Made by a program: the position numbers and the translations under genes. Positions 1-64,000 of a DNA stretch of 64,000 nt are shown one piece after another (within the stretch, counting starts at the first letter, position 1; every line of letters starts with the position of its first letter). Under the pieces are notes generated by a model. It searched no databases. It was given only the letters and a program-made list of their open reading frames with translations, and had not been told where the DNA came from. Source of the DNA: Bradyrhizobium sp. AUGA SZCCT0283 (GTDB lineage: Bacteria; Pseudomonadota; Alphaproteobacteria; Rhizobiales; Xanthobacteraceae); NCBI RefSeq assembly GCF_018130385.1, contig NZ_JAFCLU010000001.1:496001-560000 (forward strand). Reading direction: 5' to 3'.

Positions 1-83
1 GGGTCCTTCCAGCCGGTGAACAGGTTTTTCAGATTCCATTCGCTCTGGCCGTGCCGCACGAGCACGAGAAGACGGTCGCTCAT
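1..83 (-). CDS. gpmA: 2,3-bisphosphoglycerate-dependent phosphoglycerate mutase, N-terminal fragment (cut by window edge)
   Basis: Only the first 27 codons are present, read leftwards from an ATG at 81-83. They encode [17 protein letters not shown] and continue toward the LFTGW segment. The RHG triplet holds the catalytic histidine that is phosphorylated in the histidine-phosphatase fold, and the wording matches cofactor-dependent phosphoglycerate mutase, which interconverts 3- and 2-phosphoglycerate in glycolysis. It follows dapB by about 33 bases on the same strand, so the two are probably co-transcribed. The rest of the gene lies outside the window. Confidence 0.88.
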
Positions 84-116
84 TGAAAGGATTTCCGTTT
101 TTCGTTTCGGATGGGA

Positions 117-932
117 TTAGAAATCGGTCAGGCCGAGCACGTCGGCCATGGTGTAGAAGCCGGGCTTCCTGCCGTGCGCCCATAGCGCGGCTTTCACGGC
201 GCCTTGCGCGAACATGGTCCGGTCCTCGGCGCGGTGGGTCAGTTCGATGCGCTCCATGGCGCCGGCGAAGATCACGCTGTGATCACCGGTGACGGTGCCG
301 CCGCGCAAGCTCGCAAAGCCGATATCGCCCGGCCGGCGCGCGCCGGTATTCCCGTCGCGGCCACGGTCCGAATGGGTATGCAGATCGACGCCGCGGCCGG
401 CGGCGGCGGCTTCACCGAGCAGGAAGGCGGTGCCCGATGGCGCGTCGATCTTGGCCCTGTGATGCATTTCGAGGATTTCGATGTCGAAGCTTTCGTCCAG
501 CGACTGCGCGACGCGCTTGACCAGCGCGGCGAGCAGATTGATGCCGAGGCTCATATTGCCAGATTGCACCACCACCGCGCGCGACGTGACGCTCTTGATC
601 ACGGCCATGTCGGACACCGACAGCCCGGTGGTTCCGACAATGTGCACGAGGCCGCGTTGGGCGGCGATCGCGACGTTGGCGATGGTGGCGGCGGGCACGG
701 TGAAATCCAGAATGCCGTCGGCATCGGCCGACAGCGTCCACAGGTCGGCCGAAAGTTTGACGCCATTCTCCGGCAATCCCGCGAGCACGCCGGCATCCTT
801 GCCCAGCAGTTCCGAGCCCGGCGCTTCCAGCGCGCCGGCCAGCACCGCGCCCGGCGTATCCGAAATGACGCGCACCAGCGCGCGGCCCATCCGGCCGCCG
901 GCCCCCGCAACGATCAATCGCATATCGGCCAT
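117..932 (-). CDS. dapB: 4-hydroxy-tetrahydrodipicolinate reductase DapB
   Basis: This cytoplasmic enzyme reduces hydroxy-tetrahydrodipicolinate with NAD(P)H in the diaminopimelate/lysine pathway, which supplies peptidoglycan cross-links. The 271-residue product opens with the Rossmann motif GAGGRMG (residues 10-16). It has GTTG near 101-104 and the family signature [15 protein letters not shown] from about 155, which includes the catalytic histidine and lysine. The ATG at 932 is preferred because the open frame extends 17 codons further upstream but the conserved fold starts at MRLIVAG, and 271 residues is the usual length. gpmA follows closely on the same strand. Confidence 0.96.
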
Positions 933-1009
933 GGCTTTACCTCTGAACGGGGTATAGCCGGGGCAGGCTGTTCCGGCAACCAATCAGGGCCCGCCACGCG
1001 TCCGGCCCC

Positions 1010-1312
1010 TCAGGGCTGCGGGCCATCATAGCCTTCGATGATGATGAGATCGGCGACCGAATGCGGCAGCCGCACCTTGATGTTTTCCTGGTATTCCGGC
1101 GAGTGGTAGCAGGCCAGCGCTGTCTCATAGTCGGGAAATTCGATCACCACATTGCGTGAGCGGCTTTGGCCTTCGATGGCCGTGAATTTGCCGGCACGCA
1201 CGACGAAGCGCCCGCCGAATTTCTTGAAGATGGCCGGGTTGGCCGCGGCATAGGCCTTGTAGCCTTCGTCATTGTGCACGTCGACACGCGCGATCCAGTA
1301 TCCCTTGGCCAT
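1010..1312 (-). CDS. DUF1330 family protein
   Basis: A 100-residue protein beginning MAKGYWIARVDV, with the pattern of the DUF1330 family: a small ferredoxin-like alpha/beta fold related to dimeric alpha-beta barrels, including the segment FGGRFVVRAGKFTAIEG and a C-terminal LIIIEGYDGP. The biochemical role of the family is not established. It lies between pyrF and dapB, all on the minus strand, 23 bases after pyrF, so co-transcription with pyrF is likely. No signal peptide or membrane segment is visible. Confidence 0.85.
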   Translation of the reverse strand: MAKGYWIARVDVHNDEGYKAYAAANPAIFKKFGGRFVVRAGKFTAIEGQSRSRNVVIEFPDYETALACYHSPEYQENIKVRLPHSVADLIIIEGYDGPQP

Positions 1313-1335
1313 CTCACTCTCCGTTTCTTGTTTCG

Positions 1336-2049
1336 CTACCTTGCCAACGCCTGTTTGATTTCCGCCTGAATGGCGTCCGCCGCCGCCTTGGGATCGGCGG
1401 CTTCCGTAACCGGCCGTCCGACCACCAGATAGTCCGCGCCGGCGGCGATGGCGCGCGCCGGCGTCATGATGCGCTTCTGGTCGCCGGTCGCCGCACCCGC
1501 CGGGCGAATGCCTGGTGTCACCAGATTCATCTGGTGACCGACGATCTTGCGCAGCGCCGCCGCCTCTTCCGGCGAGCTGACGAGGCCGTCGACGCCGAGC
1601 ACCTGCGCCTGCTGCGCGCGCGCTTCCACCAGGTCGGAGACGTTGAGGCGGTAGCCCGCGGCATGCAGATCGCCGTCGTCATACGACGTCAGCACGGTGA
1701 CGGCGAGAATCTTCAGGCCCGATCCGGCGCGCGCCTCGACCGCGGCCTTCATGGTCTGCGGATAGGCGTGCACGGTGAGGAAGGTCGCGCCAAGCTTTGC
1801 GACGCTCTCGACGCCGCGCGCCACCGTGTTGCCGATGTCGTGCAGCTTGAGATCGATAAAAACCTTCTTGCCGGACTTGGCCAATTGCTGCGCCAGTGGC
1901 AATCCGCCGGCATAGGCCAGTTGATAGCCAATCTTGTAGAAGCTCACGCTGTCACCGAGCCGCGCAATCAGCGCTTCCGCCTCGGCCACCCCGGGCAGAT
2001 CGAGCGCGACGATCAGGCGGTCCTTCGGAGCGATTACGGCTGGCTGCAT
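1336..2049 (-). CDS. pyrF: Orotidine 5'-phosphate decarboxylase PyrF
   Basis: Catalyses the last step of UMP synthesis, decarboxylation of orotidine monophosphate. The 237-residue TIM-barrel protein shows the active-site signature [12 protein letters not shown], with Asp66, Lys68 and Asp71 as the charged catalytic cluster. The C-terminal phosphate-binding part reads TPGIRP and later YLVVGRPVT. Length is typical of the short bacterial class. It starts 6 bases after the stop of the flavin reductase gene upstream, so these genes probably form one transcript. Confidence 0.96.
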
Positions 2050-2055
2050 GTCACC

Positions 2056-2634
2056 TCACATCATGCGTTGGGAAACGTCGATCAACTGCCGCACCAGCGC
2101 TTTCAGCGCCTCGCTGTCGGCAGCATTCTTCAGCCGGTCCATCTCGTCATAGGCATCGTCGGCAAACGACAATGCGAACTGGTTCGGGATCACCTGGGCA
2201 TGGCAGGCCGACAGGATCAGCCGCAGCGCGGCCAGCGCGCGGGCGCCGCCGAGCCGCCCGCCGGAGGCGGAGGCGATCGCAAACACCCGCTCGCGAAATA
2301 CCTGCCCGCGGGTCTCGTGCGCGTCCTGCACCCGGCTCACCCAGTCGATGGTGTTTTTCACCAGCGCCGGCACCGAGGAATTGTACTCCGGCGTCACGAT
2401 CAGCACGCCATGATGGCCCGCCATCATGCGCTTCAGATTGACCGCGTGCTTCGGCACGCCGGACTTCGCCTGCAGGTCGCCGTCATAGATCGGCAGCGGA
2501 AAATCGCCGAGCGAGATCCGGGTGATTTCGGCGCCTTGCTGCGCCAGTGCATGCGCGGCAACGGCCGCCAGCTTCGCATTGAGCGAGCCGGTGCGGAGCG
2601 ATCCCGGGATCACGAGGATTTTCACTGCGGACAT
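2056..2634 (-). CDS. NADPH-dependent FMN reductase family protein (ChrR/azoreductase-like)
   Basis: A 192-residue flavodoxin-fold protein. The N-terminal loop IPGSLRTGSLN is the FMN phosphate-binding motif of the NADPH-dependent FMN reductase family, and LIVTPEYNSSVPALVKNTIDW is the second flavin-binding segment. Family members reduce FMN, quinones or chromate; the substrate here cannot be read from the sequence. It is cytoplasmic, with no signal peptide. It sits upstream of pyrF with a 6-base gap. Confidence 0.88.
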   Translation of the reverse strand: MSAVKILVIPGSLRTGSLNAKLAAVAAHALAQQGAEITRISLGDFPLPIYDGDLQAKSGVPKHAVNLKRMMAGHHGVLIVTPEYNSSVPALVKNTIDWVSRVQDAHETRGQVFRERVFAIASASGGRLGGARALAALRLILSACHAQVIPNQFALSFADDAYDEMDRLKNAADSEALKALVRQLIDVSQRMM

Positions 2635-2683
2635 ATGTCAGAAATCGCGTTCAGGACGAACCCGCGCGACAGCGCAGGGGAGC

Positions 2684-3286
2684 TCAGCCCTTGCGATACA
2701 CCCAGACCCGCGCGGGCGGAAGATTCATCCAGATCCGCTCGGAGGCTTCTGTGGACACACCCGGCAGCGATTTCGGGATCGGCGGCGCGACCGAATAGGT
2801 GAACTGCACGAAGGGGGCGCCGGGCGCGAGCGCCAGGAAGGCGTCGCGGATCAGTTTCAGACGCGTCAGCATCGGTTTGGTCACCAGCGGCAGGCCGGAG
2901 ACCACGGCCGAGGCCGGCGCATCCAGTACCTCGCCGAGCGAGTCGCGCAGCGCATAGGCATCGCCCTGCACCACCTTGGCCTGCGGATAGCGGTCGCGCA
3001 GCAGCGCACAGAATCCGGGATTGTACTCGACCAGCACCAGCCGCTTCTGGTCGACGCCATGTTCGATCAGCGCATTGGTGATTGCCCCGGTCCCCGGTCC
3101 GAGCTCGATCACCGGTCCTTTGGAATCGACGTCGACATATTGCGCCATGGTCCGGGCGAGCAACTTGCTCGACGGCATCACCGCACCCATGTGCAGCGGC
3201 TTTTCGATCCATGAACGAAGGAAGCGAACCTCATCGTCCAGACGGAGAGGTTTCTTCAACGCACGCACGGACGATTGCAAAGGCAT
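2684..3286 (-). CDS. pmtA: Phospholipid N-methyltransferase (PmtA-like, SAM-dependent)
   Basis: A class I SAM methyltransferase of about 200 residues with the cofactor motif IELGPGTGAITNALI near residues 60-74 and a following VLVEYNPGFC acidic segment. The N-terminal FLRSWIEKPLHMGAVMPSS is characteristic of rhizobial PmtA and related rRNA-dimethylase-like proteins that methylate phosphatidylethanolamine toward phosphatidylcholine. A TTG nine codons upstream (3313) is a possible alternative start; the ATG at 3286 was chosen. Bradyrhizobia carry several pmt paralogues, so exact substrate preference is uncertain. Confidence 0.8.
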   Translation of the reverse strand: MPLQSSVRALKKPLRLDDEVRFLRSWIEKPLHMGAVMPSSKLLARTMAQYVDVDSKGPVIELGPGTGAITNALIEHGVDQKRLVLVEYNPGFCALLRDRYPQAKVVQGDAYALRDSLGEVLDAPASAVVSGLPLVTKPMLTRLKLIRDAFLALAPGAPFVQFTYSVAPPIPKSLPGVSTEASERIWMNLPPARVWVYRKG

Positions 3287-3496
3287 GTCGCTACCAGGCG
3301 GGACCGCTAACAAAGCGGGGGATGTCAGAAAACAGTCATAAACACGTATAGGTCGACGGGTTTGTGGTCAAGCCAAACGGTAACGCGCTAGGTCCGCCAA
3401 AGCGCCGACGATCTGGCGATAAGACGCTGTGCAAGCTGAATGAATCATGACTGCGAGGGCGAGAACTGCGCTTCGCGCAGCTCGCGTTCGCGCGGG

Positions 3497-4627
3497 TCAG
3501 GAGCCCGCGCGGTTGCCGAAGAAGTCCTTGACCTTGGTGAAGAAGCCCGCCGCTTCCGGCTGGGTGGCGCCGGACGACAATTTTTCGAACTCGGCCAGCA
3601 GTTCCTGCTGTTTCTTGGTCAGATTTTGCGGCGTTTCGACCATAACCTGGACATACATGTCGCCGGTCTGGCGCGAGCGGAGCACCGGCATGCCTTTTGA
3701 TGCAATGCGGAAACGGCGGCCGGACTGCGTCCCGGCCGGTACTTTCACCTTGGTCTTGCCCTTGTCGATGGTCGGGACCTCGAATTCGCCGCCGAGCGCG
3801 GCGGCGACCATCGAAATCGGAACCCGGCAATGCAGATCGGCGCCATCGCGCTGGAAGAATTCGTGGGTGGCCAGCGACAGGAAAATATAGAGATCGCCGG
3901 GCGGCCCGCCGCGGACGCCGGCCTCGCCTTCGCCGGCCAGGCGGATGCGGGTGCCGTCCTCGACGCCCTGCGGGATGTTGACCGACAGCGTCCGGTCGCG
4001 CGTCACCCGTCCCGAGCCCGAGCAGTTCGGGCAGGCGTCCTCGATCATCTGGCCGCGGCCCTGACAGCCGGGGCAGGTCCGCTCCAGCGTGAAGAAGCCC
4101 TGGGCTTGCCGCACGCGGCCAGCGCCGCCGCAGTGCGAGCAGGTCTTCGGCTTGGTGCCGGCCTTGGCGCCGGTGCCCGAACAGGGTTCGCAGGTGACCG
4201 AGACCGGAATCTCGATCTGCGCAGTCTTGCCCTGAAAGGCTTCCTCCAGCGTGATTTCCATGTTGTAGCGCAGGTCGGCGCCACGCTCGCGTCCACCGCT
4301 GCGCCGCTGCCCGGCCATGCCGAACAGGTCTTCGAAAATATCGGAGAATGACGAGGCGAAGCCGGCGCCGAAGCCGGGACCGCCGCCGCCCATGCCCTGC
4401 TCGAACGCGGCATGGCCGTAGCGGTCATAGGCGGCGCGCTTCTCGCCGTCTTTCAGGACCTCGTAGGCTTCGTTGATTTCCTTGAAGCGGACTTCGCTGG
4501 TGGCATCGCCCGGATTCTTGTCCGGATGCCATTTCATCGCGAGCTTGCGGAACGCCGCCTTGAGCTTGGACTCGTCCGCGTTCCGTTCGACTTCCAGGGT
4601 TTCGTAATAGCAGCGCTTGGTGGACAT
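3497..4627 (-). CDS. dnaJ: Molecular chaperone DnaJ (Hsp40)
   Basis: Co-chaperone that delivers substrates to DnaK and stimulates its ATPase. The 376-residue protein has the complete class A layout: J domain with HPD at residues 34-36, a Gly/Phe-rich linker containing [13 protein letters not shown], four CxxCxGxG zinc repeats ([32 protein letters not shown]), then the C-terminal substrate-binding domain. It lies 144 bases downstream of dnaK on the same strand and is probably expressed from the dnaK heat-shock promoter. Confidence 0.98.
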
Positions 4628-4771
4628 CAGTCAAACCCGCCCGAAATTCATCTTCATGCCGCAGGCACGCTCAATAGAAAGATGCAGCCTTCGGCTTAAA
4701 GAAAAATGACCCCCACCCATCGAACGCAAGCCGCGCGCTCTTTTGGATGAGGGTCATGATCGAAAGCCCGC

Positions 4772-6673
<1,902 letters not shown>

Positions 6674-6778
6674 GGTCCTCATATCCTTCTTGTTGCGGCA
6701 GGTTGGCTGGGCCCTGGACGGCGCACCTAACCGAACCCCCAACGATCAAATACTCGCGATATTGCGACGGTGAGCCTC

Positions 6779-6806
6779 ATATAGGAGGGGGGGTCGGGCC
6801 TGCAAG
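6779..6806 (-). promoter_or_regulatory. RpoH (sigma-32)-type promoter of dnaK
   Basis: On the minus strand CTTG (6803-6806) is followed by exactly 17 bases and then CCTATAT (6779-6785). This matches the alphaproteobacterial heat-shock consensus CTTG-N17-CYTATNT. It predicts a start of transcription around 6770 and a leader of about 95 bases before the dnaK ATG. The assignment rests on the motif and its position only. Confidence 0.72.
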
Positions 6807-7260
6807 GACCGAGCGCAAGCTTAGGGCCTGAAAAGGCTGACGTTTGAAAGATTGTGTCAGGCCGGGGCGGCGGCGCATCAGTGCCTGGAGCGGCGTTAAG
6901 AAATCGGCAAGGCCGCGGATCGCAGGCCGCTGCCCTCTCGCCGCCGGAGCGCTGCGCAGCACTGCGGCTCCCTCCCCATCGAAGGCCCGGCCGCCGTGGG
7001 AAGGGACGCGGTATTTGGCCGCTGGAAGCGCCTCAAAAAGAGCCCGGATACCGGGCAGAATCCCGCAAAATGGCCGACATATCGGACCGTAACGGTGGAA
7101 CGGACCCCTACCCTGCCCTGTTGCAGGGACATCAAAACCGCTAAAAGCGGGCCGACTGGAACGACCCCTGTCGTGCCCCAAGGCTCCAAGATTCCACCAG
7201 AGATTCCTAGCTGCATCGTCGGACCACTGAACGGCCCCATGCAAACCCGGTAGATCCTCC
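6807..7260. other. Intergenic space between dnaK promoter and the next gene
   Basis: About 450 bases with no convincing gene. Open frames on the minus strand here (for example 6777-7415) show no recognisable domain and composition unlike neighbouring proteins. Short hairpins occur, such as CCTG-CCCTGTTG-CAGG near 7110-7130 and CCGC-TAAAA-GCGG near 7139-7150. The upstream control region of the secreted-protein gene at 7261 should lie in its right part, but I could not identify a clear promoter. Confidence 0.5.
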
Positions 7261-8211
7261 ATGAAGCTACTTCGATACTTCGCTGCGGTTGCCCTGATTG
7301 TTTCCGCCAATTCTACCGTGTTTTCTTCTGCGTTCGCCGCCGACCCGGTCTTCCCGCCGGGCGCCAGGGTGGGCATGACGCCCCTGGTCGGCCTCAACAA
7401 GGCCAGAACATTCATCGGCTTCGAGACCGAGGATCAGGGGGTCAAGGTCCTGATCGCTGACCTCCCCGCCGAGGCCTATGGCGAGGTCTCCAATGCCTTC
7501 AAGGCCAACCCGGGCGGCACCGGCGGCATCAAGCCGGAGAGCATCGAGACCGCGGCCGGGCTCGCCTACTACACCGTCGAAAACGCCAAGGACGGCGCCA
7601 CCAATGTGCGCCGCTATTCGATGATCCTGCCCGGCCCCACCTTCTCCGGCTATGTCGCCGTGCAGGTGCCCGAAAACGCTTCCAGGATCTATACCGACGA
7701 CGCCATCCGCCAGATGTTCGCTTCCGCCGTGATCCGCAACGAGGTCCCAGTCGAGGAGCAGCTCGGGCTGATGCCGTTCAAGATCAGCGAGCTCTCCAGC
7801 TTCAAGAACATCCGCACGCTGGCGCCGGGCGCAGCCCTCATTCTCTCCGACGGGGACGAAAAGACCGGCTTCGAAGCCGCGCCCTTCATGATCATCGGCC
7901 TGATCGGCTCGACGGCGGCTTCGCCGGACGATCGCGGCCGCTTCGCCCAGCAGATCGCGACCACCATCCCCGGCGTGCGCGACGGCAGGATCACGATGTC
8001 GGAGCCGGTCCGCATCGATGGCCAGCCCGGCTACGAGACCCGGATCGACGCCACCAGCGGCAAGAACAATACGCCGGTCACCATCGTGCAATGGCTGCGG
8101 TTCGGCGCCCAGACCTCGATGCGCATCATCGGCTCTTCGCCGCGCGACGACTGGACCAAGGCCTTTCCACGCTTCCGCGCGGTGCGCGACGGAATTCATC
8201 CGCGTGGCTGA
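7261..8211 (+). CDS. Secreted protein of unknown function
   Basis: A 316-residue protein with a classical signal peptide: basic MKLLR, hydrophobic core AAVALIVSAN, and a probable cleavage after SAFA near residue 26. The mature part begins DPVFPPGARVGMTPL. It has no catalytic motif that I recognise; the pattern suggests a soluble periplasmic alpha/beta protein. It probably has its own promoter, since dnaK diverges from it. The start codon has no strong Shine-Dalgarno sequence, but the signal peptide supports it. Confidence 0.72.
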   Translation: MKLLRYFAAVALIVSANSTVFSSAFAADPVFPPGARVGMTPLVGLNKARTFIGFETEDQGVKVLIADLPAEAYGEVSNAFKANPGGTGGIKPESIETAAGLAYYTVENAKDGATNVRRYSMILPGPTFSGYVAVQVPENASRIYTDDAIRQMFASAVIRNEVPVEEQLGLMPFKISELSSFKNIRTLAPGAALILSDGDEKTGFEAAPFMIIGLIGSTAASPDDRGRFAQQIATTIPGVRDGRITMSEPVRIDGQPGYETRIDATSGKNNTPVTIVQWLRFGAQTSMRIIGSSPRDDWTKAFPRFRAVRDGIHPRG

Positions 8212-8311
8212 TCCGGAAATTTGCAGGGCGCGCCGAATTTTCGGGCTTTCGTTCGTACACAAATGGAACTAGCTTTTCCGCGTCGGGTTTCAACAACCGG
8301 GGAGAAGCATC

Positions 8312-9025
8312 ATGTTTACTCGCAGGCTGGTTCTGACAGGTCTCGGCGCGACGTCCGTCGCTGCCCTCGTCCCAGGCGCGCTCTGGGCCGCGCCGATCAA
8401 GCCCGATGACGCTTCCGCGCTGCTCGTCATCGACGTGCAAAACTGTTTCCTTCCCGGCGGCAGCCTCGCGGTCAAGGACGGCGAGCAGGTCGTTCCAATC
8501 ATCAACCGCATCGCCAAGGGCTTTGCCAATGTCGTGATAACACAGGACTGGCACACCGCGGACCATGTCTCGTTCGCGACATCGCATTCCGGCAAGAAGC
8601 CGTTCGAGACGGTCAGCCTGCCCTACGGCAAGCAGGTGCTGTGGCCCGATCACTGTGTGCAGGGGACCGAAGGCGCGTCGCTGTCGAAGGACCTGGCGAT
8701 CCCGCATGCCGGGCTCGTCATCCGCAAGGGTTTCAACAAGAACGTGGACAGCTATTCGGCCTTCACCGAGGCCGACGGCAAGACCACGACGGGGCTCGCC
8801 GCCTACCTGAAGGCACGCAAGGTGAAGCGGGTGTTCCTCGCCGGCCTCGCCACCGACTACTGCGTGGCATGGAGCGCGCTCGACGCGCGCAAAGCGGGCT
8901 TTGAAACCTATGTCATCGAGGACGCTTGCCGCGGCATCGACTTGCAGGGTTCGCTCGCCAAGGCCTGGGCCGACATGACCAAAGCCGGCGTCAAGCGCAT
9001 CCAGTCGAGCGATATCGCGGCTTAA
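8312..9025 (+). CDS. pncA: Nicotinamidase/pyrazinamidase with N-terminal Tat-like signal
   Basis: Isochorismatase-fold amidase that converts nicotinamide to nicotinate for NAD salvage. The triad is visible as Asp41 (LLVIDVQN), Lys139 (VIRKG) and Cys184 (ATDYC). Metal ligands are Asp79/His81 (QDWH) and His114 (WPDHC). Unlike usual cytosolic PncA, the protein starts MFTRRLVLTGLGATS followed by a hydrophobic stretch ending ALWA, a twin-arginine-like leader that suggests export. The 237-residue length fits a normal enzyme plus about 27 leader residues. Confidence 0.9.
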   Translation: MFTRRLVLTGLGATSVAALVPGALWAAPIKPDDASALLVIDVQNCFLPGGSLAVKDGEQVVPIINRIAKGFANVVITQDWHTADHVSFATSHSGKKPFETVSLPYGKQVLWPDHCVQGTEGASLSKDLAIPHAGLVIRKGFNKNVDSYSAFTEADGKTTTGLAAYLKARKVKRVFLAGLATDYCVAWSALDARKAGFETYVIEDACRGIDLQGSLAKAWADMTKAGVKRIQSSDIAA

Positions 9026-9052
9026 CGCCGTATCCTCTTGCAGAGGTCCGGG

Positions 9053-9895
9053 ATGTCCGACCTGACGGCTCCGTCCGCGTTCGAGTTGGCCCGTCGTGCG
9101 CCGTCACAGCGCACGGCGGGGCTTATTTCGGGCATGACCGGTTACCGTGAAACAGCGCATGGCCGGTTTTCCCAGCGCGAAACCGCATCGCTGGTGGCAC
9201 CCCTGATCATCAGCTTCGGAACGCCGTTCCTGATCGCGCTCGGGCGCCAGCCCGATGCCGCCGACCGCCAGCCGAGCTTCGCCGCCGGGCTTTACGCCGG
9301 CCCGGTCCTGATCGAGTCCGACGGCGGCGCCGAATGCGTGCAGGTGGATTTCACGCCGCTGGGTGCCTACCGCTTCTTTGGCAACGCCGTCGTCGATCTC
9401 GCCGCGCGCATGGTCGAGATCGGCGACGTGCTGGGCCGCGAAGGCCGGCAACTGCGCGAGCGGCTTGGTGCGACTTCCGGTTGGCAAAACCGTTTCGATC
9501 TGGTCGAGGATTTTGTTGCTGATCGCGCCAACCACCTGCCGTCGCCCGAGATCGAATTCGCCTATCGAAGATTGGCGCGCACGGCGGGTGGAGCGCGGAT
9601 CACCGCGCTCGCGAAAGAGATAGGCTGGAGCCGCAAGCACCTGGTGAACCGTTTTCGATCCGAACTCGGTCTCGCGCCGAAGCCGGTTGCCCGGATCATG
9701 CGTTTCCATCGCGCCTGTCGGCTTGCACAAACAGGAGAAGCGCGCGGCTGGGCCGGGGTTGCGGCCGAGAGCGGTTATGCCGACCAGGCGCATCTCGCCC
9801 GCGAATTTTCAACTCTTGCCGGCGAGCCGCCAACGGCCTGGGCCCGCCGGCTGGCGCTGACCGACAGCCGCCTGATACGCCCGCTGGACGCCTAG
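9053..9895 (+). CDS. AraC family transcriptional regulator
   Basis: About 280 residues. The C-terminal third carries both helix-turn-helix units of the AraC/XylS fold: ITALAKEIGWSRKHLVNRFR near the first recognition helix, then GVAAESGYADQAHLAREF and the closing GEPPTAWARR. The N-terminal part is an AraC-type sensor region of unknown ligand. The ATG at 9053 is chosen over a TTG five codons upstream. It is 27 bases after pncA and upstream of the VOC gene, which it may control. Confidence 0.86.
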   Translation: MSDLTAPSAFELARRAPSQRTAGLISGMTGYRETAHGRFSQRETASLVAPLIISFGTPFLIALGRQPDAADRQPSFAAGLYAGPVLIESDGGAECVQVDFTPLGAYRFFGNAVVDLAARMVEIGDVLGREGRQLRERLGATSGWQNRFDLVEDFVADRANHLPSPEIEFAYRRLARTAGGARITALAKEIGWSRKHLVNRFRSELGLAPKPVARIMRFHRACRLAQTGEARGWAGVAAESGYADQAHLAREFSTLAGEPPTAWARRLALTDSRLIRPLDA

Positions 9896-9977
9896 TTTGA
9901 TCTGGTAAAAAATCTTCAAGCCGACGCGGCCGCGCTCGCCCATATTGGCGGGGCAGCTCTCAGCAAGGAGGTTTGCT

Positions 9978-10403
9978 GTGACCCATCAAAATGAGACCGA
10001 AGCGCCGCGCATCTATCCGACGATGCGCTGCCGGGATACCGAGGCCATGATCGGCTGGCTGAAGGAAGTGGTCGGCTTCACCGAGCGCGTCGTCTACCGC
10101 AACGGCGACACGGTACACCATGCCGAACTTGCCTACGGCCCCTCGCTGCTGATGCTCGGCCAATGCCACGATGACGAATACGGCAAACTTGTCGGCGACA
10201 TCGGCGGTCGCCGCACGGATGCGCTCTACGTCGCCGTCGACGATCCGGACGGGCTGCACGCCAGGGTCAAGGCATCAGGCGCCAGGATCGAGATGGCGCT
10301 GCACGACACGGATTATGGCAGCCGCGACTTCGCCTGCCGGGATCCGGAAGGCAATCTCTGGAGCTTTGGCACGTACCGGCCGAAGGCGGACGAGAAGCCA
10401 TAG
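9978..10403 (+). CDS. VOC (glyoxalase/bleomycin-resistance fold) family protein
   Basis: A 141-residue single-module VOC protein: RIYPTMRCRDTEAMIGWLKEVVGF at the N terminus and RDFACRDPEGNLWSFGTY at the C terminus, typical of glyoxalase-like proteins. The GTG at 9978 is chosen because AAGGAGG lies six bases before it (9965-9971); an upstream in-frame TTG has no such site. It follows the AraC gene on the same strand. The substrate is unknown; antibiotic binding or small-molecule isomerisation are family possibilities. Confidence 0.85.
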   Translation: MTHQNETEAPRIYPTMRCRDTEAMIGWLKEVVGFTERVVYRNGDTVHHAELAYGPSLLMLGQCHDDEYGKLVGDIGGRRTDALYVAVDDPDGLHARVKASGARIEMALHDTDYGSRDFACRDPEGNLWSFGTYRPKADEKP

Positions 10404-10421
10404 AGCGTTTTCGAAGCCGGC

Positions 10422-11027
10422 TCAGCTCGCGACGTCGGTCGCCGGCGCGGCCTTCGCGCCGCCCTTGGAAACGGCGACCAGCGCCGGGCGCAGCACGCGC
10501 TCGCCAATCATGAAGCCGGCCTGCACGACCTGGACCACCGTCCCGGACGGAACGGACGGATCGGGCACTTCGTACATCGCCTGCTGGAAATTGGGATCGA
10601 ACTTTTCGCCCGACGGATCGAACTTCTTGACGCCGTTCTTCTCCAGCGTGTTGAGCAGCGAACGCTCGGTCAGTTCCACGCCCTCGATGAAGGCCTTGAT
10701 GCCGGGATCGGCGGTCTCCCGGGCTTCGGGTGGAATGGCGTCGAGCGCGCGCTGCAGATTATCGGCGATATCGAGAATGTCGCGCGCGAAACCGGTGATG
10801 CCGTACATCTTGGAATCGGCCACCTCACGCCTGGTGCGCTGGCGCAGGTTTTCCATTTCCGCCAGCGTGCGCAGCATCTTGTCCCGCGACTCGGCCAGTT
10901 CCCTGGTCAGCGCCTCATTCGATCCTTCCTCGGGATCGTCGGGCATGATGTAGGGTTTTGAGACCACGGGCTCGCCGGTCTGGGCCGGGTTCACCGCATC
11001 ATCATTCGGCCGGTTGGGATCGGTCAT
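10422..11027 (-). CDS. grpE: Nucleotide exchange factor GrpE
   Basis: Releases ADP from DnaK in the chaperone cycle. The 201-residue protein has a charged N-terminal tail, a long helix ([26 protein letters not shown]) and the C-terminal beta domain with [19 protein letters not shown] followed by [23 protein letters not shown], the GrpE signature. It lies 217 bases downstream of hrcA on the same strand, the usual alphaproteobacterial hrcA-grpE pairing, with a dispersed repeat in the gap. Confidence 0.97.
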
Positions 11028-11115
11028 AAGACTGCCTTCTCAAAAAACGGATCTGGTTCGATGGGGATTTGCTGCCGGGGATATCGTGCTTTAGGGGCCG
11101 AAAATCAAGCTTTCC

Positions 11116-11211
11116 ATAGCGTTTTCGAGCGAAGTGGGTACCGGTTCGCATAGCAATCAAGCTTGCGCAGATTGCGTAGACTTATCTGCGGTAGAAAACG
11201 CGTCAAAACAA
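11116..11211 (+). repeat. Dispersed intergenic repeat, family C, copy 1
   Basis: Begins ATAGCGTTTTCGAGCGAAG, continues TGGGTACCGGTTCGC and ends AAAACGCGTCAAAACAA. The same outer segments occur in reverse orientation at 17868-17925, where the middle 40 or so bases are missing. It fills the hrcA-grpE gap. No coding potential is apparent. Confidence 0.75.
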
Positions 11212-11244
11212 GAACGTCCGGGATTGGGGCCCTATTCGGGCCGA

Positions 11245-12333
11245 TCAGCCGCCCAGCAGGCGGCTGACGATCCGGGCGGCGTAGTCCACCGTCGGGATGA
11301 CCCGGGCGTAGTTCAGCCGCGTCGGCCCGATCACGCCGAGAACGCCGACAATGCTGCCGGTAGCATCGCTGTAAGGCGCGATGATGGTGGAGGAACCGGA
11401 CAGCGAAAACAGCTTGTTCTCCGATCCGATGAAAATCCGCACCCCTTCGGCGCGCTCGGCCCGGCCCAACAGATCGATCACGCCGCGCTTGGTCTCGAGA
11501 TCGTCGAACAACGACTTGACGCGTTCGAGATCCTCCAGCGCGTGCAGGTCTTCGAGCAAATTGGCATGGCCGCGCACGATCAATTGCCGGTCCTCGTGTT
11601 CGCCGCCGGACCAGCTCGCGATGCCGGCCGCAATCACCTTCTGTGTCAATTGATCGAGTTCGGCGCGGCTCTGCGACAGCGCGGTTTCGAGTTCAAGCCG
11701 CGCTTCCGCAAGCGTCCGCCCGCGAATCCGCGAATTGAGGAAGTTGGTCGCTTCGGTCAGTGCGGACGAGGGAACGCCGGGCGGCAGCGCCAGCACGCGG
11801 TTTTCGACCTGGCCGTCTTCGCCGACCAGCACCACCAGCGCGCGCTCCGGCTCGAGCCGGACGAATTCGATGTGTTTGAGCCGCGAATTGGATTTGGCGG
11901 TCAGCACCACGGCCGCGGCCCGGGTCAGGCCGGAGAGCCGCGTCAGCGCCTCGCCGAGCGCCGCCTCGACCGATTGCGCGCGTCCGACGGAGGCAAGCTG
12001 GTTCTGGATCGATTCCCGCTCGGGTTCGGTGAGGTCGCCGACCTGCATCAGGGCGTCGACGAAGAAACGCAGGCCGAGTTCGGTCGGAAGCCGGCCTGCC
12101 GAGGTATGCGGCGCATAGATCAGGCCAAGCGCTTCGAGGTCCGACATCACGTTGCGGACGGAAGCCGGCGACAGCGGCACCGCGATCAGGCGGGAGATAT
12201 TGCGCGAGCCGACAGGTTCGCCGGTCGCGAGATAGCTCTCGACGATTTGACGAAAAATGTCGCGCGAGCGCTCGTTGAGCTGGGCGAGCCCGGCATGCGG
12301 CGCGATCAGGCCAATCGGATCGTGGTGGGCCAC
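11245..12333 (-). CDS. hrcA: Heat-inducible transcription repressor HrcA
   Basis: Represses heat-shock operons by binding CIRCE elements. The 362-residue protein starts with a winged helix ([37 protein letters not shown]) followed by the GAF-like and dimerisation domains, and ends [15 protein letters not shown]...[15 protein letters not shown], typical for the family. The start is GTG at 12333, supported by AAGGAG seven bases upstream (12341-12346 on the plus strand as CTCCTT). No CIRCE inverted repeat was seen in this window, so its targets, probably groESL, are elsewhere. Confidence 0.96.
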
Positions 12334-12489
12334 GGCTTAACTCCTTGGACAGCCCCTAACTTGTCGCTCCGGCGGGCCAATGACAAGCGTCCCTTTCCCT
12401 CCAAACAGGGCCAAAAGCCCTTGCCGCTGCGCACGCCCCCACCTACAAGCACCGCAAACGAATTTCGCTCGATTTCGAAAGGATTTCCC

Positions 12490-13203
12490 ATGCGGCCAAG
12501 CCGCCGTGCGCCCGATGAGCTGCGCCCCGTGTCGCTGGAACGCGGCGTGGTCAAATATGCCGAAGGTTCCTGCATGGTGAAATTCGGCGACACCCATGTG
12601 CTGGTCACGGCAACGCTGGAAGAACGGCTGCCGCCCTGGCTGAAGGGCCAGGGGCGCGGCTGGGTCACCGCCGAATACGGCATGCTGCCGCGGGCCACGC
12701 TGGAACGCACCCGCCGCGAGGCCGCCGCCGGCAAGCAGGGCGGCCGCACCGTCGAGATCCAGCGGCTGATCGGCCGCTCGCTGCGCGCAGCCGTCGACCT
12801 CGAAGCGCTCGGCGAGCGCCAGATTACCGTCGATTGCGACGTGATCCAGGCCGATGGCGGCACCCGCACCGCTTCGATCACCGGCGCCTGGGTGGCGCTG
12901 GCCGACTGCATCTCGTGGATGAAGACCCGCAACATGCTGAAGACCAATGTGCTGCGCGACAATGTCGCCGCGATCTCCTGCGGCATCTACAACGGCACGC
13001 CGGTGCTCGACCTCGATTATGCCGAGGATTCCCAGGCCGAGACCGACGCCAATTTCGTCATGACCGGCGACGGCCGCATCATCGAGGTGCAGGGCACTGC
13101 CGAAAAGACGCCGTTCTCGCAAGACGAGTTCCTCGCGCTGATGGAACTGGCGCGCAAGGGTGTCGCGCGTCTGGTGGACTTGCAGAAGATGGCCGTCGCG
13201 TAG
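12490..13203 (+). CDS. rph: Ribonuclease PH
   Basis: Phosphorolytic 3'-exonuclease that trims tRNA precursors. The 237-residue protein opens [19 protein letters not shown] and contains the conserved phosphate-binding region [28 protein letters not shown] plus the catalytic [23 protein letters not shown] and the C-terminal [14 protein letters not shown]. The frame is open far upstream, but this ATG starts the family's N terminus. hrcA is transcribed divergently; rdgB follows 11 bases downstream. Confidence 0.97.
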
Positions 13204-13214
13204 TCTGATCGCAC

Positions 13215-13844
13215 ATGCACCGTCGAATCACCGGCGCCCTCGTGATCGCGACCCACAATCCCGGCAAGCTCGCCGAGATGCGGGAATTGCTGGCGCCGCA
13301 TGGCGTCGAGGCCGTTTCCGCGGGCGAGCTGGGCCTCGGCGAACCGGAGGAAAGCGGCCAGACGTTTCGCGCCAATGCGGCGATCAAGGCGATCGCGGCG
13401 GCGAAGGCGGCGCAGCTGCCGGCCTTTGCCGACGATTCCGGCCTTGTGGTCGATGCGCTGGATGGCGCTCCCGGCATTTACTCGGCGCGCTGGGCCGGAG
13501 AGGGCAAGGATTTCATGACGGCGATGGCGCGGATCGAGCGCCTGCTGCAGGAGCGCGGCGCCGCCACGCCCGACAAGCGCAAGGCGCATTTCGTCTCGGC
13601 CCTGTGCGTCGCCTGGCCCGACGGTCATCTGGAAGAGGTCGAGGCCCGCGCCGATGGAACTTTGGTCTGGCCGCCGCGCGGCACCGCCGGTTTCGGCTAT
13701 GATCCGGCGTTCCTGCCCGATGGGCACGTCAGGACCTTTGGCGAGATGACCTCGATCGAGAAACACGGCCTGCCGCCGCTCGGCCTCGGCCTGTCGCACC
13801 GGGCGCGTGCCTTCGTCAAACTGGCGGAGATTTGTCTTGGCTAG
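13215..13844 (+). CDS. rdgB: dITP/XTP pyrophosphatase RdgB (HAM1 family)
   Basis: Housecleaning NTPase that removes ITP, dITP and XTP. The 209-residue protein has the nucleotide-binding opening [11 protein letters not shown], the central acidic motif [25 protein letters not shown] and the closing [11 protein letters not shown] and LSHRARAF segments. It follows rph by 11 bases and overlaps the probable hemW start by 8 bases, so rph-rdgB-hemW are probably translated from one message. Confidence 0.96.
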
Positions 13845-15009
13845 CGCCGAACGCCACTACCCGAAGCAAGCCGCCTTCGGCGTCTACGTGCACTGGCCAT
13901 TCTGCCTGTCGAAATGCCCGTATTGCGATTTCAACAGCCACGTCCGCCACGCGCCGATCGACGAGGAGAGATTTGCCCGTGCGTTTGCGCGCGAGATCGA
14001 AACCACAGCGGCGCGCGCGCCGGGACGCACCGTCACGTCGATCTTTCTCGGCGGCGGCACGCCGTCGCTGATGCAGCCGCAAACCGTAGGCTCCATCCTG
14101 GATTCGATCGGCAAGCATTGGCACGTCGCCGACAATGTCGAGGTCACGCTGGAGGCCAATCCGACCAGCGTGGAAGCGACCCGGTTTCGCGGCTATCGCT
14201 CAGCCGGCGTCAACCGTGTCTCGCTCGGCGTGCAGGCGCTCGATGACGCCTCGCTGAAGGCGCTCGGACGATTGCACACCGCGCGCGAAGCACTGGACGC
14301 GGTCGCGATCGCGCGCAGCGCGTTCGACCGCTACTCGTTCGACCTGATCTACGCCCGTCCCGACCAGACGCCAAAGATGTGGGCGGACGAATTGAAGCTC
14401 GCGATTTCGGAAGCCGCCGAACATCTCTCGCTCTACCAGCTCACGATCGAGGAAGGCACGCCGTTCTTCGGCCTGCACGCGGCGGGCAATCTGAAAACGC
14501 CGGACGAGGCGGTTGCCCGCGCGCTCTACGATGTGACGCAGGAAGTCTGCGCGCATCACGGCTTGCCGGCCTACGAGATTTCCAACCACGCCCGCGCAGG
14601 CGCCGAATGCCAGCACAATCTGGTCTACTGGCGCGGCGATGAATATGCCGGCATCGGCCCGGGCGCGCATGGCCGCCTCGACATCGACGGTATCAGGCAC
14701 GCGATCGCGACCGAAAAACGTCCTGAGGCCTGGCTGATGCGCGTCGAGGCCAATGGCCACGGCGTCATCACAGACGATTTTCTCAACAGCGAAGAGCGCG
14801 CCGACGAATTCCTGCTGATGGGATTGCGGCTCGCCGAGGGCATCGACCCCAAACGCTATGCGGCCTTGTCCGGCCGCGCGCTCGACCCGAGCCGGATCGC
14901 CGTGCTCCGCGAGGAAGGCGCCATCATCGTCGACGCCGACGGCAGGCTGCGCGTGACGCAGGCCGGATTCCCGGTGCTGGATGCGGTCGTGGCGGACCTC
15001 GCGGCGTGA
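13837..15009 (+). CDS. hemW: Radical SAM heme chaperone HemW
   Basis: Coproporphyrinogen-oxidase-like radical SAM protein now regarded as a heme chaperone. The cluster motif [10 protein letters not shown] (CxxxCxYC) is near residues 26-35; GGGTPS and the SAM-binding region ANPTS follow. A TTG at 13837, giving [10 protein letters not shown], overlaps the rdgB stop by 8 bases and is the preferred start; a GTG at 13807 is the alternative. About 390 residues, typical for the family. HemW lacks activity as an oxygen-independent HemN in characterised cases. Confidence 0.92.
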
Positions 15010-15075
15010 AGGCTGTCGTTCCTGCGAAAGCAGAAACCCATAACCACCGACGTTGATTGCGGCTCGTCGGGAAAC

Positions 15076-16284
15076 CTACGCCCCAAAGCTCTTCGGCGAT
15101 CCCGCAACCGGCGTGCTGCCGCCGCTGGCGACCTTCATCACCGCAAGGCCGCGCTCGTTGGAGCCATCGGAGCGGAACCGGAACAGGCCGTCGATGCCGG
15201 CAAAGCCCGACGGGTTGGTCAGCGTCTCCGGCGCAAAACGTTGGGCGCCCTGCTTCGACAGCGCGGCGACGAGCGCGACCGCGTCATAGGCCAGCGTTGC
15301 GGTGCGCACGGGATCGGCGCCGTATTTGGCGCGGTAGCGGCCGGAGAAGGCGCGGAAACCCGACGGATCCGGCGCGGCATAGAGCCCGCCCTGCAGCACG
15401 GGGCTCGCATAGACGCGCGGATTGTCCCACAGGCCGGTACCGAGCAACTGGATGTTGCGCAAATTCGCGCCCGCCGCGGTCAAGGCATCCGCCGCCGCCA
15501 CGACCGATTCGCCGTCGTCGGCGATGAACAGCGCGTCCGCCGAGCCCAGCGATTGCGCCACCGTCCGCGCCGCCGCGGAACGGTCGGAGGCATATTTCTC
15601 AAAGGCGACGATACGTCCCTTGCGGCCGACCGCCTGCTTGAAGGCTGCCTCCACCACATTGCCATAGGCGTTGTCGGGCAATAGCGCCGCGAAAGATTTC
15701 TTTCCGATGCTGGCGGAGTAATCGACGATCCGGTTGACGTCGGATTCGGGCAGGAAGCTGAGCAGATAGACGCCGCGTCCGGCCACGCTTGAGTCGGTCG
15801 AGAACGCGATCACCGAAACGCCCCGTGCGCGCGTCAGTTGCGCGGTCGCCGGCACCGAGGCCGCAAACAACGGACCCAGAATGATTTCCGCGCCTTCGCC
15901 GAGTGCCTCCTGGGTGACTTGTTGCGCGCCTTGCGGACTGCCGCCGTCGTCCTTGATCAGAAGCTGGATGTTGGGATTCTGGAATTCCGCCAGCGCCATC
16001 TCGGCCGCGCTCTTCATCGATTGCGCGGCGACGCCGGCATTGCCGGCGGCCGAGAGCGGCAGGATCAGGCCGACCTTGACCTGCCCGTTGCCGACCGCGA
16101 GCGGCTGCTGCTGCGGACCAGCCGGTCCCTCGGGCTGGGACGGGCCAAACGGGTTGGAAATCTGGGTGCCGGAGCAGGCGCCAAGCAGGGGCGCGCCGAG
16201 AATAAGGCCAACTGCCGCCCGCCGGGTTGGTCCTGACGGCCGAGGATCCGGAGATCCGGGCTTGCGATTGAGCGGGCCTACCAT
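15076..16284 (-). CDS. LpoA-like penicillin-binding protein activator / periplasmic-binding-like lipoprotein
   Basis: A 402-residue predicted lipoprotein: Arg-rich start, hydrophobic VGLILGAPL and lipobox LLGAC with Cys37 as lipid anchor. The rest is a type I periplasmic-binding fold (VKVGLILPLSAAGNAGVAAQ, then IKDDGGSPQGAQQ). Its position divergent from rsmI-yraN matches the place of LpoA/YraM in many proteobacteria, where it activates a peptidoglycan synthase. The alternative is a branched-chain amino-acid-binding protein, but no ABC transporter genes are adjacent. Confidence 0.82.
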   Translation of the reverse strand: MVGPLNRKPGSPDPRPSGPTRRAAVGLILGAPLLGACSGTQISNPFGPSQPEGPAGPQQQPLAVGNGQVKVGLILPLSAAGNAGVAAQSMKSAAEMALAEFQNPNIQLLIKDDGGSPQGAQQVTQEALGEGAEIILGPLFAASVPATAQLTRARGVSVIAFSTDSSVAGRGVYLLSFLPESDVNRIVDYSASIGKKSFAALLPDNAYGNVVEAAFKQAVGRKGRIVAFEKYASDRSAAARTVAQSLGSADALFIADDGESVVAAADALTAAGANLRNIQLLGTGLWDNPRVYASPVLQGGLYAAPDPSGFRAFSGRYRAKYGADPVRTATLAYDAVALVAALSKQGAQRFAPETLTNPSGFAGIDGLFRFRSDGSNERGLAVMKVASGGSTPVAGSPKSFGA

Positions 16285-16508
16285 CTTGTCTCTTCTCTTG
16301 ACCGACCGCCGTCGGCCAGGATTCCGGCTTTCTGAGCCGAGGCACCTGAACCGCTACTGAACCCAAATGCGGGATTCTGCAATATTGTCGAGAATTAGTT
16401 AACCAAAACAAAAGGATTACGGCACCGCCGCAGGTCGCCGGGAACTTCGGTCTTGCCGCCATCGCGCCGGATATAGCGCTTGCACCAAGACCCCTTTAGA
16501 TTGGCATT

Positions 16509-17462
16509 ATGCGCGCAAAACCCAGTTCGAACTACGGGTCTGATACCGAGCCGGGTTCGGCCAACAGAACATTTTTGATTCAGGGCCACGTCCTGAATGC
16601 CCCGAAGCCGGTTCCCGGCCTCTATCTGGTAGCGACCCCGATCGGCCATCTCGGCGACATTACCCTGCGCGCGCTGGAGACACTGGCCGGCGTCGACATC
16701 ATCGCCTGCGAGGACACCCGCATCACCCGCCGCCTGACCGAGCGCTATGCGATCTCGGCGGAGCTCAAGCCGTATCACGAACATAACGCGGCGATGGCGC
16801 GGCCGAAAATCCTGGAAAAGCTGGCGCAGGGCGCCTCGATTGCCCTGGTGTCGGATGCCGGCACGCCCTTGATATCAGACCCCGGCTTCAAGCTGGTGCG
16901 CGAGGTCTGCGCCGCCGGCCACGCCGTGATCGCGGTGCCGGGCGCCTCCGCGGTGCTGACGGCGCTTTCGGTCGCAGCCCTCCCCACCGACCGGTTTTTC
17001 TTCGAAGGATTCTTGCCGGCCAGGCAAGTCGCGCGGCGGACGCGGCTCGCTGAACTTGCCCGGATCGACGCCACGCTGGTGATGTTCGAATCCGGCAACC
17101 GCGTGCAGGATACGCTGGCCGATCTTTCTGACATCATGGGCGGGCGCGACGCCGCGATCTGCCGCGAACTCACAAAACTGCACGAGGACATCACGCGCGC
17201 GCCAGTCACGGAGCTGGCGAAGGCCGCCGGCACGCTGGAAACCCGCGGCGAGTTCGTGCTCGTCGTCGGCCCGCCCCGCGCCGAGGAAGGGGTCATGACG
17301 CAGCACGATCTCGACGACCTTCTGCGAGCCTCGCTGGCACGCGACAGCGTCAAGGACAGCGTGGCGCATGCGGTCGAGCTTTCCGGGCGGCCGCGCCGCG
17401 AAGTCTATGCCCGCGCGCTGGAGCTCGCAAAAGAAGCCAGAGGCGGGCATGGCGAAGACTGA
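16509..17462 (+). CDS. rsmI: 16S rRNA (cytidine-1402-2'-O)-methyltransferase RsmI
   Basis: Tetrapyrrole-methylase-fold enzyme that 2'-O-methylates C1402 of 16S rRNA. Recognisable segments are [46 protein letters not shown] and [28 protein letters not shown]. The 317-residue length includes an N-terminal extension of about 30 residues, so a later start is possible, although no later ATG precedes the conserved part. It overlaps yraN by 14 bases, showing translational coupling. Confidence 0.95.
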
Positions 17463-17862
17463 CGGCACGTCGCCGCCGGACGCTGCGGCAAAGCCCGCCG
17501 CGCCCGAGCGGATCGCGGCCTTCCGCACCGGACTTTCGGCCGAAAGCCGCGCCGCCGCCTTTCTGATGGCCAAGGGCTACCGCATCCTCGCCAAACGCTT
17601 CCGCACCCCCTATGGCGAGATCGACCTGGTGGCGAGGAAGCGCAATCTGGTCGCCTTCATCGAGGTCAAGGCCAGAGCCAGCCTCGATGATGCCGCCTAT
17701 GCCGTCACGCCGCGCCAGCAGGCCCGCATCATCGACGCCGCTCAAGGGTGGTTGATGGCGCATCCCGAGCATGCCGAATTTGAGCTCCGTTTTGACGCCA
17801 TCCTGATTGCGCCGCGGCGTCTGCCACGCCATCTGTTAGCGGCATTCGACGCCAGCGTATAA
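17449..17862 (+). CDS. yraN: YraN family endonuclease-like protein (UPF0102)
   Basis: A 137-residue protein of the Holliday-junction-resolvase-like UPF0102 family. The PD-(D/E)XK-type core is visible as [22 protein letters not shown], preceded by [22 protein letters not shown]. Its biological role is not settled. The ATG at 17449 lies inside the end of rsmI. The frame is open upstream, but this start gives the normal family length. Confidence 0.92.
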
Positions 17863-17867
17863 GGCTC

Positions 17868-17925
17868 TTGTTTTGGACGCGTTTTCTTAACGCGAACCGG
17901 TACCCACTTCGCTTGAAAACGCTAT
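17868..17925 (-). repeat. Dispersed intergenic repeat, family C, copy 2
   Basis: Reverse-oriented, shorter version of the repeat at 11116-11211: on the minus strand it begins ATAGCGTTTTCAAGCGAAG, then TGGGTACCGGTTCGCG, and ends AAAACGCGTCCAAAACAA. It lies between yraN and gshB and may act as a hairpin at the end of the rsmI-yraN message. Confidence 0.75.
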
Positions 17926-17953
17926 AACCCCTCCAGAGACCCGGACCCCCAAT

Positions 17954-18901
17954 ATGAAACTGAATGTCGCCGTCCAGATGGACCCTATCGCGCGTATCAA
18001 CATCCGCGGCGATTCGACCTTTGCCCTGATGCTGGAAGCGCAAAGGCGCGGCCATGGACTTTCCTATTTCACGCCGGACCAGCTGTCGCTGCGCGGCGAG
18101 GAGTTGGTGGCGCCGGTGCAGGCGATCACCGTGCGCGACGAGGCCGGCAATCATTTCACTCTCGGTGAGCCCAAGCGCCAGGCGCTGAACGACTTCGACG
18201 TCATCCTGTTGCGGCAAGAGCCGCCGTTCGATATCGCCTACATCACCTCGACGCATTTGCTGGAACGCATCCATCCCAGGACGCTGGTCGTCAACGATCC
18301 TGCCAGCGTGCGCAACGCGCCGGAAAAGATGTTCGTGCTGAACTTTCCGCAGCTGATGCCGCCGACGCTGATCTCACGCGATCTCGACGAAATCAATTCG
18401 TTCCGCGACGAGCATGGCGCGGTCGTCATGAAGCCGCTGCATGGCCATGGCGGCGCGGCGGTGTTTCGGGTGATGCCGCAGGACATGAATTTCGGCTCGC
18501 TGTTCGACATGTTCTCGGTCACCTTCCGCGAGCCCTGGGTGATCCAGCGCTTCCTCCCCGAAGTGAAGAACGGCGACAAGCGCATCATCCTGGTCGACGG
18601 CGAATTCGCCGGCGCCGTCAACCGTGTGCCGGCCCCGGACGATCTGCGCTCCAACATGGTTCGCGGCGGTGCAGCACAGGCCACCGACCTCTCCGCGCGC
18701 GAACGCGAGATTTGCGACACGCTCGGTCCCGCGCTGCGCGAACGCGGCCTGCTGTTCGTCGGCATCGACGTGATCGACGGCAACCTCACCGAGATCAACG
18801 TGACCTGCCCGACCGGCATCCGCGCGATTGCGCGGCTCGGCGGGCCGGATGTGGCGGCAAAAATCTGGGACACCATCGAGGCGAAGCGCGTCGGGAAGTA
18901 G
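17954..18901 (+). CDS. gshB: Glutathione synthetase GshB
   Basis: ATP-grasp ligase that adds glycine to gamma-glutamylcysteine. The 315-residue protein has the N-terminal [34 protein letters not shown] typical of GshB, the ATP-grasp region [17 protein letters not shown], and the closing [25 protein letters not shown]. Length and start are normal. It follows yraN with a dispersed repeat between, and in relatives it stands next to comM; here about 2.2 kb of extra genes separate the two. Confidence 0.97.
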
Positions 18902-18946
18902 TTTCAGTCCCGAAACGATAGCCGGAAGCGCAGGCGGGAGATCGAG

Positions 18947-19330
18947 ATGGATGATCGCACCGTGCGGGCAGCGTTGCAGCGCCACTGGGATGCTTCGGAC
19001 GCGAGCGATTTCAAGGTCGAACATGAAATCTACCGCGAGGATGCCGTGCTTGATTATCCGCAATCGGGCGAGCGGATCCGCGGCCGGCACAACATTCAGG
19101 AGAGCCGATCGGTCCAGCCAAACAACAAGCGTTTTGCGGTCCGGCGAATGATCGGCAGCGGCGATCTCTGGGTCACTGAATTCGTACTTACCTATGACGG
19201 CATACCATCTTACGCGGTGAGCATCATGGAGTTCCGCGACGGACTGGTGGCCAACGAAACGCAATATTTCGCCGATCGGTTTGACCCTGCACCCTCGCGT
19301 GCGCATCTTGTTGAGCGAGCAGGTGAATAA
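18947..19330 (+). CDS. SnoaL-like / NTF2-fold protein
   Basis: A 127-residue protein starting MDDRTVRAALQRHWD, with features of the NTF2-like superfamily: EHEIYREDAVLDYPQSGERIRGRHNIQE and the closing YAVSIMEFRDGLVANETQYFADRFD. Such proteins bind small hydrophobic ligands or act as isomerases or hydrolases; the activity cannot be told here. It follows gshB on the same strand by 45 bases and starts the accessory stretch between gshB and comM. Confidence 0.75.
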   Translation: MDDRTVRAALQRHWDASDASDFKVEHEIYREDAVLDYPQSGERIRGRHNIQESRSVQPNNKRFAVRRMIGSGDLWVTEFVLTYDGIPSYAVSIMEFRDGLVANETQYFADRFDPAPSRAHLVERAGE

Positions 19331-19447
19331 CATCCTGCCGACTGAACCGGACCGAACAGGAGAGCCGCCGCGCCGTTAGGCTGTGCCGCCGGCAGTGCCG
19401 GCGGGATTCAAGGGCGCTATCGCCATGCGATCCAATATTCTACCATC

Positions 19448-19543
19448 ATGCAGCCATTCTTTGGACAAGACTGGACGGAGCGCCGGCGGATGGTCGACCG
19501 CCACCTTCGGATGACATTGGACGGAAAAGGGAAACGCCAATGA
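19448..19543 (+). CDS. Possible small upstream ORF (31 residues)
   Basis: Starts MQPFFGQDWTERRRMVDRHLR and ends TGA overlapping the ATG of the next gene as ATGA. The TERRRMVDRHLR segment weakly recalls the N terminus of protein-L-isoaspartate methyltransferases, so it could be a gene remnant or a translated leader coupled to the coiled-coil gene. No good ribosome-binding site is visible. Tentative. Confidence 0.3.
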   Translation: MQPFFGQDWTERRRMVDRHLRMTLDGKGKRQ

Positions 19544-20355
19544 ACTCCACACCTGGTCCGAAAGAAATTGAACCCCACGATGCCCTGACCGCGCGCGCGG
19601 ATGAACGATTCGCGCACGCCCACGAACAGATCACGCGCGCGGATGAACAGCTCTCGCGTTTGAGTGAACAGCTTGCAAAACTGGAGCGCGATGCCGCGCG
19701 CCCGCCTCCGGCCGGACCTGGCCCGCAATCACCACTTGCGCAATCACCGCCTGGCAGGCCGGCGCTCGGGGTCCCCGCGGGCTTGCTGCTGGCGGCGGGC
19801 ATCATTGTCGCTGCCCTGGTTTGGCAGTTGCCCTCTGGCGGCGGGGACCGCTGGGCGCCGCAGCTCGCTTCTGCTCCATCATTGCCGCCGGAAAATCCGC
19901 CGTTTGCCGCGCAGCCCGCTCCATCTGCCGTTCAAGTGGCCGCGGCGGAGGCAGCACCACCGCAAGCAACACCCCCACAAGCAACGCTCCTGGCTCAGAC
20001 CGCACCGCAAGACGCCGCGCCGACGGCACCCGCAGCGCTTCCCGATCAGGCGCAGCTGCTGCAAACGATCGCGCGCGATCTCGCAAATCTGGAGCGAACC
20101 ATCGAACAGCTCAAGGCGAACCAGCAGCAAATCGCCAGCGACAATTCAAAAGCCATTGCGGAGCTCAAGGCGAGCCAGGAAGAGATGAAACGCGTGCTCG
20201 CGAGGGCTTCCGAGCAGAACCCGCCCAAGACATCACAGCCTCCGCCTCCGACACAGCCGGCGCCGACCTTGCGCAAGCCCGAGCGGACGCTTGAGCGGCC
20301 GCAGGCGAGAGCGCGGCCTCGATTCCGAAGGGAGTGGATCTACGACGATTGGTAG
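19540..20355 (+). CDS. Coiled-coil membrane protein of unknown function
   Basis: A 271-residue protein with four parts. Residues 15-52 form an N-terminal helical repeat (ARADERFAHAHEQITRADEQ, then LSRLSEQLAKLERDA). A single membrane span (GLLLAAGIIVAALVW, near 87-101) follows. Then comes a long Ala/Pro/Gln-rich linker, and a second coiled coil (LLQTIARDLANLERTIEQLK onward) before a Pro/Arg-rich tail ending REWIYDDW. The layout suggests an inner-membrane anchored structural or scaffolding protein. I recall similar proteins recurring in Bradyrhizobium as a family of unknown role. The low-complexity linker and internal DNA repeats (GCGCGCGGATGAAC twice near 19594 and 19637) are notable. Confidence 0.68.
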   Translation: MNSTPGPKEIEPHDALTARADERFAHAHEQITRADEQLSRLSEQLAKLERDAARPPPAGPGPQSPLAQSPPGRPALGVPAGLLLAAGIIVAALVWQLPSGGGDRWAPQLASAPSLPPENPPFAAQPAPSAVQVAAAEAAPPQATPPQATLLAQTAPQDAAPTAPAALPDQAQLLQTIARDLANLERTIEQLKANQQQIASDNSKAIAELKASQEEMKRVLARASEQNPPKTSQPPPPTQPAPTLRKPERTLERPQARARPRFRREWIYDDW

Positions 20356-20597
20356 CCGTCGATGCGGTGATCATCGCGCGTGTGGCACATTCGGCGTCCC
20401 ACCGGGCTTTGTGTTCCACCGGCAACCGGCAATCGTCGGATGGCTCAACGTCAGGAAACGTCAGAAAAGCAGGTTGCCCCGAGATGCCGGCACGGGTGCC
20501 CTGACTGAACGGCGCCGTCGATCATGAGGGGCGGACGTTCGAATAGCGTTAGGGGTGGTCAGCGAACCATCGCTGCGCACGATCTCGGAAAAGCCCA

Positions 20598-20909
20598 TTG
20601 ACCGACCAACCGCCCGCCAAGCCGTCCGATCTGATTTACGAGGACACCGGGGCCGCGGCCCCGCTGGTCTATTTCGACATCGTCGGCGCTCACGGCACCA
20701 TGAACGGTGCGGTCGAGGTCGAGCTGGCGACCCGCATTCTGGTGCCGAAGCCGGACGGATCGACCGAGGTCAAATTCATCTCCTCCGGCCGCCTGCGCTG
20801 CAGCGCGAACGCCGCCATCAATCTGCGCAATGGCCTCGATGCGGCATTGAAGATGCTGGAGCAGCCGCAGGGTAGCGCGGCGGCGATTGCGGCGGGGCAG
20901 CTGAATTGA
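20598..20909 (+). CDS. Small conserved hypothetical protein
   Basis: A 103-residue protein starting MTDQPPAKPSDLIYEDTGAA and containing YFDIVGAHGTMNGAVEVELATRI. No known domain, signal peptide or membrane span. Codon use and composition resemble the neighbouring genes, and it has a reasonable start, so it is probably real. It lies between the coiled-coil gene and comM with gaps of about 240 and 200 bases. No function is proposed. Confidence 0.6.
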   Translation: MTDQPPAKPSDLIYEDTGAAAPLVYFDIVGAHGTMNGAVEVELATRILVPKPDGSTEVKFISSGRLRCSANAAINLRNGLDAALKMLEQPQGSAAAIAAGQLN

Positions 20910-21105
20910 GCGGCGGCCCTTGTTTCCGTAAGCTCTTATTTGGAGACCGTCGGGAGTGCATTCGGTGACGACGATAAGCAGCTGGAGGTTGTCGCGCCGT
21001 CCCATTCGCACACGCACGGAATTAAAGCCTGCCCTCTTGTTCCCTTAATGTTCTTGACTTGCCCCAAGGTTCCCCGCTACCTTCGATTGCGTCACGAGGG
21101 GCAGC

Positions 21106-22643
21106 ATGGTTGCGCGGGTTTCTACCGTAGCCTTTGAGGGGATCGAGGCCCGCGCGGTCGACGTGCAGGTGCAGGTCGCTCCCGGCTTGCCGGCGTTTGC
21201 CATTGTCGGTCTCCCGGACAAGGCGGTCTCCGAGGCGCGCGAGCGGGTGCGCTCGGCGCTGATCGCCTCGGGGCTGGCGCTGCCGGCGCGGCGGATCACC
21301 GTCAACCTCGCGCCGGCCGATCTGCCGAAGGAAGGCAGCCATTACGATCTGCCGATCGCGCTCGGCCTGATGGCTGCGATCGGCGCGATCCCGCCGGACG
21401 CGCTCAACGGCTTTACGGTACTGGGCGAGCTCGGGCTCGATGGCTCGATCGCCCCCGTGGCCGGGGTCTTGCCGGCCGCGATCGGCGCCAATGCGCGCGA
21501 GGAAGGTTTGATCTGTCCGGCGGCGTGCGGAACGGAGGCCGCCTGGGCAAGCCCCGATATCCAGATCATCGCGGCAAAGTCGCTGATCCAGATCGCCAAC
21601 CATTTTAAAGGCACGCAGGTGCTGTCGCGCCCGCAGCCGAAAGTGCACGAGCCGGAGGCGACGCATCTCGACCTGCGCGACATCAAGGGCCAGGAAAGCG
21701 CCAAGCGCGCGCTGGAGATCGCCAGGCCGGCGGACATCATTTGCTGATGATCGGCTCGCCCGGCGCGGGCAAATCGATGCTGGCGGCGCGGCTGCCGTCG
21801 ATCCTGCCGCCGCTGTCGCCATCCGAGCTTCTGGAAGTCTCGATGATCGCCTCCGTCGCCGGCGAGATCCGCGACGGCGCCTTGACGGCACGGCGGCCGT
21901 TTCGCGCGCCGCATCATTCCGCCAGCATGGCCGCGCTGACCGGCGGCGGCCTGCGCGCCAAACCCGGCGAGATCTCGCTTTCGCATCAGGGCGTGCTGTT
22001 CCTCGACGAATTGCCGGAGTTCGATCCGCGCGTGCTGGATTCGCTGCGCCAGCCGCTGGAGAACGGCGAGGTCTCGGTGTCCCGCGCCAACCACCGCGTC
22101 ACCTATCCGGCCCGCTTCATGCTGGTCGCGGCGATGAACCCCTGCCGCTGCGGCCACGCCTATGAGCCCGGCTATTCCTGCAAGCGCGCACCGGTCGACC
22201 GCTGCACGTCGGATTACCAGATGCGCATCTCCGGCCCCTTGATGGATCGCATCGACCTGCGCATCGAGGTGCCGGCGGTGACCGCCGCCGACCTGATCCT
22301 GCCGCCGCCTTCCGAAGGCTCTGCGGAAGTCGCAGCCCGCGTTGCGGCGGCCCGCGACCTCCAGCTCGCGCGCTATGCCGCCGCCGGCATGCCGCATGTC
22401 CGCACCAACGCGGAAGCGCCGGCCTCGCTCCTGGAAACGATCGCGCAGCCGGATGCGCAGGGCCAGAAGCTGCTGCGCGACGCTGCCGAAACCATGAAGC
22501 TGACCGCGCGCGGCTATCACCGCGTGCTCCGCGTCGCCCGCACGCTCGCCGATCTCGACGGCGCGGAAAAGATCGGCCGGCTGCATCTGGCGGAGGCGCT
22601 GTCCTATCGCGTGCTGGCAGAGGATTTGAGAAGGGCGGCGTAA
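21106..22643 (+). pseudogene. comM: comM (YifB, Mg-chelatase-like AAA+ ATPase), split by a frameshift
   Basis: Two adjacent frames together make one ComM protein. 21106-21747 encodes the N-terminal Lon-protease-like domain (VARVSTVAFEGIEARAVDV onward to KGQESAKRALEIA). 21741-22643 encodes the AAA+ part with Walker A IGSPGAGKS, FLDELPEF and the Mg-chelatase C terminus. Between codon GCC at 21721 and GGC at 21729 one base is missing relative to the expected GGHHLLMIGSPG reading; restoring it would give 512 residues, the family length. The first frame stops at TGA 21745-21747, which overlaps ATG 21747-21749. ComM is a helicase promoting branch migration in natural transformation. The cause could be a real mutation, a sequencing error, or tolerated splitting. 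Confidence 0.88.
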
Positions 22644-22759
22644 TGCGCAACCGCGACAAATCAACTCGACGGGCAAATCACTTCTGATTTTCCGAAATCG
22701 TGTCAAGCCCGCAAATCAAAAATATTCTGCTTTCGTTCTCACCCAAATCAGTTGCACAA

Positions 22760-23125
22760 CTCGTCCCGTCTCACGGCAGATGAGGGGCGTTGGCCATCGT
22801 CACGAACGCGCGGTGAGATGCGGTGGACGCAAACGGTGCGATAGACGTACGCGCCGGAAGCGTACGGCGAAGTCGTGTGGTTCGGGCGCCGCGGTGCTGG
22901 CGCTAAGTTGGCGGGATCTGTCTCGCCAGCGACGGAGGCAAAAGAGCCGTTCTCCGGGAAGAGCACGAAGTAAGCCGTAAGGCCATTGCGCAGGGAAGGC
23001 CGGAATGCTCCCGCTGCCCTGTATGCTCGTGTGCATTTTTGTTAGCGCAAATCGCACGCGGGACCGCGGGTGCAGCAAGCACCCGGTCTTCCCTGCGCCC
23101 TCTGAATGAGAGGGCAACGAAGACG
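22760..23125. repeat. Large dispersed intergenic repeat (often mis-annotated as small ORFs)
   Basis: The region between comM and the next gene encodes only arginine-rich or fragmentary frames. The minus-strand translation GAGKTGCLLHPRSRVRF and its continuation is one I recall recurring in many Bradyrhizobium genomes as a spurious hypothetical protein, marking a widespread repeat rather than a gene. Boundaries are approximate. No transposase, terminal inverted repeats or target duplication were identified. Confidence 0.55.
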
Positions 23126-23190
23126 CAAAGCTCGGGCGATCAGCGCCGCGAGATCGCGAACGTGTATTTGGAGAGAGTCATTGCGTGGCA

Positions 23191-23287
23191 CATCCTTCGA
23201 GACGGCGCTTTCGCGCCTCCTCAGGATGAGGTCTGAGACCCTCATGGTGAGGAGCGCGGCAAAGCCGCGCGTCTCGAACTACGAGGC
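23191..23287. repeat. Palindromic intergenic repeat
   Basis: Starts CATCCTTCGAGACGGCG and contains CTCCTCAGGATGAGG followed by CTCATGGTGAGGAGCGCG and CGCGCGTCTCGAAC. The two halves are imperfectly complementary, giving a long hairpin. This type of sequence is common between genes in Bradyrhizobium and Rhodopseudomonas. It lies just right of the larger repeat and left of the gene at 23425; the rest of 22644-23424 holds no gene that I can support. Confidence 0.6.
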
Positions 23288-23424
23288 CCCGATGACCCCA
23301 CTCGCACCAGGGATGCCGAGCCGCACAAAAACAACCCCTGTCAATACGGCGGTAACTAGTTTCCTTTACCCTCTGCCAACCATAAGCCCCCTGTCGCGGG
23401 CTTATGGTGAGCGGGTAGCGTGTC

Positions 23425-23892
23425 ATGTTGCGTATGAAGATCCTGGCCTCGGCTGTTCCGCTAGCGATTGCCACCCTGTTCGCGCGCGGCGAGTTTTTGG
23501 CCGGGCCTCGGCCCTGCATCGAGATCTCAGGCACCTCCGTCCAAATCGCCGCCCTCTCCTGGCAGGCGCACCGGCACGTCAGTTTCACCAACGATCCCTC
23601 CCGCGCGACGGTGCGGGTCCAGATTTCCGACACCGCGGAAGCGGCCGACCTCACCGTGATCGACGACATCGACACAGTCGAAGCCGGCGCCTGCGAAAGC
23701 AACTCGCCGCCGCGGCTGGTCGCGATCTCCCGCAATCTCTCGCCCTCCGATCCCGTGATCTATCTTTCGCGGGATGGACCGGCCGACTACCGGATCTTCG
23801 TGTCCTCGAAGAGCTTTTCGCTGCTCGATGCCGCAGCCCTGATCGTCGGCGCCCGCGGCGAGCGCCACCGCGTCGAAGCGGCGTTGCTTTAA
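23425..23892 (+). CDS. Small secreted protein of unknown function
   Basis: A 155-residue protein with a likely signal peptide (MLRMKILASAVPLAIATLF), a following Cys-containing segment GPRPCIEISGTSVQIAAL, and a second Cys in EAGACESN, so one disulfide is possible. No known domain was recognised. The ATG at 23425 or the in-frame ATG at 23434 could be the start. It is on the same strand as the hybrid kinase gene about 220 bases downstream. Confidence 0.62.
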   Translation: MLRMKILASAVPLAIATLFARGEFLAGPRPCIEISGTSVQIAALSWQAHRHVSFTNDPSRATVRVQISDTAEAADLTVIDDIDTVEAGACESNSPPRLVAISRNLSPSDPVIYLSRDGPADYRIFVSSKSFSLLDAAALIVGARGERHRVEAALL

Positions 23893-23897
23893 GGTTT

Positions 23898-23967
23898 GAG
23901 CATGGTCTTTTCGGAAAACCGGTTCCCACTTTGCGCGAACGCGGCGCTCCGGGTCCGGACCATGCTC
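23898..23967. repeat. Intergenic repeat with 10-base terminal inverted repeats
   Basis: Begins GAGCATGGTC and ends GACCATGCTC, an exact inverted pair, with CTTTTCGGAAAACCGGTTCC inside. It starts six bases after the stop at 23892. The type resembles small intergenic palindromes frequent in Bradyrhizobium. It may act as a transcript-end hairpin. Confidence 0.6.
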
Positions 23968-24112
23968 GGTTAACACTTCATTCACCATGTTCTCATCGCG
24001 GGCCTAACGCGCCGAGAGCCTCAAGCACTTTGCAATGTCGGCGACGCATCGTCTGTCCAAGACAGACGGCGACCGCCGGCCTGGTTCAACAGCAATCTCG
24101 GGGTCATTGGCG

Positions 24113-26347
<2,235 letters not shown>

Positions 26348-26363
26348 GGGTGCAACAAAACTC

Positions 26364-26444
26364 GGGTGGGCAAAGCGCAGCGTGCCCACCATCAAGAGCG
26401 AGGTCGCGATGGTGGGCACGGCTACGCCTTTGCCCACCCTACGA
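26364..26444. repeat. Dispersed intergenic repeat, family B, copy 1
   Basis: Starts GGGTGGGCAAAGCGCAGCG and ends TTTGCCCACCCTACGA, with a second GTGGGCACGGC inside. The outer GTGGGCAAAG and CTTTGCCCAC are complementary, so the element can fold. A second copy is at 50241-50332. It sits between the convergent hybrid-kinase and coaA genes, where it could terminate both. Confidence 0.8.
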
Positions 26445-26458
26445 AACCGACGTTGATG

Positions 26459-27415
26459 CTACAGCCGCCGCAGCGCCACCGTCTCGACCAGGTGATCAGC
26501 GCGCTTTTTCAGGATCAGCGTCGCGCGCGGCCGGGTCGGCAAAATATTGTCCTCGAGATTGGCGAGGTTGGTGCGTTCCCAGATCGCGATCGCGGTCGCC
26601 GTGGCCTCCTCGTCCGACAAGACGGCGTAGCGATGGAAATACGATTTGGGATCGTGGAACGCGGTATCCCTGAGCGCGAGGAAGCGCCGCACATACCATT
26701 CGCGCAGCACCGGCTCCTCGGCATCGATATAGACGGAGAAATCGAAGAAGTCGGACACCACGGGCACCGCCTTGCCGTCGCGCGGCAGGCGGCCGGTCTG
26801 CAGCACGTTGACGCCCTCGACGATCAGGATGTCCGGGCGGTCGATCTCGATCCACTCGTTCGGCACGATGTCGTAGACCAGATGCGAATAAACCGGCGCG
26901 CGCACCGGCCGGCGGCCGGCCTTGATGTCGGAGAGAAACGACAGCAGCATCGGCAGATCGTAGCTCTCGGGAAAGCCCTTCTTCTGCATCAGGCCCTGCC
27001 GCTCGAGCACGGCATTGGGAAACAGAAAGCCGTCTGTCGTCACCAGGTCGACCTTGGGCCGCGGCGACCAGCGCGCCAGCAATGCCTGCAGCACGCGCGC
27101 GGTGGTCGATTTGCCGACCGCGACCGACCCGGCGACGCCGATGATGTAGGGCACCTTGCGGTCCCGGATGTTAAGAAACTGGCGCTGCGCCTGGTAGAGG
27201 CGGTGGGTGGCGTCGACATAGATCGACAGCAGACGCGACAGCGGCAGGTAGATGTCCTCGACCTCCAGCATGTCGAGGCGATCGTGCATCGAACGCAGCC
27301 GCTCGAACTCGCCCGGCTCCAGCGTCATCGGCGTGTCGTCGCGCAACCGCGCCCACTGCTCGCGCGTGAAGATGCGGTAGGGATTGTATTGCTGTTCGGT
27401 GGTCCGGATATCCAT
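26459..27415 (-). CDS. coaA: Type I pantothenate kinase CoaA
   Basis: First committed step of coenzyme A synthesis. The 318-residue protein carries the P-loop [18 protein letters not shown] and family segments [26 protein letters not shown] and [11 protein letters not shown]. Length matches bacterial type I CoaA. It lies 15 bases downstream of hisE on the same strand, so it may be co-transcribed with the end of the histidine cluster. It is convergent with the hybrid kinase gene. Confidence 0.97.
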
Positions 27416-27430
27416 GAACTGCCCCTTCCG

Positions 27431-27754
27431 CTAGTCGCACTTGCGCGACGCCTTTTCCTCGAGCCCGGACATCGACGTCCGCTGCGCCAGCGCGGCCTCG
27501 ACCTCGTCGAGCTTGACGCCGCGCGCCTTCAACAGCACCAGCAGGTGAAACAGCAGGTCGGCGCTTTCGGCGATCAGATGGTCCCGATCGTTCTCGACCG
27601 CCGCGATCACGGTCTCGACCGCTTCCTCGCCCAGCTTCTTGGCGCAGTGCTCCGCGCCCTTGTCGAGCAATTTGCGGGTGTAGGACGCCTCTCCTCCCGA
27701 TGCGGCCCGTGCATCGATGGTGGCGGCCAGATCATGGATCGTGAAACGCGACAT
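27431..27754 (-). CDS. hisE: Phosphoribosyl-ATP pyrophosphatase HisE
   Basis: Second step of histidine synthesis. The 107-residue all-alpha NTP-pyrophosphatase has the signature KLGEEAVETVIAA with the metal-binding acidic residues and ESADLLFHLLVLL. The ATG at 27754 is used rather than a TTG one codon earlier. It is separate from HisI, as is usual in alphaproteobacteria. It lies 83 bases after hisF and 15 bases before coaA. Confidence 0.95.
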   Translation of the reverse strand: MSRFTIHDLAATIDARAASGGEASYTRKLLDKGAEHCAKKLGEEAVETVIAAVENDRDHLIAESADLLFHLLVLLKARGVKLDEVEAALAQRTSMSGLEEKASRKCD

Positions 27755-27837
27755 CAACCGAACTCAACACTCGCGCCCGGCCAAAGGCCGCGGCGCCGTC
27801 CCGATCAAGGGCTTAGCACTTTTGTGACAGGGAGTCG

Positions 27838-28614
27838 TCAGGGATCGAGCCGCATCGGCAGTCCGGCGCGCACCATGTGCTCCTTGGCTTGGCGTATGGT
27901 AAATTCGCCGAAGTGGAATATCGAGGCCGCCAGCACGGCGGTGGCGTGGCCCTGGCGGATGCCGTCGACCAGGTGGTCGAGATTGCCGACGCCGCCGGAG
28001 GCGATGACCGGTACGGGGACACTGTCGGCGATGGCCTGCGTCAGCGGCAGGTCGAACCCCTGCCTTGTGCCGTCGCGGTCCATCGACGTCAGCAGGATTT
28101 CGCCGGCGCCGAGCGATACCACTTCCTGCGCGTATTCGATGGCGTCGATCCCGGTGGAGTTGCGCCCGCCATGGGTAAAAATCTCCCAGCGCTCGCCGCC
28201 GCCGGCGCGCTTGACCCGCTTGGCGTCGATCGCGACCACAATGCATTGCTCGCCGAATTTTTCGGCCGCCTGCTTGACGAATTCGCGGTTAGAGACGGCG
28301 GCGGAATTGATCGAGACCTTGTCGGCTCCGTACCGCAGCAGCGTCTTGATGTCATCGATGGTGCGGACCCCGCCACCTACCGTCAGCGGCATGAAGCAGG
28401 CCTCCGCCGTGCGGCGGACCACGTCGAGCATGGTGCCGCGGTTTTCGTGGGTCGCGGTAATGTCGAGGAAGCACAATTCGTCGGCGCCAGCCGCGTCATA
28501 TGCAATCGCCGCTTCCACGGGATCGCCGGCATCGCGCAGGTCGACGAAGTTGACGCCCTTGACCACCCTTCCGTCCTTGACGTCGAGACAGGGGATCACG
28601 CGAACCTTGAACAT
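27838..28614 (-). CDS. hisF: Imidazole glycerol phosphate synthase subunit HisF
   Basis: Cyclase subunit that uses ammonia from HisH to make imidazole glycerol phosphate and AICAR. The 258-residue half-barrel repeat protein starts [23 protein letters not shown] with the catalytic Asp in CLDV and has a second catalytic region VASIDAKR-like ([11 protein letters not shown]) and [14 protein letters not shown]. Its ATG at 28612-28614 overlaps the hisA stop codon by one base. Confidence 0.98.
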
Positions 28615-29357
28615 CACAATACTCCAGCGCGCGCGTTGCGGATCAGCGTCAGGGCCGCGGCGGGATCGAGCCGGCCGTCATAGAGCGCACGGCCGGCAAT
28701 GGCGCCGGCGAGCTTTTTGGCGCGCGGCTGCAGCAGCGCCTTGACGTCCTCGATCGAGGCAAAACCGCCGGAAGCGATCACGGGGATAGAGATGCGCTCG
28801 GCCAACGCGATCGTCGCATCGAGGTTGAGGCCCTTCAAGAGGCCGTCGCGGGCGATGTCGGTGAAGATGATCGCGGCGACGCCGACATCCTCGAACCGCT
28901 CTGCGATCTCGAGCGCAGTCACCTGCGAAGTCTCGGCCCAGCCTTCGACCGCGACCTTGCCGTCGCGGGCGTCGAGCCCGACCGCGACGCGGCCCGGGAA
29001 TTTTTTCGCGGCGCTCTTTACCAGCTCCGGATCGCGCACCGCGGCGGTGCCGATGATCACGCGCGCGATGCCCTTGTCGAGCCAGGCTTCCACGGTCTTG
29101 AGGTCGCGAATGCCACCGCCAAGCTGCACCGGCATGGTGACGGCCTTGAGCATCGCCTCGACGGCGTGCGCATTCATCGGCTTGCCGGCAAAGGCGCCAT
29201 CGAGATCGACAACGTGCAGATATTCGAACCCCTGCTCGGCGAACGACCGCGCCTGCGTCGCGGGATCGAGGTTGAACACGGTCGCACGCGCCATGTCGCC
29301 CTGTTCGAGGCGCACGCACTGGCCGTTTTTCAGGTCAACGGCGGGAAAGAGGATCAC
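28614..29357 (-). CDS. hisA: Phosphoribosylformimino-5-aminoimidazole carboxamide ribotide isomerase HisA
   Basis: Fourth step of histidine synthesis, a TIM-barrel isomerase. The start is a GTG at 29357, giving [20 protein letters not shown]; the frame remains open upstream through hisH but without related sequence. The two phosphate-binding halves read [11 protein letters not shown] and [11 protein letters not shown]. The 247-residue length is standard. Its start overlaps the hisH stop as GTGA, showing coupling. Confidence 0.96.
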
Positions 29358-30004
29358 GGCTTCCACTTCAAAAAGTTCGAGATCAGGGCCAATCCAAAAC
29401 GCTGGCTCTTCTCGGGGTGAAACTGCGTTCCGATCGCGGTGTCCTTGCCGACGATCGCCGTCACCGGCCCACCGTAATCGGCGCGCGCCAGCACGTCCGC
29501 CTCGCTGGCGGCGTTGAGGTGATAGGAGTGCACGAAATAGGCATGACGGCCCTTCGGCCCGAGCGGCAGCCGCTCCAGCACCGGGTGCTCGCGGATCATG
29601 TCGAGCGTGTTCCAGCCCATGTGCGGAATCTTCAGGTTTTCCTCGCGTGGCGAGATCTTCTCGACGTCGCCCGCGATCCAATTGAATCCTTCGGTGACGA
29701 CGTGCTCCTTGCCGCGGGTCGCCATCAACTGCATGCCGACGCAGATGCCGAAGAACGGCCGCGCCTTGACGCGCACCGCTTCGGTAATCGCTTCTAGCAT
29801 GCCGTTCACGGAGTCGAGACCCTTGCGGCAATCGGCGAAGGCGCCAACGCCGGGCAGCACGATGCGATCGGCGCGGTACACGGCTTCGGGATCGCGCGTC
29901 ACTATGATCTTCTGCGGATCTTGCATGCTCCGCGCGGCAAGCTCGAACGCTTTCGCCGCCGAGTGCAGATTGCCGGAGTCGTAATCGACGATCGCAACGG
30001 TCAT
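29354..30004 (-). CDS. hisH: Imidazole glycerol phosphate synthase glutaminase subunit HisH
   Basis: Glutaminase partner of HisF. The 216-residue class I amidotransferase has Cys88 in [10 protein letters not shown] and the His/Glu pair in TQFHPEKSQ. The ATG at 30004 starts [20 protein letters not shown], the family N terminus. Its start overlaps the stop of the DUF2628 gene and its stop overlaps the hisA start, so translation of the three is linked. Confidence 0.97.
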
Positions 30005-30534
30005 CGCGGCCCTCCCGGTTCCGGAAACAGGCCGATGATCCCACCTTGCGGCAGCGGCGGCGGCGGTTTGGAGAAGGGCTGGCCCGGAATGTGACGCGTC
30101 GGCGGCGGCGCGCCGCGATCGACCGCCCATTGGTCGTTGGTCAGGCCACGCTGCCGGGCCGTCCAGCGTTCAAAGAAGCGATGCTCGGCCGCTTCCTCGT
30201 CGTCGCCGACCACGATATCGAGCTGGCGCCATTTGCGCCGCGACAGGGTCCAGCGCCACAGGCTGGCCGCCTCGAAACCCATCAGGATGGCGATCAGGAC
30301 GTCAACGGCGAAGATCGTGCCGCGTCCGGCGCCCAGCGCCGACATCCCGAACTGGATGGCGATCATCAGGACAATCCAGCCGATCAGCGCCAGCCACAGC
30401 CGATGCCACAACAGCCAGATCACGCTCGCGACCGCAGCCCAGAAATGGAAGCCGTCACGGACAAAGACGAACTTGTCGGTCGCCGCGAAATCGGCGCCGT
30501 TGGCTACGGGAGCATGCACTGTGTAGACCGGCAT
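30001..30534 (-). CDS. DUF2628 membrane protein inside the histidine operon
   Basis: A 177-residue protein starting MPVYTVHAP, with [14 protein letters not shown] and three hydrophobic stretches near residues 30-105 ([52 protein letters not shown]), the pattern of DUF2628. The tail is Pro/Gly-rich. No enzymatic role is known. It is embedded between hisB and hisH and overlaps hisH by four bases, so it shares the operon; a direct role in histidine synthesis is not implied. Confidence 0.88.
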
Positions 30535-30573
30535 CGAACCTCTCCGCCGCGAACGAAAAACGCAAACAAGAAA

Positions 30574-31167
30574 TCAACCGCCGAGCTGACCCTTGGTGGA
30601 AGGCACTTCGCCGGCCGCGCTCGGATCGATCGCAACTGCGGCACGAAGCGCCCTCGCCAGACCCTTGAAACAGGATTCGGCGATATGATGGCTGTTCTCG
30701 CCATATAGGGTCTCGACGTGCAAAGTCACGCCGGCGTTGATGGTGAAGGCGTTGAACCATTCGCGCACCAGCTCGGTGTCGAATGTGCCTACCTTGTCGC
30801 GCGGAAAATCGACCTTGAACACCAGCACCGGCCGGCCCGAAATGTCGATCACGACGCGCGACAGCGTCTCGTCCATCGGCATGTGGATCGAGGCGTAGCG
30901 GGTGATGCCGGCCATGGTGCCGAGCGCCTGCTTCACGGCCTGCCCGAGCGCGATGCCGACGTCCTCGGTGGTGTGGTGGTGATCGACATGGAGGTCGCCG
31001 TCCGCCTTCACCGTGATGTCGATGCGGGAATGCCGGGCCAGCAGATCGAGCATATGGTCGAAAAAGCCGATACCGGTCGAAACCTTGGACACGCCCGTGC
31101 CATCGAGGTTCACCGCGACCTCGATGTCGGTTTCCTTGGTCTTGCGCTTGATGGACGCCGTCCGCAT
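30574..31167 (-). CDS. hisB: Imidazoleglycerol-phosphate dehydratase HisB
   Basis: Sixth step of histidine synthesis. The 197-residue monofunctional enzyme has metal-binding motifs [14 protein letters not shown] and [10 protein letters not shown] and later the second HH-containing motif [17 protein letters not shown]. Length and start ([17 protein letters not shown]) are normal. It heads the cluster hisB-DUF2628-hisH-hisA-hisF-hisE and is divergent from hslV; the 181-base gap must hold both promoters. Confidence 0.97.
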
Positions 31168-31253
31168 GAAACTGCTTCCCTTTGGCCGCTTTGGGGGCCG
31201 AAAACGCGGCCCTTTTAACAGGCCGATGTCACCTTCGCTACTGCGGGATGACG

Positions 31254-31280
31254 CTTTTGGCGGCTGAACTTTGGCCTATG
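31254..31280 (+). promoter_or_regulatory. Possible heat-shock promoter of the hslV operon
   Basis: CTTT (31254-31257), exactly 17 bases, then CCTATG (31275-31280) resembles CTTG-N17-CCTAT with one mismatch in the upstream box. It lies about 70 bases before the hslV ATG. HslUV is a heat-shock protease in many bacteria, which fits. Motif-only evidence. Confidence 0.4.
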
Positions 31281-31348
31281 GTGACCGGAATCCCGCGATT
31301 GTAACCCTCCCCGTCAGCCCCTAAATCTGACGGGAACGAGGGCAATTC

Positions 31349-31900
31349 ATGCAAGCATCTGAAAACAACCTGCCGATCTGGCACGGCACCACGATTTTGA
31401 CGGTCCGCAAGGGCGGCAAGGTGGTGATCGGCGGCGACGGCCAGGTCTCGATCGGCCAGACCGTCATCAAGGCCAACGCCAAAAAGGTCCGCAAAATCGG
31501 CAAGGGCGACGTGATCGGCGGCTTTGCCGGGGCCACCGCCGACGCCTTTACCCTGTTCGAGCGGCTGGAAAGCAAGCTCGAGCAATATCCGGGGCAGTTG
31601 ACCCGGGCGGCGGTCGAGCTCGCCAAGGACTGGCGGACCGACCGCTATTTGCGCCGCCTGGAGGCGATGATGATCGTCGCCGACAAGGACGTGTCGCTGG
31701 TCCTGACCGGCACCGGCGACGTGCTGGAGCCGGAAGCGGGCGTGATGGCGATCGGCTCCGGCGGCAATTACGCGCTCGCCGCCGCACGCGCCCTGGTCGA
31801 CACCGACAAGGACGCCGAGACCATCGTGCGCCGCGCGCTCGATATCGCTGCCGACATCTGCGTCTACACCAACCGCAACGTCACGATCGAAACGCTCTGA
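31349..31900 (+). CDS. hslV: ATP-dependent protease subunit HslV
   Basis: Proteasome-beta-like peptidase that forms a dodecamer and works with HslU. The 183-residue protein carries [21 protein letters not shown]; the Thr after HG (residue 14) is expected to become the N-terminal nucleophile after removal of a short propeptide. Later it has [17 protein letters not shown]. It begins a four-gene set hslV-GNAT-DUF2585-hslU with very short gaps. Confidence 0.97.
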
Positions 31901-31914
31901 AGGAGCTGCCGGTC

Positions 31915-32400
31915 ATGGCGCCGGACTATGTCTTCCGCCCGATGACATCGGCAGATCTACCGCTGGTCCGGCGCTGGCTGGCGGAGCCGCATGTCGTGCA
32001 ATGGTGGGGCGATCCGGCCGAGCAATATGATCTCGTCAGCGGCGATCTCGACGAACCCGCGATGGACCAGTTCATCGTCTCGGCAGGGAGCAGCGATTTC
32101 GCCTATCTGCAGTGCTACGACCTGACCGCGTGGAATTCGGGCTTTGGCGAACACCCGCGCGGCACCCGCGGGATCGACCAGTTCATCGGCGAGCCCGACA
32201 TGATCGAACGCGGGCATGGCTCGGCCTTCATTCGCGCCTTCGTCGACGAGCGCTTAAGGAATGGTGCGCCGCGCATTGTCACCGATCCCGATCCAGCCAA
32301 CGCCCGGGCCGTTCGTGCCTACCAGAAAGCGGGCTTTGAAAAAGCTGGTATGGTCGATACACCTGATGGCCCCGCTCTATTGATGGTCCGCAACGCATGA
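31915..32400 (+). CDS. GNAT acetyltransferase, aminoglycoside 6'-acetyltransferase-like
   Basis: A 161-residue GNAT-fold protein ([27 protein letters not shown] at the start, [21 protein letters not shown] for the acetyl-CoA loop, and [20 protein letters not shown] at the end). The WW-containing opening resembles AAC(6')-type and siderophore-acetyl families. AAGGAG lies ten bases before the ATG. It is 14 bases after hslV and overlaps the next gene by four bases (ATGA). Drug resistance is not proven by this similarity. Confidence 0.85.
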
Positions 32401-33008
32401 CCTCGACCAGCAGTCTCGACAAGGCTCCGGCGTTCCGCACGCTTTCGACCTGGCACTGGACGCTGATCGCGGCCGGCATTCTCGCAACGCAGGCCGCCAT
32501 CCTGTATGCGATGGGCCGCCTGCCGATCTGCGCCTGTGGCTACGTAAAACTCTGGCACGGCGTGGTGCAGAGTTCGGAAAACTCGCAGCACATTGCCGAC
32601 TGGTACACGCTGTCCCACATCCTGCACGGCATCCTGTTCTATGGCGCGGCCTTCCTCGCCTTCCCTCGCCTCGCCTGGCAAGGCCGCCTGATCCTTGCCA
32701 TGCTGCTGGAAGGCGGCTGGGAACTGGTCGAAAATTCCGACTGGATCATCAACCGCTATCGCGCCGGCACGATCTCGCTGGATTACTTTGGCGACACCAT
32801 CGTCAATTCGATTTCCGACACGCTCGCGATGATCGGCGGGTTCCTGTTGGCAAAAAGACTTCCGGTCGCCATCACCGTCGCGCTCGCACTGCTGTTCGAG
32901 CTCGCGATGGCGTTCCACATTCGCGACAATCTGACGCTCAACATCATCATGCTGATTCACCCCTTCGACGCGATCAAGCTATGGCAGGGTGGGCCGCCGA
33001 TCATTTGA
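32397..33008 (+). CDS. DUF2585 (UPF0314) membrane protein
   Basis: A 203-residue integral membrane protein with about five hydrophobic segments ([20 protein letters not shown] near residues 20-40; [54 protein letters not shown]). The conserved-looking core [22 protein letters not shown] matches DUF2585. No function is known. It lies between the GNAT gene and hslU on the same strand, 54 bases before hslU. Confidence 0.9.
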
Positions 33009-33062
33009 GGTGCCCCTCATCCACGACTTGTTCTCGCAACATTGGACGCCTACCTAGGACAC

Positions 33063-34364
33063 ATGACCGACTTTTCCCCCCGTGAAATCGTCTCCGAACT
33101 CGACCGCTTCATTGTCGGCCAGGCCGACGCCAAACGCGCGGTATCGATCGCGCTGCGCAACCGCTGGCGGCGGCTGCAGCTCACCGGCTCGCTTCGCGAA
33201 GAGGTGCTGCCGAAAAACATCCTGATGATCGGGCCGACCGGCGTCGGCAAGACCGAGATCGCGCGGCGGCTGGCCAAGCTTGCCAACGCGCCCTTCATCA
33301 AGGTCGAAGCCACCAAGTTCACCGAGGTCGGCTATGTCGGCCGCGACGTCGAGCAGATCATCCGCGACCTCGTCGAGGTCGCGATCGTGCAGGTCCGCGA
33401 GCGCAAGCGCAAGGACGTGCAGGCCCGCGCGCAGCAGGCCGCCGAAGACCGCGTGCTGGATGCGCTGGTCGGACCGGCGTCGAGCCCCGCCACCCGCGAT
33501 TCCTTCCGCAAGAAGCTGCGCGCCGGCGAGCTTAACGACAAGGAAATCGAGATCGAGACGCAATCGTCCGCCGGCATGCCGATGTTCGAAATCCCGGGCA
33601 TGCCCGGCGCGCAGATGGGCGCGATTTCGATCGGCGATATCTTCGGAAAGATGGGCGGGCGAACCAAGACCCGCCGCCTGACGGTCGAAAGCTCGCACGA
33701 AATCCTCATTAACGAGGAATCCGACAAGCTGCTCGACAATGACCAGTTGGTGCTGGAAGCGATCAACGCGGTCGAGAACAACGGCATCGTGTTCCTCGAC
33801 GAGATCGACAAAATCTGCGTGCGCGACGGCCGTACTGGCGGCGATGTCTCGCGCGAAGGCGTGCAGCGCGACCTGCTGCCGCTGATCGAAGGCACCACGG
33901 TCTCGACCAAGCACGGCGCGGTCAAGACCGACCACGTCCTGTTCATCGCGTCCGGCGCGTTCCATATCGCAAAGCCCTCGGACCTGTTGCCGGAATTGCA
34001 GGGGCGGCTACCGATCCGCGTCGAGCTGGAAGCGCTGACGCGCGACGACATGCGCCGGATCCTGACCGAACCGGAGGCCTCGCTGATCAAGCAATATGTC
34101 GCGCTGCTGCAGACCGAAGGCGTGACGCTCGACATTACCGACGGCGCCATCGACGCGCTGGCCGACGTCGCAGTCGCCGTCAATTCGACGGTCGAGAACA
34201 TCGGCGCGCGGCGGCTGCAGACGGTGATGGAGCGGGTGCTCGACGAGATTTCGTTCGCCGCGCCGGACCGTCATGGCGAGACGATCAAGGTCGATGCCGA
34301 TTACGTGCAGAAACACGTCGGCGATCTCGCCAAGAACGCCGATTTGAGCCGGTTTATTCTGTAG
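33063..34364 (+). CDS. hslU: ATP-dependent protease ATPase subunit HslU
   Basis: AAA+ unfoldase partner of HslV. The 433-residue protein starts [20 protein letters not shown] and has Walker [15 protein letters not shown], Walker [12 protein letters not shown], and the C-terminal [19 protein letters not shown] plus ...DLSRFIL tail that docks into HslV. The ATG at 33063 gives the family N terminus; the frame is open seven codons upstream from a TTG. It is the last gene of the hslV set. Confidence 0.98.
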
Positions 34365-34372
34365 TGAATTTC

Positions 34373-34459
34373 GTAGCCCGGATGGAGCGTTAGCGAAATC
34401 CGGGAAAGGTGAATCCGCTTGCGGCAAGGCCGGATTGCGCTGCGCTCCATCCGGCTACG
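34373..34459. repeat. REP-like intergenic repeat
   Basis: Begins GTAGCCCGGATGGAGCG and ends GCGCTCCATCCGGCTACG; the two ends are nearly exact inverted copies and can form a hairpin. It lies directly after hslU and could protect or terminate the hslVU transcript. Repeats of this type occur widely in Bradyrhizobium and other proteobacteria. Confidence 0.75.
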
Positions 34460-34530
34460 CCCATGGCCACAAATCTTCATTGTGCCCTCAGGCTGGGGCC
34501 GCTATCCCGTCTGTAACGCCGGCCTGTGGT

Positions 34531-34570
34531 TATGGGTCCCGGCTCGCGCTATCGCTTAGCCGGGACGACG
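34531..34570. repeat. Short GGTCCCGGCT/AGCCGGGAC repeat
   Basis: TATGGGTCCCGGCTCGCGC followed by TTAGCCGGGACGACG forms an inverted repeat ending exactly at the ATG of the downstream membrane protein gene. It resembles a common alphaproteobacterial intergenic palindrome. Its position at the start codon could influence translation initiation. Confidence 0.55.
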
Positions 34571-35701
34571 ATGAACCTGAATTTGCGGCTATGGGAAAAC
34601 CCCTGGCGCTTGATGCTTGCCGTCAATGCCGCCGTGCTGATCGGGATCTTCTGGCACAAGATCGCGCTGCCCCCTTACGTCCCCTACATCCATCTGCTGG
34701 TCGACTATCATTTCGGCTTCACCAAGCGCGCCCTGATCGGTGCGATCGTCTCGCTGTTTACGGCCAAGGTGCCGGTGTGGCTGGTGTTTGCGCTCAGCGG
34801 CATGGTGTGGCTGGTGACGGCCGGTCTATTCGTCCAGTTATTCCGCCGAACGTTCGGTTTTGATCAAAGGCATTTGCCGCTGTTCGTGTTCATGGCGGCC
34901 TCGCCGTTTTTCCTGAAAAATTTCATGCACACGCTCGGGCATTTCGACATCTACGGATGCCTGTTGGCGATCTGCCTGCTGCTGATTCCGGCGCGCTCGC
35001 TTGCCTATGTGATGCTTGCCGCGATGTTCTCGATCGTGCTCGTTCTGATCCACCATATTCATCTCCTGATGTATGTGCCGACGATCGCCGCCATCGTGGC
35101 GTTGCGCCATTATCTTGTTCACGGAACCAGCCGGCAGAACGTCGCCGTCGGCATTGCATCGCTCGGAGCGGTGGGTGCGCTTTTCGTTGCCGCGCAGTTC
35201 TACGGTACCGTTCCAGTGCCGGAGGCGGAATTTGTCGCGCATCTGCACGGCCGGATGGCCGACCCGTCGCAAACGAACCTGCTGAGCTTCGGATACATCT
35301 GGTACCAGCCGCTCTCGAAGGAAATTTGGGATACTTGGGCTCGCCTGCCGCACAACCTGCTCGGCGTGCCGGTGTTTGCGCTACTGATCTGGCTGCACAC
35401 GCCGGTGTGGCGATATTTTCGCAATCTGGTCGCCGCACTTTCCGTTGACGCCCATCGCCGCATCATCACCGCCGCGGTCATCATGGTCAGCCTCGGCTAT
35501 CTCGTCATGTTTGCGATCGTGTTCGATTATTCCCGCTGGATTTCGAATTGGGCGGTGTGCCTGTTCCTGATCCTGCATGCGGTGAAGGCGCTGCCGGCTT
35601 CAAAGGAAGTCGAGCTGATTTCGGCGGCTGACCGGAAGACCACGGTGCTCGGCTGGATCGTGACGCTGATCCCGCGCGTCGGGATCGTGCGGCCATTTTA
35701 A
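34571..35701 (+). CDS. Polytopic membrane protein of unknown function
   Basis: About 376 residues with eight or more hydrophobic segments, for example LMLAVNAAVLIGIFW, ALIGAIVSLFTAKVPVWLVF, YVMLAAMFSIVLVLIHHIHL, TIAAIVALRHYL and ITAAVIMVSLGYLVMFAIVF. No catalytic motif is recognised; an acyl- or glycosyl-transferring integral membrane enzyme is possible but unsupported. The ATG at 34571 directly follows an inverted repeat. It is convergent with the smr gene, with stops only four bases apart or overlapping. Confidence 0.72.
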   Translation: MNLNLRLWENPWRLMLAVNAAVLIGIFWHKIALPPYVPYIHLLVDYHFGFTKRALIGAIVSLFTAKVPVWLVFALSGMVWLVTAGLFVQLFRRTFGFDQRHLPLFVFMAASPFFLKNFMHTLGHFDIYGCLLAICLLLIPARSLAYVMLAAMFSIVLVLIHHIHLLMYVPTIAAIVALRHYLVHGTSRQNVAVGIASLGAVGALFVAAQFYGTVPVPEAEFVAHLHGRMADPSQTNLLSFGYIWYQPLSKEIWDTWARLPHNLLGVPVFALLIWLHTPVWRYFRNLVAALSVDAHRRIITAAVIMVSLGYLVMFAIVFDYSRWISNWAVCLFLILHAVKALPASKEVELISAADRKTTVLGWIVTLIPRVGIVRPF

Positions 35702-36294
35702 AGTCGCGCCCGCCGCACCCGGACGTACAGGGCGCCCTCGCCGCCATGGCCGGTATGCGCTTCCTCGAAACCGACCACCAGAGCGCGGAATTCCGGCAGG
35801 CCGAGCCATTGCGGCACCTGACGGCGCAACACGCCGCGCTCGGACTCAGCGCCGATCTTGCCCTTGCCCGTGATGATGAGCACGAAGGTCAGCCCGTCAT
35901 GATGGGCGCGCTGCAGGAAGCCGAACAGCGCGCGATGCGCGCGCGTCTGCGTCATGCCGTGCAGGTCGAGCCGGGCATCGATCTCCTTGCGCCCGCGCGA
36001 GAGATGCGAGCGCTCGCGGCGGCCGATCGGCGCCAGCGGCGGCGGCTCCGGTTTTGAGGGAGCAACGATTCGCGCCGGCGCGACGTGCTTCGGCGAAGCG
36101 GCGGGTTTCGGCGCGACTTTGCTATCGGCTTCCGTCGAGGCGACCGACGGCTTCGAAGCGCGAGGCCGCTTGCGCAACGGCTTGACCTGCTTGGCGACGC
36201 TCTCCCACAGCGCGCGGTCCTCTTCGCTCAGGCCGCGCTTGCGTCGCGGCGGCTCCGGCAATTCGGGAATCAAATCAGGCCGCCGGCGTTTCAT
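35698..36294 (-). CDS. Smr/MutS2-type domain protein
   Basis: A 198-residue protein: a basic, low-complexity N-terminal half (KRRRPDLIPELPEPPRRKRG, then Lys/Pro/Ala-rich) and a C-terminal Smr domain with the signatures DARLDLHGMTQTRAH, IITGKG and HGGEGALYVRVRR. Smr domains act as nucleases or bind nucleic acid, in some cases on collided ribosomes. Its ATG overlaps the mltA stop (ATGA), so it is coupled to mltA. Confidence 0.93.
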   Translation of the reverse strand: MKRRRPDLIPELPEPPRRKRGLSEEDRALWESVAKQVKPLRKRPRASKPSVASTEADSKVAPKPAASPKHVAPARIVAPSKPEPPPLAPIGRRERSHLSRGRKEIDARLDLHGMTQTRAHRALFGFLQRAHHDGLTFVLIITGKGKIGAESERGVLRRQVPQWLGLPEFRALVVGFEEAHTGHGGEGALYVRVRRARL

Positions 36295-37874
36295 CGACGA
36301 TGTCGATATCGGTGCAGGTGACGCTGATGCGGCTTTACGGAGACCGCTTCAACCTTGGGCCGCGGCTCGGGAAGCGGCACCGGCTTCGCCACGGGCGCCT
36401 GGATAGCCGCGGTTTGCGAAGGCCCGGCTGCGGGCGGTGCCGCCGCCGCCGACGGCCTGGTGTTGGTCGCCGAGGTCACCTCCGGCGGCTTCGCGGCGTT
36501 CTTCTGGTCCTTCAACGGATCGGCTTGCGGGAACAGTTTTGCGATCGTCTCCGACGGCCGGGCGTCGGGCACCGGCATCTTGCGGCCGCGCGCGAGCGGA
36601 TCGAGGCTCTTCGGTACCAGGATCACGAAGCGCGCATTGTGACGGAGGCGGCCGGCAACCTTACCGGCTTCGAGACCGGCGCCGAAATAGAGATCGGCGC
36701 GCGCGGGACCGACGATGGCGGAGCCGGTGTCCTGCGCAATCATCAGACGGCGGAACGGCGTCTTCGATACCGCCGATTCGATCGGCAGCTCGCCCTCGAT
36801 GAAGAACGGCGTGCCATAGACATGCAGCGATTTGTCGACCGCGATCGAGCGGCCCGGCGTCAACGGCACGCCCTGGGCGCCGACCGCCTCGTCCTTGTCG
36901 GCAAGCTGCACCTCGCGGAAGAAGACGTAGGACTTGTTCTGCCGCCGCAGCTCGTCGGCCTCATTGGGATTCTCTTTCATCCACTCCCGGATCTTCTGCA
37001 TCGACATCTGATCCTTGGGGACGATGTTGCGCTCGATCAGGATGCGGCCGACCGCCGTATAGGGATAGCCATTATGGGCATCGTAATTGATACGAACGGT
37101 CGAGCCGTCGTCGAGGCTGACCCGCGCCGAACCCTGGATCTGCGAGAACAGCAGGTCGGTCTGTTCCTTCAGCCAGCAGATTTCGAGCCCGCGGCCGGCA
37201 ATCGCGCCATCCTCGATCTCGGCGCGATCGTAATACGGCACCAGCTTGCGGCGGCCGATCTTGCGGAATACCTGGCCCTTGTTGGGCAGACCGGCCGAAC
37301 TCTGGGTGGTGCCGCGGACGAACAGATTGGACGGCCGGCGATAGACCGGCACCTTGTAGACCTCGTTCTCCGTCCGCGAGCCGTCGACGATGGGTTCGTA
37401 ATAGCCGGTGACAAAACCCTCGCCTTCGCCAAGCCGCGAAATGCGCAAGGGGAGAAAATGCGCCTCGAAGAAAGCTTTTGCCTTCAGGCCGTCGGACAGT
37501 TCGAGGCCTCTCGCGATCTGGCAGGGATCGCGCAGCGAGGTGCCGAGCGCCTTCGGATCGGCCGGCAGCGTTCGTTGCGCCGATATCGGCCTGCAGCTCA
37601 CGCGAAACGCCTTGTAGGCGGCGAGATGATCGTCCTCGCTCCAGCCCGCGATCTCGGACCAGGCGACCGGCGCATACTGGCCGCCGCTAATCTGAAACGG
37701 GAATTCAAGCTGTGGATATGGCAGGTGACGGACGGACGGCGGATGCGAAGGCTTTTGCGAGCGCGCATGACGTGCCGCAACGGCATCCAGCGGAGCCAGC
37801 GAACACGCCAAAGCGATCACGCCAAACGCGAGCCTCGCAAGGCGTCGCGCCTCAGGCAGCGCTTCCGGTGCCAA
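36291..37874 (-). CDS. mltA: Membrane-bound lytic murein transglycosylase A (MltA) with 3D domain
   Basis: Cleaves glycan strands of peptidoglycan. Key parts are FVTGYYEPIVDGSR, KLVPYYDRAEIEDGAIAGRGLEI, and the 3D domain MIAQDTGSAIVGPARADLYFG with its catalytic aspartates. The C terminus is a Pro/Ala-rich tail. The frame is open to 37967, overlapping the upstream Tim44 gene by more than 100 bases; the TTG at 37874 is proposed because it gives MAPEALPEARRLARLAFG and a signal peptide core (FGVIALACSLAPL) with only a 23-base overlap. The start remains uncertain. Confidence 0.9.
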   Translation of the reverse strand: MAPEALPEARRLARLAFGVIALACSLAPLDAVAARHARSQKPSHPPSVRHLPYPQLEFPFQISGGQYAPVAWSEIAGWSEDDHLAAYKAFRVSCRPISAQRTLPADPKALGTSLRDPCQIARGLELSDGLKAKAFFEAHFLPLRISRLGEGEGFVTGYYEPIVDGSRTENEVYKVPVYRRPSNLFVRGTTQSSAGLPNKGQVFRKIGRRKLVPYYDRAEIEDGAIAGRGLEICWLKEQTDLLFSQIQGSARVSLDDGSTVRINYDAHNGYPYTAVGRILIERNIVPKDQMSMQKIREWMKENPNEADELRRQNKSYVFFREVQLADKDEAVGAQGVPLTPGRSIAVDKSLHVYGTPFFIEGELPIESAVSKTPFRRLMIAQDTGSAIVGPARADLYFGAGLEAGKVAGRLRHNARFVILVPKSLDPLARGRKMPVPDARPSETIAKLFPQADPLKDQKNAAKPPEVTSATNTRPSAAAAPPAAGPSQTAAIQAPVAKPVPLPEPRPKVEAVSVKPHQRHLHRYRHRR

Positions 37875-38556
37875 CCAGCTTCCAGTTCGGATCGCGAGAG
37901 CTCGTGTCGCGGGCGAATGTCCAGACATCGGTGATATCGGCGACCTTATCGGGGTTGCCATCGACAATGGCGCCGGTCTTGTCGCGGGTGACCGAGATCA
38001 TCTGCGACACGAAACGAACCGTCAGCTGCGCCGACCGGTCGCGGGCGTCCGCACTCACCAGTTCGGCCTTGTCGATTGAAACAAACCGCGTTTCGGTTTT
38101 CTGCTCGTGTTTCTCGCGATCCTTGATTACAGCATCGAAGCTGTCATAGACCTCGCTCGACAGGAGATCCTTCAGCGCGCGGCGGTCGCCATTGGCGAAG
38201 GCCAGCACGATCATCTCGTAGGCGCTGCGGGCGCCGGAGATGAAATGCCGCGGATCGAACGAGGAGTCCTGGGCGACAATGGCATCAAGGCCTGTGGCGA
38301 GCGGCGTACCCGGCTCGGCAATGCCCTTCCAGCGGTCGGCCGGCGCGACATCGGCGCTCGGCGCCAGTGGCGCCTGGTCGATCACCGCACCCGGCATCGG
38401 AACGACATTATTGTTGTCCTGCGTACGCTGCACGACGTTGGGCGCGGCGCGATCGTAGGGCGGCCGTTCGCTTCCGGTGCGCTGTCCAAGGACGCTACGC
38501 AGGCGCAGGAAGATAAAGACCGCCAGCGCCAGGAAGATGATGGTGTAAATATCCAC
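37852..38556 (-). CDS. Tim44/TimA-like domain inner-membrane protein
   Basis: A 234-residue protein with an N-terminal membrane anchor (MDIYTIIFLALAVFIFLRLRSVLGQRTG), a disordered linker and a C-terminal Tim44-like domain (DPRHFISGARSAYEMIVLAFANGDRRALKDLL and WTFARDTSSRDPNWKLVGT). The GTG at 38556 is chosen since it begins the conserved anchor. Bacterial Tim44-like proteins are linked to the membrane but have no settled role. It is next to mltA and opposite secB, the usual alphaproteobacterial order. Confidence 0.92.
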   Translation of the reverse strand: MDIYTIIFLALAVFIFLRLRSVLGQRTGSERPPYDRAAPNVVQRTQDNNNVVPMPGAVIDQAPLAPSADVAPADRWKGIAEPGTPLATGLDAIVAQDSSFDPRHFISGARSAYEMIVLAFANGDRRALKDLLSSEVYDSFDAVIKDREKHEQKTETRFVSIDKAELVSADARDRSAQLTVRFVSQMISVTRDKTGAIVDGNPDKVADITDVWTFARDTSSRDPNWKLVGTGSAA

Positions 38557-38995
38557 GTCGTATTCGCTTTCTGGTTCTAACGCCGGCAACGGGCCCGGCG
38601 GTCGAGCGTTCCCTGATAAGAAGCTCTCTTACGAGTTTTCCCTGGGAACGGCAGAGATTACATCATCGATTGAGACTGCAGCATGTAGGCATGAAACTAC
38701 GCCCGGCCAATGGCGCGTTTTGGCGCGGGTGAATTGTAGCGCGTTTTGGGGGCGAGGGGAAACCCGATCGTGTCCGGAAATCACGCATATTCAATTATTT
38801 AGGGCACGTATTGGGCGGCCGGCAGGGCCCATTAGGCATATCTGCCACATTTCGCCGAGGGTCCAGTCGGCCGGTCCGTCGTCCTTGTGGAACGAGGCGG
38901 GGCTATGATAGCCACTCGCCCGGAAAAGGCATCCCGCCCATCGAGCGAATTCAGACGAAAACGGGCTCCGCTCGCCAGCTTCAGGAGAGAGTTTC
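38557..38995. other. Divergent intergenic region tim44-secB
   Basis: About 440 bases with no gene that I can support. It must contain both divergent promoters. A short near-duplicate GCGCGTTTTGG occurs at about 38711 and 38740, and an AT-rich stretch (ATTCAATTATTTAG, near 38789-38802) stands out. A Shine-Dalgarno AGGAGAG lies at 38982-38988 ahead of secB. Confidence 0.5.
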
Positions 38996-39484
38996 ATGAC
39001 CAACGGCAACGGCGCACCTCCCGAACAGGCCCCTCCCCAGCTCAACGTGCTGGCCCAGTACACCAAGGATCTGTCGTTCGAAAATCCGAACGCCCCCTCC
39101 TCCCTGGCGCCGCAGCAGCAGCAGCCGGCGATCAACATCCAGATCAACGTTTCCGCGAACAATCTCTCGGAAAACGAGTTCGAAGTGACGCTTTCGATCG
39201 AGGGCAAGGCTGAAAACGCCGACAAGGTGATGTTCAGCTTCGAACTGGCCTATGCCGGCGTGTTCCGCATCGTCAATGTGCCGAAGGAAAACCTGCATCC
39301 GCTGGTCATGATCGAATGCCCGCGGTTGTTGTTCCCGTTCGCGCGCGAAATCATCGCGACCTCGGTGCGCGACGGCGGTTTCCCGCCGCTGATGCTCGAT
39401 CCCGTCGATTTCGTCGGCCTGTACCGCCAGAACATGGAGCGGCAGGCCGCGGCACAGGCCGCTTCCGGCGCAAAGCCAAGCTAA
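38996..39484 (+). CDS. secB: Protein-export chaperone SecB
   Basis: Tetrameric chaperone that keeps preproteins unfolded for SecA. The 162-residue protein contains [40 protein letters not shown] and [36 protein letters not shown], all typical for SecB. AGGAGAG precedes the ATG by seven bases. It is the only rightward gene in a leftward block and is convergent with dnaQ. Confidence 0.97.
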
Positions 39485-39629
39485 AGCAAGCGAACACAGG
39501 GCGCAGACTCCAAATCGTGAAAACAACCCCATACAAAGTAGAATGGGGCCTGGCTTGCAGCATTCACGCCGCTGGTGTCGGGGAAACGAGAGGGTCCGCC
39601 TTCACGGCCCGACATGAGCCTGGCCTGCG

Positions 39630-40331
39630 CTAGCTAGCCGCCGGCAGAAAATCGTTCCAGATTGGCTTGTCGCCCAAAGTGGCGATGAAGGCGCGATGGG
39701 CCTCGCGGTCGGCATCGGTGATTCGCGGCGCCAGCGGCACCTCGCGCTGGCGCCGGGGCGTTTCGCCAAATCCGTTGCTGACGGTGACGCGGGTTTCTGA
39801 CGCCAGGATCAGTTGCGACTGCCGCGCCCCGATCAGGTCGATATAGACTTCGGCCAACAGTTCGGCGTCGAGCAGCGCGCCGTGCTTGGTGCGGCGGGAA
39901 TTGTCGATCGCATAGCGCGAGCAGAGATCGTCCAGCCGGTTCGACACGCCGGGATGCTTGCGGCGCGCCAACAACAATGTGTCGACCAGGCGATCGCGCG
40001 AAATCGCCTGCCGCTTGATGCGGTCGAGTTCGGCATTGATGAAGCTGATGTCGAACGAGGCGTTGTGGATGACGAGCGGCGCATCGCCGATGAATTCGAG
40101 GAACTCCTCGACCACTTCCGTGAACAGCGGCTTGCTGGAAAGGAACTCGCTGGACAGGCCATGCACGGCAAACGCTTCCGCCGGCATTTCGCGCTCGGGA
40201 TTGATGTAGCGGTGGAAGGTCTGCCCCGTCGGCATCCGGTTGTAGATCTCGATGCAGCCGATCTCGACCAGCCGGTCGCCGCGCAGCGGATCGAGGCCAG
40301 TGGTTTCGGTATCGAGAACGATTTCGCGCAT
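39630..40331 (-). CDS. dnaQ: DNA polymerase III epsilon subunit (3'-5' proofreading exonuclease)
   Basis: The 233-residue protein has all three exonuclease motifs: Exo I LDTETTGLDP with Asp7 and Glu9, Exo II VIHNASFDISFINAEL, and Exo III HGALLDAELLAEVY with the catalytic His and Asp. The C-terminal part should bind the alpha subunit. It follows coaE by 29 bases on the same strand, within the conserved ppsR-maf-coaE-dnaQ order near the putative origin. Confidence 0.97.
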   Translation of the reverse strand: MREIVLDTETTGLDPLRGDRLVEIGCIEIYNRMPTGQTFHRYINPEREMPAEAFAVHGLSSEFLSSKPLFTEVVEEFLEFIGDAPLVIHNASFDISFINAELDRIKRQAISRDRLVDTLLLARRKHPGVSNRLDDLCSRYAIDNSRRTKHGALLDAELLAEVYIDLIGARQSQLILASETRVTVSNGFGETPRRQREVPLAPRITDADREAHRAFIATLGDKPIWNDFLPAAS

Positions 40332-40360
40332 GGATTTCAGGGACCGGAGCTTAAGGCGAA

Positions 40361-40960
40361 TCAGGTTCGCCGCTGCGGCATCTTAACGACCTCGGCCAGA
40401 ATGTCGCGGATGGCCGTGCGCACCGGGTCCAGTCCGTGCGATGTATCCACCACGAAATCCGCGCGTTTGCGCTTTTCGGCATCGGGCAATTGCCGCACCA
40501 GAATGGCGTCGAGCGCCTCTGATGTCATGGTACCGCGCGCCAGGATTCGCTCGCGCTGTGCTTCCGGCGAGGTCGTGACCACGACCACGGCATCGACGCG
40601 CTTCTCGCCGCCGGTCTCGAACAATAGCGGGATATCCATCACTACGACCGGCGCGCCGGACCGTTCGGCTTCTTCGAGGAATTTTTGGCGGGACGCGCCG
40701 AGCATCGGGTGAACGATCTGCTCGAGCTGCTTGATGGCCGCGGGATCATGGACCACTCTGGCGGATAGCTTGGCGCGATCAACCCTGCCATCGACGGTGG
40801 TGCCGGGAAATGCCGCTTCGATCGCGGGCGCCGCCTCGCCTTCATAGATTTTGTGGACGGCCGCATCGGCGTCGTAAACCGGCACGCCCGCCTCAGCGAA
40901 CAGCTTTGCGGTGGTGGATTTTCCCATCCCGATCGAGCCGGTCAGTCCGAGAATGCGCAT
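40361..40960 (-). CDS. coaE: Dephospho-CoA kinase CoaE
   Basis: Last step of coenzyme A synthesis. The 199-residue P-loop kinase starts [35 protein letters not shown] and has the later [25 protein letters not shown] segment. Length and motifs are standard. It lies 27 bases after the Maf gene; in several related genomes aroE stands in that place, but no aroE is present here. Confidence 0.97.
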
Positions 40961-40987
40961 CAGATCGCCGTTTCCAAAGTGATCATT

Positions 40988-41596
40988 CTAGACACTGAGC
41001 AGCCCCTCGCCGCGCAGGAACGCCAGCAGCGGCAACAGCGGCAGGCCGAGAATAGTGAAGTGGTCGCCCTCGATGCGTTCGAACAAATGCACGCCCAGCC
41101 CTTCGAGCTGATAGGCGCCGACGCTGGTCGTGACCGCCTCTCCGGCTTGGTCCAGATAGGCTTCGATCTCGCCTTCACCCAAGCGCCGCATGGTCATCCT
41201 GGCAATGCTGACATCGGCAAACACTATCTTGCTGTCGTGCGCAACGGCAACAGCCGAGTGAAGTTCATGCGTATTGCCAGCCAGCGTGCGCAATTGTTCT
41301 GCAGCCTGCGCCCGGCCGCCGGGTTTACTGAACAGCCGGTTTCCAAACGCCAGCGTCTGGTCGGCGCCGACGACATAGCGTGTGGGGCTTCTTGACGACA
41401 CAAACAGTGCCTTCTCGCGCGCCAGCAGGCCTGCAACTTCACTCGGCGCCGAAAGGCCGGAATCCTCCTGCACGGCGCGTTCGTCGATACGGGCGGGAAC
41501 GGCGTCGAATGGAATACCGGCATTGGCGAGCAGGACCTGCCGTGCCCGGCTCTGCGAAGCCAGAATCAGTCGATATTTTCCACGCCAGATGGTCAT
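40988..41596 (-). CDS. Maf family nucleotide pyrophosphatase
   Basis: A 202-residue Maf/HAM1-fold protein starting MTIWRGKYRLILASQSRARQ, with the substrate-binding VVGADQTLAFGNRLFSKPG and DQAGEAVTTSVGAYQLEGLG. Maf enzymes hydrolyse non-canonical nucleoside triphosphates such as modified pyrimidine nucleotides; which Maf class this is was not resolved. It is downstream of ppsR by 13 bases. Confidence 0.93.
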   Translation of the reverse strand: MTIWRGKYRLILASQSRARQVLLANAGIPFDAVPARIDERAVQEDSGLSAPSEVAGLLAREKALFVSSRSPTRYVVGADQTLAFGNRLFSKPGGRAQAAEQLRTLAGNTHELHSAVAVAHDSKIVFADVSIARMTMRRLGEGEIEAYLDQAGEAVTTSVGAYQLEGLGVHLFERIEGDHFTILGLPLLPLLAFLRGEGLLSV

Positions 41597-41609
41597 CGCG
41601 GGCGTTTCA

Positions 41610-42449
41610 TCATTCCAGTAATCGTTGCCGCTGGCGATCGGTGAACAGTTTCAGCACGGCCGCGGCGGTTTCCTCGATCGAGCGGCGCGTCACGTCGAGC
41701 TGCGCCCAACTAAATTTGGCACTCAGTTTCCGGGCGTAGGCGACTTCATCGGCCACCGCCTGACGATCGATGTAATCATCGTTGGGGGTATCGGCGCCCA
41801 TGCTCAGCAACCGGTTTTGCCGGACCTGGATCAATCGCTCCGGCGTCGCATGAAGGCTGACGACCAACGGCTTTTTCAACGTCTCCAGCTGGTGCGGCAG
41901 CGGAATGCCCGGCACCAGCGGTACGTTCGCGGTGCGGACGCCGCGGTTGGCGAGATAGATCGAGGTTGGCGTCTTCGATGTGCGGGACACGCCGACCAGA
42001 ACCACGTCGGCATCTTCCAGACCTTCGACGTGCTGGCCGTCGTCATGGATCATGGTGTAGTTCAAGGCGTCGATGCGCTTGAAATATTCCGCATTGAGAA
42101 CGTGCTGGGCGCCTACCCTGCCCGTCGTTGCTGCGCCCAGATACGCCTCGAACAATTGCATCACCGGTCCGATGATCGACAGGCTCGGGATGTTGATGTC
42201 CCTGCACTTGGCCTCCAGCCGGCCGACCAGATCCTTCTCCAGCAGCGTGAACAGCACGATGCCCGGCGCCTCCTCGATCTCGTCGAGCACGCGGTCGAGC
42301 TGCTTCTGGCTGCGCACCAGCGGATAGACATGTTCGACCGCGGTCACATTGGCGTATTGCGCGGCCACCGCGCGCGCCACCGTAATCAGCGTCTCGCCGG
42401 TCGAATCGGAGACCAGATGAAGATGAAAATAATTGCCGGTCGTGGGCAC
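41610..42449 (-). CDS. ppsR: Pyruvate phosphate dikinase (or PEP synthase) regulatory kinase/pyrophosphorylase
   Basis: A 279-residue DUF299 protein. [20 protein letters not shown] opens the fold and [21 protein letters not shown] is the P-loop-like signature used for ADP-dependent phosphorylation and Pi-dependent dephosphorylation of a threonine on PPDK or PEP synthase. The start is GTG at 42449. It is the first leftward gene beside the putative origin and heads ppsR-maf-coaE-dnaQ. Confidence 0.93.
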
Positions 42450-42903
42450 CAGAACCCCTGTGTATCCTGTGAATCCCTGTGGAGCTTAACCAAGATATTT
42501 CGCCCTGGGTCGTCACGTCAGGGATAACCCGGACTTTTCTTCACAGGGCCCCGCGAGAGGACAAGTCCGCCGGCTCATCGCCATGATAGTGGGAAGGTGT
42601 GGATTTGTCTCTTCATAAGCTGGCCACGAAACGACGCAAGCAGTTGATGCGCGTGGCGTTATCGGGATGGGGCAATGTCCGGCCGAAAATGGGGACGGCT
42701 GTGAACAAGCCTCGCAAACATGCGGCATCGTTTTGCGTGAGTCATAATCACCGCCACTTAGACTCAAACCTAAGATTCTAAAATTATTAGTTTAGAGAAG
42801 CGGTGCTTTGCGGATATGTCTTGCGTCCCCTGGCTGGCAGCGCTTCTTCGCAACGCTGCGAGCGTCGGAAGGTTTCAGGGACGAGCAAGGTCGGGCGACT
42901 GCA
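42450..42903. other. Candidate chromosomal replication origin (oriC) region
   Basis: About 450 non-coding bases between the outward-facing ppsR and hemJ genes. Three CCTGTG units occur at 42457, 42466 and 42477, starting DnaA-box-like TGTGTATCC, TGTGAATCC and TGTGGAGCT. TGTGGATTT (42598-42606) and TGTGAACAA (42710-42718) are closer to the box complement TGTGNATAA, the latter with one mismatch. An AT-rich tract at 42768-42798 is about 77 percent A+T. Gene directions diverge here and parAB/parS lie nearby. No perfect DnaA box is present. Confidence 0.5.
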
Positions 42904-43350
42904 ATGTACGAGTGGATCACGATCACGGCGTATCCGTGGATCAAGGCGCTGCACGTGATCGCTGTCATCTCCTGGATGGCCGGCATGCTCTATTTGCCGC
43001 GGCTGTTCGTCTACCATTGCGACGCCGAGGTCGGATCGAAGCAGTCCGAAACCTTCAAGGTGATGGAATGGCGTTTGCTGAAGGCGATCATCAATCCGGC
43101 GATGATCGTCACCTGGCTGGCCGGGCTTTATCTGGCCTGGAGCGGGCATTGGTACACGTCCGGCTGGTTTCACGGCAAACTGACGCTGGTGCTCATCCTG
43201 TCGGGTGTCCACGGTTTTTTTTCCCGCTGGGTCAAGGATTTCGCCGCCGACCGGAATACCAGAAGCCAGAAATTCTATCGTATTATCAATGAGGTGCCGA
43301 CCGTCCTGATGGTCTTCATCGTCATTCTGGTGATCGTGAAGCCGTTCTAG
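42904..43350 (+). CDS. hemJ: Protoporphyrinogen oxidase HemJ
   Basis: Heme-pathway membrane enzyme. The 148-residue protein has four hydrophobic helices and the family segments YPWIKALHVIAVISWMAGMLYLPRL with His17, FKVMEWRLLKAIINPAMI and RIINEVPTVLM. The ATG at 42904 is selected because the upstream 32 codons of the open frame have no related content. It is the first rightward gene beside the putative origin, followed by rho. hemE, often beside it in other rhizobia, is absent here. Confidence 0.93.
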   Translation: MYEWITITAYPWIKALHVIAVISWMAGMLYLPRLFVYHCDAEVGSKQSETFKVMEWRLLKAIINPAMIVTWLAGLYLAWSGHWYTSGWFHGKLTLVLILSGVHGFFSRWVKDFAADRNTRSQKFYRIINEVPTVLMVFIVILVIVKPF

Positions 43351-43387
43351 GCCTGAGCTTTCAACGATGATCCGGTTTTCCACCTGC

Positions 43388-43416
43388 TTGCGAAGCGCCG
43401 GGCGATTTTCTATATT
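43388..43416 (+). promoter_or_regulatory. Predicted housekeeping promoter of rho
   Basis: TTGCGA (43388-43393), 17 bases, then TATATT (43411-43416) gives a good sigma-70-type promoter. Transcription would start near 43423, leaving a leader of about 190 bases before rho. Motif evidence only. Confidence 0.6.
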
Positions 43417-43609
43417 GTCCAAATCCCACCCCACGCAGGCGGATGTGGTTGCGTTCCGGCTCCTTCATTGGACCGGCCGCCGCATCAGGTTTGAAGCCTC
43501 ACCGGCGCTTTCCTTGCTTAGACCTGCGGACCTTCCATTTTTCGTGTCCGCTTTTTCTTCAAGCCACCTCGCACCCCTTCCCTAAAGAACACTCCACAGG
43601 ACCACCCCA

Positions 43610-44875
43610 ATGCGGGAAATGAAACTCCAGGACCTCAAATCGAAAACGCCGGCCGAGCTCGTCTCGTTCGCGGAAGAGAACGGGGTCGAAAATGCCAGCA
43701 CCATGCGCAAGCAGGAGCTGATGTTCGCCATTCTCAAGCAGCTCGCGATCCAGGAAATCGATATTATCGGCGAAGGCGTCGTTGAGGTTCTCTCCGACGG
43801 CTTCGGCTTTCTGCGCTCGCCCGATGCCAACTACCTGCCCGGCCCTGACGACATCTACGTCTCGCCCTCGCAGATCCGCCGCTTCGGCCTTCGCACCGGC
43901 GATACCATCGAAGGCCACATCCGCAGCCCGAAAGAAGGCGAACGCTATTTCGCGCTGCTCAAGGTCAATACCCTCAATTTCGAGGATCCGGAAAAATCCA
44001 AGCACAAGGTCAATTTCGACAATTTGACGCCGCTGTTTCCGGATCAGCGCTTCCGCCTCGAGCTCGAGGACCCGACGCGAAAAGACCTTTCTGCAAGGGT
44101 TATCGACATCGTCGCCCCGATCGGCAAAGGCCAGCGCGCGCTGATCGTAGCGCCGCCGCGCACCGGCAAGACGGTGCTGATGCAGAACATCGCGCACTCC
44201 ATCACCGCCAATCATCCGGAATGCTATCTGATCGTGTTGCTGATCGACGAGCGTCCGGAAGAAGTCACGGACATGCAGCGCTCGGTGAAGGGCGAGGTGG
44301 TGTCGTCGACCTTCGACGAACCGGCGGTGCGTCACGTCCAGGTCGCCGAGATGGTGATCGAGAAAGCCAAGCGGCTCGTTGAACACGGCCGCGACGTGGT
44401 GATCCTGCTGGACTCGATCACGCGTCTGGGCCGCGCCTACAACACCGTCGTGCCGTCATCCGGCAAGGTGCTCACCGGCGGTGTCGACGCCAACGCGCTG
44501 CAGCGGCCGAAACGATTCTTCGGCGCGGCGCGAAACATCGAGGAGGGCGGTTCGCTCACGATCATTGCGACCGCGCTGGTCGATACCGGCAGCCGCATGG
44601 ACGAAGTGATCTTCGAAGAATTCAAGGGCACCGGTAACTCCGAACTGATCCTCGACCGCAAGGTCTCCGACAAGCGGACCTTCCCGGCGATTGACATCTC
44701 GCGCTCCGGCACCCGCAAGGAAGAGCTGATTACCGATCCGCAGCTCCTGAAGAAAATGTACGTGCTGCGTCGGATCCTCAATCCGATGGGCACCATGGAT
44801 GCGATCGACTTCCTGCTCGACAAGCTCCGCAACACCAAGAACAACTCGGAATTCTTCGATTCCATGAACACCTGA
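43610..44875 (+). CDS. rho: Transcription termination factor Rho
   Basis: Hexameric RNA helicase. The 421-residue protein has the N-terminal Rho domain [23 protein letters not shown], the RNA-binding cold-shock-like part [29 protein letters not shown], the P-loop [12 protein letters not shown] near residues 180-191, [15 protein letters not shown], and the closing [10 protein letters not shown]. It starts after a long leader, consistent with autoregulation seen for rho in other bacteria, though that is not shown here. Confidence 0.98.
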
Positions 44876-44898
44876 GCCGTCAGGCCAGGATTGAAGAG

Positions 44899-44927
44899 GG
44901 CGCCTCGTGGAAGCGGGGCGCCTTTTT
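44899..44927 (+). terminator. Rho-independent terminator after rho
   Basis: GGCGCCTC (44899-44906), an eight-base loop, GGGGCGCC (44915-44922), then TTTTT. The stem has eight pairs including one G-U. It lies 24 bases after the rho stop. Confidence 0.82.
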
Positions 44928-44982
44928 CATGCTGCGGTCGTCGCTGCGATGCGAATGCAGCATTGGAAAATCCGCCTTAGCA

Positions 44983-45025
44983 ATTGGTTAACTATATAAC
45001 ATCTTGATTTTTATATAATTTATTT
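44983..45025. other. Very AT-rich island between rho and mnmE
   Basis: Of 43 bases, 37 are A or T (about 86 percent), in a region otherwise rich in G+C. It contains ACTATATAAC and TTTTTATATAATTTATTT. It could be an unwinding element, a strong promoter region for mnmE, or a binding site for AT-specific nucleoid proteins. No clear DnaA boxes flank it. Confidence 0.6.
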
Positions 45026-45162
45026 GGATCCGGGTGTCAGGGGGAGGGTACCTCTCCGGATTTTGCAGCATTCTTGCCGCACCTGTCACGCGATGCCGCC
45101 TGCGCGTTCAGGCCCCGAATCGAATCGCGTTGCCTTTTCAAAACCTCCCGCACAAATAGGCC

Positions 45163-46500
45163 ATGCATCCACGGGATCAGACCATCTTCGCATTGTCGTC
45201 GGGCCGGCTGCCGAGCGCGATTGCCTTGGTGCGCGTCTCGGGTCCGCACGCTGGAAAGATCGTGACGGCGCTTGCCGGCAAATTGCCGTCGCCGCGAATG
45301 GCTACCCGCGCGCTGCTCAGGGATGTCGGCCAGCGGCCGATAGACGATGCGGTGGTGCTGTGGTTTCCGGGTCCAGCCAGCGCGACCGGGGAAGATGTCG
45401 CGGAATTTCACGTTCATGGCGGGCGTGCGGTGCTGGCGGCTTTGTTCACCGCGCTGTCCGCATTCGAAGAGGTTCGCCCGGCCGAGCCCGGGGAATTTAC
45501 CCGGCGCGCTTTCGAGAACGGCAAGCTCGATCTGACGGAGGCCGAAGGTCTCGACGATCTCATCCATGCCGACACCGATCGGCAGCGACGCCAGGCGCTG
45601 CGCCAATTGAAGGGACTGCTTGGCGACAGAGCGCGCGATTGGCGCGCGCGGATCATCGAAGCGTCTGCGTTGATCGAGGCCGGCATTGATTTTTCGGACG
45701 AGGGCGATGTGCCGGCGGAGTTGATCGCGCCGGCCTTGGCAAAGGTCAAAGTGCTGCTTGCCGAGATCGAGGAAGTCCTGGCGGGGCAGGGGCGGAGCGA
45801 ACGGCTTCGCGACGGTCTCGTCGTCGCGATTGCCGGGCCGCCGAATGTCGGCAAGTCGACGCTGATGAATCAGCTCGCGCGCCGTGAGGTCGCGATCGTA
45901 TCGCCGCATGCCGGCACTACGCGCGATGTCATCGAGGTGCAGCTTGATCTCGACGGCTATCCGGTGACCGTGATCGATACCGCAGGCATTCGGGAGACCG
46001 ATGATCCGGTGGAGCAGGAGGGTGTACGGCGCGCCCGCGCCCGGGCGGCGGATGCGGATCTCGTGTTGTGGCTTTCCGACGCGCCGCAAGTAGGGATCGA
46101 GCACGATGGCGCTGCGCCAATCTGGACGGTGCGAAACAAGATCGATCTCGAAGCGGCGGGTCGGCCATTGGCCGAGGTCGAAACGCTGAAGCAAGGAAGC
46201 TTCCAGATATCGGCGAGCCGCGGCGATGGAGTACCGGAGCTGATCGCTGCATTGGTCGGTTTCGCCCAACGCTACTTTGGCGGCACCGAGGGCGGACTGA
46301 TCAGCCGGGCCCGTCAACGGAAACTCTTGCAGGAGACCGCGGCTTCGCTACAGCGCTGTATCGCGGTGATCGGGCAGGGAGAGGAGCTGGCGGCAGAAGA
46401 ACTCCGGGCGGCGGCACATTCACTGGGAAGGTTGCTCGGGCGGGTGGATGTCGAAGACATTCTCGACGTCATCTTCCGGGAGTTCTGTGTAGGTAAGTGA
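45163..46500 (+). CDS. mnmE: tRNA uridine-5-carboxymethylaminomethyl GTPase MnmE
   Basis: GTPase partner of MnmG in modification of wobble U34. The 445-residue protein has an N-terminal tetrahydrofolate-binding domain ([26 protein letters not shown]), a G domain with [14 protein letters not shown] near residues 225-238 and [20 protein letters not shown] as VRNKIDLEA, and the invariant C-terminal CVGK. It starts 138 bases after the AT-rich island. mnmG follows after a gap holding two parS sites. Confidence 0.97.
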
Positions 46501-46524
46501 AGTTTCCTTACCTTTTGCTAACCA

Positions 46525-46540
46525 TGTTTCACGTGAAACA
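46525..46540. other. parS site 1
   Basis: Exact TGTTTCACGTGAAACA, the ParB-binding consensus, inside a longer perfect palindrome spanning 46522-46543. It lies 24 bases after the mnmE stop. Confidence 0.92.
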
Positions 46541-46560
46541 TGGAACCCAGTCGTAACCCG

Positions 46561-46576
46561 TGTTTCACGTGAAACA
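46561..46576. other. parS site 2
   Basis: Second exact TGTTTCACGTGAAACA, starting 36 bases after the start of site 1, in the same mnmE-mnmG gap and about 55 bases before the mnmG start. Confidence 0.92.
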
Positions 46577-46630
46577 CTTTCCACAAACTTCTGCTTTCGG
46601 GACCGGCAACTCCGGGATAGAACTCCCCGC

Positions 46631-48514
46631 ATGCTTTCCCAAGCGGACCCCTTCGACGTCATCGTTATCGGTGGCGGCCACGCCGGCTGCGAAGCCGCGA
46701 GCGCGGCTGCGCGGATGGGTGCGAAGACTGCCTTGGTGACCCATCGTTTTGCGACCATCGGGGCGATGTCCTGCAATCCTGCCATCGGGGGGCTCGGCAA
46801 GGGACATCTGGTCCGCGAAGTCGACGCCCTGGATGGCCTGATGGGCCGGGTGGCCGATGCCGGTGGGATCCAGTTTCGGATGCTGAACCGCCGCAAGGGT
46901 CCGGCCGTCCGCGGACCGCGGGCCCAGGCGGACCGCAAGCTTTACGCCACCGCCATGCAGAGCGCGATCCGGGAGACCGCCAATCTCTGTGTGATCGAGG
47001 GCGAGGCGGATGAGTTGATCGTCTCGAATGGCCGGGTCACCGGAATCCGTTTGGGCGACGGCCGTGAGTTGAAGGCCGGTGCCGTGGTCATCACCACAGG
47101 GACCTTCCTGCGAGGCCTGATCCATCTCGGCGAAAAGAATTGGCCGGCCGGACGGGTCGGGGAGGCGCCGGCGATGGGGCTTTCGGCCTCCTTCGAGAGG
47201 GTTGGCTTTACACTCGGACGATTGAAGACCGGCACGCCGCCGCGGCTTGATGGCACGACCATCGACTGGTCCGCCGTTGAAATGCAGCCCGGCGACGACC
47301 CGCCGGAGCCGTTCTCGGTCATGACCGACCGGATCATCACCCCGCAGATCCAGTGCGGCATCACTCGTACGATCCCGGCAACCCACGAAGTAATCCGGGC
47401 CAACGTGCACCGCTCGCCGATGTATTCCGGCCAGATCAAGAGCAGTGGCCCGCGCTATTGTCCTTCGATCGAGGACAAGATCGTCCGCTTTGGCGATCGC
47501 GACGGCCACCAGATCTTCCTGGAGCCCGAGGGCCTCGACGACTCCACAGTCTATCCCAACGGCATTTCGACCTCGCTGCCGGAAGAGGTTCAGCTCGCGA
47601 TCCTCGCGACCATTCCCGGGCTCGAGCGAGTGAAGATGGTGCGGCCGGGCTATGCCATCGAATACGACCATGTCGATCCCCGTGAACTCGAGCCGACATT
47701 GCAGACCAGACGTCTGCCGGGTCTTTTCCTGGCCGGACAGATCAACGGGACGACGGGCTACGAAGAGGCTGCGGCGCAGGGAATTGTCGCTGGCCTCAAC
47801 GCGGCCTTGGCAGCGGGCGCCGCTGATCCGATCGTGTTCGACCGTGCGGATGGCTATCTCGGAGTGATGATCGACGACCTCGTGACCCGAGGGATCACCG
47901 AGCCGTATCGGATGTTCACCTCGCGGGCCGAATACCGTTTGACGCTGCGGGCGGACAATGCCGACCAGCGCCTGACTGACAAGGGGATCGCTCTGGGCTG
48001 CGTTGGGCAGGCTCGTTCGGAGCGCCATCGCGACAAGATGGCCGCGCTAGCTGCGGCCAAGGCACTGGCGAAGTCCCTGACGATGACTCCCAACGAAGCC
48101 GCCAGACATGGCCTGGCTCTCAACCGGGATGGCCATCGGCGTACGGCGTTTGAGTTGCTGGCCTATCCCGAGATCGAGTGGGATGTGTTGCGCGGCATCT
48201 GGCCGGAGCTGTCGGCCGTCGATCCATCCATCGCCGTGCATCTCGAGATCGACGCTAAGTACGATGTCTATCTCAAGCGCCAGACCGCCGACGTCGATGC
48301 CTTCCGGCGGGACGAGGGGCTGGTCCTGACCGATATCGACTACGCCGATGTGCCCGGGCTTTCCAACGAGGCGCGCGCCAAGCTTGAGGCGGCGCGGCCG
48401 CGGACAGTGGGGCAGGCGGGTCGGCTCGATGGTCTGACGCCGGCGGCGCTGGGAATTCTCGCGGCCTATCTGCGTCGCGAAGCTCGGCGGAAGACGGCGA
48501 AGGCGACGGGTTAA
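46631..48514 (+). CDS. mnmG: tRNA uridine-5-carboxymethylaminomethyl modification enzyme MnmG (GidA)
   Basis: FAD enzyme that forms a complex with MnmE. The 627-residue protein opens with the dinucleotide motif [23 protein letters not shown], followed by [61 protein letters not shown] and the C-terminal helical MnmE-binding part. Length matches the family. Two parS sites precede it and another follows. Confidence 0.98.
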
Positions 48515-48519
48515 GAATC

Positions 48520-48535
48520 TGTTTCACGTGAAACG
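48520..48535. other. parS site 3
   Basis: TGTTTCACGTGAAACG matches the ParB consensus in 15 of 16 positions. It begins six bases after the mnmG stop and precedes a dispersed repeat. Confidence 0.88.
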
Positions 48536-48549
48536 GGGCGGGACCCCAT

Positions 48550-48662
48550 CGTCATTGCCTGCGACAAACGCGAAGCGTTTGCGCAAGGGAGCGCAAGCGA
48601 CGAAGCAATCCACTCTGCGCATTTGCGGCCAGTTGGATTGCTTCGCTTCGCTCGCAATGACG
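48550..48662. repeat. Dispersed intergenic repeat, family A, copy 1
   Basis: Begins CGTCATTGCCTGCGACAAAC, contains GCGAAGCGTTTGCGCAAGG, and ends TTGCTTCGCTTCGCTCGCAA followed by TGACG. The ends CGTCATTGC and GCAATGACG are exact inverted copies and the middle also pairs (GAAGCAATCC with GGATTGCTTC). A second full copy is at 51309-51419 and a fragment near 58265-58289. It fills the mnmG-rsmG gap. Confidence 0.88.
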
Positions 48663-48686
48663 GCCGAACGCAGGCAGCATCCAAGC

Positions 48687-49385
48687 ATGGCAAAAGCAAC
48701 GACGCAGATAGGTCATTCCCCCTCCGCCGATGACAGAGCGGCGGCGCTCGCCCTCACCCCCGTTTCACGTGAAACGGAGGCGCGGCTTGATCGCTACGTC
48801 AGCCTCCTGGTGGAGTGGCAGGCCAAGACCAATCTCGTCGCGCCCTCGACCCTCCCGCATCTCTGGACTCGACACATCTCCGATTCGCTGCAGCTCCTGG
48901 ACCTGGCCCCGACGGCGAAGATCTGGGTCGATCTCGGCAGTGGTGGCGGCTTTCCGGGTGTGGTTCTCGCCTGCGCATTGGCTGAGACGCCAGGCGCCAA
49001 TGTCCATTTGGTCGAACGTAACGCCAAGAAGGCGGCCTTTCTGCGCGAAGCGGTGCGCGTAACTTCCGCAGCAGCGACCGTGCATTTGGCGGGAATCGGG
49101 GATATTGTGGATAGAATTGGCGGTCGCGTCGATTGCGTCACTGCGCGGGCGCTGGCTCCGTTACATCAGCTTGTCGGTTTCGCGGAGCCGTTTGTGAGCA
49201 GTGGCGCAAAAGCGTTGTTTCTCAAAGGCCAAGATGTAGAGGCTGAATTGACCGAAGCCACTAAATATTGGAATATTAAACCGCGACTCCATTCCAGCCG
49301 CACGGGCGGGCACGGCTGGATCGTCGAACTCGATCGGATCGAGCGGCGCAACCCCTCCGCGATCACATATGGCGATCGGGCATGA
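48687..49385 (+). CDS. rsmG: 16S rRNA (guanine-527-N7)-methyltransferase RsmG (GidB)
   Basis: A 232-residue SAM methyltransferase. The binding motif is IWVDLGSGGGFPGVVLA, with LVERNAKKAAFLREAVRV and TARALAPLHQLVGFAEPF following. The ATG at 48687 gives MAKATTQIGHSPSADDRA; the frame is open upstream through a repeat and should not be included. A parS-like sequence lies inside the gene and encodes part of PVSRETE. It overlaps parA by four bases (ATGA). Confidence 0.96.
   Translation: MAKATTQIGHSPSADDRAAALALTPVSRETEARLDRYVSLLVEWQAKTNLVAPSTLPHLWTRHISDSLQLLDLAPTAKIWVDLGSGGGFPGVVLACALAETPGANVHLVERNAKKAAFLREAVRVTSAAATVHLAGIGDIVDRIGGRVDCVTARALAPLHQLVGFAEPFVSSGAKALFLKGQDVEAELTEATKYWNIKPRLHSSRTGGHGWIVELDRIERRNPSAITYGDRA
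48761..48776. other. parS-like site 4, inside rsmG
   Basis: CGTTTCACGTGAAACG keeps the perfect central 14-base palindrome of the consensus and differs only at the two outer bases. A coding location in rsmG is known for parS in other bacteria. Confidence 0.82.
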
Positions 49386-50233
49386 ACGAATTAGATGAAC
49401 TATATCAAGAGGATAGGGATCCCACTCCACCGCCTCATCCACGCATCCTGTCGCTGGCCAACCAGAAGGGCGGCGTCGGCAAGACTACTACGGCGATCAA
49501 TCTGGGCACGGCACTCGCCGCGATTGGGGAGCGCGTGCTGATCGTCGATCTCGATCCGCAGGGCAATGCCTCGACCGGTCTCGGCATCGATCGCCGCAGC
49601 CGCAACTGCTCGACCTACGATGTGCTGATCGGCGAAGCGCCGTTGCGCGAGGCGGTGGTTGCCACCGCGGTGCCGCGGCTGCACATCGCCTCCTCGACCA
49701 TGGATCTGTCGGGCCTCGAGCTTGAACTCGGAACGACACCCGGCCGCGCCTTCCGCCTGCGCGACGCGATCGCTGCGCTGAACAAGAACGCGGCGCCGGA
49801 CACCGACTACACCTATGTGCTGATCGATTGCCCGCCGTCGCTCAACCTTCTCACCGTCAACGCGATGGCGGCGTCCGACGCGATCCTGGTGCCGCTGCAA
49901 TGCGAGTTCTTCGCGCTCGAAGGTCTGTCGCAATTGCTGCAGACGGTGGAGCAGGTACGCTCGACGCTCAATCCGAACCTGTCGATCCACGGCATTGTGC
50001 TGACCATGTTCGACTCCCGCAATAACCTGTCCAACCAGGTCGTCGCCGACGTGCGGCAGTTCATGGGCGGCAAGGTCTACGACACCATGATCCCGCGCAA
50101 CGTGCGCATCTCCGAGGCGCCGTCCTACGGCAAGCCGGTGCTGGTCTACGATCTCAAATGTGTCGGCAGCGAAGCCTACCTGAAGCTGGCGACGGAAGTG
50201 ATCCAGCGCGAGCGCGAGCTGAGGACGCATTAG
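49382..50233 (+). CDS. parA: Chromosome partitioning ATPase ParA
   Basis: Nucleoid-bound ATPase that moves ParB-parS complexes. The 283-residue protein has the deviant Walker A ANQKGGVGKTTTAINL with Lys29 and Lys34, the VLIVDLDPQGNAS switch I, and VLIDCPPSLNLLTVNAM Walker B. The start overlaps the rsmG stop. The parA-parB spacing (165 bases to the chosen parB start) is larger than often seen, because a repeat is inserted between them. Confidence 0.98.
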   Translation: MNELDELYQEDRDPTPPPHPRILSLANQKGGVGKTTTAINLGTALAAIGERVLIVDLDPQGNASTGLGIDRRSRNCSTYDVLIGEAPLREAVVATAVPRLHIASSTMDLSGLELELGTTPGRAFRLRDAIAALNKNAAPDTDYTYVLIDCPPSLNLLTVNAMAASDAILVPLQCEFFALEGLSQLLQTVEQVRSTLNPNLSIHGIVLTMFDSRNNLSNQVVADVRQFMGGKVYDTMIPRNVRISEAPSYGKPVLVYDLKCVGSEAYLKLATEVIQRERELRTH

Positions 50234-50240
50234 TCGGGCG

Positions 50241-50332
50241 TAGGGTGGGCAAAGCGAAGCGTGCCCACCAGCTTTGTTTCGCGGTTGGACCGAGGTGGGC
50301 ACGGCGCAAGCGCGCCTTTGCCCACTCTACGA
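50241..50332. repeat. Dispersed intergenic repeat, family B, copy 2
   Basis: TAGGGTGGGCAAAGCGAAGC at the start and CCTTTGCCCACTCTACGA at the end match the copy at 26364-26444, with a longer middle. It can fold into a hairpin and stands between parA and parB, eight bases after the parA stop. Confidence 0.82.
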
Positions 50333-50398
50333 TCGGACCAACAGAGTCGAATTTCTAGTTCCGGAGTGGCGTAAGTGAATCCTAGGGAGTTGGCGGCG

Positions 50399-51286
50399 AT
50401 GGCCGACGAAACGCGTTCGCGACTGGGCCGCGGCCTTGCAAGTCTGATCGGGGACGTCGGCGGCGAGGCCGCGCATGTCGACCGGCCGCGCAATCAGCGC
50501 AAGGTGCCGATCGAGTTCCTGAAGCCCAATCCGCGCAACCCGCGCCGGACCTTTTCCGATACCGAGCTCGGTGAGCTCGCGGCCTCCGTCAAGCAGCATG
50601 GTGTGATCCAGCCGATCGTGGTGCGGCCGGTGAAGGGCGCGCAGGACCGTTACGAGATCATCGCCGGCGAACGCCGCTGGCGCGCCGCGCAACTCGCCGG
50701 CCTGCACGAAGTCCCGATCGTTCCCGTTGACGTCAGCGACTCGGACGCGCTCGAGATCATGATCATCGAGAACGTGCAGCGCGAAGATCTCAACGCGATG
50801 GAAGAGGCGCAGGGCTATCACGCGCTGGCCGACGAGTTCAAACGCAGCCAGGAAGACATCGCCAAGGAAGTCGGCAAGAGCCGCAGCCACGTCGCCAACA
50901 TGATGCGGCTGACGAAACTGCCGGCGGAGGTGCAGGCTTTTATCGCCAACGGCCAATTGACGGCGGGCCACGCCCGCGCCCTGATCGGCGTGCCGGATCC
51001 GCTGGCCGCGGCAAAGCGCATCGTCGAGGAGGGCCTCAACGTGCGCCAGACCGAGGCGCTCGCGCATGAAGAAGGCGTGCCAGAACGCAAGCCGCAGAAG
51101 GCGCGGAGCAGTGGCGGCGGGAAGGTCAAGGATCCCGACACGATCGCGCTGGAGAAGCGCGTCAGCGACGCACTAGGTCTTGCCGTGACCGTCAACCACC
51201 GCGACCCCGGCGGCACCGTCCAGATCAGCTACCGCAACCTCGAACAGCTCGATGAGGTGATGCGACGGCTGGCGAAGGGGAGCTGA
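50399..51286 (+). CDS. parB: Chromosome partitioning protein ParB
   Basis: DNA-binding CTPase that loads at parS and spreads. The 295-residue protein starts MADETRSRLGRGLASLIGDV and has the conserved LKPNPRNPRRTF, box GERRWRAA (residues 90-97), MIIENVQREDLNAMEEA and a helix-turn-helix QEDIAKEVGKSRSHVANMMRL, then a C-terminal dimerisation part. An in-frame GTG at 50375 is a possible alternative start, also with a nearby GGAG. Four parS sites lie 1.6 to 3.9 kb upstream. Confidence 0.97.
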   Translation: MADETRSRLGRGLASLIGDVGGEAAHVDRPRNQRKVPIEFLKPNPRNPRRTFSDTELGELAASVKQHGVIQPIVVRPVKGAQDRYEIIAGERRWRAAQLAGLHEVPIVPVDVSDSDALEIMIIENVQREDLNAMEEAQGYHALADEFKRSQEDIAKEVGKSRSHVANMMRLTKLPAEVQAFIANGQLTAGHARALIGVPDPLAAAKRIVEEGLNVRQTEALAHEEGVPERKPQKARSSGGGKVKDPDTIALEKRVSDALGLAVTVNHRDPGGTVQISYRNLEQLDEVMRRLAKGS

Positions 51287-51308
51287 ATTAATAAAGCCTC
51301 TCTCTCCT

Positions 51309-51419
51309 CGTCATTGCCTGCGACAAACGCGAAGCGTTTGCGCAAGGGAGCGAAGCGACGAAGCAATCCATTCCTCCGCTCGCGGAGCTATGGATTGCTT
51401 CGCTTCGCTCGCAATGACG
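51309..51419. repeat. Dispersed intergenic repeat, family A, copy 2
   Basis: Near-identical to 48550-48662 at both ends: CGTCATTGCCTGCGACAAAC and GCTTCGCTCGCAATGACG. The central part differs (CTCCGCTCGCGGAG hairpin). It lies between convergent parB and holA and may serve both as a terminator. Confidence 0.88.
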
Positions 51420-51439
51420 GCTGCTGAAGTACTGTTCGC

Positions 51440-52468
51440 TTACCCCCGCCGCTTCGCATTGACCGCGATCGAGAGCAGCGTGCGCTGCGCGATCGCGGAC
51501 GCCAGCGAGGCCTGCTTGCGCATATCCAGCGCGGCGGTTCCGAGCTGATCGATGATCCCAGCCAGCCGCGCCACGCTGAAATTGCGCAGCGCGATTTCGA
51601 CGGCGCCCTTGCGCGAGAAATGCAGGCGCGGATATCCGCTTTCGAGCAGGGTCGAGACGGGCGTGCCTTCGGCCACCGCGAGCGCCGATTTGTGCAGCCA
51701 TGCCGCCTGGCGCTGCGCGGCGGAGATGATCACGCCGGGATAGGTGCCGGCGACCATCGCCTTGGCAAACTCGCTTTCGACCAGGTCCGGCTTGCCGGCA
51801 AAGGCGCCATCCACGATCGGGTCCAGCTTCAGCTCGGAGGCATCGGAGACGACGGTCATGACATCGTCGAGCGCGATCTCGCCCTTGCCGTGGGAATAGA
51901 GCGCCAGCTTGCGAAGCTCGTTGCGCGAGGCCTGGCGGTCGCCGCCGAGCAATGACATCAGCACGGCGCGCGCGTCAGCGGCGATCCGTAAATTGGAAGT
52001 CCGTAGTTCCTCGTCGATCAGCCTGGCAAGGTCGCGCTCGGTGTCGGGATAGCAGGCGATGGCGACCGCGGTCTTGGCGCGCTCGCAGGCCTTGCGCAGC
52101 GGCGACTCCGGCCGCAGCTCGCCGGCCTCGATCACGATGCGGCAGTCCTTCACGGCCGAATCGGCCAGCGTATCGACGCCGCTGGCAAAATTGCGGGAGC
52201 CGGCGCGCACGCGAATGGCGCGGCGTCCGCCGAACATCGGGATCGTCATGGCCTCGTCGACCAGCCGCGACGGTTCGGCCGACAGTTCGTCGCCGTCCAG
52301 CCGCACCAGCGAAAAGGGATCGTTGGGGTCGTCGACGGCGGAGGCGATCAGCGCGTCGGCGCGCTCGCGGACCAGGCCGGCATCCGGACCGTAAAGCAGG
52401 ATGATGGGGCGGCCGGCATCGGGCCGGGCGAGAAAAGCGTCGATGTCTTTTCCGCGGAGCGCGACCAA
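51440..52468 (-). CDS. holA: DNA polymerase III delta subunit HolA
   Basis: Clamp-loader subunit that opens the sliding clamp. The 342-residue protein has the AAA-like N-terminal part IILLYGPDAGLVRERADALI, FGGRRAIRVRAG, and SLLGGDRQASRNELRKLALYSHGKGEIALDDV, all typical of HolA. The start is a TTG (52468) five bases after the lptE stop, so it is translated together with lptE. Confidence 0.94.
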   Translation of the reverse strand: MVALRGKDIDAFLARPDAGRPIILLYGPDAGLVRERADALIASAVDDPNDPFSLVRLDGDELSAEPSRLVDEAMTIPMFGGRRAIRVRAGSRNFASGVDTLADSAVKDCRIVIEAGELRPESPLRKACERAKTAVAIACYPDTERDLARLIDEELRTSNLRIAADARAVLMSLLGGDRQASRNELRKLALYSHGKGEIALDDVMTVVSDASELKLDPIVDGAFAGKPDLVESEFAKAMVAGTYPGVIISAAQRQAAWLHKSALAVAEGTPVSTLLESGYPRLHFSRKGAVEIALRNFSVARLAGIIDQLGTAALDMRKQASLASAIAQRTLLSIAVNAKRRG

Positions 52469-52473
52469 CGGGA

Positions 52474-53025
52474 TCAGGTGCCGGCGTAGAAGAACGACGC
52501 CAGCCGGGTCTGGATGTTTTCCGCGATCTCGTTGGCGGCGCGATCCTCGGCGTCGCGGAAGGCGCGGGCGCGGGCGAAGCGCTGCAACTGGCCGGGAATG
52601 TCATAGGACACGCGGGAGAAGGTCGTGCCCGTCATGACCGACTTGTTGGTGGTAAGGTCGATCAGATTGTACTGCGCGTCGATGCCGTAGTTTTCACTCG
52701 ACGGCAGCGCGGTGGCGGGATCGAGCATCAGCGAGGAACGCGAGGTGGTAAAGCGCAGCACCAGCCGATGGGTCGGCGGCATGCCGGTGGCGTTGCCGTA
52801 GAGCTTGAACGCCAGCGCGTTGCGGATCTCCACCTGGATCCGAGCTTCCCGCGACGCGTTGGCCTTTTCAACCGGCGGGATTTCCACGCCCATCAGCTTT
52901 TCCCGCAGGCCGGGTTTGCCGTCATTACGTTCGGCATACATCGGCTGGAAACAGCCGGCCGTGAGCGCCGCCAGAGCGGCGACGGCGATGAGCCGAACGG
53001 CGATCCGGGTCCTAGCCAACGACAT
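52474..53025 (-). CDS. lptE: LPS-assembly lipoprotein LptE
   Basis: Partner of LptD in the outer-membrane LPS translocon. The 183-residue precursor has a signal sequence with lipobox LTAGC, Cys25, followed by FQPMYAERN. The mature part has the LptE pattern of short beta segments and a helix, with [17 protein letters not shown] and [24 protein letters not shown]. The start overlaps the leuS end by 14 bases. leuS-lptE-holA is the common alphaproteobacterial order. Confidence 0.92.
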
Positions 53026-55636
53026 TCACGATCCTCATGGGAACTACGATTACCTTGCGGACGGCCTTGCCGCCGAGAGCGAGTTTTACCGCATCGAGCG
53101 CCAAAACGGCAGCCTCAATTTCCGGATTTTGGGCGACCCGTGGCACGGTAACATCACCCCGCTTCTTGCCGTTGACCTGGACCACCAGCGTCACGGTGTC
53201 TTCAACCAGCAAATCGCGTTCGATTTGGGGCCAGTTAGCCTCCGAGATCAGCCCGGACTGCCCCAGGACCTGCCAGCACTCCTCGGCCAGATGCGGCATC
53301 ATCGGCGCGAAAAGCTGAACCAGGATGATTGCGGCTTCCCGAACCGCCCAGGCGGTGTCCGCGGCCGGCTCGCCGTCCTTCCCCAATACCTCGGCCAGCG
53401 CGTTGGCGAATTCGCGAATATGCGCGAGGCAGACGTTGAAATGCAGCCGTTCGATCCCGGACGACACCTTGTCCAGCGCGCCATGGGCGGCCTTGCGCAG
53501 GTCGAGCGCGTCCGCGCCGAACGCGGCCGGCCGGCCGGCCGGAGCCAACTTGGCGATCTCGGCTGATTCGTTCACTAGCCGCCACAGCCGCTGAACGAAG
53601 CGCGAGGCGCCCTGCACCCGCTCGTCGCTCCAGATCACGTCGCGGTCGGGTGGCGAATCCGACAGCATGAACCAGCGCGCGACGTCGGCGCCATAGGTCG
53701 CGATGATGTCGTCGGGATCGACAGTGTTCTTCTTCGACTTCGACATCTTCTCGATCGGGCCGACGGTGATGTCTTCGCCGGTTTCAAGGAGGACGGCACG
53801 CTTGCCGTTGCCGCCGGCTTCGATCTTCACTTCGGCCGGCGTGACGTAGGATCCATCCGCCTTCTGATAGGTCTCGTGCACCACCATGCCCTGCGTGAAC
53901 ATGCCGGCGAACGGTTCGTCCATGCCGATATGGCCGGTGGCCTTCATCGCGCGGGTGAAGAAGCGGCTGTAGAGCAGATGCAGGATCGCGTGCTCGACGC
54001 CGCCGATGTACTGGTCGACCGGCATCATCCGGTTGGCCACCTCGGGCGTGGTCGGCGCCTTCTCGTTCCAGGGATCGGTAAAGCGCGCAAAGTACCAGGA
54101 CGAATCCACGAAGGTGTCCATGGTGTCGGTTTCACGTTGCGCCTTGCCGCCGCATTTCGGGCAGGTGACGTGCTTCCAGGTCGGGTGATGGTCGAGCGCG
54201 TTGCCGGGTCTGTCGAAGGTCGCGTCCTCCGGCAGCGTCACCGGCAGATCGGCGTCGGGCACCGGCACCACGTCGCATTTCGGGCAGTGGATCACCGGGA
54301 TCGGACAGCCCCAGTAGCGCTGCCGTGAAATGCCCCAGTCGCGCAGGCGGAAGTTCACCTGCCGCTCGCCGACGGGCGCATTGCCGCGCATTTCCTTTTC
54401 CAGCCGTTTCGCGATCTCTTCCTTGGCCTGCTCGATGGTCATGCCATCGAGGAAGCGGGAGTTGATCATGCGGCCGTCGCCGTCATAGGCGGTGTCGGTA
54501 ATGACGAACGTCGTCGGGTCCTGGCCCTCGGGGCAGACCACCGGGACGTTGCCGAGATGGTATTTGTTGACGAAATCGAGGTCGCGCTGGTCGTGCGCCG
54601 GGCAGCCGAAGATGGCGCCGGTGCCGTATTCCATCAGCACGAAGTTTGCGACATAGACCGGCAGCTTCCAGTTCGGGTCGAAGGGGTGGACGGCCTTGAT
54701 GCCGGTGTCAAAACCCTGCTTCTCGGCGGTGTCGATGATTTCCTGCGCGGTGCCGATCTTCTTCACGTCCGCAATGAATTCGGCGAGCTTCGGGTTCTTC
54801 GCGGCCGCAGCTATCGCCAGCGGATGGTCGGCCGCGATCGCCATGAATTTGGCGCCGAACAGCGTGTCGGGCCGCGTCGTGAAAATCTTCAGCTCGCTCT
54901 CGCCGGCCGGCGTGGTGGCCGGGTCCAGCGCGAAGCGGATCAGCAAGCCTTCCGAACGGCCGATCCAGTTGCGCTGCATCAGCCGCACCTTGTCCGGCCA
55001 GCGATCCAACCCGTCCAGTGCTTCCAGCAGTTCCTGCGAGTATTTTGTGATCTTGAAGACCCACTGGCTCATCTCGCGCTGCTCGACGACAGCGCCGGAG
55101 CGCCAGCCACGGCCGTCGATCACCTGCTCGTTGGCGAGCACGGTCATGTCGACGGGGTCCCAGTTCAGTTTACGCTTCTCGCGTTCGGCCAGCCCCGCGC
55201 GCAGCATGTCCAAAAACATCTTCTGCTGATGCTTGTAGTAGCTGGGGTCGCAGGTCGCGAACTCGCGTGACCAGTCCAGCGACAGCCCGATCGACCGCAG
55301 CTGCTTCTTCATCGCGGCGATGTTGTCGTAGGTCCAGGCCTTCGGCGCGACCTTGCGCTCAATCGCGGCATTCTCGGCCGGCAGCCCGAACGCGTCCCAG
55401 CCCATCGGGTGCAGCACGTTGAACCCCTTGGCGCGCATGAACCGCGCCAGCACGTCGCCCAGGGTGTAATTGCGGACGTGCCCGATATGGATGCGCCCGG
55501 ACGGGTAGGGGAACATCTCGAGCACGTAATATTTCGGCCGCGGGTCGTCGTTTTTCGAGGCGAATATCGCCTTTTCGTCCCACTGGCGTTGCCAGCGCGG
55601 CTCGGAATCACGGGCGTTGTAACGTTCGGAGGTCAT
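53012..55636 (-). CDS. leuS: Leucyl-tRNA synthetase LeuS
   Basis: Class I synthetase of 874 residues. Motifs are the HIGH signature in [19 protein letters not shown], the editing domain region with [15 protein letters not shown], the zinc-like [25 protein letters not shown], and MSKS in [14 protein letters not shown]. The C-terminal domain ends [11 protein letters not shown]. It begins the leuS-lptE-holA set on the minus strand. Confidence 0.98.
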
Positions 55637-55766
55637 GAAATCGCAGGGCTTTTTGTGGATTCGGGTCCCGTCCAGAGGACGGCGGACTAGGCCACAAAAG
55701 CGGCTGCGGGGTCAACGGGTTGGGGAGGTAAGAACGGCCATTTGACCGGAGGCGCGGAGCGTCCGC

Positions 55767-57458
55767 TCACCCCGCCATCGCCATGCCGGCCTCGTCGACC
55801 AGCTTGGCAAAGCCGTGCTCGACGACGGTGTTGCGGCCGCGGTGTTTGGCGGCGTAGAGGGCGGCATCCGCGGCCTCGATCAGCTCGCCGGGGGTTTGGG
55901 CGTCGCTCGGAAGCGTTGCGGCCACGCCGACACTGACGGTGACGGTGCGGTGGCTGGAGGTGATGTGCGGCAGGCCGAGGTCTTGCACGGTCGCGCGCAC
56001 GGTTTCACCGATCTCGAGCGCTCTCTGCGGGCTCGTGTTCGGCAGCAGGAGGCAGAATTCCTCGCCGCCATAGCGCCCGGCAAAGCCCAGCGTGTCGCCG
56101 GCAATGCCGGCCAGCGCTTCGCCGATCCGGGTGAGGCAGGCGTCGCCCTCCGGGTGGCCATAGGTGTCGTTGTAAAGCTTGAAGTGGTCGACATCGATCA
56201 TCAATAGCGACAGCTCGCAATGATACTGCTGCGCCTTCATCCATTCGAAATCGAGCCGGCTCTGGAAGCCGCGGCGGTTGGCGAGGCCCGACAGCATGTC
56301 GATCGAGGCCATCACGGTGAGCCGGTCATTGGTGGCGACCAGTTCGCGCTCGCGCTGGCTGAGTTGCGCGGCCATCGCGTTGAAGGCGCGGGCCAGCGGC
56401 ATGAATTCCAACGGCAGCCGGCTGCGCGCGACGCGGGCCGACCAGTCGCCTTCGCCGAACCGCTTGGCCATGCCGGTCATGAGCTCGATCGGATTGATGA
56501 TGAGCTTCTCCGCCCCGATCAGCGCGCCGAGCAGCACGAACAGGCAGACGAATCCCAATTGCAGATAGGCGGTGCGGATCTCGCGATTGATTGCGGCCGT
56601 CACCTTGGCCTCCTCGACGCTGACGACCAGGCGCGATTGCGTTCCGGGAATGCGCGCGAAACTGATGGCGCGCTTGGAGCCGTCGTTAGCGGTAAAGGAA
56701 AGCGAGCCCGTATCGGAGTTGGAGCTGAGCGCCTTGTAGGTGATGGCCGACAGCAGCGGCACGTTGTCGAGCGGCCGGCCGATCATGCTGGCCTGGTCGG
56801 GCGGTGCCGCCAGCACGACGCCGGTGCTGTCGATCAACAGAGCTGAAATGCCCGGCCGTCCGCCGAGATTGGCCATGATCTTCGACAGCCAGTCGAGATT
56901 GATGCCGGCGACCGCTACCGAATCTTCCTCCGGATTGATCGCGGAGACCGGGTAGGCCGCCATCATCATCGGCCGGTTGTTGGTCTTGCCGAACAGATAG
57001 TCGCTGAAAACGAAATCGAGGGTTTCCTGCGCCTTCCTGAAGTAGTCGCGATCGCCGATGTTGAGGCCGACCTGAACGTTCAGCGTGGAACACTGCACCA
57101 CGCCTTCCTTGCTCACGAGCATGATGCTGCGGATCCAGGGCAGGTTGGCGGGCAGGCTGGCGCGCAGGATCTCGCAACTGCGCCCGATGCCGCTGGAGGC
57201 GCGGATATAGGCGGCGGATTTCAGCATCGTCTCGACGGAGGAGATCACCTCGCGCTGGGTCTCGGCGCTGTGGTGGGTGATATTGGCGTACTCTTCCGAA
57301 GCTATCGCGATCTGCTTGGCGCGCGTGTCTTCGAGCGAGCGGACGCGCTCCAGCATCAAGGGCGCCACCAGCATCACGGCCAGCATCGCAAGCCGCGCCC
57401 GGATTCCCAGAAGCTTCTTGAGTTTGACCCGATTGCGGTTGAAAGTAACGCCAGCCAT
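55767..57458 (-). CDS. Membrane diguanylate cyclase with Cache-like sensor, HAMP and GGDEF domains
   Basis: Makes cyclic di-GMP. The 563-residue protein has a first membrane segment near residues 20-40, a periplasmic Cache/PDC-like sensor (about 45-285, with TLNVQVGLNIGDRDYFRKAQ), a second span LGFVCLFVLLGALIGAEKLI, a HAMP region (NPIELMTGMAKRFGEGDW) and a C-terminal cyclase with active site GGEEF at 464-468. The position upstream of GGEEF lacks the RxxD inhibitory site. It is divergent from the yggS-type gene. Confidence 0.93.
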   Translation of the reverse strand: MAGVTFNRNRVKLKKLLGIRARLAMLAVMLVAPLMLERVRSLEDTRAKQIAIASEEYANITHHSAETQREVISSVETMLKSAAYIRASSGIGRSCEILRASLPANLPWIRSIMLVSKEGVVQCSTLNVQVGLNIGDRDYFRKAQETLDFVFSDYLFGKTNNRPMMMAAYPVSAINPEEDSVAVAGINLDWLSKIMANLGGRPGISALLIDSTGVVLAAPPDQASMIGRPLDNVPLLSAITYKALSSNSDTGSLSFTANDGSKRAISFARIPGTQSRLVVSVEEAKVTAAINREIRTAYLQLGFVCLFVLLGALIGAEKLIINPIELMTGMAKRFGEGDWSARVARSRLPLEFMPLARAFNAMAAQLSQRERELVATNDRLTVMASIDMLSGLANRRGFQSRLDFEWMKAQQYHCELSLLMIDVDHFKLYNDTYGHPEGDACLTRIGEALAGIAGDTLGFAGRYGGEEFCLLLPNTSPQRALEIGETVRATVQDLGLPHITSSHRTVTVSVGVAATLPSDAQTPGELIEAADAALYAAKHRGRNTVVEHGFAKLVDEAGMAMAG

Positions 57459-57573
57459 CCTGCCCCCCTGCCGGAAGGTAGAGCGAAGGTTTCAAAAAGC
57501 CTTTCCCGAACTTGGTAAAATTAGAGGAAATGCCGTAAAATTTCCGGCCGGAATCCAGCATGATGCGAGAGAG

Positions 57574-58251
57574 ATGGCGACGCCGCTAACCAAGTCTTTA
57601 CCAAGCGGTCTGGCTCAGGTGGAGCAGGACATCGCGCGCGCGTGCAAGGAAGCGCGCCGCGAGCGCGCGTCGGTGACGCTGATCGCGGTGTCGAAGACGT
57701 TCGACGCCGCGGCCATTTCGCCTGTCATCGATGCCGGGCAGCGCGTGTTCGGCGAAAATCGCGTGCAGGAAGCCAAGGCGAAGTGGCCGGCGCTGGTGTC
57801 GGCCTGTCCCGGGATTACGTTGCATCTGATCGGACCGCTGCAATCCAACAAGGCAAAGGAGGCCGTGGCGCTGTTCGACGCTATCCATTCGGTTGACCGT
57901 CCCAGCATTTGCGAAGCGTTAGCCAAGGAAATCAATTCCCAGAACAAACGGCCGGAATTGTTCGTTCAACTCAATACCGGCGAGGAGCCGCAGAAGGCCG
58001 GTGTCGCGCCCGGCGAGGCCGACGCCTTCATCGCGAGCTGCCGCGACAAATACGGCCTGGTCATTTCCGGCCTGATGTGCATCCCGCCGGTCAACGAGGC
58101 GCCGGCGCCGCATTTCGCGTTGACGGCCAAGATCGCCGCGCGCAACGGGCTGAAAAACCTGTCGATGGGCATGAGCGCCGATTTCGCGGTGGCGATCCAG
58201 CTCGGCGCCACGCATGTGCGCGTGGGGTCGGCGATTTTCGGACACCGCTGA
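57574..58251 (+). CDS. YggS/PROSC family pyridoxal-phosphate homeostasis protein
   Basis: A 225-residue PLP-binding single-domain TIM-barrel protein. The PLP lysine is expected in LIAVSKTFDAAAI, and further family segments are FGENRVQEAKAKWP, LHLIGPLQSNKAKEAVALF, IHSVDRPSICEAL and NLSMGMSADFAVAIQLGATHVRVGSAIFG. The ATG at 57574 is used; the open frame extends about 300 bases upstream into the divergent cyclase gene without related content. Confidence 0.95.
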   Translation: MATPLTKSLPSGLAQVEQDIARACKEARRERASVTLIAVSKTFDAAAISPVIDAGQRVFGENRVQEAKAKWPALVSACPGITLHLIGPLQSNKAKEAVALFDAIHSVDRPSICEALAKEINSQNKRPELFVQLNTGEEPQKAGVAPGEADAFIASCRDKYGLVISGLMCIPPVNEAPAPHFALTAKIAARNGLKNLSMGMSADFAVAIQLGATHVRVGSAIFGHR

Positions 58252-58264
58252 ACGCGCGCTTCAC

Positions 58265-58289
58265 TCGCTTCGCCTCGCTCGCAATGACG
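58265..58289. repeat. Fragment of dispersed repeat family A
   Basis: CGCTTCGCCTCGCTCGCAAT followed by GACG matches the right end of the two full copies near 48.6 and 51.4 kb. The left end is missing. It starts about 13 bases after the yggS-type stop, and the hydratase gene ends at 58300. Confidence 0.7.
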
Positions 58290-58299
58290 GGGGGAGAAT

Positions 58300-59085
58300 C
58301 TACTTGAACCCGACCGACACTTTTCCGAGCGAACCGAAATCGGCGGTGCACAAATCACCCGATTGAATCGGCAGCGGTGCGTGGCAGGTGCCGGTCGTGA
58401 CGACACGGCCGGCCTTCAGCGTCACGCCCAGCTGGCGCAGCTCATTGGCGAGCCAGGTCAGTGCGATCCGGGGATCGCCGAGCACGTTCTTGCCGTGACC
58501 GGTGAATTGCTGGCCGCGCATCGTAATGACGGGCCGTTCCTCGATGAGGTTCATCGAACGCCAGTCAGCGGTTGCGGCAGGCCCCAACACGAACAGATGC
58601 GCGCAGGCGTTGTCGGCAATGATCTGCGCGGCGCCGGCGCTGACGAAATCGGCAAACCGCGAATCCGGAATCTCGATGGCCGGATGCAGCGTATCGACGG
58701 CATCGAGCACCTGCTGCATCGTATAGGGCGTGGTGCGCGCCGGCAGATCGACGCGCATGCGAAAGGCGAATTCCGGTTCGGCGACGCGCATTTCGTTGCC
58801 CGCCATCGAAGCCGTTCCGCCGTCGGGGATTACGGTCTCGGCAAGGATGCGCCCGGCCATCGGGCCGTCGACGTTGATGTGCTTTTGGCCGGCCTCGCTG
58901 GTGGCCGCGATCTTCCAGCCGAACAAACTATCGGACGAATATTTTTCGATTTGCGCCTGGATCGCATAGGCCTCGATGCGGTCGCGCGGCCGCAGCTGAT
59001 CGTCGAGGTCGGAGAATTTGGTGCCGGCGCGCCAGTGGTCGTGCAGCGTCTTTGATGCGGCTGCTATCGCGTTCTTGTCGAGCAT
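58300..59085 (-). CDS. 2-keto-4-pentenoate hydratase family protein
   Basis: A 261-residue member of the fumarylacetoacetate-hydrolase-like hydratase family. It shows LRPRDRIEAYAIQAQIEKYSSDSLFGWKIAATS, PEFAFRMRVDLPAR with conserved acidic residues for metal binding, HPAIEIPDSRFADF, and the C-terminal LTWLANELRQLGVTLKAGRVVTTGTCHAP. Such enzymes work in meta-cleavage pathways for aromatic compounds, but no other pathway genes are nearby, so the substrate is unknown. The L,D-transpeptidase gene lies 13 bases upstream on the same strand. Confidence 0.88.
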   Translation of the reverse strand: MLDKNAIAAASKTLHDHWRAGTKFSDLDDQLRPRDRIEAYAIQAQIEKYSSDSLFGWKIAATSEAGQKHINVDGPMAGRILAETVIPDGGTASMAGNEMRVAEPEFAFRMRVDLPARTTPYTMQQVLDAVDTLHPAIEIPDSRFADFVSAGAAQIIADNACAHLFVLGPAATADWRSMNLIEERPVITMRGQQFTGHGKNVLGDPRIALTWLANELRQLGVTLKAGRVVTTGTCHAPLPIQSGDLCTADFGSLGKVSVGFK

Positions 59086-59098
59086 GTTTGATCCCCCA

Positions 59099-59668
59099 TC
59101 AGCCGATCGTGATTTTCGTCTGCGGGCCCATTCGCCGCAACAGCCGCAGCATGGCGGATTTCGTCATTGAAACGCATCCGGCGGTTGGCGAGAAATTGGA
59201 GCGCGCCAGATGCAGGAACACGGCGCTGCCGCGGCCGGCAATTCGTGGGCGGGCGTTGTGATCGATCTCGACGATGAAATCGTAGAGGTGGTCCTCGCGG
59301 GTCAACCGGTCGCCGGGCTGGTCGCGGACCAGGCGGATCGGCTGATTGTAGTGGCGGTCCCGCGGGTCCTCGCACCAGGCGTCTTCGGGCCGGATCGGCC
59401 GGACCGGCAGATAGGTGCGCGGTCGAGGATAGCGGTCGGCGCGCCACCACAATTGCAGCGGACGATACGTGCCCCTCGGGGTGCCGCCGTCGCCCTCCCG
59501 TTTGTTGGCGAGGATGCCGCCGCGACCAAGTGCCACCGGTACGGTCCAGCCGTCCGCCGTCAGCCAGCCACGGCGCGGGTCGCCGGCAGCCCTGTGAACC
59601 CGAATTGCCGCAAACGGCCGATCACGCGCAGCTGTCTTATAAGTGATTGAAATGGCGTTGCTTTCCAT
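59099..59668 (-). CDS. L,D-transpeptidase (YkuD-type) family protein
   Basis: A 189-residue protein whose C-terminal half carries the YkuD pattern: AVFLHLARSNFSPTAGCVSM, with the conserved His and the probable nucleophile Cys in TAGCV, a variant of the usual SHGC. ANKREGDGGTPRGTYRP upstream is also typical of the family. No signal peptide is visible, so export is uncertain. It is 13 bases before the hydratase gene and divergent from the response regulator. Confidence 0.88.
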   Translation of the reverse strand: MESNAISITYKTAARDRPFAAIRVHRAAGDPRRGWLTADGWTVPVALGRGGILANKREGDGGTPRGTYRPLQLWWRADRYPRPRTYLPVRPIRPEDAWCEDPRDRHYNQPIRLVRDQPGDRLTREDHLYDFIVEIDHNARPRIAGRGSAVFLHLARSNFSPTAGCVSMTKSAMLRLLRRMGPQTKITIG

Positions 59669-59789
59669 GCCAATGCCCGAATCCTGGGGTTGCCTGTCCG
59701 GCCATAACTGCCCTATTTGACGCCATTACAGGACATTCATCCAAACGCGGCTCAAATTTGGGATAGACTTCGGTTCGGCTTGTGAATCT

Positions 59790-59804
59790 GTAACAATTTC
59801 TTAC
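59790..59804. promoter_or_regulatory. Possible regulator site (GTAA-N7-TTAC)
   Basis: An interrupted palindrome GTAACAATTTCTTAC in the gap between the divergent L,D-transpeptidase and OmpR-type regulator genes. It stands in an otherwise AT-leaning stretch and may be a regulator or autoregulator binding site. Motif evidence only. Confidence 0.3.
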
Positions 59805-59937
59805 CTCAATGCGAATCAGTGCCTGACGACCCGGCTTGCTAGCGAAGTTTGCCAGCGAATCAGATTGTCATCGACCAAGACCCGGCTTGAGACGCTTCCC
59901 CCTGTGTCCGCCGCCTGCCTCAAGAGGATCGTATCCT

Positions 59938-60624
59938 ATGCCTAACGCCCGCAAGATCCTGATCGTGGATGACGACACCGATCTGCGCGACACGCTGGTC
60001 GAACAATTATCGCTTCACGAAGAGTTTGAAGCTTCCGCAGTCGATACCGGCGCCAAGGGCGTCAGCGCCGCCAAGGCCAACTCGCCCGATCTGGTGCTGA
60101 TGGATGTCGGCTTGCCGGATACCGACGGAAGGGAAGTCGTGCGCAGCCTCCGCAAGGGCGGCTTCAAGGCGCCGATCATCATGCTGACCGGCCACGACAC
60201 CGATTCGGATACCATTTTGGGGCTCGAATCAGGCGCCAATGATTACGTCGCAAAACCGTTCCGGTTCGCCGTCCTGCTCGCCCGGATCAGGGCGCAGCTC
60301 CGCCAGCATGAGGCCAGCGAGGACGCGGTGTTTTCCGTCGGCCCCTACAGCTTTAGGCCGGGCTCCAAGATGCTGACCGCCGCCAATGCCAGAAAAGTGC
60401 GGCTGACCGAGAAGGAAACCGCGATCCTGCGTTTCCTGTATCGGGCCGGCCAGTTGCCGGTGTCGCGGGAGACGCTGTTGCAGGAAGTCTGGGGCTACAA
60501 TTCGGGCGTTACCACGCACACGCTGGAAACCCATATCTACCGTCTCAGGCAGAAGATCGAGAAGGATGCGGCCAATCCGGAAATCCTGGTGACGGAAGCC
60601 GGTGGCTACAAGCTGGTGCCGTGA
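59938..60624 (+). CDS. OmpR/PhoB family response regulator
   Basis: A 228-residue two-domain regulator. Receiver domain: ILIVDDDTDLRD with the acidic pair, phosphoacceptor Asp in LVLMDVGLPDTDG, Thr in IIMLTGHDT and Lys in DYVAKPFRF. The C-terminal winged helix has RKVRLTEKETAILRFLYRAGQLPVSRETLLQEVWGYNSGVTTHTLETHIYRLRQKIE. The ATG at 59938 begins MPNARKILIV. No histidine kinase is adjacent; a cyclic-nucleotide-binding protein follows 51 bases downstream. Confidence 0.94.
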   Translation: MPNARKILIVDDDTDLRDTLVEQLSLHEEFEASAVDTGAKGVSAAKANSPDLVLMDVGLPDTDGREVVRSLRKGGFKAPIIMLTGHDTDSDTILGLESGANDYVAKPFRFAVLLARIRAQLRQHEASEDAVFSVGPYSFRPGSKMLTAANARKVRLTEKETAILRFLYRAGQLPVSRETLLQEVWGYNSGVTTHTLETHIYRLRQKIEKDAANPEILVTEAGGYKLVP

Positions 60625-60675
60625 TACGATTCGCAGCCACGATTCGTAATTTTTGCGCATCCCGGTCACAGGTCC

Positions 60676-61116
60676 ATGTCGATCGAAGATGATGTAGCCC
60701 TGCTTGAGCGGGTCCCGACATTGCGCCTGTTGGGAACGACCGCTCTGCGCATGCTGGCGATCGGCTCGGAGCAGCGCGATTTCTCGCCCGGCGATTATCT
60801 GTTCAACGCCGGTGACGATGCGGATGCCGGCTATATCGTCCAGCGCGGCGCGATCCGCGTCGAGGATGGCGGCGCCGAAGTCGTTGCGGGCCCCGGTGCC
60901 CTGATCGGCGAACTGGCGCTGATCGTTGCGATGAAGCGGCCGTCCAGCGCGGTCGCGCTTGATCATTCCTCGGTCATCCGGGTGGCGCGCAGCCTGTTTC
61001 AACGCGTGCTCGAAAGCGATCCCGGCGCCGCGCGCCGCCTGCGCGACGAACTCGCCACCCGCACCAGCCAGCTCGCCAGCGATATTTTGATGGCCGGCGC
61101 AAAGCTGAGTATCTGA
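60676..61116 (+). CDS. Stand-alone cyclic nucleotide-binding domain protein
   Basis: A 146-residue protein made of little more than one cNMP-binding domain: FSPGDYLFNAGDDADAGYIVQRGAIRV, then phosphate-binding cassette GELALIVAMKRPSSAVAL with the expected Glu and Arg. There is no DNA-binding domain as in Crp. It follows the response regulator on the same strand, so the two may work together, and is convergent with xthA with only three bases between them. Confidence 0.88.
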   Translation: MSIEDDVALLERVPTLRLLGTTALRMLAIGSEQRDFSPGDYLFNAGDDADAGYIVQRGAIRVEDGGAEVVAGPGALIGELALIVAMKRPSSAVALDHSSVIRVARSLFQRVLESDPGAARRLRDELATRTSQLASDILMAGAKLSI

Positions 61117-61119
61117 TCG

Positions 61120-61935
61120 CTATACTTCCAGCGTCACCGTCACCGGCACGTGGTCGGACGGGCGCTCCCAGCCGCGGGCGTCGCGGGTAATCTTGAAATC
61201 GCTGACACCGTCTTTTAGCGCGCGCGAGACCCAGATGTGGTCGAGCCGCCGGCCGCGGTCGCCCACCGTCCAGTCGGCGGCGCGGTAGCTCCACCAAGTA
61301 TAGACCTTTTCCGACAGCGGGATCCGCTCGCGCGCGACGTCGAACCATTCGCCATGGGCCTGCGCCGCCAAGAGCTTCTCGCATTCGATCGGCGTGTGCG
61401 AAACGACCTTCAAAAGCTGTTTGTGCGACCACACGTCGTTCTCATGCGGAGCGACATTGAGGTCGCCGACCAGGATATGCCGGTCGCCGCCGCGCGGATG
61501 CAGCGGTTCGCACGCCTTCATCTCGTCGAGAAATTTCAGCTTGTGATCGAACTTCGGATTGAGCGCGGGATCGGGAATATCGCCGCCGGCCGGAACGTAG
61601 AAATTATGCAGCACGAGCGGCTTTGCAAGCTGCGCCTTCTCGCCGAACGCCACCGAGATGTGGCGCGAATCGATCTTGTCGCAGAAGGTTCTGACATCGG
61701 TGGTCTCGAACGGCAGTTTCGAGACGATGGCAACGCCGTGATAACCCTTCTGCCCGTTCAGCGCGACATGCTCATAGCCGAGGCGCTTGAATCGCTTCAA
61801 CGGGAAAGCGTCGTCGATGCATTTTGTTTCCTGCAGGCACAGCACGTCCGGCCGCGCCGATTTGAGGAATTTGGCGACGATGTCGATGCGCAGGCGCACC
61901 GAATTGATATTCCACGTTGTCAGGGAAAAACGCAT
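61120..61935 (-). CDS. xthA: Exodeoxyribonuclease III (XthA)
   Basis: AP endonuclease and 3'-exonuclease in base excision repair. The 271-residue protein has TTWNINSVRLRI, DVLCLQETKCID with the metal-binding Glu, LVGDLNVAPHENDVWSHKQL, and the closing RRLDHIWVSRAL and ERPSDHVPVTVTLEV with the catalytic Asp-His. Length and motifs are typical of the family. Confidence 0.97.
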   Translation of the reverse strand: MRFSLTTWNINSVRLRIDIVAKFLKSARPDVLCLQETKCIDDAFPLKRFKRLGYEHVALNGQKGYHGVAIVSKLPFETTDVRTFCDKIDSRHISVAFGEKAQLAKPLVLHNFYVPAGGDIPDPALNPKFDHKLKFLDEMKACEPLHPRGGDRHILVGDLNVAPHENDVWSHKQLLKVVSHTPIECEKLLAAQAHGEWFDVARERIPLSEKVYTWWSYRAADWTVGDRGRRLDHIWVSRALKDGVSDFKITRDARGWERPSDHVPVTVTLEV

Positions 61936-62009
61936 GAGGTCCGTGTATTACCACGGTTCCCGACGCGGATTTCCGTCTCTCCACAGAAAGAATGGAGAAG
62001 GCGCGCCGC

Positions 62010-62816
62010 TCAGTTCGCCGGTGTAGTGTAGTTGGTGAAGTCGATCTTGAAGATGCCGGGGTCGACCTTCTTGGTCGAGTCCAGATTGTAGACCGCAACC
62101 GTGGTGTCGTAGCCCTGCGGGTCGGTCACCGTCCATTGTTTGAGCTGGCCGTCCTTGGTGCCGACCATCAGCATCAGCCGGCTGGTGCCGATCAGGGCCT
62201 GCTTCTCCTCGATGGTGACGCTGATGTAGACGTCATCGGCCATGACGTTGACGACATTGGTGTCCTTCAGCAGATCGATCCGGTCCGACAGCAGGAAGCG
62301 CAGCGGCGTTTGCGACAGCGGATAGATGTCCTGGGTCGCAAGCTTCGTATCCCGCACCGCCAGCGACGAGCCGTCGGCGATGATCGCGATCGGGCTGGGC
62401 GCATCGTACTCGAAACGCACCTTGCCCGGCTTCTGGATGTAGAAATCGCCCTTGGTCTTGCTGCCGTCGGGGCCGACCTGGACGAAATTTCCGACCAGCG
62501 TCTGCAGCGAGGACAGGTAGGAACTGACCCGGGCAGCCTGCGCCTTCTGGTTGGCGTCGAAGGTAGCAAAAATATTGGCCGGGACATTGCGGTGCGGGTC
62601 GGGAATCACCGGGTTTGGCGGCGCCTGGGTAGCGCCGGTGGTCATCGGCGCCCTGTCCTGCGCGCTCATCTGCACGCCGCCGTCGCGGGCCTTGGGCGCG
62701 GGCTTCGGAACCGGGACGGTCTGCGAGAGAGCCTGCGTCGCGAAGCCTGCGATGGATGTGGCGATCAAAAGGGCCAGTCCGGAGCGCAGCCCGCGATGGG
62801 TGGGTTGTTGTGTCAT
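62010..62816 (-). CDS. lolA: Outer-membrane lipoprotein carrier protein LolA family
   Basis: Periplasmic chaperone that carries lipoproteins to the outer membrane. The 268-residue precursor has a signal peptide (GLALLIATSIAGFATQALS) and a Pro-rich linker. The LolA-like fold follows: YLSSLQTLVGNFVQVGPDGSKTKGDFYIQKPGKVRFEYDAPSPIAIIADGSSLAVRD, then PLRFLLSDRIDLL. The extra N-terminal region is longer than in E. coli LolA. It lies between ftsK and xthA on the same strand, as in other alphaproteobacteria. Confidence 0.92.
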   Translation of the reverse strand: MTQQPTHRGLRSGLALLIATSIAGFATQALSQTVPVPKPAPKARDGGVQMSAQDRAPMTTGATQAPPNPVIPDPHRNVPANIFATFDANQKAQAARVSSYLSSLQTLVGNFVQVGPDGSKTKGDFYIQKPGKVRFEYDAPSPIAIIADGSSLAVRDTKLATQDIYPLSQTPLRFLLSDRIDLLKDTNVVNVMADDVYISVTIEEKQALIGTSRLMLMVGTKDGQLKQWTVTDPQGYDTTVAVYNLDSTKKVDPGIFKIDFTNYTTPAN

Positions 62817-62938
62817 CAGGTATTTCGGATCTCTATTAGACGAGGCATCCCGCTACCAACCATTTTATCGTGCTTTCGACCAAAGGAGGTATCGTTTTTC
62901 CGTGAAATCGTTGCGCCGAGCCCGTTCGGCGCCGACAT

Positions 62939-64000
62939 CTAGAATCCGCCCTCTTCCTCCGCGACCAGAATTTCGCGCTTGCCGGCGTGATTTGCCTGCC
63001 CGACGATGCCCTCGAGTTCCATCCGCTCCATCAACGACGCGGCGCGGTTATAGCCGATTTGCAGGCGGCGTTGAATGTAGGAAGTCGAGGCTTTGCGGTC
63101 CCGCTTGACGATCGCAACCGCCTGCGAGAACAGGTCGCCGCCGCCATCGCCGCCCATGCCGGTGGAATCGAATACTGCGCCGTCTTCATCAGTCGGCTCT
63201 TCCGCCGTGACCGCCTCCAGATATTCCGGCTGGCCCTGCGTCTTGAGATGACGCACGACCTTCTCGACCTCCTCGTCGGAAACGAACGGCCCGTGCACGC
63301 GGCTGATGCGTCCGCCGCCGGCCATATAGAGCATGTCGCCCTGGCCGAGCAGTTGCTCGGCGCCCATTTCGCCGAGGATGGTGCGGCTGTCGATTTTCGA
63401 GGTGACCTGAAACGAGATGCGGGTCGGGAAGTTCGCCTTGATGGTGCCGGTGATGACGTCGACCGACGGACGCTGGGTGGCGAGGATCACGTGCAGGCCG
63501 GCGGCGCGCGCCATCTGTGCCAGACGCTGCACCGCGCCTTCGATGTCCTTGCCGGCCACCATCATCAGGTCGGCCATTTCGTCGACGATGATGACGATAT
63601 AGGGCAGCGGATCGAGGTCGAGCTTTTCTTCCTCGTAGATCGCCTTGCCGGTTTCCTTGTCGAAGCCGGTATGCACCGTGCGCGTCAGCTCTTCGCCCTT
63701 GCCCTTGGCTTCGACGAGGCGCTGGTTGTAGCCGTCGATGTTGCGCACACCGAGCTTGGCCATTTTCTTGTAGCGCTCTTCCATCTCGCGCACGGCCCAT
63801 TTCAGCGCGACCACCGCCTTCTTCGGATCGGTCACGACCGGCGTGAGGAGATGCGGGATGCCGTCATAGACGGAGAGTTCGAGCATTTTTGGATCGACCA
63901 TGATCAGGCGGCACTGATCCGGCCGCAAGCGGTAGACCAGGCTCAGGATCATGGTGTTGATCGCGACCGATTTGCCGGAGCCGGTGGTGCCGGCGATCAG
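62939..64000 (-). CDS. ftsK: DNA translocase FtsK, C-terminal part (cut by window edge)
   Basis: Septal ATPase that pumps the chromosome terminus and activates XerCD. Present are Walker A ([13 protein letters not shown] at the very edge), [34 protein letters not shown], Walker [37 protein letters not shown] and the C-terminal gamma winged helix ([29 protein letters not shown]...GKREILV). The N-terminal membrane domain is outside the window. Confidence 0.97.

Follow-up and report, generated by a model that had tools for sequence, protein, structure and literature searches.

The question raised by this locus is whether a comM gene represented by two open reading frames (ORFs) has been inactivated, has been misread, or still functions in two parts. 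ComM is a branch-migration DNA helicase that aids the recombination of imported DNA and is tied to natural transformation in Gram-negative bacteria. The window, meaning here the whole stretch of 64,000 nucleotides that was analysed, lies on contig 1 of the draft genome of Bradyrhizobium sp. AUGA SZCCT0283 (designated G000; 8.07 Mb, 111 contigs).

Structure of the interrupted comM gene

The features of the locus are listed in Table 1. The tblastn search with the ComM orthologue of the closest relative, G232, aligned residues 1-206 with positions 21106-21723 and residues 208-512 with positions 21726-22640, and the two pieces were contiguous with no foreign DNA in between. The upstream ORF comprised the Lon-like domain, the linker, the first approximately 18 residues of the AAA+ domain and a 7-residue out-of-frame tail. 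The downstream ORF (300 aa counted from TTG, 298 from the ATG at 21747) comprised the remaining AAA+ domain from just ahead of Walker A and the C-terminal Mg-chelatase domain. When both pieces were counted together, PF13541, PF01078 and PF13335 were present in this order, with the first 24 or so profile positions of PF01078 absent from the downstream piece; ComM was thus not encoded in one uninterrupted frame. The sequence-only reading had described two ORFs in different frames with the stop TGA (21745-21747) overlapping an ATG (21747-21749), and both were seen in the sequence. Its remark that no homopolymer accounts for the break was also borne out, as runs of four or more bases were absent from 21690-21760. 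No second copy of ComM was found in G000, where the three other matches to PF13541 scored far lower; one of them was read as RadA, and the other two are presumably Lon, which their frame lengths fit. Both radA and comEC were full length in this genome. Immediately 3' of comM, G232 carried approximately 4.7 kb of additional DNA when compared with the window (at 22646-22647).

Table 1. Features of the comM locus, in window coordinates
Feature	Position	Strand	Description and basis
5' part of comM	21106..21747	+	213 aa ORF; PF13541 match; tblastn with G232 orthologue
3' part of comM	21741..22643	+	ORF; PF01078 profile positions 25-206 and PF13335
Lesion	21721..21732	+	comM nt ~620, codon 207; alignments
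TGATG stop/start overlap, incidental	21745..21749	+	read from sequence
Equivalent of comM nt 632-645 (island core elsewhere)	21737..21750	+	alignment; uninterrupted here

The gene had been proposed to be split exactly between its two domains. In an intact relative, Pfam placed PF13541 at residues 20-139, PF01078 (Mg_chelatase, AAA+) at 189-396 and PF13335 at 404-502, and this protein aligned with the Legionella ComM chain (8rxd) over residues 7-502 with nearly equal numbering. The Lon-AAA+ linker in the cryo-EM structure of Legionella ComM comprises residues 170-190, according to its published description (PMC11612176). As the linker ends near residue 190 and the numbering matches, codon 207 falls within the AAA+ domain, ten residues ahead of Walker A (217-224, read from the sequence). 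A split at the domain boundary is therefore excluded by the Pfam spans and the position of the Legionella linker. The Lon-like, AAA+ and C-terminal Mg-chelatase domains of Legionella ComM are also found here, whereas the gene in the window consists of two ORFs with the frame broken within AAA+. Of the 57 aligned rows of relatives, 54 also had TGATG out of frame, as a by-product of Leu-Met codons, and this incidental occurrence led to its rejection as a reinitiation signal. With the break away from the domain boundary and TGATG incidental, the suggestion of two polypeptides produced by coupled reinitiation retained little support.

Origin of the frameshift

The alignments showed that the window was one base shorter than intact relatives at approximately nt 620 of comM and that an adjacent substitution was also required. 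The base reported as missing at 21721-21729 is thus correct in terms of length, with the neighbouring substitution to be added to it. No change in length was found at comM nt 616-660 in any of the 57 rows (which include at least two species fetched twice). The comparison with close relatives proposed as a check showed an intact frame in all 57 rows; all of these are other species, so that they do not separate a sequencing error from a recent mutation. A break at codon 206-208 was seen in G000 alone among the matches listed for 265 genomes of the genus. The dN/dS values against seven relatives were 0-0.03 for the N-terminal piece and 0.03-0.07 for the C-terminal piece, the same as those among the relatives, indicating that the break is either recent or not real. 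These low values ruled out an old, decaying pseudogene.

A recent private frameshift probably inactivated comM in this strain, as judged from the sequence. Codon 207, where the frame is lost, belongs to the AAA+ domain, and the rest of both pieces is well conserved. The upstream product would keep the Lon-like domain without the ATPase, the downstream piece, if made, would have neither the Lon domain nor the beginning of the AAA+ fold, and no functional hexameric helicase would be expected to form. With radA and comEC intact, the other steps of recombination could continue, and the loss of comM might be tolerated for a time. The sequence-only reading had left inactivation, sequencing error and a tolerated split gene side by side; inactivation is the best supported of them because no relative shares the lesion, the break falls within AAA+ and the gene has been disrupted many times in the genus; an error is less likely, and the split gene finds little support.

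That the consensus is wrong through an assembly or sequencing error, with comM actually intact, is rather unlikely but deserves serious weight, since the frameshift occurs in a single assembly and both pieces show the dN/dS of a constrained gene. Substitutions also accompany a deletion at another suspect site of the same draft, which has CCAGG in common with the comM site, and this could mean a systematic error. However, the site is not a homopolymer, two adjacent differences would have to be wrong, and the draft contained fewer frameshift-like genes than the single-contig assembly of G232 (five versus eight) when 424 kb of the window's contig was compared with 467 kb of G232. The 386 ORFs of G232 were matched in G000 by 263 in full frame, five frameshift-like (including comM and, by its position, one spurious antisense ORF) and 16 otherwise partial, with 102 unmatched, and the reverse comparison of 372 ORFs gave 263 in full frame and eight frameshift-like in G232. 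Base-level reading of three other frameshift-like sites suggested that in two of them (ORFs 104543 and 447306) the lesion may lie in G232 rather than in G000. An indel-rich draft was thus not supported, as G000 had no excess of frameshifts over G232, though a single error may have occurred.

It is very unlikely that the gene is a tolerated split in which coupled reinitiation at TGATG yields two polypeptides forming a functional ComM. The TGATG overlap, the open downstream frame and the observation that both comM halves stay open with undetected relaxation beside the islands of other strains are consistent with it, but the break lies within a domain, TGATG is shared out of frame by most relatives, and the split arrangement was common to none of them (0 of 57 rows). 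In addition, the Lon domain is described as a common hexamerization module in PMC11612176, although assembly of ComM depended mainly on ATP and DNA there. Still less probable is a scar left by imprecise excision of an integrative element formerly at the codon-211 site. The lesion is 12 bp from the core used by islands in at least 19 of the 265 genomes, a 23-nt deletion in G118 starts within the codon-240 insertion site, and G000 encodes one distant recombinase relative (40% identical), but the lesion lies outside the shared core, the left ends of islands have normal length there, no element sequence is left, and the recombinase relative (contig C85) is located in a different ORF. Programmed -1 frameshifting to full-length ComM can be given almost no weight; a -1 shift would connect the two frames, whose overlap spans 21609-21747, but the overlap contains no in-frame X XXY YYZ heptamer and none of the 57 rows has the frame change. 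The preferred reading is thus recent inactivation, and the frameshift itself is ordinary, one more inactive comM allele.

Disruption of comM and comEC in Bradyrhizobium

The census of comM covered 265 genomes of the genus in samples of 136, 65 and 64 with a match threshold of E 1e-40. At least 254 genomes had a match, and 11 had none among the matches listed. At least 24 splits of the insertion type were found. In at least 19 of the 265 genomes the gene was split at codon ~211 (N part ending at codon 214-221, C part starting at 207-213), the two parts sharing a contig in 14 of the 19, at distances of 3.9-39 kb, and falling on different contigs in five. At least five genomes were split at codon ~240, where the C part started at codon 240 and the parts were 3.6-4.4 kb apart. 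Contiguous frameshifts, read at the base level, were found in at least nine genomes, namely G000 and eight others. Three of these were multi-base deletions (8 nt in G160, 23 nt in G118 and 53 nt in G053), and the five single-base frameshifts (G057, G042, G213, G162, G190) were all in single-contig assemblies, so that some may be long-read indel errors. The coordinates showed that a 183-nt in-frame deletion in G083 removes Walker A, and G072 had a nonsense codon. The lesions elsewhere in the genus, with deletions of 8, 23, 53 and 183 nt, a nonsense codon and insertions, therefore go beyond single-base errors. The deletion in G118 (L155; comM nt 726-748) starts within the 8-bp insertion sequence (IS) site at nt 721-728 and could be an excision footprint.

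Several genomes were left out of these counts. Fourteen had a comM match starting at codon 26-57 (G191, G093, G041, G244, G060, G048, G137, G122, G046, G019, G182, G153, G148, G171); five distinct loci of this kind were read, each departing from comM at codon ~28-31, and two of the five carried serine recombinases (L033, L044). Also excluded were G225 and G168 (one piece or contig edge), late partial matches such as G099, G133, G258 and G138, and a frameshift at codon 219 in G268, a member of another family, which lies within a run of C. The split pieces of other strains gave median dN/dS values of 0.070 versus 0.053 for the N part (p 0.32) and 0.072 versus 0.060 for the C part (p 0.63). Relaxed selection on these pieces was thus undetected by dN/dS, and the insertions look recent or reversible.

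The islands at codon ~211 had a common core at comM nt ~632-645 at both ends. In the stretches fetched, phmmer found a large serine recombinase in 13 of the 16 sampled genomes of this class, and only one island end was fetched for the other three (G049, G001, G139). Ten of the 13 recombinases belonged to one family (the G052 copy in two frames), and those of G241, G240 and G112 were divergent. All three recombinases scanned with Pfam (L145, L158, L162) had Resolvase, Recombinase and zinc-ribbon domains. Most sampled islands had a second ORF after the recombinase, with no Pfam match in the two scanned, and the cargo of two (L147, L149) included an Mrr-type endonuclease, an AIPR protein and a Ulp1-type peptidase. 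The right ends of several islands (L145, L147, L149, L150, L151, L234, L235, L236, L239) supply an in-frame ATG before the AAA+ half, and the downstream half of comM could therefore still be translated. A contig of 7429 bases in G000 (L242, contig C85) encodes a serine recombinase 40% identical to that of L145; the left end of this element equals the junction of L044 at comM codon ~29 over 24 bases, and the element is located in another ORF. At codon ~240, the three elements read at both ends had terminal inverted repeats and what was read as an 8-bp target duplication, and the one scanned had an IS1595-type transposase.

The codon-211 arrangement extended beyond the genus. In a sample of 150 genomes of the order, the C part began at 209-211 in at least five outside Bradyrhizobium (G386, G331, G339, G375, G269), and for two of the five the matches listed also included the N part. 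A serine recombinase lay beside the C part in four of the five, that of G375 having no zinc-ribbon match, and was absent from the stretch fetched for G331. An Afipia contig had the same comM arrangement as the codon-211 splits beside a serine recombinase.

Other genes were compared in the sample of 136 genomes, in which at least 16 had comM insertions (13 at codon 211 and three at 240). The comEC gene was split with both halves seen in at least 16 of 136 genomes, 11 at codon ~401-413 and five at ~294-318 (G161, G233, G125, G087, G133, G107, G244, G042, G061, G261, G194, G135, G164, G041, G063, G044), the halves lying apart or on different contigs. These counts left out G256 and G051 (one half only), G236 and G258, which look frameshifted, and other partial matches such as G065, G099, G062, G259, G104, G221, G113, G238, G112, G072, G083, G160, G177, G144 and G247. 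One comEC element had a phage-type tyrosine integrase by Pfam, and the ORF of a second was similar by eye; the comM-type serine recombinase was found in none of the ten comEC loci fetched (L224-L233 among them). Insertions in radA were found in none of the 136 genomes, four partial matches (G202, G220, G227, G247) being taken as fragmentary assemblies, by assumption for G202 and G220. The neighbouring histidine-kinase gene likewise had no insertions in 136, with three partial matches at contig ends and one genome unmatched. This gene had two frameshifts in the single-contig assembly of G233 (L245), which may reflect long-read indel errors in that genome. Fisher's test gave p 2e-5 for comM versus radA, comM versus the kinase and comEC versus radA, values that serve only as a guide because the genomes are related. 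Contiguous comM frameshifts alone (at least five of 136 versus one of 271 pooled controls) gave p 0.017, weakened by the possible long-read errors. The DprA domain model gave only partial best matches in G083, G135, G240, G137 and G113 among the matches listed, and dprA may also be interrupted in some Bradyrhizobium. Many conserved genes serve as sites for site-specific elements, and with two control genes the preference for competence genes is a lead and not a proof.

Comparison with known systems and implications

Mobile elements in comM are already known, namely AbaR/Tn6022 and Tsy (PMC11472951, PMC10293859). According to PMC11472951, 22% of Acinetobacter baumannii strains have an inactivated comM, and loss of the gene reduces transformation with heterologous DNA. 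This inactivation by AbaR and other elements recurs as it does in Bradyrhizobium, but the lesion in the window is a small frameshift and not an insertion, and the insertions in other Bradyrhizobium involve different elements. The site-specific entry of Tn6022 (TnsF) and Tsy into comM also resembles that of the Bradyrhizobium islands. These known elements target Walker B by Tn7-type transposition or with tyrosine recombinases (PMC10293859), whereas the codon-211 islands enter before Walker A and use a third class of recombinase, a large serine recombinase being found in 13 of 16 sampled. Interruption of comEC, a transformation gene, by mobile DNA has likewise been described in Piscirickettsia salmonis and streptococci (PMC12955456). 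Disruption of comEC is called rare there, whereas at least 16 of 136 Bradyrhizobium genomes had its halves separated, at two sites. In the literature covered, which includes few subscription journals, we came across no description of Bradyrhizobium islands in comM or comEC, nor of serine recombinases at comM.

The integration pattern is more worth following than the frameshift itself. We tentatively propose, as one possible reading, that unrelated integrative elements preferentially insert into comM and comEC in Bradyrhizobium, and into comM also in further families of the order, with serine-recombinase islands and an IS at comM and tyrosine-integrase elements at comEC. Such a pattern could represent the conflict between mobile elements and transformation in a rhizobial form, where disabling the route able to remove them would benefit the elements; the frameshift in the window would then be one more inactive allele of a gene often lost and regained in the genus. 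In Bradyrhizobium, a genus of soil symbionts with large genomes, these two genes have been hit by integration repeatedly, and the same genomes show no insertions in radA or the neighbouring gene. The census yields sets of strains with intact, interrupted and frameshifted comM for measuring such a conflict. If selection is behind the pattern, the conflict would extend past the pathogens in which it was described, and natural transformation would probably matter in rhizobia.
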